Source of the DNA: a bacterium
GTDB lineage: Bacteria; CAIJMQ01
Assembly: GCA_023135785.1 (NCBI GenBank)
Contig: JAGLSL010000049.1
Coordinates: forward strand, 1 to 41,210
Length of the DNA: 41,210 nucleotides
Direction: 5' to 3'
Made by a program: the position numbers and the translations under genes
Shown: positions 1-41,210 of the stretch, piece by piece
Layout: every line of letters begins with the position of its first letter
How positions within the stretch are numbered: position 1 is the stretch's first letter
Notes under the pieces: generated by a model
Told to the model about the DNA's origin: nothing
Databases searched by the model: none
Seen by the model: only the letters and a program-made list of their open reading frames with translations

Positions 1-2
1 CA

Positions 3-1415
3 GATTATGATACCTCAGACAAATTATATTTTGAGCCCTTAACCGTTGAAGATATATTAAATATTATTGATTTGGAAAAACCGGTGGGAATAATAGTCCA
101 GTTTGGAGGACAGACGCCTCTTAATATGTCGGTTCCGCTTTGGAAATTAGGAATTAATATTCTGGGGACAAGCCCTGATTCTATAGATAAAGCCGAAAAC
201 AGAAAAAGATTCCAACAGATAATCAAGAAGCTTAAAATTATCCAACCTGATAACGGAACAGCTAACAGCCTGGAAGAAGCCAAAAAAGCAGCAAATAAAA
301 TAGGTTATCCCGTAATTGTAAGGCCTTCGTATGTTCTCGGCGGCAGAGCAATGGAAATTGTTTATGATGATGAAGGGTTGGCTGATTTTATGGCAAAAGC
401 CATAGAAGTATCTCCCGGGCATCCAATACTTATTGATAAATTCCTGGAAGATGCGATAGAAGTGGATGTTGACGCGATAGCTGACGGCGAAAGATGCGTT
501 ATAGGCGGCATTATGGAACATATTGAGGAAGCAGGTATACATTCAGGTGATAGCGCAATGGTTATCCCGACTTATACGCTATCCAAAAAAATACTAAAAA
601 CAATAAAAGAAAATACGTATGCTCTGGCAAAAGAGTTGGAAGTAAAAGGATTATTAAATATTCAATATGCGGTAAAAGATAATGTAGTATATATTCTTGA
701 AGTAAATCCGAGAGCGAGCAGAACCATACCGTTTATAAGTAAAGTTATAGGTGTGCCTCTTGCTAATCTTGCAACCAAGATAATGTTGGGTAAAACACTT
801 AAAGATTTGGGATTCACCAAGGAAAAAGAAATCAACTGTGTTGCAGTCAAAGAATCAGTCTTCCCGTTTATACGCTTCCCGGGCGTAGATGCGGTGCTTG
901 GTCCGGAAATGAGATCCACAGGAGAAGTCATGGGAATAGACTCAACATTCGGCGTTGCATACGCAAAAAGCCAGATAGCGGCAGGACAGAAATTACCTGT
1001 AAAGGGAAACGTATTTATCAGCGTAAAAGATAGTGACAAGAAACACATAGTCTCAATTGCTAAAAAACTTTATGAACTTGGGTTTAAAATCTTTGCAACT
1101 TCCGGAACAGCGAATATTATCAAGAACAATGGCATAGAAGTCCAAACTCTTCCAAAGCTTCAGGAGGGTATAAGACCAAACATAATTGACCTCATCAAAG
1201 ACAGCAAAATAGACCTGATGATAAATACTCCCGCAGGCAAAGCTACCAAAGAAGATGAGACAAAAATAAGGTCACACTCAATACTTTATAACGTGCCCCT
1301 AATAACTACCATCGCCGGAGCACAAGCATCCGTAAACGGGATAGAAAACCTGATTAAGAAACCTAAGTTAGATGTAAAATCTCTACAAGAATACCAAAAG
1401 GATATAAAGAAGTAA
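3..1415 (+). CDS. carB: Carbamoyl-phosphate synthase large subunit, 3' part (partial)
   Basis: The reading frame is open to the left edge of the window, so only the C-terminal part (about 470 of the usual 1,070 residues) is present. It covers the second ATP-grasp domain (carbamate kinase half; motifs IVRPSYVLGGRAM and EVNPRASRTIPFISK) and the C-terminal MGS-like allosteric domain (residues from GNVFISVKDSDK onward, with ATSGTA and the NTPAGK loop). The enzyme makes carbamoyl phosphate from glutamine, bicarbonate and ATP for pyrimidines and arginine. The small subunit carA is not in the window. The next gene starts 79 bp downstream after a repeat-rich spacer. The identification is secure; the true start lies outside the window. 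Confidence 0.97.
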   Translation, partial: DYDTSDKLYFEPLTVEDILNIIDLEKPVGIIVQFGGQTPLNMSVPLWKLGINILGTSPDSIDKAENRKRFQQIIKKLKIIQPDNGTANSLEEAKKAANKIGYPVIVRPSYVLGGRAMEIVYDDEGLADFMAKAIEVSPGHPILIDKFLEDAIEVDVDAIADGERCVIGGIMEHIEEAGIHSGDSAMVIPTYTLSKKILKTIKENTYALAKELEVKGLLNIQYAVKDNVVYILEVNPRASRTIPFISKVIGVPLANLATKIMLGKTLKDLGFTKEKEINCVAVKESVFPFIRFPGVDAVLGPEMRSTGEVMGIDSTFGVAYAKSQIAAGQKLPVKGNVFISVKDSDKKHIVSIAKKLYELGFKIFATSGTANIIKNNGIEVQTLPKLQEGIRPNIIDLIKDSKIDLMINTPAGKATKEDETKIRSHSILYNVPLITTIAGAQASVNGIENLIKKPKLDVKSLQEYQKDIKK

Positions 1416-1494
1416 CCAGTAACCTGTTTACAGTTATTGTTTACTGATTACTGTACACTGGTTACTATAAACTACCGAGCGTAGCGAGGAAAAC
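1416..1494. other. Repeat-bearing leader of the PurF-like gene
   Basis: The spacer contains CAGTAACC...ACTGTACACTGGTTACT, partly self-complementary, then ACCGAGCGTAGCGAGGAAAAC before ATG. The second string resembles the leader of glmS (2911-3093), which has ACTGGTTACTGTACACTG followed by CGTAGCGAGG. Confidence 0.6.
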
Positions 1495-2910
1495 ATGAGC
1501 GGAATTTTTGGTGTAATTTCTAAAAAAAGCGATTGTGCCCAAGATTTGTTTTACGGGACAGATTATCATTCCCATTTAGGCACACAATATGGCGGTATGG
1601 CAGTTCTCGGGAAAAAATTCACACGCCAAATACACGATTTAAGTCAAACCCAATTCAAATCTAAATTCTACGAAGATTACAAGAGAATAAAAGGGAATAA
1701 AGGAATCGGGGTTATAAGTGACTTTGACGAACAGCCAATTTATTTGGAATCAAAATTCGGTCCTTTCTGTATAGTTACAAACGGACTTGTAGGCAATGCT
1801 AAAGCACTTATGAAAAAGTTCCTTAAAGAGGGCGGCTCTTTCAGTGAAGTAAGCAAGGGAGCAGTAAACATTAGCGAACTTGCAGCTAAGTTGATAAGTA
1901 AAGGAAGTAATTTTGTGGACGGAATAGAAAAGATGTTTGATGTAATAGACGGTTCCTGTTCACTATTATTACTGAATAAAGAAGGTATCTACGCAGTAAG
2001 AGACCGACTCGGATATACGCCCCTTGTAATCGGGAAAAAACAAGATGCTTGGGCAGTTACTACTGAAACAAGCGCTTTCCCTAATCTAGGATTTAAAATA
2101 ACAAAACACTTAGAACCGGGAGAAATAGTTCTAATCAACGAAAAAGGGATACTGAGTAAAAAACCGGGTGGAAGAACAAATCAGATTTGTTCTTTCCTGT
2201 GGATATATACGGGGTTTCCTGCATCAAGCTACGAAGGAATAAATGTAGAAATTACAAGGGAAAGAAGCGGAAGAGCTTTAGCAAAAGCTGATAAGGATAT
2301 AGAGGTTGATATAGTTGCAGGAGTTCCGGATTCGGGCACCGCGCACGCAATAGGATATGCTATAGAATCAGGCAAACCATACAGACGACCACTTGTTAAA
2401 TATACCCCGGGATATGGGCGAAGTTACACTCCTCCTTCACAACAGACCCGGGATTTAATAGCAAAAATGAAACTCGTTTCCATTAAAGAAATAATTAATG
2501 GTAATCGAATTGCAGTTTGCGAAGATTCTATAGTCAGAGGGACACAACTTAAAAACTTTACCGTAAAAAAGCTTTGGGATGATGGGGCTAAAGAAATCCA
2601 CGTAAGACCTGCATGTCCACCACTAATGTTCCCATGTAAATTTAATCTTTCTACACGCAACATCAATGAACTTGCTACCCGCAAAGCAATCCGAGCCATT
2701 GAAGGTAAAAATATCAATGATGTTTCGAAATATATGGACCATAATTCTAAAGAGTATAAAAAAATGATTAAATGGATAGCTAAAGATTTGGAAGTGACTA
2801 CATTAAGATATCAGACTATAGAAAATATGGTAAAAGCTATCGGACTTGCCAAGGAAAAACTCTGCCTCTATTGCTGGACGGGGAAATGTAAAAACAAGAG
2901 AAAAGAGTAA
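1495..2910 (+). CDS. Amidophosphoribosyltransferase-like protein with degenerate glutaminase site
   Basis: 471 residues with PurF architecture: an N-terminal Ntn-hydrolase-type domain (about 1-230) and a phosphoribosyltransferase domain (about 230-410) with the PRPP loop CEDSIVRGTQ. It begins MSGIFG, so the catalytic Cys1 of PurF is Ser here. The region normally holding GHxRY(P/S)T reads GVISDFDEQP and HNGN reads TNGL, so the glutamine-using half looks inactive. The four cysteines that bind the Fe-S cluster in Bacillus-type PurF appear kept (ICSF, CPPLMFPC, CLYC). This matches a known PurF paralogue group with GTDYHSHLGT near the start; its reaction is not established. It might use ammonia, or do something other than purine step 1. 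The start is preceded by a GAGG Shine-Dalgarno inside a repeated leader motif. Confidence 0.85.
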   Translation: MSGIFGVISKKSDCAQDLFYGTDYHSHLGTQYGGMAVLGKKFTRQIHDLSQTQFKSKFYEDYKRIKGNKGIGVISDFDEQPIYLESKFGPFCIVTNGLVGNAKALMKKFLKEGGSFSEVSKGAVNISELAAKLISKGSNFVDGIEKMFDVIDGSCSLLLLNKEGIYAVRDRLGYTPLVIGKKQDAWAVTTETSAFPNLGFKITKHLEPGEIVLINEKGILSKKPGGRTNQICSFLWIYTGFPASSYEGINVEITRERSGRALAKADKDIEVDIVAGVPDSGTAHAIGYAIESGKPYRRPLVKYTPGYGRSYTPPSQQTRDLIAKMKLVSIKEIINGNRIAVCEDSIVRGTQLKNFTVKKLWDDGAKEIHVRPACPPLMFPCKFNLSTRNINELATRKAIRAIEGKNINDVSKYMDHNSKEYKKMIKWIAKDLEVTTLRYQTIENMVKAIGLAKEKLCLYCWTGKCKNKRKE

Positions 2911-3093
2911 CCATTTTACAGTAACCAGATTAGCATTTTTAACTGCAAACTATACACTGTTCACTGTAAAAGGACAGTTTTAAGTAATAAGCTCTAAGTA
3001 TTAAGTTTAAAAACCTACAACTTCAGGAAATGTATAGTTATTTTTTTACTGGTTACTGTACACTGTAAACTAAGGAAACGTAGCGAGGTTAAA
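2911..3093. other. Repeat-bearing leader of glmS
   Basis: The left part has TTTACAGTAACCAG, and the right part has CTGGTTACTGTACACTG, its partial complement. They enclose AT-rich strings. The last 20 bp before ATG, with CGTAGCGAGG, carry the ribosome-binding site. No glmS ribozyme core was found. Confidence 0.6.
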
Positions 3094-5004
3094 ATGTGCG
3101 GAATAGTAGGTTATATCGGTAAGAAAAATGTTGTACCAGTTGTTTTAGAGGGATTAAAAAAACTTGAATATCGCGGCTACGATTCGTCCGGCATAGCTGT
3201 AATAGATAAGGGGGGAATTTCTGTTGCAAAGTGCAAGGGACGAATCGCCAATTTAGATAATATAGTCAAAAAGAAAAATCTCTTCGGCAATATCGGTTTG
3301 GGGCATACGCGCTGGGCTACACACGGTGACCCGTCAGACAGAAATGCTCATCCACATACAGATGGTTCCGGAAAAATTGCGGTAGTTCACAACGGCATCA
3401 TAGAGAATTACGCATCTTTAAAAAAATTATTAATAGACGAAGGTCATAAATTCAAATCCGATACCGATACAGAGATATTCGCTCATCTAATACAAAAATT
3501 CTATAAAGGGGATATTCTAAAAGCCGTTCAGGAAGCGCTTGTTTTAACAGAAGGGGCTTATGCTTTTGCTGTTATATGCGAAGACGAGCCGGATAAAATT
3601 GTAGCTGCCCGTTTGGGAAGCCCCTTAGTTATAGGAATAGGCAAGAAAGGTGAATATATCGTAGCTTCTGATCCGATTGCCATAGTTAAACACACAAGAA
3701 AAGTAATATATTTAGATGACGAGGAAGTCGTATTGCTTCAACCTTCCGGTTATAGGATTACCGATAGACACAATGCCAAGGTGGAAAAAGAAACCGAAGA
3801 GATAACCTGGTCCCTGAACAGAATCACAAAGGGCGGATTTCCTCATTATATGTTCAAGGAAATATTAGAACAGAGCCAGACCGTATATGATGCTATGCGC
3901 GGACGCATACTACCTGCCTCGCCTTCTTCGACTCATCAAGGCGGGAAAGAAGGAGCAAAAATTAAGCTTGGCGGGCTGGAATCTCAGCTGAAATGGATTG
4001 ATAAAAAAGACGGGAAAATAACGGGGTTAAAATGTCTTCTGAATGCAAAGAGAATAATAATAGTCGGATGCGGAACATCCTGGCACGCAGCTCTTATCGG
4101 CGAATATATATTTGAAAATATTATCGGCATACCGGTCGAAGTAGAATATGCTTCAGAAGCAAGATATAGAAATTTTATAGTTGATAAAAATACTGTTGTT
4201 ATAGGTATAAGTCAATCAGGAGAAACTCTGGACACACTGGCTGCACTGCGAGAAGCAAAAAAAAGAGGAGCTATTACCTTAGGGCTTGTTAACTCGGTAG
4301 GCTCAACAATTGCACGGGAAACTCACGGAGGAGTATATCTACACGCAGGTCCTGAAATAGGAGTAGCTTCAACCAAAGCCTTTACCAGCCAGGTATGTGT
4401 ATTGGCATTAATGGTACTTTTGATGGGACAGGAGAAAAAGATAATAAACAAGAAAACTTCACATACTATCATACACGCCCTTTTAAAAATTCCCGAACAG
4501 ATAAAAGAAATACTGGAGCAAAGCGATGCTATCCTGAACACAGCAAAACAATATGTCAATTTTAATAATTTTCTTTATTTAGGAAGAGGTTATAATTTCC
4601 CAATTGCCCTAGAAGGTGCGCTTAAATTGAAAGAAATCTCTTATATTCATGCCGAAGGCTATCCTGCAGCAGAAATGAAACACGGGCCCATAGCGCTTAT
4701 CGATAAAAATATGCCTGTAGTATTTGTTGCTACTGATACCGAAGACAAGATATACCAAAAGATAATTTCCAATATCCAAGAGGTCAAATCCCGTAAAGGA
4801 CAAGTTATCGCTATCGCAAGTAAAGGTAATAAATCAATAGAAGAAATTGCCGATTCGGTAATTACTGTTCCTAAAACTCTCGATTTTTTAACATCTCTTC
4901 TTACCGTTATACCTCTTCAACTATTTGCTTATCATATGGCAGTTTTAAGAGGATGCGATGTTGATAAACCCCGTAATCTTGCTAAAAGTGTAACTGTAGA
5001 GTAA
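3094..5004 (+). CDS. glmS: Glutamine-fructose-6-phosphate aminotransferase (isomerizing)
   Basis: 636 residues. The N-terminal glutaminase is intact: Cys2 nucleophile (MCGIVGYIG), YRGYDSSG, GHTRWATHG and HNGIIENY. Two SIS domains follow (VGCGTSWHAALIGEY, SQSGETLDT), and the conserved C-terminus DKPRNLAKSVTVE is present. It makes glucosamine-6-phosphate, the entry to UDP-GlcNAc for peptidoglycan and for the lipid A genes at the other end of the window. It is longer than the usual ~610 residues, partly because residues 274-284 are encoded by a 33-bp palindromic element placed in the linker before the SIS domains. No glmS ribozyme core is seen upstream. A GAGG ribosome-binding site in a repeated leader motif precedes ATG. 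The next gene follows after 4 bp. Confidence 0.97.
   Translation: MCGIVGYIGKKNVVPVVLEGLKKLEYRGYDSSGIAVIDKGGISVAKCKGRIANLDNIVKKKNLFGNIGLGHTRWATHGDPSDRNAHPHTDGSGKIAVVHNGIIENYASLKKLLIDEGHKFKSDTDTEIFAHLIQKFYKGDILKAVQEALVLTEGAYAFAVICEDEPDKIVAARLGSPLVIGIGKKGEYIVASDPIAIVKHTRKVIYLDDEEVVLLQPSGYRITDRHNAKVEKETEEITWSLNRITKGGFPHYMFKEILEQSQTVYDAMRGRILPASPSSTHQGGKEGAKIKLGGLESQLKWIDKKDGKITGLKCLLNAKRIIIVGCGTSWHAALIGEYIFENIIGIPVEVEYASEARYRNFIVDKNTVVIGISQSGETLDTLAALREAKKRGAITLGLVNSVGSTIARETHGGVYLHAGPEIGVASTKAFTSQVCVLALMVLLMGQEKKIINKKTSHTIIHALLKIPEQIKEILEQSDAILNTAKQYVNFNNFLYLGRGYNFPIALEGALKLKEISYIHAEGYPAAEMKHGPIALIDKNMPVVFVATDTEDKIYQKIISNIQEVKSRKGQVIAIASKGNKSIEEIADSVITVPKTLDFLTSLLTVIPLQLFAYHMAVLRGCDVDKPRNLAKSVTVE
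3913..3945 (+). repeat. In-frame PA...GG element (glmS linker)
   Basis: 33 bp starting CCTGCC and ending GGCGGG, with stem CGCCTT / AAGGCG. It encodes PASPSSTHQGG between RGRIL and KEGAKIKLGGLE. Homologues need only a short acidic turn in this linker, so the segment is an addition. Confidence 0.75.
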
Positions 5005-5008
5005 ACCA

Positions 5009-6535
5009 ATGACAAAAATTATAGAAAAAGTTGGCTTTGACAATAACAAATATCTCCAAGAACAGAGCGAAGCCATTTTAGAAAGAATCAATATGTTTGA
5101 AGGCAAACTTTACTTGGAATTCGGCGGGAAACTTCTATATGATTATCATGCCGCCAGAGTCCTGCCAGGCTATGATCCCAATATTAAGGTGAAGCTTCTG
5201 AAAAAATTAAAAAACAAGATTGATATCATCTTATGCATATACGCCGGAGACATTGAAAAAGGTAGAATAAGAGGAGATTTCGGGATAACTTATGACGTAG
5301 ACGCCTTAAAACTTATCGACGATTTAAGAAGTTACAGTCTGGATGTCATGGCGATTGTGATAACACGTTTTAACAACCAGCCCCAGGTAATTAATTTTAA
5401 AAAAAAATTAGAAGCACGCAATATAAAAGTTTATCTTCATTCTGCCACCAAAGGATATCCTACAGATGTAGATACAATTGTAAGTGAAGAAGGATACGGC
5501 AAGAATTCCTATATAAAAACAAAGAATAGGCTTATCGTGGTTACAGGTCCCGGTCCCGGCAGTGGCAAACTCGCAACTTGTCTTTCGCAGTTTTATCATG
5601 ATTATAAAAAAGGGATAGAATCGGGATATGCAAAGTTTGAAACTTTTCCTATCTGGAACATACCTTTAAAACATCCTGTAAATCTTGCTTATGAAGCAGC
5701 TACAGCAGACCTCGGAGATATTAACTTAATTGACCCTTTTCACTTAAAAGCTTACAAAAAAACTGCTGTGAATTATAATCGTGATATAGAGGTTTTCCCC
5801 GTGCTTAGAAGCATATTTTCAAAAATAACAAAAGGACATCTGCCGTATAAATCCCCGACTGATATGGGAGTAAGTCGAGCTGGGTTTGCCATAGTTGACG
5901 ACAAGATAGTAAAAGAAGCTTCCAAACAGGAAGTAATAAGAAGATATTTCAGGCACAAATATGAGAATATTTTAGGCATATCCGACGAGAAGAGCGTAGA
6001 AAAAATAATGTTGCTTATGGAAGAGTTGGATATTAAGCCGGAAGATAGAAAAGCAGTTATTCCCGCAAGGCATGCCGTCTCGGGAGTAAGAAGAAAAACA
6101 AAAACAGTCCCCCAAATTAGTTGTGGCGCGGCAATAGAATTAAAGAACGGCAAAATAATAACAGGGAAAAATTCTTCACTTATGAGTGCATCCGCAAGTT
6201 TAGTTCTTAATACTATAAAAGTGCTAGCTAGAATACCGGATAAAATTCATCTCTTATCTCCTAATGTATTAAAAAACATTGCGAATTTAAAGAAAGATAT
6301 CCTAGGATTGAAACGAGATAATCTTGATCTGCAGGAAACATTAATTACTTTGAGTATGTCAGCGGCAACAAACCCAACGGCTGAAATAGCTATGGAAAAA
6401 TTAAAAGAACTTTCCGGCTGCGAAGTTCATTTAACTCATCTTCCCCGACCGGGAGACGAAATGGGGCTTAGAAGGTTGAAAGTTAACCTTACCACCGACG
6501 GCATTTTCCCCACCAATGATTTATATATGCTGTAA
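5009..6535 (+). CDS. DUF1846 / UPF0371 family protein
   Basis: 508 residues, full length for the DUF1846 (UPF0371) family. It starts with the family hallmark (GFDNNKYL, then LYLEFGGKLLYDYHAARVLPG), and has a glycine-rich TGPGPGSGK segment near residue 180 that could bind a phosphate or nucleotide. The fold known from family structures is multi-domain with a nucleotide-binding-like core, but no reaction is established. It starts 4 bp after glmS and is almost certainly co-transcribed with it, and it lies beside a PurF-like gene; this hints at an amino-sugar or nucleotide role, which is inference only. No signal peptide or membrane segment is visible. The family call is firm; the function is unknown. 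Confidence 0.9.
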   Translation: MTKIIEKVGFDNNKYLQEQSEAILERINMFEGKLYLEFGGKLLYDYHAARVLPGYDPNIKVKLLKKLKNKIDIILCIYAGDIEKGRIRGDFGITYDVDALKLIDDLRSYSLDVMAIVITRFNNQPQVINFKKKLEARNIKVYLHSATKGYPTDVDTIVSEEGYGKNSYIKTKNRLIVVTGPGPGSGKLATCLSQFYHDYKKGIESGYAKFETFPIWNIPLKHPVNLAYEAATADLGDINLIDPFHLKAYKKTAVNYNRDIEVFPVLRSIFSKITKGHLPYKSPTDMGVSRAGFAIVDDKIVKEASKQEVIRRYFRHKYENILGISDEKSVEKIMLLMEELDIKPEDRKAVIPARHAVSGVRRKTKTVPQISCGAAIELKNGKIITGKNSSLMSASASLVLNTIKVLARIPDKIHLLSPNVLKNIANLKKDILGLKRDNLDLQETLITLSMSAATNPTAEIAMEKLKELSGCEVHLTHLPRPGDEMGLRRLKVNLTTDGIFPTNDLYML

Positions 6536-6563
6536 TTTCCTAACCAGAAGACAGAAAATAAGT

Positions 6564-6723
6564 TAGAAATAAATTGAAATACTGTTGAAATATTTTGTCT
6601 TTATCATTAGTTTTTTGAAGTTATAGTATGTAATTTTTTTAGTTTTCAATCCTCTAACAATATATATCCATTTATATCTACCGTATATCTATGTATTTCC
6701 ATGTATCGCTATTGTATATCTAT
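6564..6723. repeat. Left arm of a 160-bp inverted repeat
   Basis: Positions 6564-6723 are the reverse complement of 8497-8656, with one mismatch (6654 against 8566) and no gap by direct base-by-base comparison. The arm has a unique core (6590-6660) flanked by simple AT-rich strings: TTGAAATA-type on one side and GTATATCTA / GTATTTCCATG on the other. The two arms enclose 1.77 kb with the ANTAR regulator and endonuclease III genes. It occupies most of the spacer downstream of the DUF1846 gene and the ANTAR gene, which converge here. Confidence 0.93.
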
Positions 6724-6754
6724 ATACGTCTATTATATTTCGGTTGTATTTCTG

Positions 6755-7453
6755 TCATCTGTCTTTCACTTCATAACTGATAATAAGAGATTCTGCAATT
6801 TCTTTCATTTGTTTTCTTGTTTTCATCGAGTATTTTCTCATTAAATTGTATGCCGCATCCTCGCTTAAACCTTGTTCCTTCATAAGGATTCCTTTTGCCT
6901 TTTCAACTTTCTTGCGTGTTTGAAGCTCTTCTTTCATAACCTGAGTTTCAAATACAAGCCGTAGATTATCTATTACAATAGCTGCCTGATTTGCTATCGA
7001 TTCTAAAATGTTGATTTCCGATGGCGTAAATTCATGTTTTTGGGAAGTGTAAAAATTCAAGACACCAATTAGGGAACCCGTTGCATTAAGCGGCAAAGAA
7101 AGAAGCGAGCACAGCCCTTCTGCTTTTGCGATATCTTGGTTGATATAAAAAGGGTCTTTTCTTACGTCAGCAGAAATATACAGCTTATTCTCTTTGGCTA
7201 CTTTTCCGGCTATGCCTTCGCCTAGTTTGATTGGGAGTTTTTTCAGATATTGTTTGCTGACCGATTGAGTCGCCTTGATGAAAAGTTCGCATTTTTCGGC
7301 ATCAAGAAGCATAAGAGAACAAATTTTAAATCCCATAGCCTCTGCAGTAAGCGTGACTATCAATTTTAAAATATCTTCCGTATATCTCTGCGAGGTTATA
7401 GCATAAGATATGCGGGAAAGAGCTTCTAACTGTTTTTCTAATTCTTTAGCCAT
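6755..7453 (-). CDS. GAF-ANTAR RNA-binding antitermination regulator
   Basis: 232 residues. The N-terminal GAF sensor domain spans about 20-165 (LGEGIAGKVAKENK, LSLPLNATGSLIGVLNFY, ILESIANQAAIVIDN). The C-terminal ANTAR domain spans about 170-225 (LQTRKKVEKAKGILMKEQ, then DAAYNLMRKYSM). ANTAR domains bind paired hairpins in nascent RNA and prevent termination, so this is probably a ligand-controlled antiterminator; the ligand and the targets cannot be read from sequence. It is transcribed away from nth, and both lie between the 160-bp inverted arms. The start ATG has no clear Shine-Dalgarno. No partner kinase is nearby. Confidence 0.9.
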   Translation of the reverse strand: MAKELEKQLEALSRISYAITSQRYTEDILKLIVTLTAEAMGFKICSLMLLDAEKCELFIKATQSVSKQYLKKLPIKLGEGIAGKVAKENKLYISADVRKDPFYINQDIAKAEGLCSLLSLPLNATGSLIGVLNFYTSQKHEFTPSEINILESIANQAAIVIDNLRLVFETQVMKEELQTRKKVEKAKGILMKEQGLSEDAAYNLMRKYSMKTRKQMKEIAESLIISYEVKDR

Positions 7454-7782
7454 GCTTTATTAATGTAAAATGCAAAAATCAAATATAAAAATTACATATA
7501 AAAATGTAAATAGGATACCCTAAATCACTAAGATACAAGATACAAATAAATTCCAATATTCAATAACCAATTACCAAACTTTCTGCTCAAGTGTCTTTTA
7601 GTTATTGTATCTCAGTGTTTGGTTATTTAATTTTTGATTTGTCATTTTCCACCTAGAAATCCAAAGGATTTCCGGGACCAAAGTCCTTGAGATTGCCTTG
7701 CAATCTCTAAGGGCATTTTAATTCTTGATTTTTGATATCTTATTTGCAATATTATCACACTCCGAACTTATATGTCTAAAAG
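7454..7782. other. Divergent intergenic region with nested AT-rich palindromes
   Basis: This spacer between the divergent ANTAR and nth genes holds no protein or RNA gene that I can support. It contains partly complementary AT-rich strings: AAAATGCAAAAATCAA near 7470 faces TTGATTTTTGATATC near 7724, and CAATAACCAATTACCAAAC near 7560 faces GTTTGGTTATT near 7617. Inside these lies the structured repeat at 7652-7714. The nth promoter begins at 7783. Confidence 0.6.
7652..7714 (+). repeat. Multi-hairpin dispersed repeat, copy A
   Basis: Three consecutive hairpins: GAAATCC AAA GGATTTC, GGAC CAAA GTCC and GAGATTG CCTTG CAATCTC, closed by CCTAG near one end and CTAAGG at the other. The sequence aligns along its whole length with the reverse complement of 20251-20311. 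The stems of the two copies differ by paired changes (C-G against T-A in the first stem, G-C against A-T in the last). Confidence 0.8.
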
Positions 7783-7811
7783 TTGACGTTAATATCCCTT
7801 CACTATAGAAT
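7783..7811 (+). promoter_or_regulatory. Sigma-70 type promoter for nth
   Basis: A -35 box TTGACG (7783-7788) and a -10 box TAGAAT (7806-7811) are separated by exactly 17 bp. Transcription would begin near 7818, just before the GGAG ribosome-binding site at 7819-7822. This argues for the ATG at 7832 as the nth start, rather than the GTG at 7817. Confidence 0.65.
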
Positions 7812-7831
7812 AGTTTGTGGAGTTTAAAAAA

Positions 7832-8479
7832 ATGAGTCTAAAAACAGAAAGAATAGAGGAAATAGTAAAAATTCTAAGGGCAAGTTATCCCAACCTAAAA
7901 ACTTCTTTAAAATATAAAAAGCCTTTTGAACTTTTAGTCGCAACTATCCTCTCCGCGCAATGCACCGATGTGAGAGTTAATCAATTAACACCCTCGCTTT
8001 TTAAAAAATATCCGAGTATTGAAGGCTTTGCAAGCGCAAGACAAGAAGAATTGGAAAAAGACATTTATTCAACAGGATTTTATAGAAATAAAGCTAAAAA
8101 TATTATCGGAACAGCCAAAAAGCTATTAGAAGATTTTAATGGTAATATCCCGGACAATATGGCGGATTTAATTACTTTGCCCGGAGTGGCAAGAAAGACC
8201 GCAAATGTAGTGCTTTCCTCAGCTTTTAAGAAAGCGGAAGGAATAACAGTAGATGTGCATGTAAAAAGACTTTCTGAGCGGTTAGAACTGAGTAAAGAAA
8301 AAACTCCTGAAAAAATTGAACGGGACTTAATGCATACAGTTCCTAAAAAATACTGGATGGAGATAAGTTATTTTCTTATAGACCACGGCAGAGCAATTTG
8401 CAAAGCAAGAAAACCATTGTGCCTGAAATGTCCTATAAAGCACCTGTGCTCTTCTGCGGGGAAAATCAATATAAAATAG
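7832..8479 (+). CDS. nth: Endonuclease III (DNA glycosylase/AP lyase)
   Basis: 215 residues from the chosen ATG. The helix-hairpin-helix LPGVARKTANVV carries the catalytic lysine region, and the catalytic aspartate lies in VDVHVKRLSERL. A C-terminal 4Fe-4S site reads C-X6-C-X2-C-X5-C (CKARKPLC..C.....C). It removes oxidised pyrimidines and nicks abasic sites in base-excision repair. A GTG 15 bp upstream is in frame, but the promoter and the GGAG site 10 bp before ATG favour 7832. The gene is a single unit with its own promoter, lying inside the 160-bp inverted repeat pair. Confidence 0.96.
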   Translation: MSLKTERIEEIVKILRASYPNLKTSLKYKKPFELLVATILSAQCTDVRVNQLTPSLFKKYPSIEGFASARQEELEKDIYSTGFYRNKAKNIIGTAKKLLEDFNGNIPDNMADLITLPGVARKTANVVLSSAFKKAEGITVDVHVKRLSERLELSKEKTPEKIERDLMHTVPKKYWMEISYFLIDHGRAICKARKPLCLKCPIKHLCSSAGKINIK

Positions 8480-8496
8480 AAATATGATGGATATAG

Positions 8497-8656
8497 ATAG
8501 ATATACAATAGCGATACATGGAAATACATAGATATACGGTAGATATAAATGGATATATATTGTTAAAGGATTGAAAACTAAAAAAATTACATACTATAAC
8601 TTCAAAAAACTAATGATAAAGACAAAATATTTCAACAGTATTTCAATTTATTTCTA
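8497..8656. repeat. Right arm of the 160-bp inverted repeat
   Basis: Reverse complement of 6564-6723 with one difference. It begins 17 bp after the nth stop codon and ends 51 bp before the AddB-like gene. Its outer flank continues with degenerate TATTTCAAT strings up to 8700, which are not shared with the left arm at high identity. The copy thus forms the whole spacer between nth and the next gene. Confidence 0.93.
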
Positions 8657-8707
8657 TTGTATTTCAAAGGGGTGTTTTAATTATATTTCAATTTATATCA
8701 AAAGAGT

Positions 8708-11695
8708 ATGCAAATAAAAACTATCGGTTTTAATTTACCCTTTCTTCCTGTATTGGCAAAATACATAATCAAAAAACATTCTTCTGTTTCCCCGGATTTT
8801 GGTTCCATTTTAATAGTGTTTCCTTCCGAAAGAAATAAAGTTTATTTTCGCGAATATCTATTGCAAGAGACAGGGAAAGAAGGAATCATTTCTCCCGCTC
8901 TTCTCACTATTGAGCAGCTCTATGACCATGTTCTTGAAAAAACAGGCGGCGAAAAATCCACCTTAACCAACGAAATAGAACGCAACGTTTTATTAAAAGA
9001 AGCTGTCGGGAAAATTAAATTTAAAAACTTCGGACAACTGCCGTTTATAAAATTCATATCAATAGGCAGAAAATTGTTAGGATTTTTTGATGAGCTTGCA
9101 AGCTGGAATCTTGCAATAAAAGACATAGATAATGTAAAAGAAAAACTGCATTTTCCGTCACAATATGTAGAAGAAGAACTTCCGATTTTGGGAAAAATAC
9201 ACAAACGATACGAAGAAATTCTAAACGATAAAGGACTTATTGATAAAACTTCGGCTTATCTTGCAATAGCAAAGAGTTTTAAAACCAAATACTTAAAAGA
9301 TTTTGAATTTATTTATATCGCAGGTTGCCTTGCCCTGCCATTTACCGACATTTTACTTATAAAAAAAATTCTAACTGATTTGCAATCAGAGCTCATAATT
9401 CACTGCGATAAGAAAAATCTGGCAGATAATTCTTTGGACAATATTTTTTATCATCATAATAAGATATTAAGAATGCTTGATGCAGATATTCAAAACATCC
9501 AAACTATTTGTTCCAAGAATTCAAATGATAATTCTAAAACTACGGTTTATATTCAAAAGTGCAAAAACGCTTTGGACGAGGTTGGCTTTATCATGAAAAC
9601 CATTTCCGAACTTTCCCCAAGATACCCGCTTCATCGTATAGGAGTAATGCTGCCAGAGGAATCTTTCTACTTACCGCTAAAAGATGCCTTAGATAAATTT
9701 AGCATTCCTTACAATCTTTCGATGGGAATACCTTTTAAGCATACGCCTTTGTATTCGTTCCTTAAAGACGCTTACGATTTTATTGACTCGAATTTTTCAT
9801 CAAGCCGATTTCTGAGGCTATTAAAAAATCCTATTATCAAGGGGATAATCAAAGACGGGATATTGTTTAAGGAATTCGCATATAAACTCGACATCAGAAT
9901 CAGAAAAGAAAATCTATCCTATATTAATCGCAAAATTACATCCGCCCATTTATCGCCTGAAGACAAGGGTTCAGAGCAGATACTAACAGACTTTATTTTC
10001 GACATAACAGACAAATTAAGCAAAGATTGTTCTTTCGGCGAATATGCAAAAAGCATACGCAAAATCATTCAAGAAACAGTTGAATTAAATGATGAGTTTT
10101 ACAAGAAAACTTTTGCCGTTTTAAATAACTTAATGGAAAAACTTATACAGATAGAAAATTGCGAAGTGCCCGACGAATTCTGCCAAAAAGGTAAAGACAA
10201 ATTAAAATTTATAATAAATGTCTTGGAGACAATGAGCTTCCCTATTTCAGGAGACTTCTTAAACGGCGTGCAGGTTATAGGCATTCTTGAAGCGCGCAAC
10301 ATAGATTTTGATTGCATTATAATCCCCTCATGCAATGAAGGCATCTTTCCGCAAAAAAGCGAAAAAGACCTTTTTCTGCCGGCAAATTTAAGGAAAGAAT
10401 TGAATCTTCCTTTTTATAAGGAAAGAGATGCCCTTTACTGTTATTATTTCTATCAATTAATCACAGGCAAAAAAGAAGTATATCTTTCTTACAGGAATGA
10501 GGAAAAGACGCAACTGGGACTAAAAAATAGATGGATAGAAAAACTTCTTGACCCTGAACCAGAACGAGTTCGGTACGGGGCAAAAGGTAAAGAAAAAAAC
10601 TTCATAGTGAAAGAAAACAAAGAAGTTAATTCTGCAACATTAAGCCAGCTTTATGTTCAAAACAACAAAGATAATTTTTGTGGAAAAAAATCTAAAAAAA
10701 ACAAACAAACTCCCAGCGTATACAAAAATGACAGAACTCTGAATTTTTTAGAATCTCTTACTTTTTCACCGTCTACTTTAAAAACATACAAACAATGTTC
10801 ATATAAATTTTATCTTTCATATATATTAAATATAAAAAAACCCAAATCCATAAAAGATGAATATGATGCTTCCATATGGGGAATAATTTTACATAACACT
10901 CTGGCACGGTTATACAACGAGGTTTATCCCGAAGGATACACCGAGGATATAAAAAAGCAGGTGATAAGCGCAATGTCCCAAATCGGCGAAGAAGAATTTA
11001 AAAAAGCCTATCCTTATCCCAAGGGTTCGCTTAATTTTGATTGGGAACAAAATAAGAAAAAGTTTATAACTCTTATAGATAATGAAATCAGCCATTTCAA
11101 AAACGGATTTAAACCCGTGAACCCCGTTAGAGATAGGTTGTCATTAGGCGACAGTACCGAAACGCCAGAAGCACTTTTTATCTCTAACGGGGTAAAGATG
11201 GATAAAAAACTTACACCTTACATAATTGATATAGGCAATAATATTAAAGTTAAGGTCGGAGGGATACCGGACAGAATAGATACAAAACCTGCCCAACAAG
11301 ATTTGGCGGGCGGGGACAAAAAGTTTTATATTATTGATTACAAAATGAGCAAAAAGCCGTCACCCAAAACATATCAAATCCCGAACTGTCTATCAGGCAA
11401 GGATAACGATTTCACCGAATTCCAATTACCTTTGTACGGATTAGTTTTTACAAAAGGCAAAATAGATTTAATCGGAGGACTTATCTATTATCATTTAGAT
11501 GAAAACCGCCAAAATTTTCTTACACTGGATATACTGGAAAAAGAAGGAAAAGACTATATCAAAAAATTTAAAGAAAAAATGCTTTTACCCATTCTAAAAG
11601 ATATATTTAATAAAAACTCTTCTTTCCAATTAACCGAAAATCTGGACATCTGCCAAAGATGTATTTTTGTAGACCATTGCGAAAGAAGGGTGTAA
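8708..11695 (+). CDS. AddB-like PD-(D/E)XK nuclease/helicase subunit
   Basis: 995 residues. The middle part has inactive UvrD-like helicase features (ILEARNIDFDCIIIPSCNEGIFP, ERDALYCYYFYQLITG). The C-terminal part is a RecB-type PD-(D/E)XK nuclease: WGIILHNTLARLY, IIDYKMS as the D-X-K core, and an AddB-style Fe-S set (YKQCSYKFYLSY, then CQRC and a final Cys six residues later). AddB works with AddA to resect double-strand breaks; no addA lies in this window, so the partner must be elsewhere. Two palindromic elements sit in frame: 11121-11193 (residues 805-829, NPVR...ISNG) and 11288-11314 (residues 861-869, PAQQDLAGG), both just before the IIDYK core. The start ATG has only a weak purine site. 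Confidence 0.85.
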   Translation: MQIKTIGFNLPFLPVLAKYIIKKHSSVSPDFGSILIVFPSERNKVYFREYLLQETGKEGIISPALLTIEQLYDHVLEKTGGEKSTLTNEIERNVLLKEAVGKIKFKNFGQLPFIKFISIGRKLLGFFDELASWNLAIKDIDNVKEKLHFPSQYVEEELPILGKIHKRYEEILNDKGLIDKTSAYLAIAKSFKTKYLKDFEFIYIAGCLALPFTDILLIKKILTDLQSELIIHCDKKNLADNSLDNIFYHHNKILRMLDADIQNIQTICSKNSNDNSKTTVYIQKCKNALDEVGFIMKTISELSPRYPLHRIGVMLPEESFYLPLKDALDKFSIPYNLSMGIPFKHTPLYSFLKDAYDFIDSNFSSSRFLRLLKNPIIKGIIKDGILFKEFAYKLDIRIRKENLSYINRKITSAHLSPEDKGSEQILTDFIFDITDKLSKDCSFGEYAKSIRKIIQETVELNDEFYKKTFAVLNNLMEKLIQIENCEVPDEFCQKGKDKLKFIINVLETMSFPISGDFLNGVQVIGILEARNIDFDCIIIPSCNEGIFPQKSEKDLFLPANLRKELNLPFYKERDALYCYYFYQLITGKKEVYLSYRNEEKTQLGLKNRWIEKLLDPEPERVRYGAKGKEKNFIVKENKEVNSATLSQLYVQNNKDNFCGKKSKKNKQTPSVYKNDRTLNFLESLTFSPSTLKTYKQCSYKFYLSYILNIKKPKSIKDEYDASIWGIILHNTLARLYNEVYPEGYTEDIKKQVISAMSQIGEEEFKKAYPYPKGSLNFDWEQNKKKFITLIDNEISHFKNGFKPVNPVRDRLSLGDSTETPEALFISNGVKMDKKLTPYIIDIGNNIKVKVGGIPDRIDTKPAQQDLAGGDKKFYIIDYKMSKKPSPKTYQIPNCLSGKDNDFTEFQLPLYGLVFTKGKIDLIGGLIYYHLDENRQNFLTLDILEKEGKDYIKKFKEKMLLPILKDIFNKNSSFQLTENLDICQRCIFVDHCERRV
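11121..11193 (+). repeat. In-frame palindromic element, NPVR...SNG type (AddB-like gene)
   Basis: Perfect 15-bp inverted arms ACCCCGTTAGAGATA (11121-11135) and TATCTCTAACGGGGT (11179-11193) enclose 43 bp. They are translated in the host gene as a peptide that starts NPVRD and ends ISNGV. Related arms occur in pheT (28929-28988, same reading frame) and between genes (32543-32645). Confidence 0.88.
11288..11314 (+). repeat. In-frame PA...GG element (AddB-like gene)
   Basis: A 27-bp GC-rich segment in an AT-rich gene. It begins CCTGCC, ends GGCGGG and is read PAQQDLAGG. It lies between GIPDRIDTK and FYIIDYK, where other RecB-family nucleases have only a short turn. It has the same ends and frame as the elements in glmS and lpxA. 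Confidence 0.7.
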
Positions 11696-12018
11696 AGTTA
11701 CAAAAAAGAAACCAACGGTTTTCTCTCCTTACATTTCTCTTGAAATGTAACAGGGGGACTATGGGTTATCGTTAATATAAAACAATTTGCAGTTGCCGAT
11801 TGAACAGCATGGTTAAAAGATATACGATAGATATAAATGGATATACATAGAAATACATGGATATACAACGGATATACAGTGAAAATACATAGAGATATGT
11901 AGAGAGACGATTTATTTCAACATATTTCTATCTATTTCAATCATATTTCTTTTTTATGTATTTCGATTTATTTCTAATTTCATTATTTTATTGTAGTTGC
12001 TGATTTATCAGCTCATCT
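11696..12018. other. Intergenic region with hairpin and AT-rich degenerate repeats
   Basis: Convergent spacer without a gene that I can support. A perfect hairpin TTACATTTC TCTT GAAATGTAA lies at 11729-11750 but lacks a T-tract. From about 11816 to 11985 the sequence repeats GATATAC, GATATAAATG and GAAATACATG units, followed by TATTTCTA / TATTTCAAT units. This is the same two-part layout as the 160-bp inverted arms, but without their unique core. Confidence 0.7.
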
Positions 12019-12052
12019 AAAAAAGCCCCGCCACTGCTTCAATGGCGAGGCA
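12019..12052 (-). terminator. Intrinsic terminator of the MFS gene
   Basis: On the minus strand, the stem GCCTCGCCA / TGGCGGGGC with a 9-10 base loop (12025-12052) is followed by TTTTTT (12024-12019). It begins 1 bp after the MFS stop codon. Its stem sequence is related to the CCTGCCTCGCC...GGCGGG repeat family found inside genes in this window. Confidence 0.85.
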
Positions 12053-12053
12053 A

Positions 12054-13211
12054 CTATTCTGTCTTTATTGTTGAGAATATTGAAAATGAAGCTAATACCA
12101 ATAAAGAAATAATAGCACCAAAGACAAATGCGTAAGTTGCGTTCAAATCCCACAAGTATCCTGCAATAAGACCGCCTGGTAAAGCCACCAAGCTAATCGA
12201 CATATGGAAAGCTCCCAAAGCAGTGCCTCTAATCTGCTCCGGCGCCAAGTCTAATATAAATGCCCTCTGGTTAGAATCAACTAAAGCATAGTTCACGCCG
12301 AATAATAAAAACAATATTATAAAAAACCATAACGACTGCGCGAAAATAAAACCCAGACAGACCAAACCAAATAGGCCGTATCCCATAAATAGAACTGTCT
12401 TTCTGCCGATTTTATCTGATAACATTCCTGAGGGAATAGCAAATAAAGCATATGAAATATTATAAATAATATATAAGATTATCGGGACTGCGCCCCCCAA
12501 TCTACCCGTAAAATATGGTTGGCTTTTCAAAACAAAAAACATATAGCTAAAATTACCCAATGCAAATAAAGTAGCAATTACTATAAAAAACTTAAGAGAT
12601 ACCGGTAAACTTTTAAGCCCAACCTTAAGAGTCATTGTCTTTGGTTCTAAATGTTTTTCTTTTACAAACAAAAGGGGGATTAAGGAAATGAAACTTATAA
12701 GACCGGCTATTAAGAATATATTTCTGAAACTGACTTGAAAAGACCAGAACAGAACAAATGCTAAAATGGCACCAAACACGGAACCACTGCTATCCATCGC
12801 CCTGTGAATACCGAACCATTTACCTCTGGTTTTCTTGTCCGTTGAAGCGGCGAGAATCGCATCCCTTGGAGCCGACCTCATACCTTTGCCTAATCTTTCA
12901 AAGGAACGTAGGACCAGAACCTGCGGCCAGATTGTTACAAAAGTGAAGAGAAATTTACAAAAAGAAGACAGTCCATATCCAAAAAACGTAAACGGTTTTC
13001 TCCTGCCTAATTTATCCGACCAAAACCCCGCGAACATCTTAAACAAACTGGCTATACTTTCGCCTAAACCGGAGATTATTCCTATGGCAATACCCGCTCC
13101 ACCTATATCTTTTATGAATAGCGGTAAAACAGCAAGTATCATATCGCTGGCAGTATCGTTAATGAAACTGACCAGCCCTAACCACCAAACATTCTTTTTA
13201 TTCTGGTTCAT
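12054..13211 (-). CDS. Major facilitator superfamily transporter
   Basis: 385 residues, strongly hydrophobic throughout, consistent with 12 membrane helices. The MFS signature between helices 2 and 3 is present (GFWSDKLGRRKPFTFFG), and the second-half copy reads GMLSDKIGRKTVLFMGYG. Helix 1 contains NDTASDMILAVLPLF, the pattern of the family often annotated as YfkF/tetracycline-like permeases. The substrate cannot be told from sequence. It is a single gene, with a terminator right after the stop codon; the upstream leader is rich in C and shows no Shine-Dalgarno, so the start is less certain than the family. Confidence 0.88.
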   Translation of the reverse strand: MNQNKKNVWWLGLVSFINDTASDMILAVLPLFIKDIGGAGIAIGIISGLGESIASLFKMFAGFWSDKLGRRKPFTFFGYGLSSFCKFLFTFVTIWPQVLVLRSFERLGKGMRSAPRDAILAASTDKKTRGKWFGIHRAMDSSGSVFGAILAFVLFWSFQVSFRNIFLIAGLISFISLIPLLFVKEKHLEPKTMTLKVGLKSLPVSLKFFIVIATLFALGNFSYMFFVLKSQPYFTGRLGGAVPIILYIIYNISYALFAIPSGMLSDKIGRKTVLFMGYGLFGLVCLGFIFAQSLWFFIILFLLFGVNYALVDSNQRAFILDLAPEQIRGTALGAFHMSISLVALPGGLIAGYLWDLNATYAFVFGAIISLLVLASFSIFSTIKTE

Positions 13212-13292
13212 TGGGGGGATATTTTAATTGATACGGACTTTCATGCAAAATTATTACAGATAGGAGAAGAAAAATTCCTATATAATCGTTGA

Positions 13293-14579
13293 CTAAACTT
13301 CACAGAATTCTATCTTCCCTCTGACAATCGTCCCGACAACCTTCCCCTTAAACTCCCAGCCAATAAACGGAGAGTTTTTGGATAGGGATTTGATGTCTTC
13401 TAATTTGAGCTGCCAGTGCTTCTTGGGGTCGATAATCGTGAGGTCTGCATCGTATCCAACTTTAATTTGACCTTTCTTTAAATTAAGTATTTGGGCGGGA
13501 TTGATTGTCATCTTCTCAACTGCTTCGGATAAGGTGAGTATCTTTCTTTCAACTAATTGTTGCATTACAAGAGGTAGCGTAGTCTGCAGACCAATCATGC
13601 CAAATGGCGCAGTTTCGTATTCAAATTCTTTTTCTGTTGAAAGATGTGGCGCATGGTCTGAAGCAATTACATCAATGGTCCCATCTTTCAATCCCTTCTC
13701 TATCGCTTTTATGTCTTCTTTCGTTCTTAAAGGTGGATTTACTTTTGTATTGGTATCGAATGATTTAACCGCTTCTTCGGTTAATGTAAAGTGATGAGGT
13801 GTTACCTCGCAGGTAACTTTCACGCCTCTTTTCTTTGCTTCGCGGATAAGTTCCACCGAGCGTCTCGTTGATACGTGGCAAATATGAAGACGCGCTCCCG
13901 TTAATTCTGCAAGCAATAAATCTCTTGCAACCATTATTTCTTCTGATTCTTTAGGTATTCCTGAAAGGCCTAAGACTGTGGAAATATAACCTTCGTTCAT
14001 GCTTCCGCCCAACGATAAACTTTCGTCTTCGCAGTGGCTTATTATCGCAACATCAAGCATAAGCGAATATTCCATCGCCCGACGCATTAACAGTGAATCT
14101 CCAACGCCATTGCCGTCGTCAGAAAAACCAATCGCGCCCATACCGGCAAGTTCAGCCATCTCAGAAAGCATTGCACCTTTTTGCCCCTTTGTTATTGCGG
14201 CTATCGGATACACATTACAATGAGCTTTTTTTGCTTTTTCCAATACAAAATTCAGTGTGGATGCATCATCTATGGCGGGAGTCGTATTGGGCATACAACA
14301 TATACTTGTAAACCCGCCGTGAACTGCGGCCATACTGCCCGAGGCAATAGTCTCCACATTTTCCCTTCCGGGTTCGCGAAGATGTGTATGCATATCAACT
14401 AACCCCGGCAAAACTATTTTACCTTTTGCATCCAAAATTTTTGCGCCGTCTGATTTCAGATTTTTCCCTATTTTGGAAAACTTTCCGCCTTTGATGTGAA
14501 TATCTAAAATTTTATCCGTTTTGGAAGATGGGTCAATCAGCCTTCCGTTTTTAATTAGAATTGCGCCTCTTTTTGCCAT
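13293..14579 (-). CDS. pyrC: Dihydroorotase
   Basis: 428 residues. Zinc-ligand motifs of the amidohydrolase fold are present: VDMHTHLREPG, HICHVSTRRS and ASDHAPH. The phrase MPNTTPAIDD is typical of class I dihydroorotases. It closes carbamoyl-aspartate to dihydroorotate. The ATG at 14579 overlaps the pyrB stop by one base (TGATGG); the preceding GTG codon is a possible but less likely start. It is the last gene of a pyrR-pyrB-pyrC operon and so is probably translated by coupling. All three catalytic motif groups are complete, so this looks like a functional enzyme. Confidence 0.97.
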   Translation of the reverse strand: MAKRGAILIKNGRLIDPSSKTDKILDIHIKGGKFSKIGKNLKSDGAKILDAKGKIVLPGLVDMHTHLREPGRENVETIASGSMAAVHGGFTSICCMPNTTPAIDDASTLNFVLEKAKKAHCNVYPIAAITKGQKGAMLSEMAELAGMGAIGFSDDGNGVGDSLLMRRAMEYSLMLDVAIISHCEDESLSLGGSMNEGYISTVLGLSGIPKESEEIMVARDLLLAELTGARLHICHVSTRRSVELIREAKKRGVKVTCEVTPHHFTLTEEAVKSFDTNTKVNPPLRTKEDIKAIEKGLKDGTIDVIASDHAPHLSTEKEFEYETAPFGMIGLQTTLPLVMQQLVERKILTLSEAVEKMTINPAQILNLKKGQIKVGYDADLTIIDPKKHWQLKLEDIKSLSKNSPFIGWEFKGKVVGTIVRGKIEFCEV

Positions 14580-15610
14580 CACGGTTTCTTTCCTCCTGTT
14601 CTGCGCCCCATAGCATTGCCTCGTCTTACAGACGAAGCTGACTGCAAAGCAGAGGTTGACGCCCCCCCGAGTAAAATATAAAGCACAGCCATCCTAACAG
14701 CTACGCCATTTGTAACTTGAGCCAAGATAACAGAATTCTTGCTGTCAGCAACTTCAGGATCTATTTCTACACCTCTATTTATAGGACCGGGGTGCATAAT
14801 AAGAACATCTTTCTTTGCTTTACTCAATCTTTCCATCGTAATTCCAAAGCGCTGTCTATATTCTCTTAACGATGGGAAAAAACTACCTTTTCCCGCCTCA
14901 TCGGGGACGGCAAGTCGAGGCTGGTGTCTTTCTGTCTGGATACGCAGAGCCATCAGCACATCCATATCTTCTATTACTTCATCAAGTGAGTTAAATATCT
15001 TTACAGGCATATTCTCAAGATACGCAGGTATGAATGTCGGAGGAGCTACTATGAAAACCTCCGCTCCCATTTTACTAAGTCCCCAGATATTTGAGCGAGC
15101 AACCCTGGAAAAACGAATATCGCCTATTATTGCAACTTTAAGACCTTTAAATTTTCTTTTCTTTTCGCGTATCGTGAACATATCAAGAAGAGCCTGCGTA
15201 GGATGTTCATGTGCACCATCTCCTGCGTTAATTACGGGAACTGATAATTTTTTTGCCAAAAGATGCGGGATCCCTGCACCGCTGTGTCGGACTACAACGG
15301 CATCTATTTTCATTGCTTCAATGTTTAGCGCAGTATCAAGAAGAGTTTCATTTTTAAGAACTGAAGAACCTGATGTGGAAAAACTTACCGTATCAGCAGA
15401 AAGCCGTTTCTCTGCTAACTCAAAGGATATGCGTGTGCGTGTTGATGGTTCAAAAAAGAGATTAACTATTGTCTTTCCTCGTAATGTCGGAACTTTTTTG
15501 ATAGGACGTTCGGAGATTTCCTTGAAAGAAATCGAAGTGTCTAGAATATGAATAATTTCATCTGGATTTAGTTCTTCAATACCAAGAAGGTCTTTTCTAT
15601 TCCAGTTCAT
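14579..15610 (-). CDS. pyrB: Aspartate carbamoyltransferase catalytic subunit
   Basis: 343 residues. Carbamoyl-phosphate binding motif [13 protein letters not shown], then [11 protein letters not shown], the [10 protein letters not shown] motif, and [11 protein letters not shown] near the end. It joins carbamoyl phosphate from CarAB to aspartate. It is about 30 residues longer than usual (~310). The extra tail, from [10 protein letters not shown] onward, is Ser/Arg/Gly-rich and encoded largely by a GC-rich palindromic element at 14618-14657, so the native C-terminus has been extended. It overlaps pyrR and pyrC by one base at each end. No pyrI regulatory subunit is seen. Confidence 0.96.
14618..14657 (-). 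repeat. Palindromic element in the 3' end of pyrB
   Basis: GC-rich segment with hairpins TCGTC TTACA GACGA (14621-14635) and CTGC AAA GCAG. It encodes residues ~318-331 of PyrB, beyond the conserved fold. Read on the minus strand it starts AACCTCTGCT, as does the insert in pheT at 29399-29445. Confidence 0.55.
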
Positions 15611-16221
15611 CAGGGTTTAGCTATTTCTTCTTTATCTAACTTCTGTTTTATTGCTACTACTCCCTCTTTCCCATCTATCTCTTTAAGTTTTACTTCCACA
15701 ATCTCGCCTGCATTTACAGTCATTTTCTTTGACACATAATCAGGCTGGATAGGTAATTCTCTCTCTCCTCTGTCGATTAAAACAGCAAGACGAATAGAGG
15801 AAGGTCTACCGAAATCCATTAAAGCGTCCATTGCCGCTCTTATGGTTCTGCCCGTAAAGAGAACATCGTCGACAAGTATAACATTTTTCCCGGTAATATC
15901 GAAATCTATTTCGGTTTCACGCACTATTGGATCAGGTCCCACAGAAGTAAAATCATCACGATAAAGAGTAATATCAAGAATCCCTAAGGGAATCTCTACG
16001 CCAGCTTCCTTTTTTATTCCTTTCACCATCCTGGAAGCAAGTATATTTCCCCTTGACCTTATACCAACAATCACAAGTTCTGAAAGTGAAGGGAAATCTC
16101 TGATAACCTGATTAATTATAATCTTCCAAGCTTCTGCCAATTCTTTCTCTTCCATCACGTTTTTGCTAATCATTCGGTAAAAATTATCAGAATCGAGGCT
16201 AATAGTCAAATGGGAATGCAT
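15610..16221 (-). CDS. pyrR: PyrR: pyr operon regulator / uracil phosphoribosyltransferase
   Basis: 203 residues. The PRPP-binding loop [21 protein letters not shown] and the LDITLYRDD motif identify PyrR. In other bacteria it binds pyr mRNA in response to UMP and causes attenuation. Homologues begin near the NVMEEKEL segment, so the first ~21 residues are extra; the true start may be the GTG at 16158 or the ATG at 16155. Neither the long nor the short start has a clear Shine-Dalgarno. I could not find a PyrR-binding loop or attenuator in the 160-bp leader, so attenuation is not shown. It heads pyrR-pyrB-pyrC. Confidence 0.93.
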
Positions 16222-16324
16222 TTAGTTATTCTTGATAATTGGTAACTCGTAAAGCGTAATCCGTAATTCTAAAAATTACTATTTGCCAATTATTAATTAC
16301 TTATTACTAAAAAATTGGTTTTGT

Positions 16325-16353
16325 TTGACTCAAAAAAAAGAAAATGCTATGCT
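16325..16353 (+). promoter_or_regulatory. Extended -10 promoter for tRNA-Asn
   Basis: -35 TTGACT (16325-16330), a 17-bp spacer, and -10 TATGCT (16348-16353) preceded by TGC (extended -10). The predicted start near 16361 lies about 25 bp before the tRNA. The -10 hexamer is identical to that of the PAS-GGDEF promoter at 25249. A hairpin GTAAATC / GATTTAC (16361-16380) lies in the 5' leader. Confidence 0.75.
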
Positions 16354-16385
16354 TTCGCCAGTAAATCGCTTTTGATTTACTAATT

Positions 16386-16461
16386 TCCCTGGTAGCTCAA
16401 TCGGTAGAGCGGGTGGCTGTTAACCACTAGGTCGGGGGTTCGAGTCCCTCCCAGGGAGCCA
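16386..16461 (+). tRNA. tRNA-Asn (GTT)
   Basis: Acceptor stem TCCCTGG / CCAGGGA with discriminator G and an encoded CCA. D-loop AGCTCAATCGGTAGAGC, anticodon loop CTGTTAA with anticodon GTT, and T-arm GGGGGTTCGAGTCCCTC. 76 nt. It has its own promoter and terminator. Confidence 0.98.
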
Positions 16462-16471
16462 AGTTTTAATG

Positions 16472-16520
16472 ATTATCCCCCCCCCTCAATTTCAAAGGCA
16501 AGGAGAGGGGATAATTTTTT
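16472..16520 (+). terminator. Intrinsic terminator after tRNA-Asn
   Basis: Stem ATTATCCCC (16472-16480) and GGGGATAAT (16507-16515), with a run of six T ending at 16520. It is placed 10 bp after the tRNA CCA. Confidence 0.85.
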
Positions 16521-16582
16521 GGCACTTTAGTATAAGATAGTGTTAAACTTCGCCAAGAGTTAGAATTAGGAGAGAATAAAAA

Positions 16583-17656
16583 ATGAAAATAGGACTTATA
16601 GGATTGCCTCAAACAGGTAAGAAAACACTTTTCAGTCTGCTTACGCAATACACATTTTCCGAAAAAGATTTAGTTGCCAATAAAAACATAAAAAGTCTTT
16701 TCCAAATAAAAGACCCAAGGTTTGACCATCTTGTTTCAGCATATAAACCCAAAAAAGAAGCCCGTGGGAGAGTAGATATTGAATTACTTCCTGACATAGG
16801 GTCTGATTCAGTAAAAAATAGCGATATATTAAAAGATATTTCCGAATTTGACGCTATTTGTCACATAGTTCGGGCTTTTAATGATGATTCTATTTATCAC
16901 ATAAACGGTTCCGTAGATTTTAAGCGCGATATAGATAATATTAATTCCGAGTTTATACTGCATGACCTTCTTTTTATTGAAAAGAGATTGGAGCGCATAG
17001 AAACTAATTTAAAAAAAGCTAACGCAGGAGAAGAATTAAAAGAAAAGGAACTTTTGCTAAAACTAAAAACGCAATTGGACAAGGAACTGCCACTGCGGTT
17101 AATTGATTTAACTACACAAGAAATAAAGATAATAGCCAGCTATCCGTTTGTTACGGCAAAAAAACTTATCATCGTGTTGAATATTTCAGAAAACGAACTT
17201 AGCAATATTGAAAATCTTAAAAAACTGGAACAGGAATATCAAGCTCTGGATATTTATATATTGCAAATTTGCGCAAAAGTAGAATCAGAAATTTCCGAAT
17301 TGGAGACTAAACAGGAAAAAGAAGAATTTCTGGCAGCTCTGGGTATTAAAGAGCCGGCAATAGACGCTCTTACACGCACATGTATAAAAGCGATTGATTT
17401 GATATCTTTTTTTACGGTCGGTTCTGATGAGGTCCGCCAATGGCTGGTAAAAGCAAATTCATCCGCTCCTGAAGCCGCAGGTGTTATACATAGCGATTTA
17501 CAAAAAGGATTTATCCGAGCCGAAGTTATGAAATATGCTGATTTCTTGGCGCTGGGAAGCGAAGATAAGTTAAGGCAGGAAGGTAAAGTTACCTTAAAAG
17601 GTAAAGACTATATCGTTGAAGATGGCGATATAATAAATATTAAATTTAACGTTTAA
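16583..17656 (+). CDS. Divergent YchF-like GTPase/ATPase
   Basis: 357 residues, the size of YchF. The N-terminal P-loop reads GLPQTGKKTLF, against GLPNVGKSTLF in typical YchF, so the usual Ser/Thr after GK is Lys here. A coiled-coil insertion lies at ~125-190, and the C-terminal TGS domain (~275-357) has the YchF hallmark FFTVGSDEVRQW, then AGVIHSDLQKGFIRAEV. YchF binds ATP, associates with ribosomes and has roles in stress. The altered P-loop may weaken nucleotide binding. A good ribosome-binding site (AGGAGA, 10 bp before ATG) marks the start. It is followed by the ZTP riboswitch region. Confidence 0.85.
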   Translation: MKIGLIGLPQTGKKTLFSLLTQYTFSEKDLVANKNIKSLFQIKDPRFDHLVSAYKPKKEARGRVDIELLPDIGSDSVKNSDILKDISEFDAICHIVRAFNDDSIYHINGSVDFKRDIDNINSEFILHDLLFIEKRLERIETNLKKANAGEELKEKELLLKLKTQLDKELPLRLIDLTTQEIKIIASYPFVTAKKLIIVLNISENELSNIENLKKLEQEYQALDIYILQICAKVESEISELETKQEKEEFLAALGIKEPAIDALTRTCIKAIDLISFFTVGSDEVRQWLVKANSSAPEAAGVIHSDLQKGFIRAEVMKYADFLALGSEDKLRQEGKVTLKGKDYIVEDGDIINIKFNV

Positions 17657-17717
17657 GAGTTTTCCTCTATAACAATTAAGAAGATTTGAAATATTTTTTA
17701 CGTTTTGATAGCATATC

Positions 17718-17836
17718 GTTGACGTCTTGAAACTGGCGGTTAACCTCTATACATGGAATGACCATGGGGAATCAAGATGTCAACCCGTAATAAAATATAT
17801 TTTAAACGGGTTTAGTTCATGTCGTCCGCCTGGGCA
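17718..17836 (+). promoter_or_regulatory. ZTP/ZMP riboswitch (pfl motif)
   Basis: A 13-bp closing stem GTTGACGTCTTGA (17718-17730) / TCAAGATGTCAAC (17772-17784), with one G-U pair, surrounds the conserved ACTGGCG (17732-17738), an inner hairpin CATGG / CCATG and the GGGGA motif (17766-17770). A linker hairpin CCCGT / ACGGG (17784-17810) leads to the conserved 3' domain CCGCCTGGGCA (17826-17836). These are the two invariant parts of the pfl RNA motif, which senses ZTP/ZMP. It lies 86 bp before a formate C-acetyltransferase gene, the gene class that named the motif. No T-tract terminator is seen; the Shine-Dalgarno lies in CTCCGGGAG, so control may be at translation. Confidence 0.88.
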
Positions 17837-17922
17837 AACACGAGTTGTTTACCGGGACGGGCTCACCTCGCTGGCGAAGCAGGCAAAAACCTTCCAAAGG
17901 TCAATAACTCCGGGAGAGAAAA

Positions 17923-20154
17923 ATGAAAAATAAAACCTGGAGAAATTTTAAAGGTCAAAACTGGCGCAAAGATATAAATGTCAGAGACTTTATTCAAAAC
18001 AATTACACTCCTTACAAGGGTGATTCGTCATTTTTAGAAGGTCCGACCCAAAGAACCCAAAATCTCAGCCAGAAACTTATAAAACTATTAGAACTTGAAA
18101 AAAAGAGAGACGGAGTATTAAGTATAGACACAAAGACAGTATCATCGCTTTTGACTTATAAACCAGGTTACATAGATAAGAAAAACGAGATCATAGTAGG
18201 ACTGCAGACCGAAAAACCACTCGAGAGAGGAGTCAACCCTTTTGGCGGAATTCGGCTGGTCAGAAAATCCTGCGAAGCTTATGGTTATAAACTACATAAA
18301 AAAATAGAAGAATATTTTCATTTCAGAACAACCCATAATGACGGAGTATTCAGGGTTTATACCGACGAGATAAAAAAGGCAAGAAACAGCGGAGTTATAA
18401 CGGGGCTGCCTGATGCGTATGGACGAGGCAGAATTATAGGTGACTACAGAAGAGTTGCTTTATACGGCGTTGATTTCTTAATAGAAAAAAAACAGGCTGA
18501 TAAAGTTATACTCGGTAAAAAACCTATGAGCGAAGAAAATATAAAACTTTGCGAAGAACTTTACAGACAAATCGATTTCTTAGACCAGTTAAAAAAGATG
18601 GCAAAGATGTATGGCTTGAATGTCTCAAAGCCAGCATCAAACTCCATAGAGGCAACCCAATGGCTCTATTTCGCATATCTGGGCGCGATAAAAGAACAAA
18701 ACGGCGCCGCGATATCTTTGGGAAGAGTGAGCACTTTTCTTGATATTTATTTCCAACGCGATTTAAAAGAAGGTGTTTTGACCGAGAAAGGCGTGCAGGA
18801 AATCATAGATGCCTTCGTGTTAAAACTTAGAATGGCAAGAGAATTAAGGACCACTGAATATAATGAACTTTTTGCAGGAGATCCGCTATGGGTAACAGAA
18901 TCTTTAGGAGGAATGGGAACAAACAGCAGAACTCTGGTAACCAAAAGCTCCTTTAGATTTCTTAACACTCTTTACAATCTCGGTTCTTCCCCCGAACCGA
19001 ACCTGACTGTTTTATGGTCGAAAAAATTACCTTTAAAATTCAAGCAGTTCTGCGCAAAAGTATCTATCGACACAAATTCCATTCAATATGAAAACGACGA
19101 CTTAATGAGACCTCTCTACGGGGACGATTACGGGATATCGTGTTGTGTTTCCGCAATGAAAATAGGTAAACAGTCGCAGTTTTTTGGCGCGCGTTGTAAT
19201 CTCCCAAAAGTTCTTCTCATGGCTCTAAACGGAGGCAGAGATGAAAAAGACGGCAAACAAATCGGACCGGAAACACTTATTTATAAAACCAAAAAACTTG
19301 ATTATAAAGAAGTCCTAAAAAGATACAACTTTTACCAAAAATGGCTCTGCAAACTATATGTGAACACAATGAATATAATTCATTTTATGCACGATAAATA
19401 TGCCTACGAGAAACTGCAGATGGCATTACACGACACAAATGTTGAAAGATTTATGGCTTTTGGAATCGCAGGATTATCCGTAATCGCAGATTCCCTAAGC
19501 GCCATTAAATACGCAGAAGTTAAACCAATCTACGGCAAAAACGGTCTTATAACCGATTTCAAAATCAATGGCGATTTTCCCAAATATGGAAACGATGATG
19601 ACAGGGTGGACAACATTGCCCAAAAAATAGTGACGGATTTTTATAACAATCTAAAGAAAACTCACGCATATAGAAATGCAAAACATACCCTTTCAATTCT
19701 GACCATAACTTCAAATGTGGTATATGGCAAAAAAACAGGCGCTACGCCTGACGGCAGAAAAAAAGGCGAACCCTTTGCGCCGGGCGCAAACCCCATGCAC
19801 GAGAGAGATTCTACGGGCGCGCTCGCCTCGCTTAATTCTGTTGCAAAGATACCCTACAAATGTTGCAGAGACGGAATATCAAATACTTTTAGCGTTATGC
19901 CGTCTGTTATAGGAAAAGAGGAACAGGAACAAATAGACAATCTTACGACAATGCTTGACGGATACTTTACAAAAAGAGGGCACCATCTAAATGTAAATGT
20001 TTTAAACAGGGAACAACTTATTGATGCAATGAAATATCCCTATAAATATCCTAATCTCACCATAAGAGTCTCCGGTTATGCGGTAAATTTCCACAAACTT
20101 AGCAGGGAGCAACAAAAAGAGGTTATCTCAAGAACGTTTCACCGCAGTATCTGA
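17923..20154 (+). CDS. pflB: Formate C-acetyltransferase (pyruvate formate-lyase), glycyl radical enzyme
   Basis: 743 residues. The adjacent catalytic cysteines are Cys407-Cys408 in GISCCVSAM, and the glycyl-radical loop is RVSGYAVNF with Gly718. The N-terminal PFL domain contains NPFGGIRLV and TTHNDGVF, and the motif CC rather than a single Cys separates true PFL from glycerol or choline lyases. It converts pyruvate and CoA to acetyl-CoA and formate without oxygen. Formate feeds 10-formyl-THF, which explains the ZTP riboswitch upstream. SD GGGAGAG lies 6 bp before ATG. The activase gene follows after a 200-bp spacer that holds copy B of the structured repeat. Confidence 0.97.
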
Positions 20155-20250
20155 TGAAATGAAACAAAATGATTACGCAGATTATTTAAATACAGATTAC
20201 ACAGATTGGAAAATATAGACAAAATAAATCTTTAATCAGTGTAATCTTTC

Positions 20251-20311
20251 GCCCTTAGAAATTCGTAGAATTTCAAGGACCAAAGCCCCTGAAATCTTTC
20301 AGATTTCTAGG
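20251..20311 (-). repeat. Multi-hairpin dispersed repeat, copy B
   Basis: Reverse-complement copy of the 7652-7714 repeat. Read on the minus strand its stems are GAAATCT GAA AGATTTC, then GGGC TTTG GTCC, then GAAATT CTACG AATTTC. It lies between pflB and pflA, flanked by GATTACACAGATT-type strings. Confidence 0.8.
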
Positions 20312-20354
20312 GGGAAATCTCTGTAATCAGATATCTGAGCGAAGCGAGGATTAC

Positions 20355-21068
20355 ATGAAAGGCTACATCCATTCTATTGAAACACTTGGCGCGCTTGACG
20401 GGCCGGGCTTAAGAGTTGTCGTTTTCTTCCAAGGTTGTCCTATGAGATGCAGATATTGCCAAAATCCCGACACTTGGCTCATGAAAAACGGGATTCTAAC
20501 AGATACAAAAACACTCATCAAAAAGATAGAAAATTACAAGCCTTATTTCGGAACAGAAGGCGGCGTTACAATTTCGGGCGGTGAACCCTTTATGCAGGCA
20601 AAGTTTCTCATATCCCTACTTAAAAGTTTAAAGAAAAGAAAAATAAAAACTGCGGTTGATACCTGCGGATATTACTTGTCGCCTACCGTAAAAAAATGCC
20701 TTGAATACACAGACCTTATTCTTCTTGACATAAAACATACTGTCAACAGCGAACATAAAAAACTAACAGGCAAATCTATTGCCAATACACTAAAATTCTT
20801 CAATTACTGTTGCAGCCAAAAGAAAAAGCTCTGGATAAGACAGGTAATCATTCCTAAAATAAACGATACTAAAAAAGATATTCAAAAACTCGTTTCTTTG
20901 GTAAAAGATTGTAAATCCATATCAAAAATAGAACTTTTGCCGTTACATCTGATGTGCGAGTGGAAATGGGAAAAACTTGACAAGAAATATCCTATGCATG
21001 GGAAAAGAGAACCCACTTCTGAAAAAATCCGCGAACTTCAAGCTTTTCTCTCGGGAGAATTAAAATAG
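20355..21068 (+). CDS. pflA: Pyruvate formate-lyase activating enzyme (radical SAM)
   Basis: 237 residues. The radical-SAM cluster motif is C28-X3-C32-X2-C35 (GCPMRCRYCQNPD), preceded by the family signature ETLGALDGPGLRVVVFFQ, and the SAM-binding GGEP motif reads TISGGEPFMQAKF. It makes the glycyl radical on PflB with SAM and a reduced 4Fe-4S cluster. The start ATG follows a GAGG site within the GAGCGAAGCGAGGA leader motif that also precedes the PurF-like gene. It is 200 bp from pflB, so it may be co-transcribed, with the repeat in between. Confidence 0.96.
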   Translation: MKGYIHSIETLGALDGPGLRVVVFFQGCPMRCRYCQNPDTWLMKNGILTDTKTLIKKIENYKPYFGTEGGVTISGGEPFMQAKFLISLLKSLKKRKIKTAVDTCGYYLSPTVKKCLEYTDLILLDIKHTVNSEHKKLTGKSIANTLKFFNYCCSQKKKLWIRQVIIPKINDTKKDIQKLVSLVKDCKSISKIELLPLHLMCEWKWEKLDKKYPMHGKREPTSEKIRELQAFLSGELK

Positions 21069-21083
21069 TTAGAATGAATCTCC

Positions 21084-21262
21084 CCGCGCTAAAGCACTGG
21101 GTTTCTTTCTTAGATGAACCCCGCAACGTGAGACATTGGGAAAATTTTGAAGAAATTTTCTTGATACTCTGCGGGGTAATCGTCGCACATTTCCGCCACT
21201 AAAACTTAGGCGAGACCTCGCCAGCTACGCTGGCGGGCATCCCCGCCTTAAAAGACGGGGAT
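21084..21262. repeat. Hairpin-rich intergenic repeat cluster
   Basis: Four hairpins in the 277-bp spacer between pflA and the metallo-beta-lactamase gene: CCCCGCGCTAAAGCACTGGG near 21084; ACCCCGCA (21118-21125) with TGCGGGGT (21170-21177), which encloses GAAAATTT / AAATTTTC; CGCCAGC TAC GCTGGCG (21219-21235); and ATCCCCG ... CGGGGAT (21239-21262). No ORF survives. The last hairpin resembles ends of IS200/IS605-type elements, but no transposase is present, so this is at most a remnant or REP-like cluster. Confidence 0.65.
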
Positions 21263-21345
21263 TTCTGCGTTCCGATTAAAGTTCAGCAAAATAAAAATTT
21301 TTTATTCTTTTCTATTTGAACTATAATATAAACACTTAAACTACG

Positions 21346-22743
21346 ATGAAAATTAAATTCCTTGGTGCGGTCGGAGACGTTACAGGTTCTAGGTTTCTTC
21401 TTGAAGGCGAGAAAACGCAAGTCTTGATAGATTGCGGCTTGTATCAGGGTAGAGGTTCTCGCGCGCGCAACTGGGAAAAATTTCCGGCGGATCCGACAAA
21501 AATAGATAGCGTAATCCTCACACACGCGCATCTTGACCATTGCGGTTATCTTCCTAAACTCGCGAAAGAAGGTTTCAAAGGGAAAATATTCTGCACTGAA
21601 CCAACTGCAGAGATTGCGAAAATTAGTCTTTTAGATTCCGCAAAAATACAGGTAGAAGACGCAGAGCATAAAAAGAGAAGACATGAAAAGGAAGGACGCA
21701 AAGGACCATATCCGGAAGTTCCGCTTTATACAGTGGAAGATGCTGAAAGCGTTTTTCCGCTTTTGGAAACGGTATCTTATAAAGAAACTGTTCAAGTTGC
21801 GCCCAATATAACAGCAACATTTTACGATGCAGGGCATGTTCTCGGCTCGGCAATGATTGAACTGAAATCCAATAATAATGGTAAAGAAACCAAAATTATT
21901 TTTTCCGGGGATATAGGCAGATGGGATAAACCCCTTCTGTGTGACCCGACTCTTTTTGAAAAAGCGGATTATGTGTTGATGGAAACAACTTATGGTGATA
22001 GGCTCCACGAACAGAAAGGTCCTTCCGTAGAAAAATTACAGAAAATCATTGTTGAGACTGTTGCAAAAGGTGGGAACATCATCATTCCGACATTTGCAAT
22101 AGAAAGAACACAGGAACTTCTTTTTCATTTGAGCCAACTGTTAAGAGTAAAGAAAATTCCGGCTCTGCCTGTTTTCATAGACAGTCCTATGGCTATAAAT
22201 GTTACCGAAGTTTTTAAAAATCATGTCAATTATTTCGACGAGGAAACGCGGGACCTTATCAAAAATGGCAATTCGCCTTTTATTTTTCCGTCACTAAAAA
22301 CAACAAGGTCAAGCGAAGACTCTAGGAAAATTAATGATGTGAAAGAGCCCTCTATCATTATGGCAGGTTCGGGAATGTGTACCGGAGGCAGGGTAAAATA
22401 TCACCTTTTGAGTAATATTACCCGACCTGAAAGCACTATATTATTCGTGGGATATCAGGCGAGAGGGACTTTGGGAAGAGAAATACTGGAGCGACCCGAA
22501 ACAGTGAGAATTTTGGGCGCAATGCATGAAGTCAAAGCAAGAATCGAAAAAATAAACGGATTCTCTGCTCATGCTGACAAGGACGAACTCTTAAAATGGG
22601 TCTCAGGCTTTAAGGAAATTCCCAAGAAATTTTTTCTTGTACATGGCGAAAAAGAGGTAACTGAAAAGTTTGCATCATTTTTAAAAGAAAAAATTACCAG
22701 CGAGATTATAATTCCGGAATATTTAAAAGAATATATTCTTTAA
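21346..22743 (+). CDS. Metallo-beta-lactamase / beta-CASP RNA-processing nuclease
   Basis: 465 residues. The metal site HAHLDHCG is followed by GHVLGSAMI and the FSGDIGRWDKPLL aspartate, placing it in the metallo-beta-lactamase fold. The beta-CASP insertion (about 180-350: TYGDRLH, FAIERTQELLFHL) and the C-terminal specificity region (GSGMCTGGRVKYHL, YQARGTLGREI, INGFSAHADKDEL, FFLVHGE) match the CPSF-type/YsiH exonucleases. It probably cleaves RNA with zinc; the substrate is unknown. ATG is without a clear Shine-Dalgarno. It is followed closely by recX. Confidence 0.93.
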   Translation: MKIKFLGAVGDVTGSRFLLEGEKTQVLIDCGLYQGRGSRARNWEKFPADPTKIDSVILTHAHLDHCGYLPKLAKEGFKGKIFCTEPTAEIAKISLLDSAKIQVEDAEHKKRRHEKEGRKGPYPEVPLYTVEDAESVFPLLETVSYKETVQVAPNITATFYDAGHVLGSAMIELKSNNNGKETKIIFSGDIGRWDKPLLCDPTLFEKADYVLMETTYGDRLHEQKGPSVEKLQKIIVETVAKGGNIIIPTFAIERTQELLFHLSQLLRVKKIPALPVFIDSPMAINVTEVFKNHVNYFDEETRDLIKNGNSPFIFPSLKTTRSSEDSRKINDVKEPSIIMAGSGMCTGGRVKYHLLSNITRPESTILFVGYQARGTLGREILERPETVRILGAMHEVKARIEKINGFSAHADKDELLKWVSGFKEIPKKFFLVHGEKEVTEKFASFLKEKITSEIIIPEYLKEYIL

Positions 22744-22772
22744 AAAATCCTTAAGTAAAATAAAAAACTAAG

Positions 22773-23255
22773 TTGCAAGAAAAAATAGAAAAAGCAAAAG
22801 CAGCTGCACTACGACTCCTTTCCTACCGCATGAGGTCTTGCAAAGAAATATCGGATAAACTTCAAGACAAGGGTTTTACCCAAAATATTATCCAAGCCGT
22901 AATACAAGATTTAAAAAGAATAAATTATCTTAACGACTACGAATTTGCAAAAGCATTTATAGAAAGCCGTCTTATACATAACCCTAAAGGTAAAACACTT
23001 CTCCTATATGAATTATTGAAAAAAGGCGTGGAAAAAGACACCGTAAACAAGGTATTAGGTGAAATTATATCCCGTGAAAAAGAAGAGAATATAGTTAAAG
23101 TTTTGGCGCAAAAGCTCTGGCAGAAAAAAAGAAATTTGGACAAAGCAAAAAGAAAGGCTCAAACTTATAATTATTTAGCAAGAAGGGGGTTTCAATCTTC
23201 AATGATTATAAAAACAATAAAGGAGCTGGAGAAAGAAAATAAAAAAAGGAGGTAA
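22773..23255 (+). CDS. recX: Regulatory protein RecX
   Basis: 160 residues, typical size. Three-helix repeats characteristic of RecX are visible: AAALRLLSYRMRSCKEISDKL, LNDYEFAKAFIESRL and LLLYELLKKGVEKD. RecX limits RecA filament growth. The start is TTG at 22773, 29 bp after the upstream stop; no ATG lies near a better position. recA is not adjacent in this window, which is uncommon but known. The next gene follows after 2 bp, with its strong AGGAGG site overlapping the recX stop. Confidence 0.9.
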   Translation: MQEKIEKAKAAALRLLSYRMRSCKEISDKLQDKGFTQNIIQAVIQDLKRINYLNDYEFAKAFIESRLIHNPKGKTLLLYELLKKGVEKDTVNKVLGEIISREKEENIVKVLAQKLWQKKRNLDKAKRKAQTYNYLARRGFQSSMIIKTIKELEKENKKRR

Positions 23256-23257
23256 AA

Positions 23258-23671
23258 ATGGACTTGAAAGGCATAATTTTAATTGTTTGTGTTTTAGCAC
23301 TGATAAACATAGTCACAGGGTTCATTGATATTAAAAAATTTCTTTCAAGAGTCTCTGTTATTAATTCCAATCAGGAAATGGATGACTTCAAAAACACTGT
23401 CAGAAAACAGATGTACCATGCCCTATTGCAAATATTTTTAATTTTCATCCCAACAATTTTGTGTTTAGACGGTCTATTCACCAAAAAATTAAGCTTGGGA
23501 CACTTTTTCTTAATAATATTCGTCTTCAACGGGATTATGTTTATAATGGGGAAATTATTTAAAAACACAGAGGAACAAGCACGTTCACTTACCGTAAATA
23601 ACGAAAACTTAGCAGAAGAATACAAAAAAATTTGCCATATATGGCTTCATAAACCCTTCCCTAATTTTTAA
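23258..23671 (+). CDS. Small membrane protein of unknown function
   Basis: 137 residues; I do not recognise a family. Three hydrophobic segments are likely membrane helices: ~5-22 (IILIVCVLALINIVTGF), ~57-74 (LLQIFLIFIPTILCL) and ~84-101 (FFLIIFVFNGIMFIMG). A charged C-terminal tail follows (KNTEEQARSLT onward). A very strong AAAGGAGG site lies 5 bp before ATG, at the recX stop, so this is a real gene translated with recX. It converges with the ROK kinase gene, 8 bp apart. Confidence 0.75.
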   Translation: MDLKGIILIVCVLALINIVTGFIDIKKFLSRVSVINSNQEMDDFKNTVRKQMYHALLQIFLIFIPTILCLDGLFTKKLSLGHFFLIIFVFNGIMFIMGKLFKNTEEQARSLTVNNENLAEEYKKICHIWLHKPFPNF

Positions 23672-23679
23672 AGCAGATT

Positions 23680-24621
23680 TTATGACATAAAAAGAGAAGC
23701 GGCAGCAACAATACCTGCATCTTTACCCAACTTTGCAGGCACTACTTTTACTTCTTTTGCAAAGAGAGAGAAACTCCTTTCGTCTATAACTTTCTTTATT
23801 GTGGAAAATAGAATCTCTCCGACTTGCGCAACTCCTCCGCCTATAATAATAACCTGAGGATTAAGTAAGTTTACAAGCCCGCTAAAAAATGCCCCAAGAT
23901 AGGTTCCAACCTCGACCCAAACCGCTTCAGCTACTTTATCTCCTTTATGATAAGCTTCTGATATTATCTTTGGTGTTATTTTAGTAATATCTCCGCCGAC
24001 CATATCTTTTATTAGGGAATCTTGTTTTTTTAATTTTTCCTGTGTAGCCCTGACAATATACTTAGCCCCAACATAACTTTCTATGCAACCCAGGCTCCCG
24101 CAACCACACTTGGGACCACTATAACAGATAGGCATATGTCCAATTTCAAACGCAGAGTATTTGTTTCCTCTAAGTAATTCTCCGTTTAATACAACTCCTC
24201 CTCCTACGCCTGTGCCCAGCGTAACACATATGATGTTATCATAGCCCTTTCCTGCTCCAAATTTGTATTCACCCCAAGTAATAGTATTCGCGTCATTTTC
24301 AACTTTTACGGGTAAAGAAAATTTCTCTTCAAAGATTTGCTTTAGATTTAAATTATCCCAGTTGGGCAGATTCGGCGCTAGAAATACTTTGCCGCCTTGG
24401 TCTACTAATCCCGGAGTATCAATGCCTATACCGATAAACTCTTCCTTGGTATAATGTTTTAGAAAAGAACGGATACTTTCTGCCATAGCGTCAATAATCT
24501 TTTCTCTGCCCTGCCCTTGAGGAGTAGGAAGTTCTGCCTTTTCTAGAATTTCGCCATTCTCATCAACAACTCCAATCTTAATAAATGTGCCGCCTAAATC
24601 CAATCCTATTACTTTTTTCAT
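23680..24621 (-). CDS. ROK-family sugar kinase (glucokinase-like)
   Basis: 313 residues. The N-terminal ATP loop reads DLGGTFIKIGVVDENG, followed by the ROK substrate signature TLGTGVGGGVVLNGEL. The zinc-binding motif with GHMPICYSG and CGCGSLGCIESYVG is complete. VIIGGGVAQVGE near the C-terminus is part of the second ATP site. It phosphorylates glucose or a related hexose; ROK specificity cannot be fixed from this sequence. It starts 3 bp after the SIS-domain gene and forms an operon with it, suggesting hexose or hexulose phosphate metabolism. Confidence 0.93.
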   Translation of the reverse strand: MKKVIGLDLGGTFIKIGVVDENGEILEKAELPTPQGQGREKIIDAMAESIRSFLKHYTKEEFIGIGIDTPGLVDQGGKVFLAPNLPNWDNLNLKQIFEEKFSLPVKVENDANTITWGEYKFGAGKGYDNIICVTLGTGVGGGVVLNGELLRGNKYSAFEIGHMPICYSGPKCGCGSLGCIESYVGAKYIVRATQEKLKKQDSLIKDMVGGDITKITPKIISEAYHKGDKVAEAVWVEVGTYLGAFFSGLVNLLNPQVIIIGGGVAQVGEILFSTIKKVIDERSFSLFAKEVKVVPAKLGKDAGIVAAASLFMS

Positions 24622-24624
24622 TGT

Positions 24625-25176
24625 TTATTCCAAATTTGCATGACGTTTTAAAAGCTCTTGATTCTCCAATCCTTTTTTCTTCTGAATAAGAATTGCTATT
24701 ATATCGCAGAATATCAAAAGGCTCTGTTCAAATAGGTTGTTAAGCGGCTGAAAAGACTTCTTTTCTGTAGGAGAATCCTGTTTAATAGATGCAGGTATAT
24801 AAACCGTCAAATCCGAAATCTTTGAGATTTCAGACTCTTTTCTATCAGTAATCAAGGCAATCCTCATATTTATTTCTTTTGCTTTTTTAGCGATACTTAA
24901 AGGAAAAAGACTCTTTCCCGAACCAGAGGCAATAATGAGAAGATTGTCTTTGGATGCTGTAGGTTGAACAATCGCTCCCACAACATGCGCATCCACACCA
25001 AGATGACCTAACCTCTTGGCAAAAGCTTCTATCATTAATTTAGTTCTGCCTGAGCCAACTACAAAAACCTTACTTGCAGAAACAATTTCCTCTACCAATT
25101 CGTTTGCTTCTTCTACTTTATCTAACGTAGAACTAATCTCTTTTATTACCCGTTCTTTAATTTCTAGAAAATCCAT
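24625..25176 (-). CDS. hxlB: SIS-domain sugar isomerase, 6-phospho-3-hexuloisomerase-like
   Basis: 183 residues, the size of HxlB/PHI. A single SIS domain carries VFVVGSGRTKLMIEAFAKRL and a second phosphate-binding stretch LLIIASGSGKS. The KDNLLIIASGSG-to-ALITDRKESEISKISD order follows the family. PHI interconverts hexulose-6-phosphate and fructose-6-phosphate; it is usually paired with HxlA, which is not present here, so another SIS activity (such as an arabinose- or sedoheptulose-phosphate isomerase) is possible. It is first in an operon with the ROK kinase, from an extended -10 promoter (TGCTAAAAT on the minus strand, 25190-25198). Confidence 0.8.
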   Translation of the reverse strand: MDFLEIKERVIKEISSTLDKVEEANELVEEIVSASKVFVVGSGRTKLMIEAFAKRLGHLGVDAHVVGAIVQPTASKDNLLIIASGSGKSLFPLSIAKKAKEINMRIALITDRKESEISKISDLTVYIPASIKQDSPTEKKSFQPLNNLFEQSLLIFCDIIAILIQKKKGLENQELLKRHANLE

Positions 25177-25189
25177 TTTAATCGTTGCT

Positions 25190-25198
25190 ATTTTAGCA
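25190..25198 (-). promoter_or_regulatory. Extended -10 promoter for hxlB-ROK operon
   Basis: On the minus strand TGC-TAAAAT lies 14 bp before the start codon, with no clear -35 at 17 bp. It shares a 100-bp divergent control region with the promoter of the PAS-GGDEF gene. Confidence 0.45.
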
Positions 25199-25225
25199 TA
25201 CTTTTTTATTCGGCAAAATCACCAT

Positions 25226-25254
25226 TTGACAAGCTCTCATTCCGCTGGTATGCT
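25226..25254 (+). promoter_or_regulatory. Strong sigma-70 promoter upstream of the PAS-GGDEF gene
   Basis: Consensus -35 TTGACA (25226-25231), an exact 17-bp spacer, and -10 TATGCT (25249-25254) preceded by TGG (extended -10). Start expected near 25261. The first ribosome-binding site downstream (AAAGGAG, 25266-25272) belongs to a 17-codon ORF, not to the PAS-GGDEF gene. Confidence 0.8.
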
Positions 25255-25280
25255 CGTATTCTTTCAAAGGAGAAAGATAT

Positions 25281-25334
25281 ATGATCTTTTATACTAATCC
25301 CACCGGTTATATTAGAAATTCCTTGATATCTTAA
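25281..25334 (+). CDS. Possible 17-codon leader peptide
   Basis: ATG at 25281 follows a strong AAAGGAG Shine-Dalgarno by 8 bp and a consensus promoter by about 30 bp. It encodes MIFYTNPTGYIRNSLIS and ends with TAA at 25332, 11 bp before the ATG of the PAS-GGDEF gene. That gene lacks its own good ribosome-binding site and is in a different frame. The arrangement suggests translational coupling or leader control; no homology was recognised, and chance cannot be excluded. Confidence 0.45.
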   Translation: MIFYTNPTGYIRNSLIS

Positions 25335-25345
25335 GATAAGAAAAA

Positions 25346-27166
25346 ATGGATATGGAAGATAAGACAAAGGAACAACTTATAAAAGAAATCGAGCGTTTGC
25401 GCAAACAAGCGGAGGAAGAATTAAATGCAACGAAACAGCAAATTGAGCTTGTGCTCAGGTATACAAAAACAGGATTGGACATCATAGATTCTAATTTCAA
25501 TATTAGATATATAGACTCGGGGTGGCAGAAGGCTTACGGTGACCCAAAAGGCAAAAAATGCTATGAATACTTTATGGAACGAAAAGATGTTTGCCCCAAC
25601 TGCGGCATACAAAAAGCACTCGAAACAAAAAAACCTGTTGTAACAGAAGAGGTTCTCGTCAAGGAAAACAATCGTCCCGTCCAAGTTACAACTATACCTT
25701 TCCAAGACCAAAACGGCGAATGGCTTGTTGCGGAGGTTAATGTAGATATAACCGAGCGTAGAAAAATAGATGAAAAATTAAAACTATACCAAGAACATCT
25801 GAAGGAATTAGTTGAAAAGCGTACCTATGAATTGGAAATGGTTAATAAAAAATTTCAGCAAGATGTCATTACCTGCAATAGAATGAGCGATGAACTGCAG
25901 AAAAGTGAAAAACGCTACAGAAACCTGTGGGATGATGCGCCGGTTGCTTATCACACATTGGATACACAAGGCATTATTACGAATGCAAATAAAACCGAGG
26001 CCAAAATGCTCGGATATAAGTTAAAAGATATGATTGGAAAACCCATTTTTAATTTCATATTGCCGGAACAACGCGAAGAAGCCCAAAGAAGGTTTCAGGA
26101 AAAATTAACCGGGAAGCATCTTTCCAAGGCAGAACGCAGAATGTATGTTAAAAACGACGGCTCAAAACTTTATGTGTCAATTGACGATATGTTGGAATAT
26201 GACAATAGCGATAAAATTACCGGCATTAGGACAACAATGATTGATGTAACCGAAAGCAAAAAGATGGAAGAGGCCCTGCGAGAATCGGAACTGCAATATA
26301 AAACGACAATTAATTCCATGAGAGAAGCAATTCATGTCGTTGATGCCGACCTGAGAATTATTTTATGTAATAATGCTCTGCAAAAATGGTTGGAGGACAT
26401 GGGATTCAAAGCAGAACTCTCGGGGGAAATATTATTTGACGTTATTCCGTTTCTTTCCGACAAAGTCCGCAACGAATACAATCAAGTATTTGAATCCGGA
26501 GAAATACTCGCAACGGAAGAACATATCAACTTTATAGGAAAGGAATGGATTACAGAAGTTCGCAAGATACCGATCAAGGAAAACAACAAAACAATTAGAG
26601 TTCTTACAGTCATAAGAGATATTACCAAACGCAGGAAAACAGAAGAGACTATCAGACATTTGGCTTATCACGATATCCTAACAGATTTGCCCAACAGAAC
26701 GCTTTTTAACAATCGTCTCGCTTTAGAATTAAACCGTGCGCAAAGAAATAAACAAAAGGTTTCCATAATGCTTATGGACCTTGACAGATTCAAGAAGATT
26801 AATGATACATTGGGACACAGTTTAGGAGACCAATTGTTGAAAGAAGTCGGGAAACGGTTGTCAGAAATTGTACGCTCAAGCGATACCGTAGCCCGAATGG
26901 GCGGAGACGAATTTCTCCTGTTGTTACCCGAAACTCCTCGCATTCAGGATGTTGCAAAGATAGCAAAAAAAATCCTGGGAGAGATTAAAAAACCTTTTTT
27001 TATAAGTGGCAAAGAGTTAAAAATTACTACCAGCATTGGAATAAGCGTTTATCCAACTCACGGCAAGGATGCAGAAGCACTCATTAAAAACGCCGATATT
27101 GCAATGTATCAGGCCAAAAAAGCAGGCAGAAATAAATTCTTCCAGTATAAAGCAAGTTCAAAATAA
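25346..27166 (+). CDS. PAS-PAS-PAS diguanylate cyclase
   Basis: 606 residues without membrane segments. A short coiled coil (1-35) leads to three PAS domains (about 37-135, 190-305 and 315-430), each with the C-terminal PAC pattern DITERRK, DVTESKK or DITKRRK. A GGDEF domain (about 435-600) has the motif GGDEF at 519-523 and an inhibitory RSSD site at 510-513, five residues before it. It should make cyclic-di-GMP from two GTP and be product-inhibited. The first PAS has CPNC plus ALETKKPV, a pattern common in anaerobes that may bind a ligand or metal. No EAL domain follows. Confidence 0.95.
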   Translation: MDMEDKTKEQLIKEIERLRKQAEEELNATKQQIELVLRYTKTGLDIIDSNFNIRYIDSGWQKAYGDPKGKKCYEYFMERKDVCPNCGIQKALETKKPVVTEEVLVKENNRPVQVTTIPFQDQNGEWLVAEVNVDITERRKIDEKLKLYQEHLKELVEKRTYELEMVNKKFQQDVITCNRMSDELQKSEKRYRNLWDDAPVAYHTLDTQGIITNANKTEAKMLGYKLKDMIGKPIFNFILPEQREEAQRRFQEKLTGKHLSKAERRMYVKNDGSKLYVSIDDMLEYDNSDKITGIRTTMIDVTESKKMEEALRESELQYKTTINSMREAIHVVDADLRIILCNNALQKWLEDMGFKAELSGEILFDVIPFLSDKVRNEYNQVFESGEILATEEHINFIGKEWITEVRKIPIKENNKTIRVLTVIRDITKRRKTEETIRHLAYHDILTDLPNRTLFNNRLALELNRAQRNKQKVSIMLMDLDRFKKINDTLGHSLGDQLLKEVGKRLSEIVRSSDTVARMGGDEFLLLLPETPRIQDVAKIAKKILGEIKKPFFISGKELKITTSIGISVYPTHGKDAEALIKNADIAMYQAKKAGRNKFFQYKASSK

Positions 27167-27240
27167 AGAATGAAAAATATTTTGCCCGATTTAGATTTGG
27201 AGTAACCCAGAGTTTTAACAACCGCCTTTTCAATGTTGTT

Positions 27241-27324
27241 TTAATCTACACTAAAGACCTCATCTACGGCTTTGCAAATAGTATTCTTTTCATTGTAGAC
27301 CGGCATTATTATTGAAAGCTTCAT
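27241..27324 (-). pseudogene. Remnant of a family 2 glycosyltransferase
   Basis: An ATG directly after the stop of the coiled-coil gene (TAATATG) opens a 27-codon frame reading MKLSIIMPVYNEKNTICKAV and ending in TAA. This is the exact N-terminus of GT2 (DPM1-like) glycosyltransferases. After the stop the frame reads NNIEKAVV, which still resembles the family for a few residues, and then similarity is lost (27180-27240). The nucleotide-sugar DDGS motif and the rest of the enzyme are absent. It is therefore a decayed 5' end, probably once the third gene of a pheT-coiled-coil-GT2 operon. Confidence 0.75.
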
Positions 27325-27325
27325 A

Positions 27326-27607
27326 TTATTCGGTTGTTGATGTTAAATTATTGAATAGATGTTTTTCTTTTAAGATTTTTATAAGTGTCTTTACTTTTTC
27401 TCTAACGATTTGTCTGTCTTTCTCTAAAACTTTTATTCTTTCTTTAAGCAACATTTCTTCTTTGTTTGTCCGCACTAATTTAGTGGTCTGTTTTTGGAGT
27501 TCTTCGATTTCTTTTTTGAAATCGTCCCTCTCCTTTTTTGTTTTTTTATACTCAGAGACAAGATGTTCTGTTTTTTGTGAAAGCTCCACCCATTTTTGTT
27601 CAGACAT
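27326..27607 (-). CDS. Small coiled-coil protein, ZapB-like
   Basis: 93 residues from ATG at 27607 (a TTG two codons upstream is an alternative). Nearly all of it is a charged heptad-repeat coiled coil (VSEYKKTKKERDDFKKEIEE, then LKERIKVLEKDRQIVREKV). It is downstream of pheT, a position where zapA or zapB-type division proteins are often found, so a division-ring role is plausible but not shown by sequence, since coiled coils align to many proteins. The 244-bp gap to pheT is filled by a nested palindrome. Confidence 0.6.
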   Translation of the reverse strand: MSEQKWVELSQKTEHLVSEYKKTKKERDDFKKEIEELQKQTTKLVRTNKEEMLLKERIKVLEKDRQIVREKVKTLIKILKEKHLFNNLTSTTE

Positions 27608-27635
27608 GATCAATAGTGAAACAATAGACTATAGA

Positions 27636-27846
27636 CATTAAGATTACTAATGAGAGCACTTTATACTTAATATTTCATATGTGAGCTGTCATTCCTGCAT
27701 GTAGTAAGCAGGAATCCAGTCTTTCGTCATAAATTAGACCCGATAAGGACCCCCGATTACTGCATTCGGGGGCAAGCTATTCGGGAATGACACACAATGT
27801 AAAGCACTTTCTGCATTCCTTAGTAATTAGCCTAAGGTCTTATGTC
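27636..27846. repeat. Nested palindromic repeat between pheT and the coiled-coil gene
   Basis: Inner element 27687-27792 has terminal inverted repeats TGTCATTCCTG / CGGGAATGACA and two hairpins: ATTCCTGC / GCAGGAAT (27691-27715) and CCCCCGA / TCGGGGG (27750-27772). The flanks pair imperfectly: the left has TAGACATTAAG, TACTAA and AGCACTTTA, and the right has their complements in reverse order near 27800-27846. It looks like a MITE-type element of the GTCATTCC class; no transposase is present. Confidence 0.75.
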
Positions 27847-27851
27847 TAGTT

Positions 27852-30350
27852 CTAACTTCTTAATTTCAAGCCCAATTCTTCTAATTTTTTGATGATTTTA
27901 TCTTGCAACTGGTTAATTTCTTCATCAGTTAATGTTTTTTTATTTGAACGGAAACACAAAGAATAGGACATGCTTTTAAAACCGCCCGGAACTTGTTTGC
28001 CTTTATAATAATCAAACAGTTTTATATTCTCCAGTAGCTCTTTTGCCTCCTGCGACATTATATTTTCAATCCGGTCTGAAGAGATATCATCCGGAACTAT
28101 AAAAGAAACATCTCTTACAACGGGTGGATATTTAGGCACGGCCTCTATTTTTTTCTTTAGCCGAACAAACGGTAATAGTAATTCCATATCAATCTCAGCA
28201 ATATAGGTTTTTTCTTTTAACAAAAAATTGTCCATTAACATAGAATTCGCTTCCCCTATTACTCCAACTTTAACATTATCTTTCAAAAGTGAAAACGTAT
28301 ATGTTTCGCCAAAAACAGAATGTTTATCTTTATTGTAGTCAAGTTTTATTCCAAGCTCTTTAAAAAACGTTTCAATCACACCCTTTAACATATAAAAAGA
28401 CGATTTTACGCCGCTATTAATCCAATTCGGCTGTTGCCAATCACCAGTCAATAAAATTCCCAAACGGATATTTTCTTCGGGTAACTTATTTTTTCCATAT
28501 TTATGTATGTTGCAAAGCTCAAAAACTTTTATGTCTTTCTCGCCTCTTGAGATATTTTCTTGTGCTACCTGAAGAAGCGAAGGAATTAAAGAATATCTTA
28601 AAATTTCAAATTCTTCCGAAATGGGATTATCTATTTTGATAGTCTCGTCCATCATGCCCATTGCGGATTTTTTAAGCAAATCAGCGCTTATAAAAGAATA
28701 ATTTACGACTTCGTTTAGGGAAAATCTGTTTAATATGCTGCGGCATTTCTTAATAATTTTTTCTTTGTTGTCTTCTTTAAGAGAAGGCATTCTACCCAAA
28801 GGTAGAGATAATGGGATAAGGTCATAATTGTTTATTCGCGCTATTTCCTCTATTAAATCGATTTCTTCTTCAATGTCGTTTCTCCAACTCGGGACTTGCA
28901 CTTTCAAACAACTACCGTCTTTTTTTGTCCCGTTAGAAATCCTTTCCAAATGTAAGGCAGACGCCTTTGGCGTCTTATTTCTAACAGGATTTGTCTCAAA
29001 TCCTAATTCTTGAAGGATTTTATTATAGGAAGGAATCTCTATTCCAAGCACTCGTTTAATTTCAGAGGGATTAAACGAAATCGTTTTTTTCGCTATTGTT
29101 TTCTTTATATCGACAATTCCTGAAACAATTTCTGCGCCTGACAATTCCTGTATAAGAGAACAGACACGGTTTACCGCAAACTCAGTGCCTTCCCAATCCA
29201 CCCCTCTTTCAAAACGATAAGAACTTTCACTTGCAATATTTAAAGATTTCGATGTTTTTCTTATAAGCGTCGACGAAAAATTTGCGCTTTCAAGTAGAAT
29301 ATTTTTTGTGTTTTTATTGACTCCCGCTTCTTCCCCGCCCATTATGCCGGCAAGAGCAATAGGTTTTTTGCTATCGGCTATAACGAGAGCCTGTCCTAAG
29401 TCGAGCCTGCTCTCCCGCCTGCTACGAAGCGAGCAGAGGTTCGGAACATTAAAAGAGAGAGCTCTTTGTATCCCGTCTAAACATAAAATCTTTTCATTCT
29501 TTTGGGCTTTTCTTACTATTATCTTTTTGTCTGTTATTTTCTCGTAATCAAAAGCATGTAAAGGTTGTCCTGTTTCAAGCATTACATAGTTGGTTATATC
29601 AACTATATTATTTATGGGACGAACTCCGGAAAGAATAAGCCGACGCCTTATCCAATGCGGAGATTCTTTGATGTGGACTCCCTCAGCCATTCTGGCAGTA
29701 TATCTGGGACATAGTCCGGAGTCTTCAACTTTAATCTCTATCTTGTCTTTGATCTTTTCTTTTGTTTCTTTAATTACAATCTTAGGCAGTTTTAATTTTT
29801 GAGAGGTTAATGCGGCAAGTTCCCTGGCAATGCCCATTATAGATAAGCAATCTCCTCTGTTAGGCGTTATCTTGATATCAATCACAGCATCATCCGTTTG
29901 GATTTCATCTGTCAACTCATTGCCTGCTTTGCATTTATCAGGCAAAATCCATATTCCTTGAGAATTATCTTCAAGCTCTAATTCTGTTTTAGAACAAATC
30001 ATTCCCTCAGACTCTACTCCTCTCAGTGCTCTCTTTTCTATTTTTAATCCATTTGGAAGAGTGTTCCCGGGCAAAATTACAGGGACCTTTATTGCCTCTT
30101 TTATGTTGGAAGCGCCACAAATAATCTGTTTGATAGAATCTTCGCCGACATCAACCATACAAATAGTCAGTTTATCGGCAGATGGATGTTTTTTTACAGA
30201 AAGGACTTTGCCGATTTTTATCCCTTTAAGGGTTGAAGATTCTTCAATTCTTTCTACTTCAATCCCCAACTGTAATAATTTTTCGGCAAGTTCTTGGGAA
30301 GAAAAAGGAATTTCTATAAACTCTTTAAGCCAATTAATCGGAACTTTCAT
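27852..30350 (-). CDS. pheT: Phenylalanine-tRNA ligase beta subunit
   Basis: 832 residues. The N-terminal tRNA-binding (EMAP-like) domain covers ~40-150, followed by the B3/B4 editing domain, B5, the catalytic-like core, and a C-terminal FDX-ACB domain (~740-832; PPVVRDVSFIVPDDI, SYSLCFRSNKKTLTD). It is longer than the usual ~795 residues because of two insertions. Residues ~302-318, before LVIADSKKPIALAGIMGGE, come from a GC-rich element at 29399-29445. Residues ~455-474 come from the NPVR...ISNG element at 28929-28988. Both are in frame, so the protein is predicted to be made. pheS is not adjacent, which is unusual. No T-box is seen upstream. Confidence 0.95.
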   Translation of the reverse strand: MKVPINWLKEFIEIPFSSQELAEKLLQLGIEVERIEESSTLKGIKIGKVLSVKKHPSADKLTICMVDVGEDSIKQIICGASNIKEAIKVPVILPGNTLPNGLKIEKRALRGVESEGMICSKTELELEDNSQGIWILPDKCKAGNELTDEIQTDDAVIDIKITPNRGDCLSIMGIARELAALTSQKLKLPKIVIKETKEKIKDKIEIKVEDSGLCPRYTARMAEGVHIKESPHWIRRRLILSGVRPINNIVDITNYVMLETGQPLHAFDYEKITDKKIIVRKAQKNEKILCLDGIQRALSFNVPNLCSLRSRRESRLDLGQALVIADSKKPIALAGIMGGEEAGVNKNTKNILLESANFSSTLIRKTSKSLNIASESSYRFERGVDWEGTEFAVNRVCSLIQELSGAEIVSGIVDIKKTIAKKTISFNPSEIKRVLGIEIPSYNKILQELGFETNPVRNKTPKASALHLERISNGTKKDGSCLKVQVPSWRNDIEEEIDLIEEIARINNYDLIPLSLPLGRMPSLKEDNKEKIIKKCRSILNRFSLNEVVNYSFISADLLKKSAMGMMDETIKIDNPISEEFEILRYSLIPSLLQVAQENISRGEKDIKVFELCNIHKYGKNKLPEENIRLGILLTGDWQQPNWINSGVKSSFYMLKGVIETFFKELGIKLDYNKDKHSVFGETYTFSLLKDNVKVGVIGEANSMLMDNFLLKEKTYIAEIDMELLLPFVRLKKKIEAVPKYPPVVRDVSFIVPDDISSDRIENIMSQEAKELLENIKLFDYYKGKQVPGGFKSMSYSLCFRSNKKTLTDEEINQLQDKIIKKLEELGLKLRS
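28929..28988 (-). repeat. In-frame palindromic element, NPVR...SNG type (pheT)
   Basis: Arms CCTGTTAGAAAT and ATTTCTAACGGG (11 of 12 paired) enclose an inner perfect hairpin GACGCC TTT GGCGTC. In PheT they are read as a peptide starting NPVRN and ending ISNGT, in the same frame as the AddB-like copy. Confidence 0.85.
29399..29445 (-). repeat. GC-rich insertion element in pheT
   Basis: Stem CTGCTC / GAGCAG (around 29407-29436) in a GC-rich block. It encodes about 17 Arg/Ser/Leu-rich residues between LDGIQRALSFNVPN and QALVIADSKK, where PheT homologues have only a short loop. Confidence 0.6.
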
Positions 30351-30411
30351 TTTTGTTTATGGTAGGCATTATTGTATCTTCACTGTATCTAATATGTCAA
30401 CCTTAAGAGGC

Positions 30412-30501
30412 AGATTGCTTCGTCGCCTTCATCTCCTCGCAATGACAACCTAGATATGTCATTGCGCCCCTGAACCCAACGTGGTTCAGGGGTGGCAATC
30501 T
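30412..30501. repeat. Palindromic intergenic element between sufBD and pheT
   Basis: Outer arms AGATTGC (30412-30418) and GCAATCT (30495-30501) enclose two perfect 10-bp hairpins: CGCAATGACA / TGTCATTGCG (30438-30466) and CCCCTGAACC / GGTTCAGGGG (30467-30492). The outer sequence AGATTGCTTCGTCGCC with CTCGCAATGACA is a known dispersed-repeat style in several phyla. It may act on the sufBD-pheT transcript as a processing or attenuation site. Confidence 0.8.
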
Positions 30502-30536
30502 TGCTTTTAAAATATCTTAGAATTTCTGGTGGTAAT

Positions 30537-31736
30537 CTACATCGTTTCTTCTTGGCAAGACTTGACCAAATCATCAATGCCTTTCTGAAGTTCGGGCGGA
30601 AGACCTAAAATAGCAGTATCCATAAAACCTCTTACTATAACAGCTTGTGCTTCTTGCGAGCTTAAGCCCCTTGCCATAAGATATTCAATTTCTTCTTTTG
30701 CAATTTTACCTACAGCCGCTTCATGAGACATATCTAAATCTTTATTTTTCCCCTCAAGTTCGGGAATGGCATGTATAGCTCCTCCGGAAGAAAGAATAAG
30801 TCCCCTGCATTCCAAATGCGCTTTTACAAAAGGGGCTTCGCCCTTCAAATGTCCTCTTGCGATAATCGTTCCCCCGTTCGTTACCGCGCGCGATATTATC
30901 TCCGCTTTTGTATTGGGCTTACTTAAAATCACACGAGAACCGACATCTATATGAGAGTGGAGGTGAGCATACAGGATTGAATTAAACCGCGCCGTTGCGC
31001 CTTCGCCTATTAAAGTTGCCGTAGGATACATCTGAAGAGATTTAACTGGTTTAAGGCAAATATAATTAGATAAAAACGCACCACCTTCCTCCACAACTGC
31101 TTTTGAACGAGAGCGAACGACAACCTCTTCAGCCCAATTATGAATCATTGTAAATTTTACTGTCGCATTTTTCTTTATATAGAATTCTGATATACCTACA
31201 TGCGCGCCTTTTTTTACATAAGAAGCCGTCGTGCATCCGGTTATTATGTTCAACTCTGAACCCTCTTCGGCAATAATAAGATTATGGACATTCTGTAGTA
31301 GATTTTCTTTCTTCAAAAAAAGACAGGATTGAATGGGATGCAACACTTTAACACCCCTTAACGCTCTTATAAAATAGCCGTTACGCGAATCTTTTTCCGA
31401 TAGAGCTGTATATTCATCTCCATCTTTAGAAACAGCATTCCACCAATATTTCTTTAGCCAATCGTATTTCTTTAAAGCATCGCTTATATTCATTACCTCT
31501 AAACCCTTTTGTAAGCTCTTGGCATGAATAACGCTATGGTCTGCCTGTATAAATGTCCCTGAACGACCTTTTTCGGAAACATCTACCCCTGTTTCAATAA
31601 GATTCTTTCTGTCTGCAACAGAAACCTTAGAAAGGTCTTTTTGATAAGAATGTTCTTTTGTTTCTCTGTCAAATTTATCAACCCTAAATCGAACTTGTTC
31701 TGGTTTGGGGTAAATTTTTATTTTTTTATCAGACAT
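30537..31736 (-). CDS. sufB: SufB/SufD family Fe-S scaffold protein
   Basis: 399 residues from ATG at 31736, 4 bp after the sufC stop; a TTG at 31754 gives a 6-residue longer product. The C-terminal SufBD beta-helix domain shows the family run FNSILYAHLHSHIDVGSR, RGHLKGEAPFVKAHLECRG and MSHEAAVGKIAKEEIEYLMARG, the last being the SufC-contact helix. It is short for SufB (~470) and near SufD in size, but only one SufBD protein is present, so the symbol is tentative and it may serve as a homodimeric scaffold. It assembles Fe-S clusters with SufC, probably for PFL activase, Nth and the AddB-like protein. Confidence 0.9.
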   Translation of the reverse strand: MSDKKIKIYPKPEQVRFRVDKFDRETKEHSYQKDLSKVSVADRKNLIETGVDVSEKGRSGTFIQADHSVIHAKSLQKGLEVMNISDALKKYDWLKKYWWNAVSKDGDEYTALSEKDSRNGYFIRALRGVKVLHPIQSCLFLKKENLLQNVHNLIIAEEGSELNIITGCTTASYVKKGAHVGISEFYIKKNATVKFTMIHNWAEEVVVRSRSKAVVEEGGAFLSNYICLKPVKSLQMYPTATLIGEGATARFNSILYAHLHSHIDVGSRVILSKPNTKAEIISRAVTNGGTIIARGHLKGEAPFVKAHLECRGLILSSGGAIHAIPELEGKNKDLDMSHEAAVGKIAKEEIEYLMARGLSSQEAQAVIVRGFMDTAILGLPPELQKGIDDLVKSCQEETM

Positions 31737-31740
31737 TTTC

Positions 31741-32481
31741 TCAATCTTTCCCAATAACTTCGGGTTTTTTCCTGTGACATCTTACGCATTTTTGATAACC
31801 ATACTTGCGAATCCTGCTTAAAATATCATGTGGGTCACCTACGCATTGAATTTTCTTGTTAGATAAAACACATCCTCTATTAGCATTTACATAATTAAGG
31901 ATATGTCCCGTGTGAGTAATAATCAGAGCAGATTTATCTTTTCCCAATAATTTACTTATAACTTCGCCTATCAAGACGATATTTCCCAAATCTACGCCTG
32001 ATTCCGGCTCATCTAAGAGCAAAAGGTCAGGCGATTGAGCTGTAAGCTGTAAAAGCTCCGAACGCTTCATCTCACCGCCTGAGAACCCTAAATTCAGGTC
32101 TCTATCCAAAAAATCCTTCATGTTTAATTTATCAGCCATTTTTCCCACATCTATTTTCTTTTTGGCAATACGACTGATAAGTTCAAGCATCTGCCTCATC
32201 TTTACACCCCTTACAGTGGGCGGTCTTTGAAGTAAAATACTAATTCCAAGTCGCGCGCGCTGGTCTATGGATAGTTTATTTATGACTTTGCCTTTGAAGA
32301 TTATTTTACCTTTGGTTATTTTATACTGCGGAAAACCCATTATAGCCATAATAAGTGATGTTTTTCCGGAACCGTTTTCTCCGAACATCACAGAGGTTTG
32401 TCCTTTTTCTATACTAAAATTCACTCCGGTGAGAATTTTATTGCCGAAAATTTCAACGTGTAAGTTTTCTATTGATAGCAT
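31741..32481 (-). CDS. sufC: Fe-S cluster assembly ATPase SufC
   Basis: 246 residues. Walker A reads FGENGSGKTSLI, the ABC signature is LGFSGGEMKRSELLQL, Walker B is LLLLDEPESGVDLG, and the switch histidine lies in ALIITHTGHILNYV. The D-loop GVDLGN is typical of SufC rather than other ABC ATPases. The C-terminal tail carries CVRCHRKKPE, a CXXC tail seen in part of the family. It powers the SufBD scaffold. It leads the pair, and a palindromic element sits in the 170-bp upstream spacer. Confidence 0.95.
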   Translation of the reverse strand: MLSIENLHVEIFGNKILTGVNFSIEKGQTSVMFGENGSGKTSLIMAIMGFPQYKITKGKIIFKGKVINKLSIDQRARLGISILLQRPPTVRGVKMRQMLELISRIAKKKIDVGKMADKLNMKDFLDRDLNLGFSGGEMKRSELLQLTAQSPDLLLLDEPESGVDLGNIVLIGEVISKLLGKDKSALIITHTGHILNYVNANRGCVLSNKKIQCVGDPHDILSRIRKYGYQKCVRCHRKKPEVIGKD

Positions 32482-32542
32482 AATCGTACCTTTAAAAATG
32501 TGTTAAACCACAAAGGATAACATGCCTACAAACGAGTATCAA

Positions 32543-32645
32543 GCCCCGTTAGAGGTTTAATAGGTTGAGTGTAAGTATTAAGAGGCGTGATAATTGCTTA
32601 TATATTTAATGAATATTTAGCAGTTTTTTAAATCTCTAACGGGGC
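32543..32645. repeat. Intergenic palindromic element with CCCCGTTAGAG arms
   Basis: Arms GCCCCGTTAGAG (from 32543) and CTCTAACGGGGC (ending 32645) are perfect over 12 bp, and extend with partial pairing. They match the arms of the in-frame elements in the AddB-like gene and pheT. The right arm ends 7 bp before the stop codon of the decayed rsgA. Confidence 0.85.
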
Positions 32646-32652
32646 AAGTCTA

Positions 32653-32943
32653 TTAAATTTTATATTTCTTATGTTGTTTTAACGCTTTTTTAACAAATTG
32701 TCCGAATTTTCGGTCTTTTCTTCTTTTTTCAAGTTCGATAATGGACACCCAATCTCCGACGGCAAGATAATCTGCTTTTGATAATGCGGTAAACATTTGT
32801 CTGCCGATTATTTTAGCCAAGTATTCATTGGTAGTATTTTTTACTATATAGGACTCTTTATGTTCGGCAATAACACGCGCGACCGAATAGGCACCCAATC
32901 CTCAAGTTTTGCAATTAGATTTAAAAAACGCGCTATAACCCAT
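32653..32943 (-). pseudogene. rsgA: Internally deleted rsgA (ribosome small-subunit GTPase)
   Basis: On the minus strand, ATG at 32943 reads MGYSAFFKSNCKT, then an in-frame TGA (about 32904-32902), then GLGAYSVARVIAEHK to DYLAVGDWVS; this is the N-terminal OB domain of RsgA. It joins directly to ELEKRRKDRKFGQFVKKALK, the extreme C-terminal tail of RsgA, with stop at 32653. The whole circularly permuted GTPase domain and zinc domain (about 250 residues) is missing. The 81-codon frame from TTG at 32898 could still be translated, but it cannot be a GTPase. Nonsense change plus internal deletion make this a pseudogene. TGA ends pflB normally, so it is a stop here. Confidence 0.85.
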
Positions 32944-33035
32944 ATTTTATGATTGCGTAATTTCTAAAAGATGAGACATTTTTGCCTATTTAAAATATCC
33001 GAAGTGATTTTATACAAGAGTAACAGATAACCCAA

Positions 33036-34442
33036 TCATCGTCTTGGTCTATTATTTCCTGACCGACCTGAGGTAGGCGATGATGAGCGCTTGCGTTTAT
33101 GGGAGAATCGACCGGGACGGGAACCGCCTGCATGAGAACTACTTGAGTGCGAACTCCCTGAACGAGAACTATTTGAACGTGAATTACCTGAGTATGAACT
33201 GCGAGAAGAAGAACGACCTGAGCGGGAACCACCTGAATAAGAACGGTTGCGAGAACGCGATGATGAACCCCGTTGTTTATCGGAAGAGAATTTATGAGCG
33301 CTGGACGGCGGAAGGTCTGCCGGAAGCGGTGAAATCGGAAGGCTTTTTCTTATCAGCCTTTCAATACGCTGTACATCGCGCCGCTGGTCTGAAGTAACAA
33401 AGGAAATAGCGTGTCCATCAGCGCCGGCACGGGCTGTTCGCCCAATACGATGCACATAATCTTCAGAGTTATCCGGAAGGTCATAGTTTATTACCAGTTT
33501 AATGCCGATTACGTCAATGCCTCTTGAGGCAACGTCAGTAGCGACTAATATTCGATATTTTCCAGACTTGAATCCTTGAAGCGCCGCACGACGTTGAAAA
33601 AGGGAGCGATTAGAATGAATTTCGGCGGCTTTATGGCCAATGCTACAAAGCACCTTTGTAAGTTTGCTGGCTCCGTGTTTTGTCCTTGTAAAAATAAGCG
33701 TCTGCCCGGGATATTGTTTTAAAAGATTTTCTACCAGACGGGATTTTAAATTTTTTGAAATAATAAAAATTTCCTGAGTTACCTGTTCAACTGTTGTCCC
33801 TGTAGGAGCAACTTCTATTCTAATCGGAACTTTCATATATTTCGTAGCCATATTCATAATCGCATGCGGTATTGTCGCCGAGAAAAGCATAGTTTGTCTT
33901 TCACGCGGTAGCGCGTTGAAAATTGTTCTAATCTGGGGCTCGAAGCCCATGTCCAACATACGGTCTGCTTCATCAAGCACAACAATAAGAACATTTTCAA
34001 GTCGCAAGGTTCTCTGCTGTAAATGGTCATTAAAACGACCTGGAGTTGCTATAATAACGTGCGGATTTCTGTGAAGCGCTTGTATTTGAGGACGTATTGC
34101 CGTGCCGCCGATAATAACTGCCGTTCTTAATCCCATATCTGCGCCAACTTGGTGTAAGGCTTCGTCAACTTGTATTGCAAGCTCACGCGTGGGAACTACT
34201 ACCAAACCGCGCCCTTTCGTTTGACTCAATCGCTGGATCATCGGGATACCAAAAGCAATAGTCTTGCCGGTGCCTGTTTGGGCAATAGCAACCACATCCT
34301 TACCCTCTATTGCAACCGGCATGGCTTGCCTTTGGATAGGAGTCGGCTCTTTATAATTTAATTTTTCCAGCGTTTTCAAAAAACCGGGCATAATGCCCAA
34401 TCCTGAAAACCCTGTATTTTTTTGTTGACTGTTTGGACTCAT
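33036..34442 (-). CDS. DEAD-box RNA helicase, RhlE/CsdA-like, with Arg-Ser-rich tail
   Basis: 468 residues. Q motif YKEPTPIQRQAMP, Walker A AQTGTGKT, PTRELA, DEAD, SAT, and HRIGRTARAG are all present, so the two RecA-like domains (about 1-370) are complete. The C-terminal ~80 residues are a low-complexity Ser/Arg/Gly/His tail (SRSRNRSYSGGSRSG and similar units), which likely binds RNA non-specifically. It unwinds structured RNA, for example in ribosome assembly or RNA decay. No signal for regulation is seen; the tail DNA is a degenerate repeat that creates long shadow frames on both strands. Confidence 0.94.
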   Translation of the reverse strand: MSPNSQQKNTGFSGLGIMPGFLKTLEKLNYKEPTPIQRQAMPVAIEGKDVVAIAQTGTGKTIAFGIPMIQRLSQTKGRGLVVVPTRELAIQVDEALHQVGADMGLRTAVIIGGTAIRPQIQALHRNPHVIIATPGRFNDHLQQRTLRLENVLIVVLDEADRMLDMGFEPQIRTIFNALPRERQTMLFSATIPHAIMNMATKYMKVPIRIEVAPTGTTVEQVTQEIFIISKNLKSRLVENLLKQYPGQTLIFTRTKHGASKLTKVLCSIGHKAAEIHSNRSLFQRRAALQGFKSGKYRILVATDVASRGIDVIGIKLVINYDLPDNSEDYVHRIGRTARAGADGHAISFVTSDQRRDVQRIERLIRKSLPISPLPADLPPSSAHKFSSDKQRGSSSRSRNRSYSGGSRSGRSSSRSSYSGNSRSNSSRSGSSHSSSSHAGGSRPGRFSHKRKRSSSPTSGRSGNNRPRR

Positions 34443-34799
34443 AAAAGTATTAGCTGATTATTAGAGCAGGTAAAATGAAAATTTATCTTTCTTTCCTGCG
34501 TATTATAACGCTTTCAGATATAAAAATCTTAAAATAAATAATGCAGACAAAAGATACACCAGCCGTGATACCTTCGCGGTCTTCTGTGGCGGTGTTTTCT
34601 GAATAAAGTTCAAACATTGTCCAAAAAACACAGCCACGTTTAAATTTCTAACTTTGCCCAGAACCACTCACTTTGCTTTCGCAAAGTTCGGGTACAGGGC
34701 ATTCACACACTCGCAAAAACCCCCTTGCTTTTTAAAAACGTAAGGGCTGTGCCATGAACCCGAGTGAAATTTTCGATAGAAAGTTTTGCGAGTGGTTCA
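34443..34799. other. Spacer with two palindromes between helicase gene and tRNA-Ser
   Basis: No gene is supported in these 357 bp. Palindrome 1: GTGGCGGTGTTTT (34586-34598) and AAAACACAGCCAC (34625-34637), 12 of 13 paired. Palindrome 2: GAACCACTC (34661-34669) and GAGTGGTTC (34791-34799), whose right arm ends exactly where the tRNA-Ser gene ends; a hairpin CTTTGC TTTC GCAAAG (34671-34686) lies inside. Confidence 0.7.
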
Positions 34800-34887
34800 T
34801 GGCGGAGAGGCAGGGATTCGAACCCTGGAACCCTTGCGAGTCACACGCTTTCCAAGCGTGCGCCTTCAGCCACTCAGCCACCTCTCC
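34800..34887 (-). tRNA. tRNA-Ser (GGA)
   Basis: On the minus strand: acceptor GGAGAGG / CCTCTCC with G discriminator and an encoded CCA, anticodon stem CACGC / GCGTG around loop TTGGAAA (anticodon GGA), a long variable arm typical of tRNA-Ser, and T-arm with GGTTCGAATCC. 88 nt. Confidence 0.98.
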
Positions 34888-34979
34888 AGCTTAAGTCCCC
34901 CCTGTCACCCGCCATTGTTGCAGTGGCGTGGTAGGGGGGATAATTTCGGATTGCGGATTTCAGATTGCGGATTAAAGCC

Positions 34980-35906
34980 TTAATCGCATCCGCTTTTTAA
35001 ATTCTCGCATATCAAATTAGCTAATTGTAACGCTTTTAATCCGTCTTCTCCGCTTACTTTAGGTTGTCTATTATATTGTACACAGTCAAGAAAATCTTTT
35101 AATTCTTCTTTTAAGGGTTCTTTCTTTTCTATCGGAATAGAAATTTTCTTAATGGTATTGCCTTCCGCTTTTTCAGAAATATCTATTGTTTGATTGAAAT
35201 AGTCAAGCGAAACGTAAGAATTTTGCATAAAAACTCTTATTTTCCTCAAATGCTTTTCGCTTACCCTCGATGCCGTAATATTTGCAGTACAACCGCCGTC
35301 AAAATGTATTCTGGCATTAACGATATCATCGGTTTGTGATAGAACTTTTGCTCCAAAAGCATCTATTGATTCCACTGGAGAATTAATGAGGCGTAAAATT
35401 ATATCCAAGTCGTGTATCATAACTTCCTTAACAATGTTTGTTTCCGTGCCCCTGCCCGGATACGGACCTACGCGATGGCATTCTATAAAGAGAGGACTAG
35501 AAACGATTTCGCCTAATTTTATAACAGCCGCATTATATCTTTCCACATGCCCAATCTGAAGAACCAGTTTGTTTTTTATAGATAATTCAATAAGTTCTAA
35601 GGCCTCTTTTTCTTCAGAAGTAATTATTTTTTCTACAAGAACATGAACGCCGTTTTTTAAAAAATCTTTAGCTATGGAATAATGAAATTTTGTCGGCGTA
35701 GCAATGCTTACGCCATCCACTTTTCCTATAAGTTGCCTATAATCGGAATATGCTGTTGTCTTGAAACTTGAAGCTGTTTTGTTTCTTCGTTCTTCTGATT
35801 CATCGCATACGCCTACAAGGTCAGCATTTTCTATTTCGGAAAAAATCCGCGCATGCCTCTGGCCCATATAACCTACGCCGATAACTGCAACTCGCATCGT
35901 CTTCAT
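34980..35906 (-). CDS. Gfo/Idh/MocA-family oxidoreductase in the lipid A cluster
   Basis: 308 residues from ATG at 35906 (MKTMRVAVIGVGYMG); an upstream TTG would add 8 residues. The Rossmann motif is GVGYMG near the start. The dinucleotide-site EKP reads EKI here. The substrate domain carries HVERYNAAV and EVMIHDLDIILRL, in which the conserved D/H pair lies. It reduces or oxidises a sugar or UDP-sugar with NAD(P). Its place after lpxA-lpxI recalls GnnA, the UDP-GlcNAc 3-dehydrogenase of organisms that make 2,3-diamino lipid A, but the aminotransferase GnnB is not in the window. Function is therefore inferred only. Confidence 0.85.
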   Translation of the reverse strand: MKTMRVAVIGVGYMGQRHARIFSEIENADLVGVCDESEERRNKTASSFKTTAYSDYRQLIGKVDGVSIATPTKFHYSIAKDFLKNGVHVLVEKIITSEEKEALELIELSIKNKLVLQIGHVERYNAAVIKLGEIVSSPLFIECHRVGPYPGRGTETNIVKEVMIHDLDIILRLINSPVESIDAFGAKVLSQTDDIVNARIHFDGGCTANITASRVSEKHLRKIRVFMQNSYVSLDYFNQTIDISEKAEGNTIKKISIPIEKKEPLKEELKDFLDCVQYNRQPKVSGEDGLKALQLANLICENLKSGCD

Positions 35907-36022
35907 AATAAAGATAAATGTAAAAATCAAAAAGTGGATAGAAATATAATTGAAATAAATAGAGATACATTGAAATACATTGTTTTTCTACTACGTATTT
36001 CTATTTTTAATTTTTGAATTTA
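35907..36022. other. Short AT-rich repeat spacer
   Basis: From 35935 to 36010 the spacer contains GAAATATAATTGAAATA, GAGATACATTGAAATACATTG and ACGTATTTCTATTT units. These resemble the degenerate arms of the repeats at 6564, 8497 and 11816. No gene is seen. Confidence 0.55.
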
Positions 36023-36826
36023 TTAAAGTCCTGTCAACGCAATGCCATAATCATTGCATGCTTTTATAAGAGATTGTTTTTCTAATACTATGGTTTTCTC
36101 CGCTTCAAAAGCTATGACAGAAATACCTGCCTTATGTGCAACATCCAAAGTGTTCAAACCTATAACAGGCGGGTGGTCGAAACGGGAATCTTGATTTGGT
36201 CTTGCCACTTTTACAGCAACAGCTCCTTCGCCTGCCAATTTTCCCCCGCGCAATATAGCCGCATCAGTTCCCTCCATGGATTCTACGGCAAATACCATTC
36301 CTTCTTTTACCACTACAGTGTGACCTATATCAAGATGAGCAATATTTTTTGCGATATTCCATCCCAAACTTATATCAAGGTTCTCCCTGGAAGTGGGTTT
36401 TCTCTTACTTAAAACTCTTTTACCAACCAGATTTGATTTCAGATACTCATAGGGACTAATTAATTCAATGTCTTCTTTTTCTAAAATATTTGCTATATGC
36501 CATAAGAGAGAAAAATCGCCTTTATCTTCCATTTTATCGAGAAATTGTTTGACTTTGTTGTCAAAATGACGGTTATCAAGTAACAATTTTTTGTCGATTT
36601 TCCCCGAAAAAATGAGTTTATTTACGCCTGATTCTTTTAGGATAGTGATAAATTTTTCAACCTCGCCGAGATGTAACCAATAAACTTTTCCGCTTAACTT
36701 CGCAACTTCTTTTTTGGTTATACCTTTTAGCGCTAATATTGAAACATTTTCACGTCTTTTTTTTATTTTATCGACAATCAAAAAAGGTAACTCGCCACCC
36801 CCTGCTAATACAGCTATTCTTTCCAT
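36023..36826 (-). CDS. lpxI: UDP-2,3-diacylglucosamine pyrophosphatase LpxI
   Basis: 267 residues, full length for the DUF1009/LpxI family. The N-terminal motif AVLAGGGELPFLIVD and the C-terminal block with VESMEGTDAAILRGG and VKVARPNQDSRFDHPPVIG are diagnostic. LpxI makes lipid X from UDP-2,3-diacyl-GlcN in lineages without LpxH. It lies 110 bp after lpxA; the spacer holds a CAGAAGACAG / CTGTCTTCTG type inverted string (36843-36915) and no gene. The enzyme directs the fourth step of the lipid A path, consistent with lpxA and lpxC next to it. lpxD and lpxB are outside the window. Confidence 0.95.
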   Translation of the reverse strand: MERIAVLAGGGELPFLIVDKIKKRRENVSILALKGITKKEVAKLSGKVYWLHLGEVEKFITILKESGVNKLIFSGKIDKKLLLDNRHFDNKVKQFLDKMEDKGDFSLLWHIANILEKEDIELISPYEYLKSNLVGKRVLSKRKPTSRENLDISLGWNIAKNIAHLDIGHTVVVKEGMVFAVESMEGTDAAILRGGKLAGEGAVAVKVARPNQDSRFDHPPVIGLNTLDVAHKAGISVIAFEAEKTIVLEKQSLIKACNDYGIALTGL

Positions 36827-36936
36827 TTGTTTATCAGATATCAGAAGACAGATTACAGAAATCAGAAGTTAATATAGGTCACTAAAGGCTTTAAATTATT
36901 TTTTCTGTCTTCTGTTCTCTGTTTTCTGTATTCCAG

Positions 36937-37782
36937 TTATTTTGTTATCCCTCTTTTTGATTTCTCTATAAATATGATTACATGTTTTACTTCTTTTTGC
37001 TCGGGGAATTGTTCTTTTAATTGAGCCAAAGATTGAGATGTATTAAGCCCGGCCCTAAATATAATTTTAAAAGCTTCTTTCAGTAAATTAATCGCTTCTT
37101 CCGGAAAATTGTTTCTTCTCAGGCCTACCGAATTTAGGTTATATATTTTTAACGGGTGCCCGTCCGCTTTCGCATAAGGCAAAACGTCTTTTACGACCTT
37201 GGAACAACCGCCGATAATCGAGAGTTTGCCTATGTTTACAAATTGATGCACTCCCACGAGCCCGCCCAAAATAGCGTTATCCTCTATGTTTACATGACCA
37301 CCAAGAGCCGCTGCATTTGCCATTACAATGCCGTTTCCAAGATGGCAGTTATGCGCCACATGCGAGTAAGCCATCAGATAATTATTATCCCCCAAAACTG
37401 TCGCTTTGCCGTCTTCTGTAGACCTGTTTATAGTCACATATTCTCTAATCACATTATTATTGCCGATATTAAGATATGTTTGTTCGCCTTTATATTTGAA
37501 ATCTTGAGGGGGAGTGCCCAAAACAACTCCTTTGGAAATATCGCAATTCTTACCTACCGTAGTCCCCCCTTCTATAAAAACATTCGGACCGATTTTAGTG
37601 TTTTCGCCGATATTCACGTTTTTTTCGATAGAAGTATATGGTCCTATTTGCACGCCTTTTCCCAAACATGCATCCTTGTGAACTACAGATGTTGGATGAA
37701 TTTGAGTCTTTGTCTCTTTCCCGCCTGATCCCGAAGTGCTATAGCCGGCAGGAGTCTCACCTTTTATACGCATATCAAACAT
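36937..37782 (-). CDS. lpxA: UDP-N-acetylglucosamine acyltransferase LpxA
   Basis: 281 residues. Left-handed beta-helix hexapeptide repeats run from about residue 28 (IHPTSVVHKDACLGKGVQIG) to ~205, including LMAYSHVAHNCHLGN with the catalytic His and a C-terminal helical part. LpxA puts the first acyl chain on UDP-GlcNAc at O-3. Homologues begin at IHPT, so the first ~27 residues are extra; residues 11-21 are encoded by a 33-bp PA...GG element. The start at 37782 has AAAAGGA 10 bp upstream, so the extension is likely translated. It lies after the LpxC-FabZ gene with a 93-bp GC-rich spacer. Confidence 0.95.
   Translation of the reverse strand: MFDMRIKGETPAGYSTSGSGGKETKTQIHPTSVVHKDACLGKGVQIGPYTSIEKNVNIGENTKIGPNVFIEGGTTVGKNCDISKGVVLGTPPQDFKYKGEQTYLNIGNNNVIREYVTINRSTEDGKATVLGDNNYLMAYSHVAHNCHLGNGIVMANAAALGGHVNIEDNAILGGLVGVHQFVNIGKLSIIGGCSKVVKDVLPYAKADGHPLKIYNLNSVGLRRNNFPEEAINLLKEAFKIIFRAGLNTSQSLAQLKEQFPEQKEVKHVIIFIEKSKRGITK
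37720..37752 (-). repeat. In-frame PA...GG element (lpxA N-terminus)
   Basis: On the minus strand, the 33-bp segment starts CCTGCC and ends GGCGGG. It encodes PAGYSTSGSGG, in the same frame as the glmS copy (PASPSSTHQGG), and both are followed by Lys-Glu. Confidence 0.75.
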
Positions 37783-37875
37783 TTATCAATTTCCTTTTCT
37801 ACCCCCCACCTCAATTCGCCGCTAGCCCTTCGGCGGAAAAGCCGGGCGCCTTCGGCAAGACAGGGATGTTGTCAT

Positions 37876-39213
37876 TTAGATTTTATCAACTAAAGAGAAT
37901 ATAAATTCCGCTTCCGCAACAACTTTATCCGCTACCGTAGCAGAAGCGCGGACTTTGCCTGTCCTTTGTTTAAGTTTTATTATCTCGACTTCTATAATCA
38001 ACTGGTCTCCCGGCAAAACAGGCTTCCTAAATTTAGCGTTTTCTATTGCCGCAAAAAACGGCAATTTGTCCCTGCTTTCGGATTTGCTTAACAAAAGCAC
38101 GCCAGCCACTTGAGCCATAGTTTCCAACGTTAAAACCGCCGGCATTACGGGAAAATCCGGAAAATGTCCCTGGAAAAATTCCTCTCCGCCCGTAATTGAT
38201 TTCATGCCTACTGCGCGCTTTTTACCAAGTGAAAGAATCCTATCCACAAATAGGAAAGGATATCTATGCGGTAGTATTTTTTTGATTTCTTTTAAATCCA
38301 TTACTTCCTCCATATCTCCTCCTCCCCGCCTTGACTCGCCATCTTGGGCGAGGCAGGCTTTAATTATTTTCTTTGCCATTTTTATATTTAAATCGTGCCC
38401 GCTTTTCACCCCGATTATATGAGTGTTTTTCAAATGTTTTCCGCTTAAATAAAGGTCACCGATTATATCTAATGCTTTATGTCGCGCAATTTCATTTGGG
38501 AATCGTAAATCATCGTTTAAAACTTTATCCTTGTCTATTACAACGGCGTTTTCTAAACTACCCCCTTTTATTAAGCCGTTTTTCTTCAATGCATTTACTT
38601 CTTCAAGCAGACAAAACGTTCTTGCGGGAGCAATTTGTTTCGCAAACATTTCCCCGTCTTCAAAAAATACCGAACAGGTATTTCCGACCAGATTCGCCTT
38701 TTCGCATCCCGCAAAACTTTCAGGAAATTCAAAAGTATACGTAACTTTTCTTGAATTAGAGGGTAGCAGAATAAGATACGAGTCATTTTGGGGGTTTGAA
38801 ACTATATAAGGACATGAAGGAGTGAAAGTTTCTTTCTTTTTATTGTAAAACTTTTTCTCTGTTTTAAGCAGAATATCTGTCCAAACTTTTGCGCTACCGT
38901 CTAAAACAGGGGGTTCACAATTATCTATCTCTATTAATAGATTATCCACTCCAACCCCTGCAATTGCCGCCATTACGTGCTCAATTATGTAAACCTTGAC
39001 GCCGTCTTTTTCTAAAGTAGTAGACCGTTCGCTATGATTCGCATAATCAATTTTTGCTGGAATTCGAGGAGACCCAGAAAGGTCTTTTCTGATAAAAACT
39101 ATCCCGGAATCTTCGGGCGCTGTCTTAAACGTAAGGTTTGTTATTTTACCAGTGTGAAGACCTATCCCTTTAACAGAGACTTCCTTGTTGATACTACATT
39201 GAAATTCTTCCAT
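37876..39213 (-). CDS. lpxC/fabZ: Fused LpxC deacetylase and FabZ dehydratase
   Basis: 445 residues with two complete enzymes. LpxC (1-285) has the zinc site: IEHVMAAIAG His, and later NEIARHKALDIIGD with its His and Asp, and the general base His in GVKSGHDLN. FabZ (~303-445) has the hot-dog motifs HRYPFLFVDRI and FQGHFPDFPVMPAVLTLE. They deacylate the lipid A precursor and dehydrate hydroxyacyl-ACP. Such fusions are known in Bacteroidota and some other phyla. Residues 286-297, exactly the linker between the domains, come from a 33-bp repeat element. lpxD is absent from its usual place near ompH. Confidence 0.96.
   Translation of the reverse strand: MEEFQCSINKEVSVKGIGLHTGKITNLTFKTAPEDSGIVFIRKDLSGSPRIPAKIDYANHSERSTTLEKDGVKVYIIEHVMAAIAGVGVDNLLIEIDNCEPPVLDGSAKVWTDILLKTEKKFYNKKKETFTPSCPYIVSNPQNDSYLILLPSNSRKVTYTFEFPESFAGCEKANLVGNTCSVFFEDGEMFAKQIAPARTFCLLEEVNALKKNGLIKGGSLENAVVIDKDKVLNDDLRFPNEIARHKALDIIGDLYLSGKHLKNTHIIGVKSGHDLNIKMAKKIIKACLAQDGESRRGGGDMEEVMDLKEIKKILPHRYPFLFVDRILSLGKKRAVGMKSITGGEEFFQGHFPDFPVMPAVLTLETMAQVAGVLLLSKSESRDKLPFFAAIENAKFRKPVLPGDQLIIEVEIIKLKQRTGKVRASATVADKVVAEAEFIFSLVDKI
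38325..38357 (-). repeat. 33-bp element in the LpxC-FabZ linker
   Basis: On the minus strand, it starts CCTGCCTCGCC and ends TCAAGGCGGG, sharing both ends and length with the glmS element. Here it is read in another frame (CLAQDGESRRG). It sits precisely at the domain junction. Confidence 0.7.
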
Positions 39214-39239
39214 TTTTTTAAGTATAAGTTTATCCTTAT

Positions 39240-39908
39240 CTATTCGTTTTTATTTTTGTTTATATAATCAATTATTTCTTGTGTAACATCAAGCCTTGTG
39301 TCTGAAAATATAAGTTCGTTCTTGTCAAAAATCATAGCATAACCTTGTTCTTTCCCGTAGTTGGAAAGTTTCACCTTTAAATCCTCTATCAATTTATCGA
39401 TTATCTGCCTTCTATCACTGTCTATTTTTAGGTTAAACCCTTGAATATTTTCGGTTATTTGCGTTTTTAGTACTTCAACTTCTTTGCTTAAATTTTCCCT
39501 CTCTTTTTCGGAAAGAATCCCCGAATCCATCCGTTTTTCAAGTTCAATAATTTTATTTCTATCCGCATCGATTTTTTCCTGCAATTCACTCCCTGCTTTT
39601 TTTAGTCGTTCGTCTTCTATCTTCGTCTGAGAATAAGAATGATAAATCGTCAAAAAATCAGCAAAACCCACTTTATTTTCTGCGTCTACTTGCGTAGAAT
39701 TTTCTTCGTTTAAGACAAGAGGTTTTTCCTGGCTGAATACCGCAATCGATACTGAAAAAAATATCAACAACACTATCGCAGAAAGTAAGAATTTCGCCTG
39801 TCTGCTTTGACGCAACATTACGCTAAGCAATAGAGTTTGGTTGCCAGTCACACATCGATAAGCTAACTTTGATTTTATAAAAGGAAAAATTTTATTTCTA
39901 ATGCCCAT
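39240..39908 (-). CDS. OmpH/Skp-family periplasmic chaperone
   Basis: 222 residues. The body (~85-222) is a long helical coiled coil (SELQEKIDADRNKIIELEKR onward) ending with AMIFDKNELIFSD, the Skp trimer strand that closes the body. It ferries outer-membrane proteins to BamA. The hydrophobic signal core FLLSAIVLLIFFSVSIAV starts near residue 40, after a 39-residue n-region, which is unusually long; a start at Met31 (MLRQSRQAKF) would give a normal signal peptide. However, the AAAGGAGG site lies 9 bp before the ATG at 39908, so the long form is favoured. It is 35 bp after bamA. Confidence 0.88.
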   Translation of the reverse strand: MGIRNKIFPFIKSKLAYRCVTGNQTLLLSVMLRQSRQAKFLLSAIVLLIFFSVSIAVFSQEKPLVLNEENSTQVDAENKVGFADFLTIYHSYSQTKIEDERLKKAGSELQEKIDADRNKIIELEKRMDSGILSEKERENLSKEVEVLKTQITENIQGFNLKIDSDRRQIIDKLIEDLKVKLSNYGKEQGYAMIFDKNELIFSDTRLDVTQEIIDYINKNKNE

Positions 39909-39943
39909 CCTTAGTTGCCTCCTTTGTTTAATTAAGCAGAGAG

Positions 39944-41210
39944 TTAGAAAGAATAACCCATTGAAAAATGGAGCCTGCCTTTATTTTTTTCTATGCCATA
40001 ACCATAATCTAAGTTAACGGGTCCTATAGGAGTTTGCATTCTTAAACCAACACCAACGCCTGGGACGAGATCATTAAAATTCATCCCGCCAGGTTCTTCC
40101 CATGTATTTCCGATGTCGTAAAACAATGCGCCTCGTATTGTTTGTTTCCAGATTGGGAAAGTGTATTCTGCATTGGCTATCAGAAAAGATTTCCCCCCAA
40201 TTGGGTTATCATCTTCGTCTTGAGGTCCTATGCTTCTTTCAGGATATCCCCTTATCGTGTCACTGCCACCAAGAAAGAAACGTTCATTTATTGGAACATT
40301 ATCCGAATCTGCAAATTCTTTGGCTATACCGGCTCTTAAACGAAAAGATATTACATGCTCGAGCTCTTCTTTTTGAATGACAGGGAAAAACCAGGTGGCA
40401 TCTCCTGCATTTTTGGTAAAGTTTCTGTCTCCCCCCAAGAAACCGCCCGCATATTCAGTTGATATGCTACCCAAAAAACCTCGAGTCGGAATAAAGACAC
40501 TATCTCTGGTATCTTTAATAAGATCAACTGTCAGGCTGGAAGTGGTGAATTTGCCCTCTTCGTCCTTTATAGCATCGCTAGCATCTGAAGAGACATCAGA
40601 AATCTCGACTCCTTCATGTTTATAAGTCGTATGCAACCTAACATAATCGGTAAGTTTTTTGCCCACTCTTATGTTCCCGCCATGATTTCTTTGGTCATAA
40701 ACAGGCCATCTGCGCATTTTGTCATAAAGGTCAAAACCCACAGACAAAGGATAGCCTAAGAAATATGGCTCAGTGAAACTCAACAGATATTCTTCCGACA
40801 GTGAGCCGAATTTGGCCTTAACTCTGATCTTCTGTCCACCCCCTGTAAAGTAAGGCGGATTTCCCATATCAAAATTATTCTGCTCAAGTTGAACAAATCC
40901 GACAAGGTCTTCAATACTGGAATAGCCTAATCCAAAACTAAGCGCGCCTGTTTTTGTCTCTTCTACTTCAAAAACGAGATCCCTTAACTCCGGCTTATCT
41001 GTCGCTTCTGTATACGCTTTTACATCGCTAAAATAGCCTAAATTAAAAAGTTTTTCTCTTGACCTTTTTATCTGTTTTCCGTCAAACGCCTCTCCAGGTT
41101 TGATTGTCAGTTCTCGGCGTATTACATTATCTTTGGTTTTAGTATTGCCTGCGATTTTTATAAGACGCACATAAATTTTTGGTCCTTCATTGATATGATA
41201 TGTCGTTCTA
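39944..41210 (-). CDS. bamA: Outer-membrane assembly factor BamA, 3' part (partial)
   Basis: The frame runs to the right edge, so the N-terminal POTRA domains are cut off. What is visible is the last POTRA domain (INEGPKIYVRLIKIAG, then RREL..KPGEAFDG and LFNLGYFSDV) and the full 16-strand barrel. The loop-6 VRGY motif reads TIRGYPERSIGP here, and GTWEEPGGMNFNDL precedes the strand with GVGVGLRMQTPIGPVNLDYGYG. The C-terminal beta-signal ends in Phe (LHFSMGYSF). It folds outer-membrane proteins. It is the first gene of the envelope cluster, followed by the OmpH chaperone. Confidence 0.96.
   Translation of the reverse strand, partial: RTTYHINEGPKIYVRLIKIAGNTKTKDNVIRRELTIKPGEAFDGKQIKRSREKLFNLGYFSDVKAYTEATDKPELRDLVFEVEETKTGALSFGLGYSSIEDLVGFVQLEQNNFDMGNPPYFTGGGQKIRVKAKFGSLSEEYLLSFTEPYFLGYPLSVGFDLYDKMRRWPVYDQRNHGGNIRVGKKLTDYVRLHTTYKHEGVEISDVSSDASDAIKDEEGKFTTSSLTVDLIKDTRDSVFIPTRGFLGSISTEYAGGFLGGDRNFTKNAGDATWFFPVIQKEELEHVISFRLRAGIAKEFADSDNVPINERFFLGGSDTIRGYPERSIGPQDEDDNPIGGKSFLIANAEYTFPIWKQTIRGALFYDIGNTWEEPGGMNFNDLVPGVGVGLRMQTPIGPVNLDYGYGIEKNKGRLHFSMGYSF

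Follow-up and report, generated by a model that had tools for sequence, protein, structure and literature searches.

Sequence analyses revealed that two nearly identical inverse arms, which surround a GAF-ANTAR gene and the endonuclease III gene nth, are each the inner part of a separate element of about 187 bp and that this element is one copy of a dispersed family. The arms lie in the window, a 41,210-nucleotide stretch of bacterial DNA (contig JAGLSL010000049.1, assembly GCA_023135785.1). Sequence comparison indicates that each arm is most probably a copy of a mobile element that is non-autonomous and belongs to the IVS/S23 type. The genome contains a family of copies whose sites are polymorphic between relatives, the order of the enclosed genes is unchanged, resident copies were apparently overwritten, the copies are biased to one strand, and the array motif matches the clade of the IVP (S23, PF05635) protein.

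The arms are parts of two separate elements

In an ungapped inverse comparison, the arm at 6564-6723 and the arm at 8497-8656 are identical at 159 of 160 positions, and the sole mismatch is found at 6654 (C vs T). The near-perfect 160-bp inverted repeat described in an earlier note on this DNA is thereby confirmed, and chance was excluded by shuffled and reversed controls. At lower identity (94%) the match extends over 194 nt, 6556-6749 and 8471-8664. At both edges of the 160 bp the identity drops abruptly, and the 10-bp array pattern runs on outside. The arms are the top-scoring pair among 45 copies (328); the runner-up, with a score of 311, involves a copy on contig C69. The enclosed genes are those that had been recognized before, an ANTAR regulator (GAF-ANTAR protein, 6755..7453, minus strand) and endonuclease III (nth, 7817..8479, plus strand), and both are host genes outside the element. 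The spacer between them (7454-7816) is 363 bp long here vs 168 bp in the congener G001, and its additional part consists of other AT-rich short-period repeats (AAGATAC, AATAACCAA / TTGGTTATT). Rfam searches at the arms matched no known RNA family. Elsewhere in the window, a ZMP/ZTP riboswitch (pfl) with a score above the Rfam gathering score is located at 17719-17842 on the plus strand.

Side-by-side comparison of the copies revealed the plan of the element: GAWATA units that are each followed by four free bases and recur every 10 bp, then a core, then a converging reverse array. Element 1, a long form that holds the arm 6564-6723, occupies 6566..6752 on the minus strand, and its 5' end is located 2 bp past the ANTAR stop codon. 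Its 70-bp core is at 6593..6662 and its seven-unit array, which is the 5' array in the sense direction, at 6663..6752, both on the minus strand. Element 2, also a long form, holds the arm 8497-8656 and occupies 8479..8665 on the plus strand, starting at the nth stop codon. It consists of a left array of seven units of GAWATA and four bases (8479..8557, plus strand), a 70-bp core that differs by one base from that of element 1 (8558..8627, plus strand), and a right converging array of four units (8628..8665, minus strand; TATTTC and four bases on the plus strand). The window has a third element, a short form with a 15-bp gap (11819..11949, plus strand), which is missing at the orthologous site of G001, and a solo array of the GAWATA-type 10-bp unit (35941..35977, plus strand). 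None of the window copies carries an ORF.

When the arm was used as a BLAST query against the genome, 74 pieces spread over many contigs were found. The array pattern gave 64 matches in the genome and 0 in the reversed control. The array detector identified 45 elements with converging arrays as well as 18 solo arrays, counts that refer to the examined stretches of the draft 1.34-Mb genome, and it found no arrays on three shuffled windows. In roughly half of the elements, the short forms, the core measures about 18 bp; most others are long forms with a core of about 70 bp. The elements are intergenic between protein genes and not inside an rRNA gene. They are short, non-coding, multi-copy and polymorphic for presence and absence, as is required of a MITE. 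A candidate target duplication, a 9-bp repeat, was seen at one clean site (C41:4648), and none was seen at the other sites inspected. Identity with REP/BIME was rejected because the arrays are AT-rich with 10-bp units and REP/BIME sequences are GC-rich hairpins of 20-40 bp with a guide tetranucleotide. A second dispersed palindrome, GTAGTTGCCGATTNATCGGCA, often adjoins array elements of this genome, G000 (L004, L010, L016, L218), and it may be REP-like, as G000 encodes four Y1-transposase proteins. In addition, several arrays have a GC-rich palindrome, CCTGCCCGC...GCGGGCAGG, inside them or at their end, where it seems to be nested (L008, L012, L017, L023 of G000).

Copies mostly lie in the sense direction behind stop codons

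Orientation was assigned by the core, and the strand test took open reading frames with a minimum length of 90 aa as genes. Elements between tandem genes run with transcription in 24 of 26 cases (p=1e-5), and 30 of 36 elements are co-oriented with their upstream gene. For about half of the co-oriented elements, the stop codon of the upstream gene is located within roughly 15 bp of the start. Arm 1 sits behind the ANTAR stop codon and arm 2 behind the nth stop codon, and ANTAR and nth are divergent. Thus, the arms are inverse because sense-strand copies sit behind the stop codons of divergent genes.

The strong sense-strand bias and the placement directly past stop codons would also fit host 3'-end or intercistronic RNA elements that are under selection for processing, termination or stability and whose link to the IVP is merely historical. 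This is the main rival explanation. However, many orthologous sites in the congener are without the element or have a different array motif, and the same arrays are found around one IVP clade in other phyla, so that we consider it unlikely. A selfish origin of the elements and their later use are compatible. The 10-bp period and the many intergenic copies could be taken to mean that the arrays are chromosomal sites bound by a nucleoid or segregation protein of the host, in phase with the 10-bp helix turn. This is highly improbable, as related IVP loci have 7-bp periods, copies are absent at orthologous sites, and symmetric DNA sites would not predict a strand bias.

Resident short forms were apparently overwritten at both arm sites

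The genome was compared with the congener G001 and with two more relatives, G002 and G003, and the in-depth comparison of orthologous sites was made with one congener. For 27 of the 45 element sites, a matching site was found in G001. The GAAATA element is missing at most of these, several of them cleanly, and some are occupied by another array motif. At the same intergenic site, G000 can have a GAAATA element (L053, L006, L048) and G001 a heptamer-array element of another motif (L293, L280, L317). In 1.05 Mb of G001, 8 elements were counted, none of them with a long core.

The earlier note had suggested a comparison of gene order in relatives, and the order and orientation of ANTAR and nth proved to be identical in G001, G002 and G003. 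This bears on two proposals of that note. At 160 bp, near-identical inverse repeats have a sufficient length for RecA-type exchange, and the arms could in this respect allow the ANTAR-nth segment to invert as a switch. However, this assembly and all three relatives have the same orientation, no recombinase gene was seen in the first reading, and strand-biased placement accounts for the geometry. A switch is therefore very doubtful; occasional inversion by RecA may nevertheless occur. The second proposal was that the arms are the terminal inverted repeats of one non-autonomous element of about 2 kb, as two genes are enclosed by inverse arms. This is refuted by the relatives, since G002 and G003 have both genes together in place without the arms, and we give it next to no credence. 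Single arm copies are also common: the note had regarded many unpaired copies as an observation against its proposals, and they are present within this genome.

At both arm sites G001 has a short-form element, and the outer units of its arrays agree with the units that lie beyond the 160 bp here. In G002 and G003, both arm sites are free of GAAATA elements. It appears that in this lineage the inner part of both resident short forms was replaced by one long-form segment. Overwriting of both residents by the same segment would lead to the 159/160 identity of the arms. Judged from these comparisons, the arm pair bears the mark of gene conversion or of comparable copying and not that of a single 2-kb transposon. 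The earlier suggestion of recent copying or gene conversion is thus upheld by the closest pair of 45 copies and by the short forms with the same outer units in G001.

IVP genes are found between the same arrays

Two array loci in other phyla were found to bracket a 23S_rRNA_IVP (PF05635) gene. G001 has one PF05635 gene, which was found via a family search and not via the array, and it is located between GAAATA arrays. Thirteen of 27 genomes picked solely by the array have an IVP that is 54-65% identical to a Bacteroidales IVP (the query counted). Among 386 unselected genomes, the sole member of this clade is the G001 IVP, itself the query there. GAAATA arrays are present at 13 of 14 clade members vs 0 of 24 more distant IVPs; the former count is partly conditioned, because all clade members except that of G001 came from array-picked genomes, and the independent side of the test is the 0/24 together with the tree. 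At the remaining member of the clade, the array is of a related type, TTGATATTGA. When mapped onto a tree of 72 IVPs, the array label marks one clade (support 100/97) and a single outlier, whose array differs and is of the GATATA type. The label changes 2 times vs 13 times when shuffled, and 0 of 500 shuffles were as low. The GAAATA IVP clade spans Bacteroidota, two CPR groups, an Omnitrophota bin and a Chloroherpeton bin. As several phyla share one IVP clade, transfer between phyla is likely.

This genome, which is 96% complete, yielded no IVP gene from the matching clade. A phage or plasmid home of the clade was rejected, since viral contigs had no relative and plasmids only a distant match of 34%. 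The arrays, that is, the ends, are common to the window elements and their IVP-bearing relatives, and autonomy conferred by the IVP gene is putative.

IVPs of other clades have arrays of their own, with a period of 7 or 10 bp. Significant complementary inverted flanks were found at 22 of 45 IVP loci; among neighbouring genes they occurred at 2 of 62, and among random genes of G001 at 9 of 256. About half of the IVP loci are below this strict threshold. In 19 of 23 two-sided IVP cases, the period is common to both flanks; neighbouring genes are unusable as controls for the period, because their flanks contain the same arrays. On finished cyanobacterial plasmids, S23 genes are located between GGGTGTA, GGGAGTA, GGGAACA or GGGAAAA heptamers and their reverse, and 7 of 11 are significant. 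Most other motifs in G001 have counts above those of shuffles, but their converging pairs are too few to use; the count of the GTTAA motif is not above shuffles. Two nearby IVP genes of different clades, at 1440-1872 and 2204-2675 of L249 (minus-strand coordinates), have their own short-period flank motifs. On plasmid pPg_01 of Pseudanabaena galeata (L361), an IVP gene is located between cas6 and cas4, and its flanks are long perfect AAAGCTA and AAAGCCA arrays that are direct, not inverse.

Origin and possible movement of the elements

Three variants of the long-form core align with the left and the right end of the G001 element that bears the IVP gene (0-1 of 200 shuffles at either end), in alignments that are short and AT-rich; the commonest variant of the core aligns mainly with the left end. 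In the simplest reading, the long form would have arisen when a gene-bearing element lost its interior.

We propose the following mechanism. Complete relatives carry a gene for the four-helix-bundle S23/IVP protein between the arrays, and this genome has gene-less forms, the short one with an 18-bp core and the long one with a 70-bp core that resembles an internal deletion. Copies would settle in the sense direction, mostly just past stop codons, and the older short forms at both arm sites would have been overwritten by gene conversion or equivalent copying. The IVP would recognise the arrays, possibly at the RNA level, and the IVP or a host activity would mobilise the elements. Retro-mobility by a resident reverse transcriptase was rejected, as none was found in the phylum (seven genomes).

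In core-oriented copies, complementarity between the left and right arrays of the same copy is not above that across copies, and a conserved hairpin or IVS-like stem was rejected on this basis as a maintained stem. As no conserved stem is supported, the array units look like individual, putative binding sites. The TRAP ring binds its RNA one unit per subunit. By analogy, our preferred hypothesis is that an IVP ring would bind one array unit per subunit, to which we give about even chances. Solved IVP relatives have five chains, and Xcc0516 has been reported as a homopentamer (PMC4990558).

More broadly, S23/IVP four-helix-bundle genes with clade-specific, converging arrays of 7 or 10 bp, together with gene-less sense copies that settle behind stop codons and overwrite residents, may form a mobile class across phyla that includes cyanobacterial heptamers, Xanthomonas GGGAATC and rRNA IVSs. 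We see the case for and against this class as evenly balanced. PF05635 proteins are widespread and without known function, and intergenic heptamer arrays have been recorded without an accepted explanation. The match between array motif and protein clade offers one testable hypothesis for both, namely that the protein recognises its own repeat. Several unexplained bacterial repeats would thus be tied to one orphan protein family, the movement of IVS-like elements would gain a setting for study outside rRNA, and a type of intergenic repeat that is common in metagenome assemblies would be explained.

Comparison with known systems

We found no paper in the open-access literature that joins IVP/S23 genes to intergenic arrays. 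Avd, a protein of diversity-generating retroelements, is a reported PF05635 homologue (PMC10053308). However, Avd partners a reverse transcriptase and template/variable repeats, and no reverse transcriptase is present in the seven genomes from this phylum. Like MITEs, the elements are short, multi-copy, intergenic and apparent deletion derivatives of a gene-bearing element, but they have arrays of short units as ends, no transposase and no clear target duplication.

The heptamer repeats, cyanobacterial STRR and Xanthomonas GGGAATC, are also degenerate short-period arrays that often form converging pairs (PMC4692102). In Xanthomonas campestris, which is the source of the IVP structure 2gsc, 70 converging GGGAATC pairs have been described (PMC4692102). 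The heptamer repeats have a 7-bp unit and other motifs, whereas the window elements have a 10-bp unit. They were earlier discussed as quadruplex-forming or simple repeats (PMC4692102 for GGGAATC). On cyanobacterial plasmids they flank S23 genes.

Finally, the 23S rRNA IVS can be compared. Unlike rRNA IVSs, the window elements are located between protein genes and have no ORF, a 10-bp unit and no maintained stem. In the Coxiella burnetii IVS, heptamers precede the S23 ORF (PMC4990558). Coxiella-type IVSs and the element family described here, with its gene-bearing relatives included, are alike in the IVP/S23 ORF, the adjacent short tandem repeats, the terminal inverted sequences and the suspected selfishness (PMC4990558).
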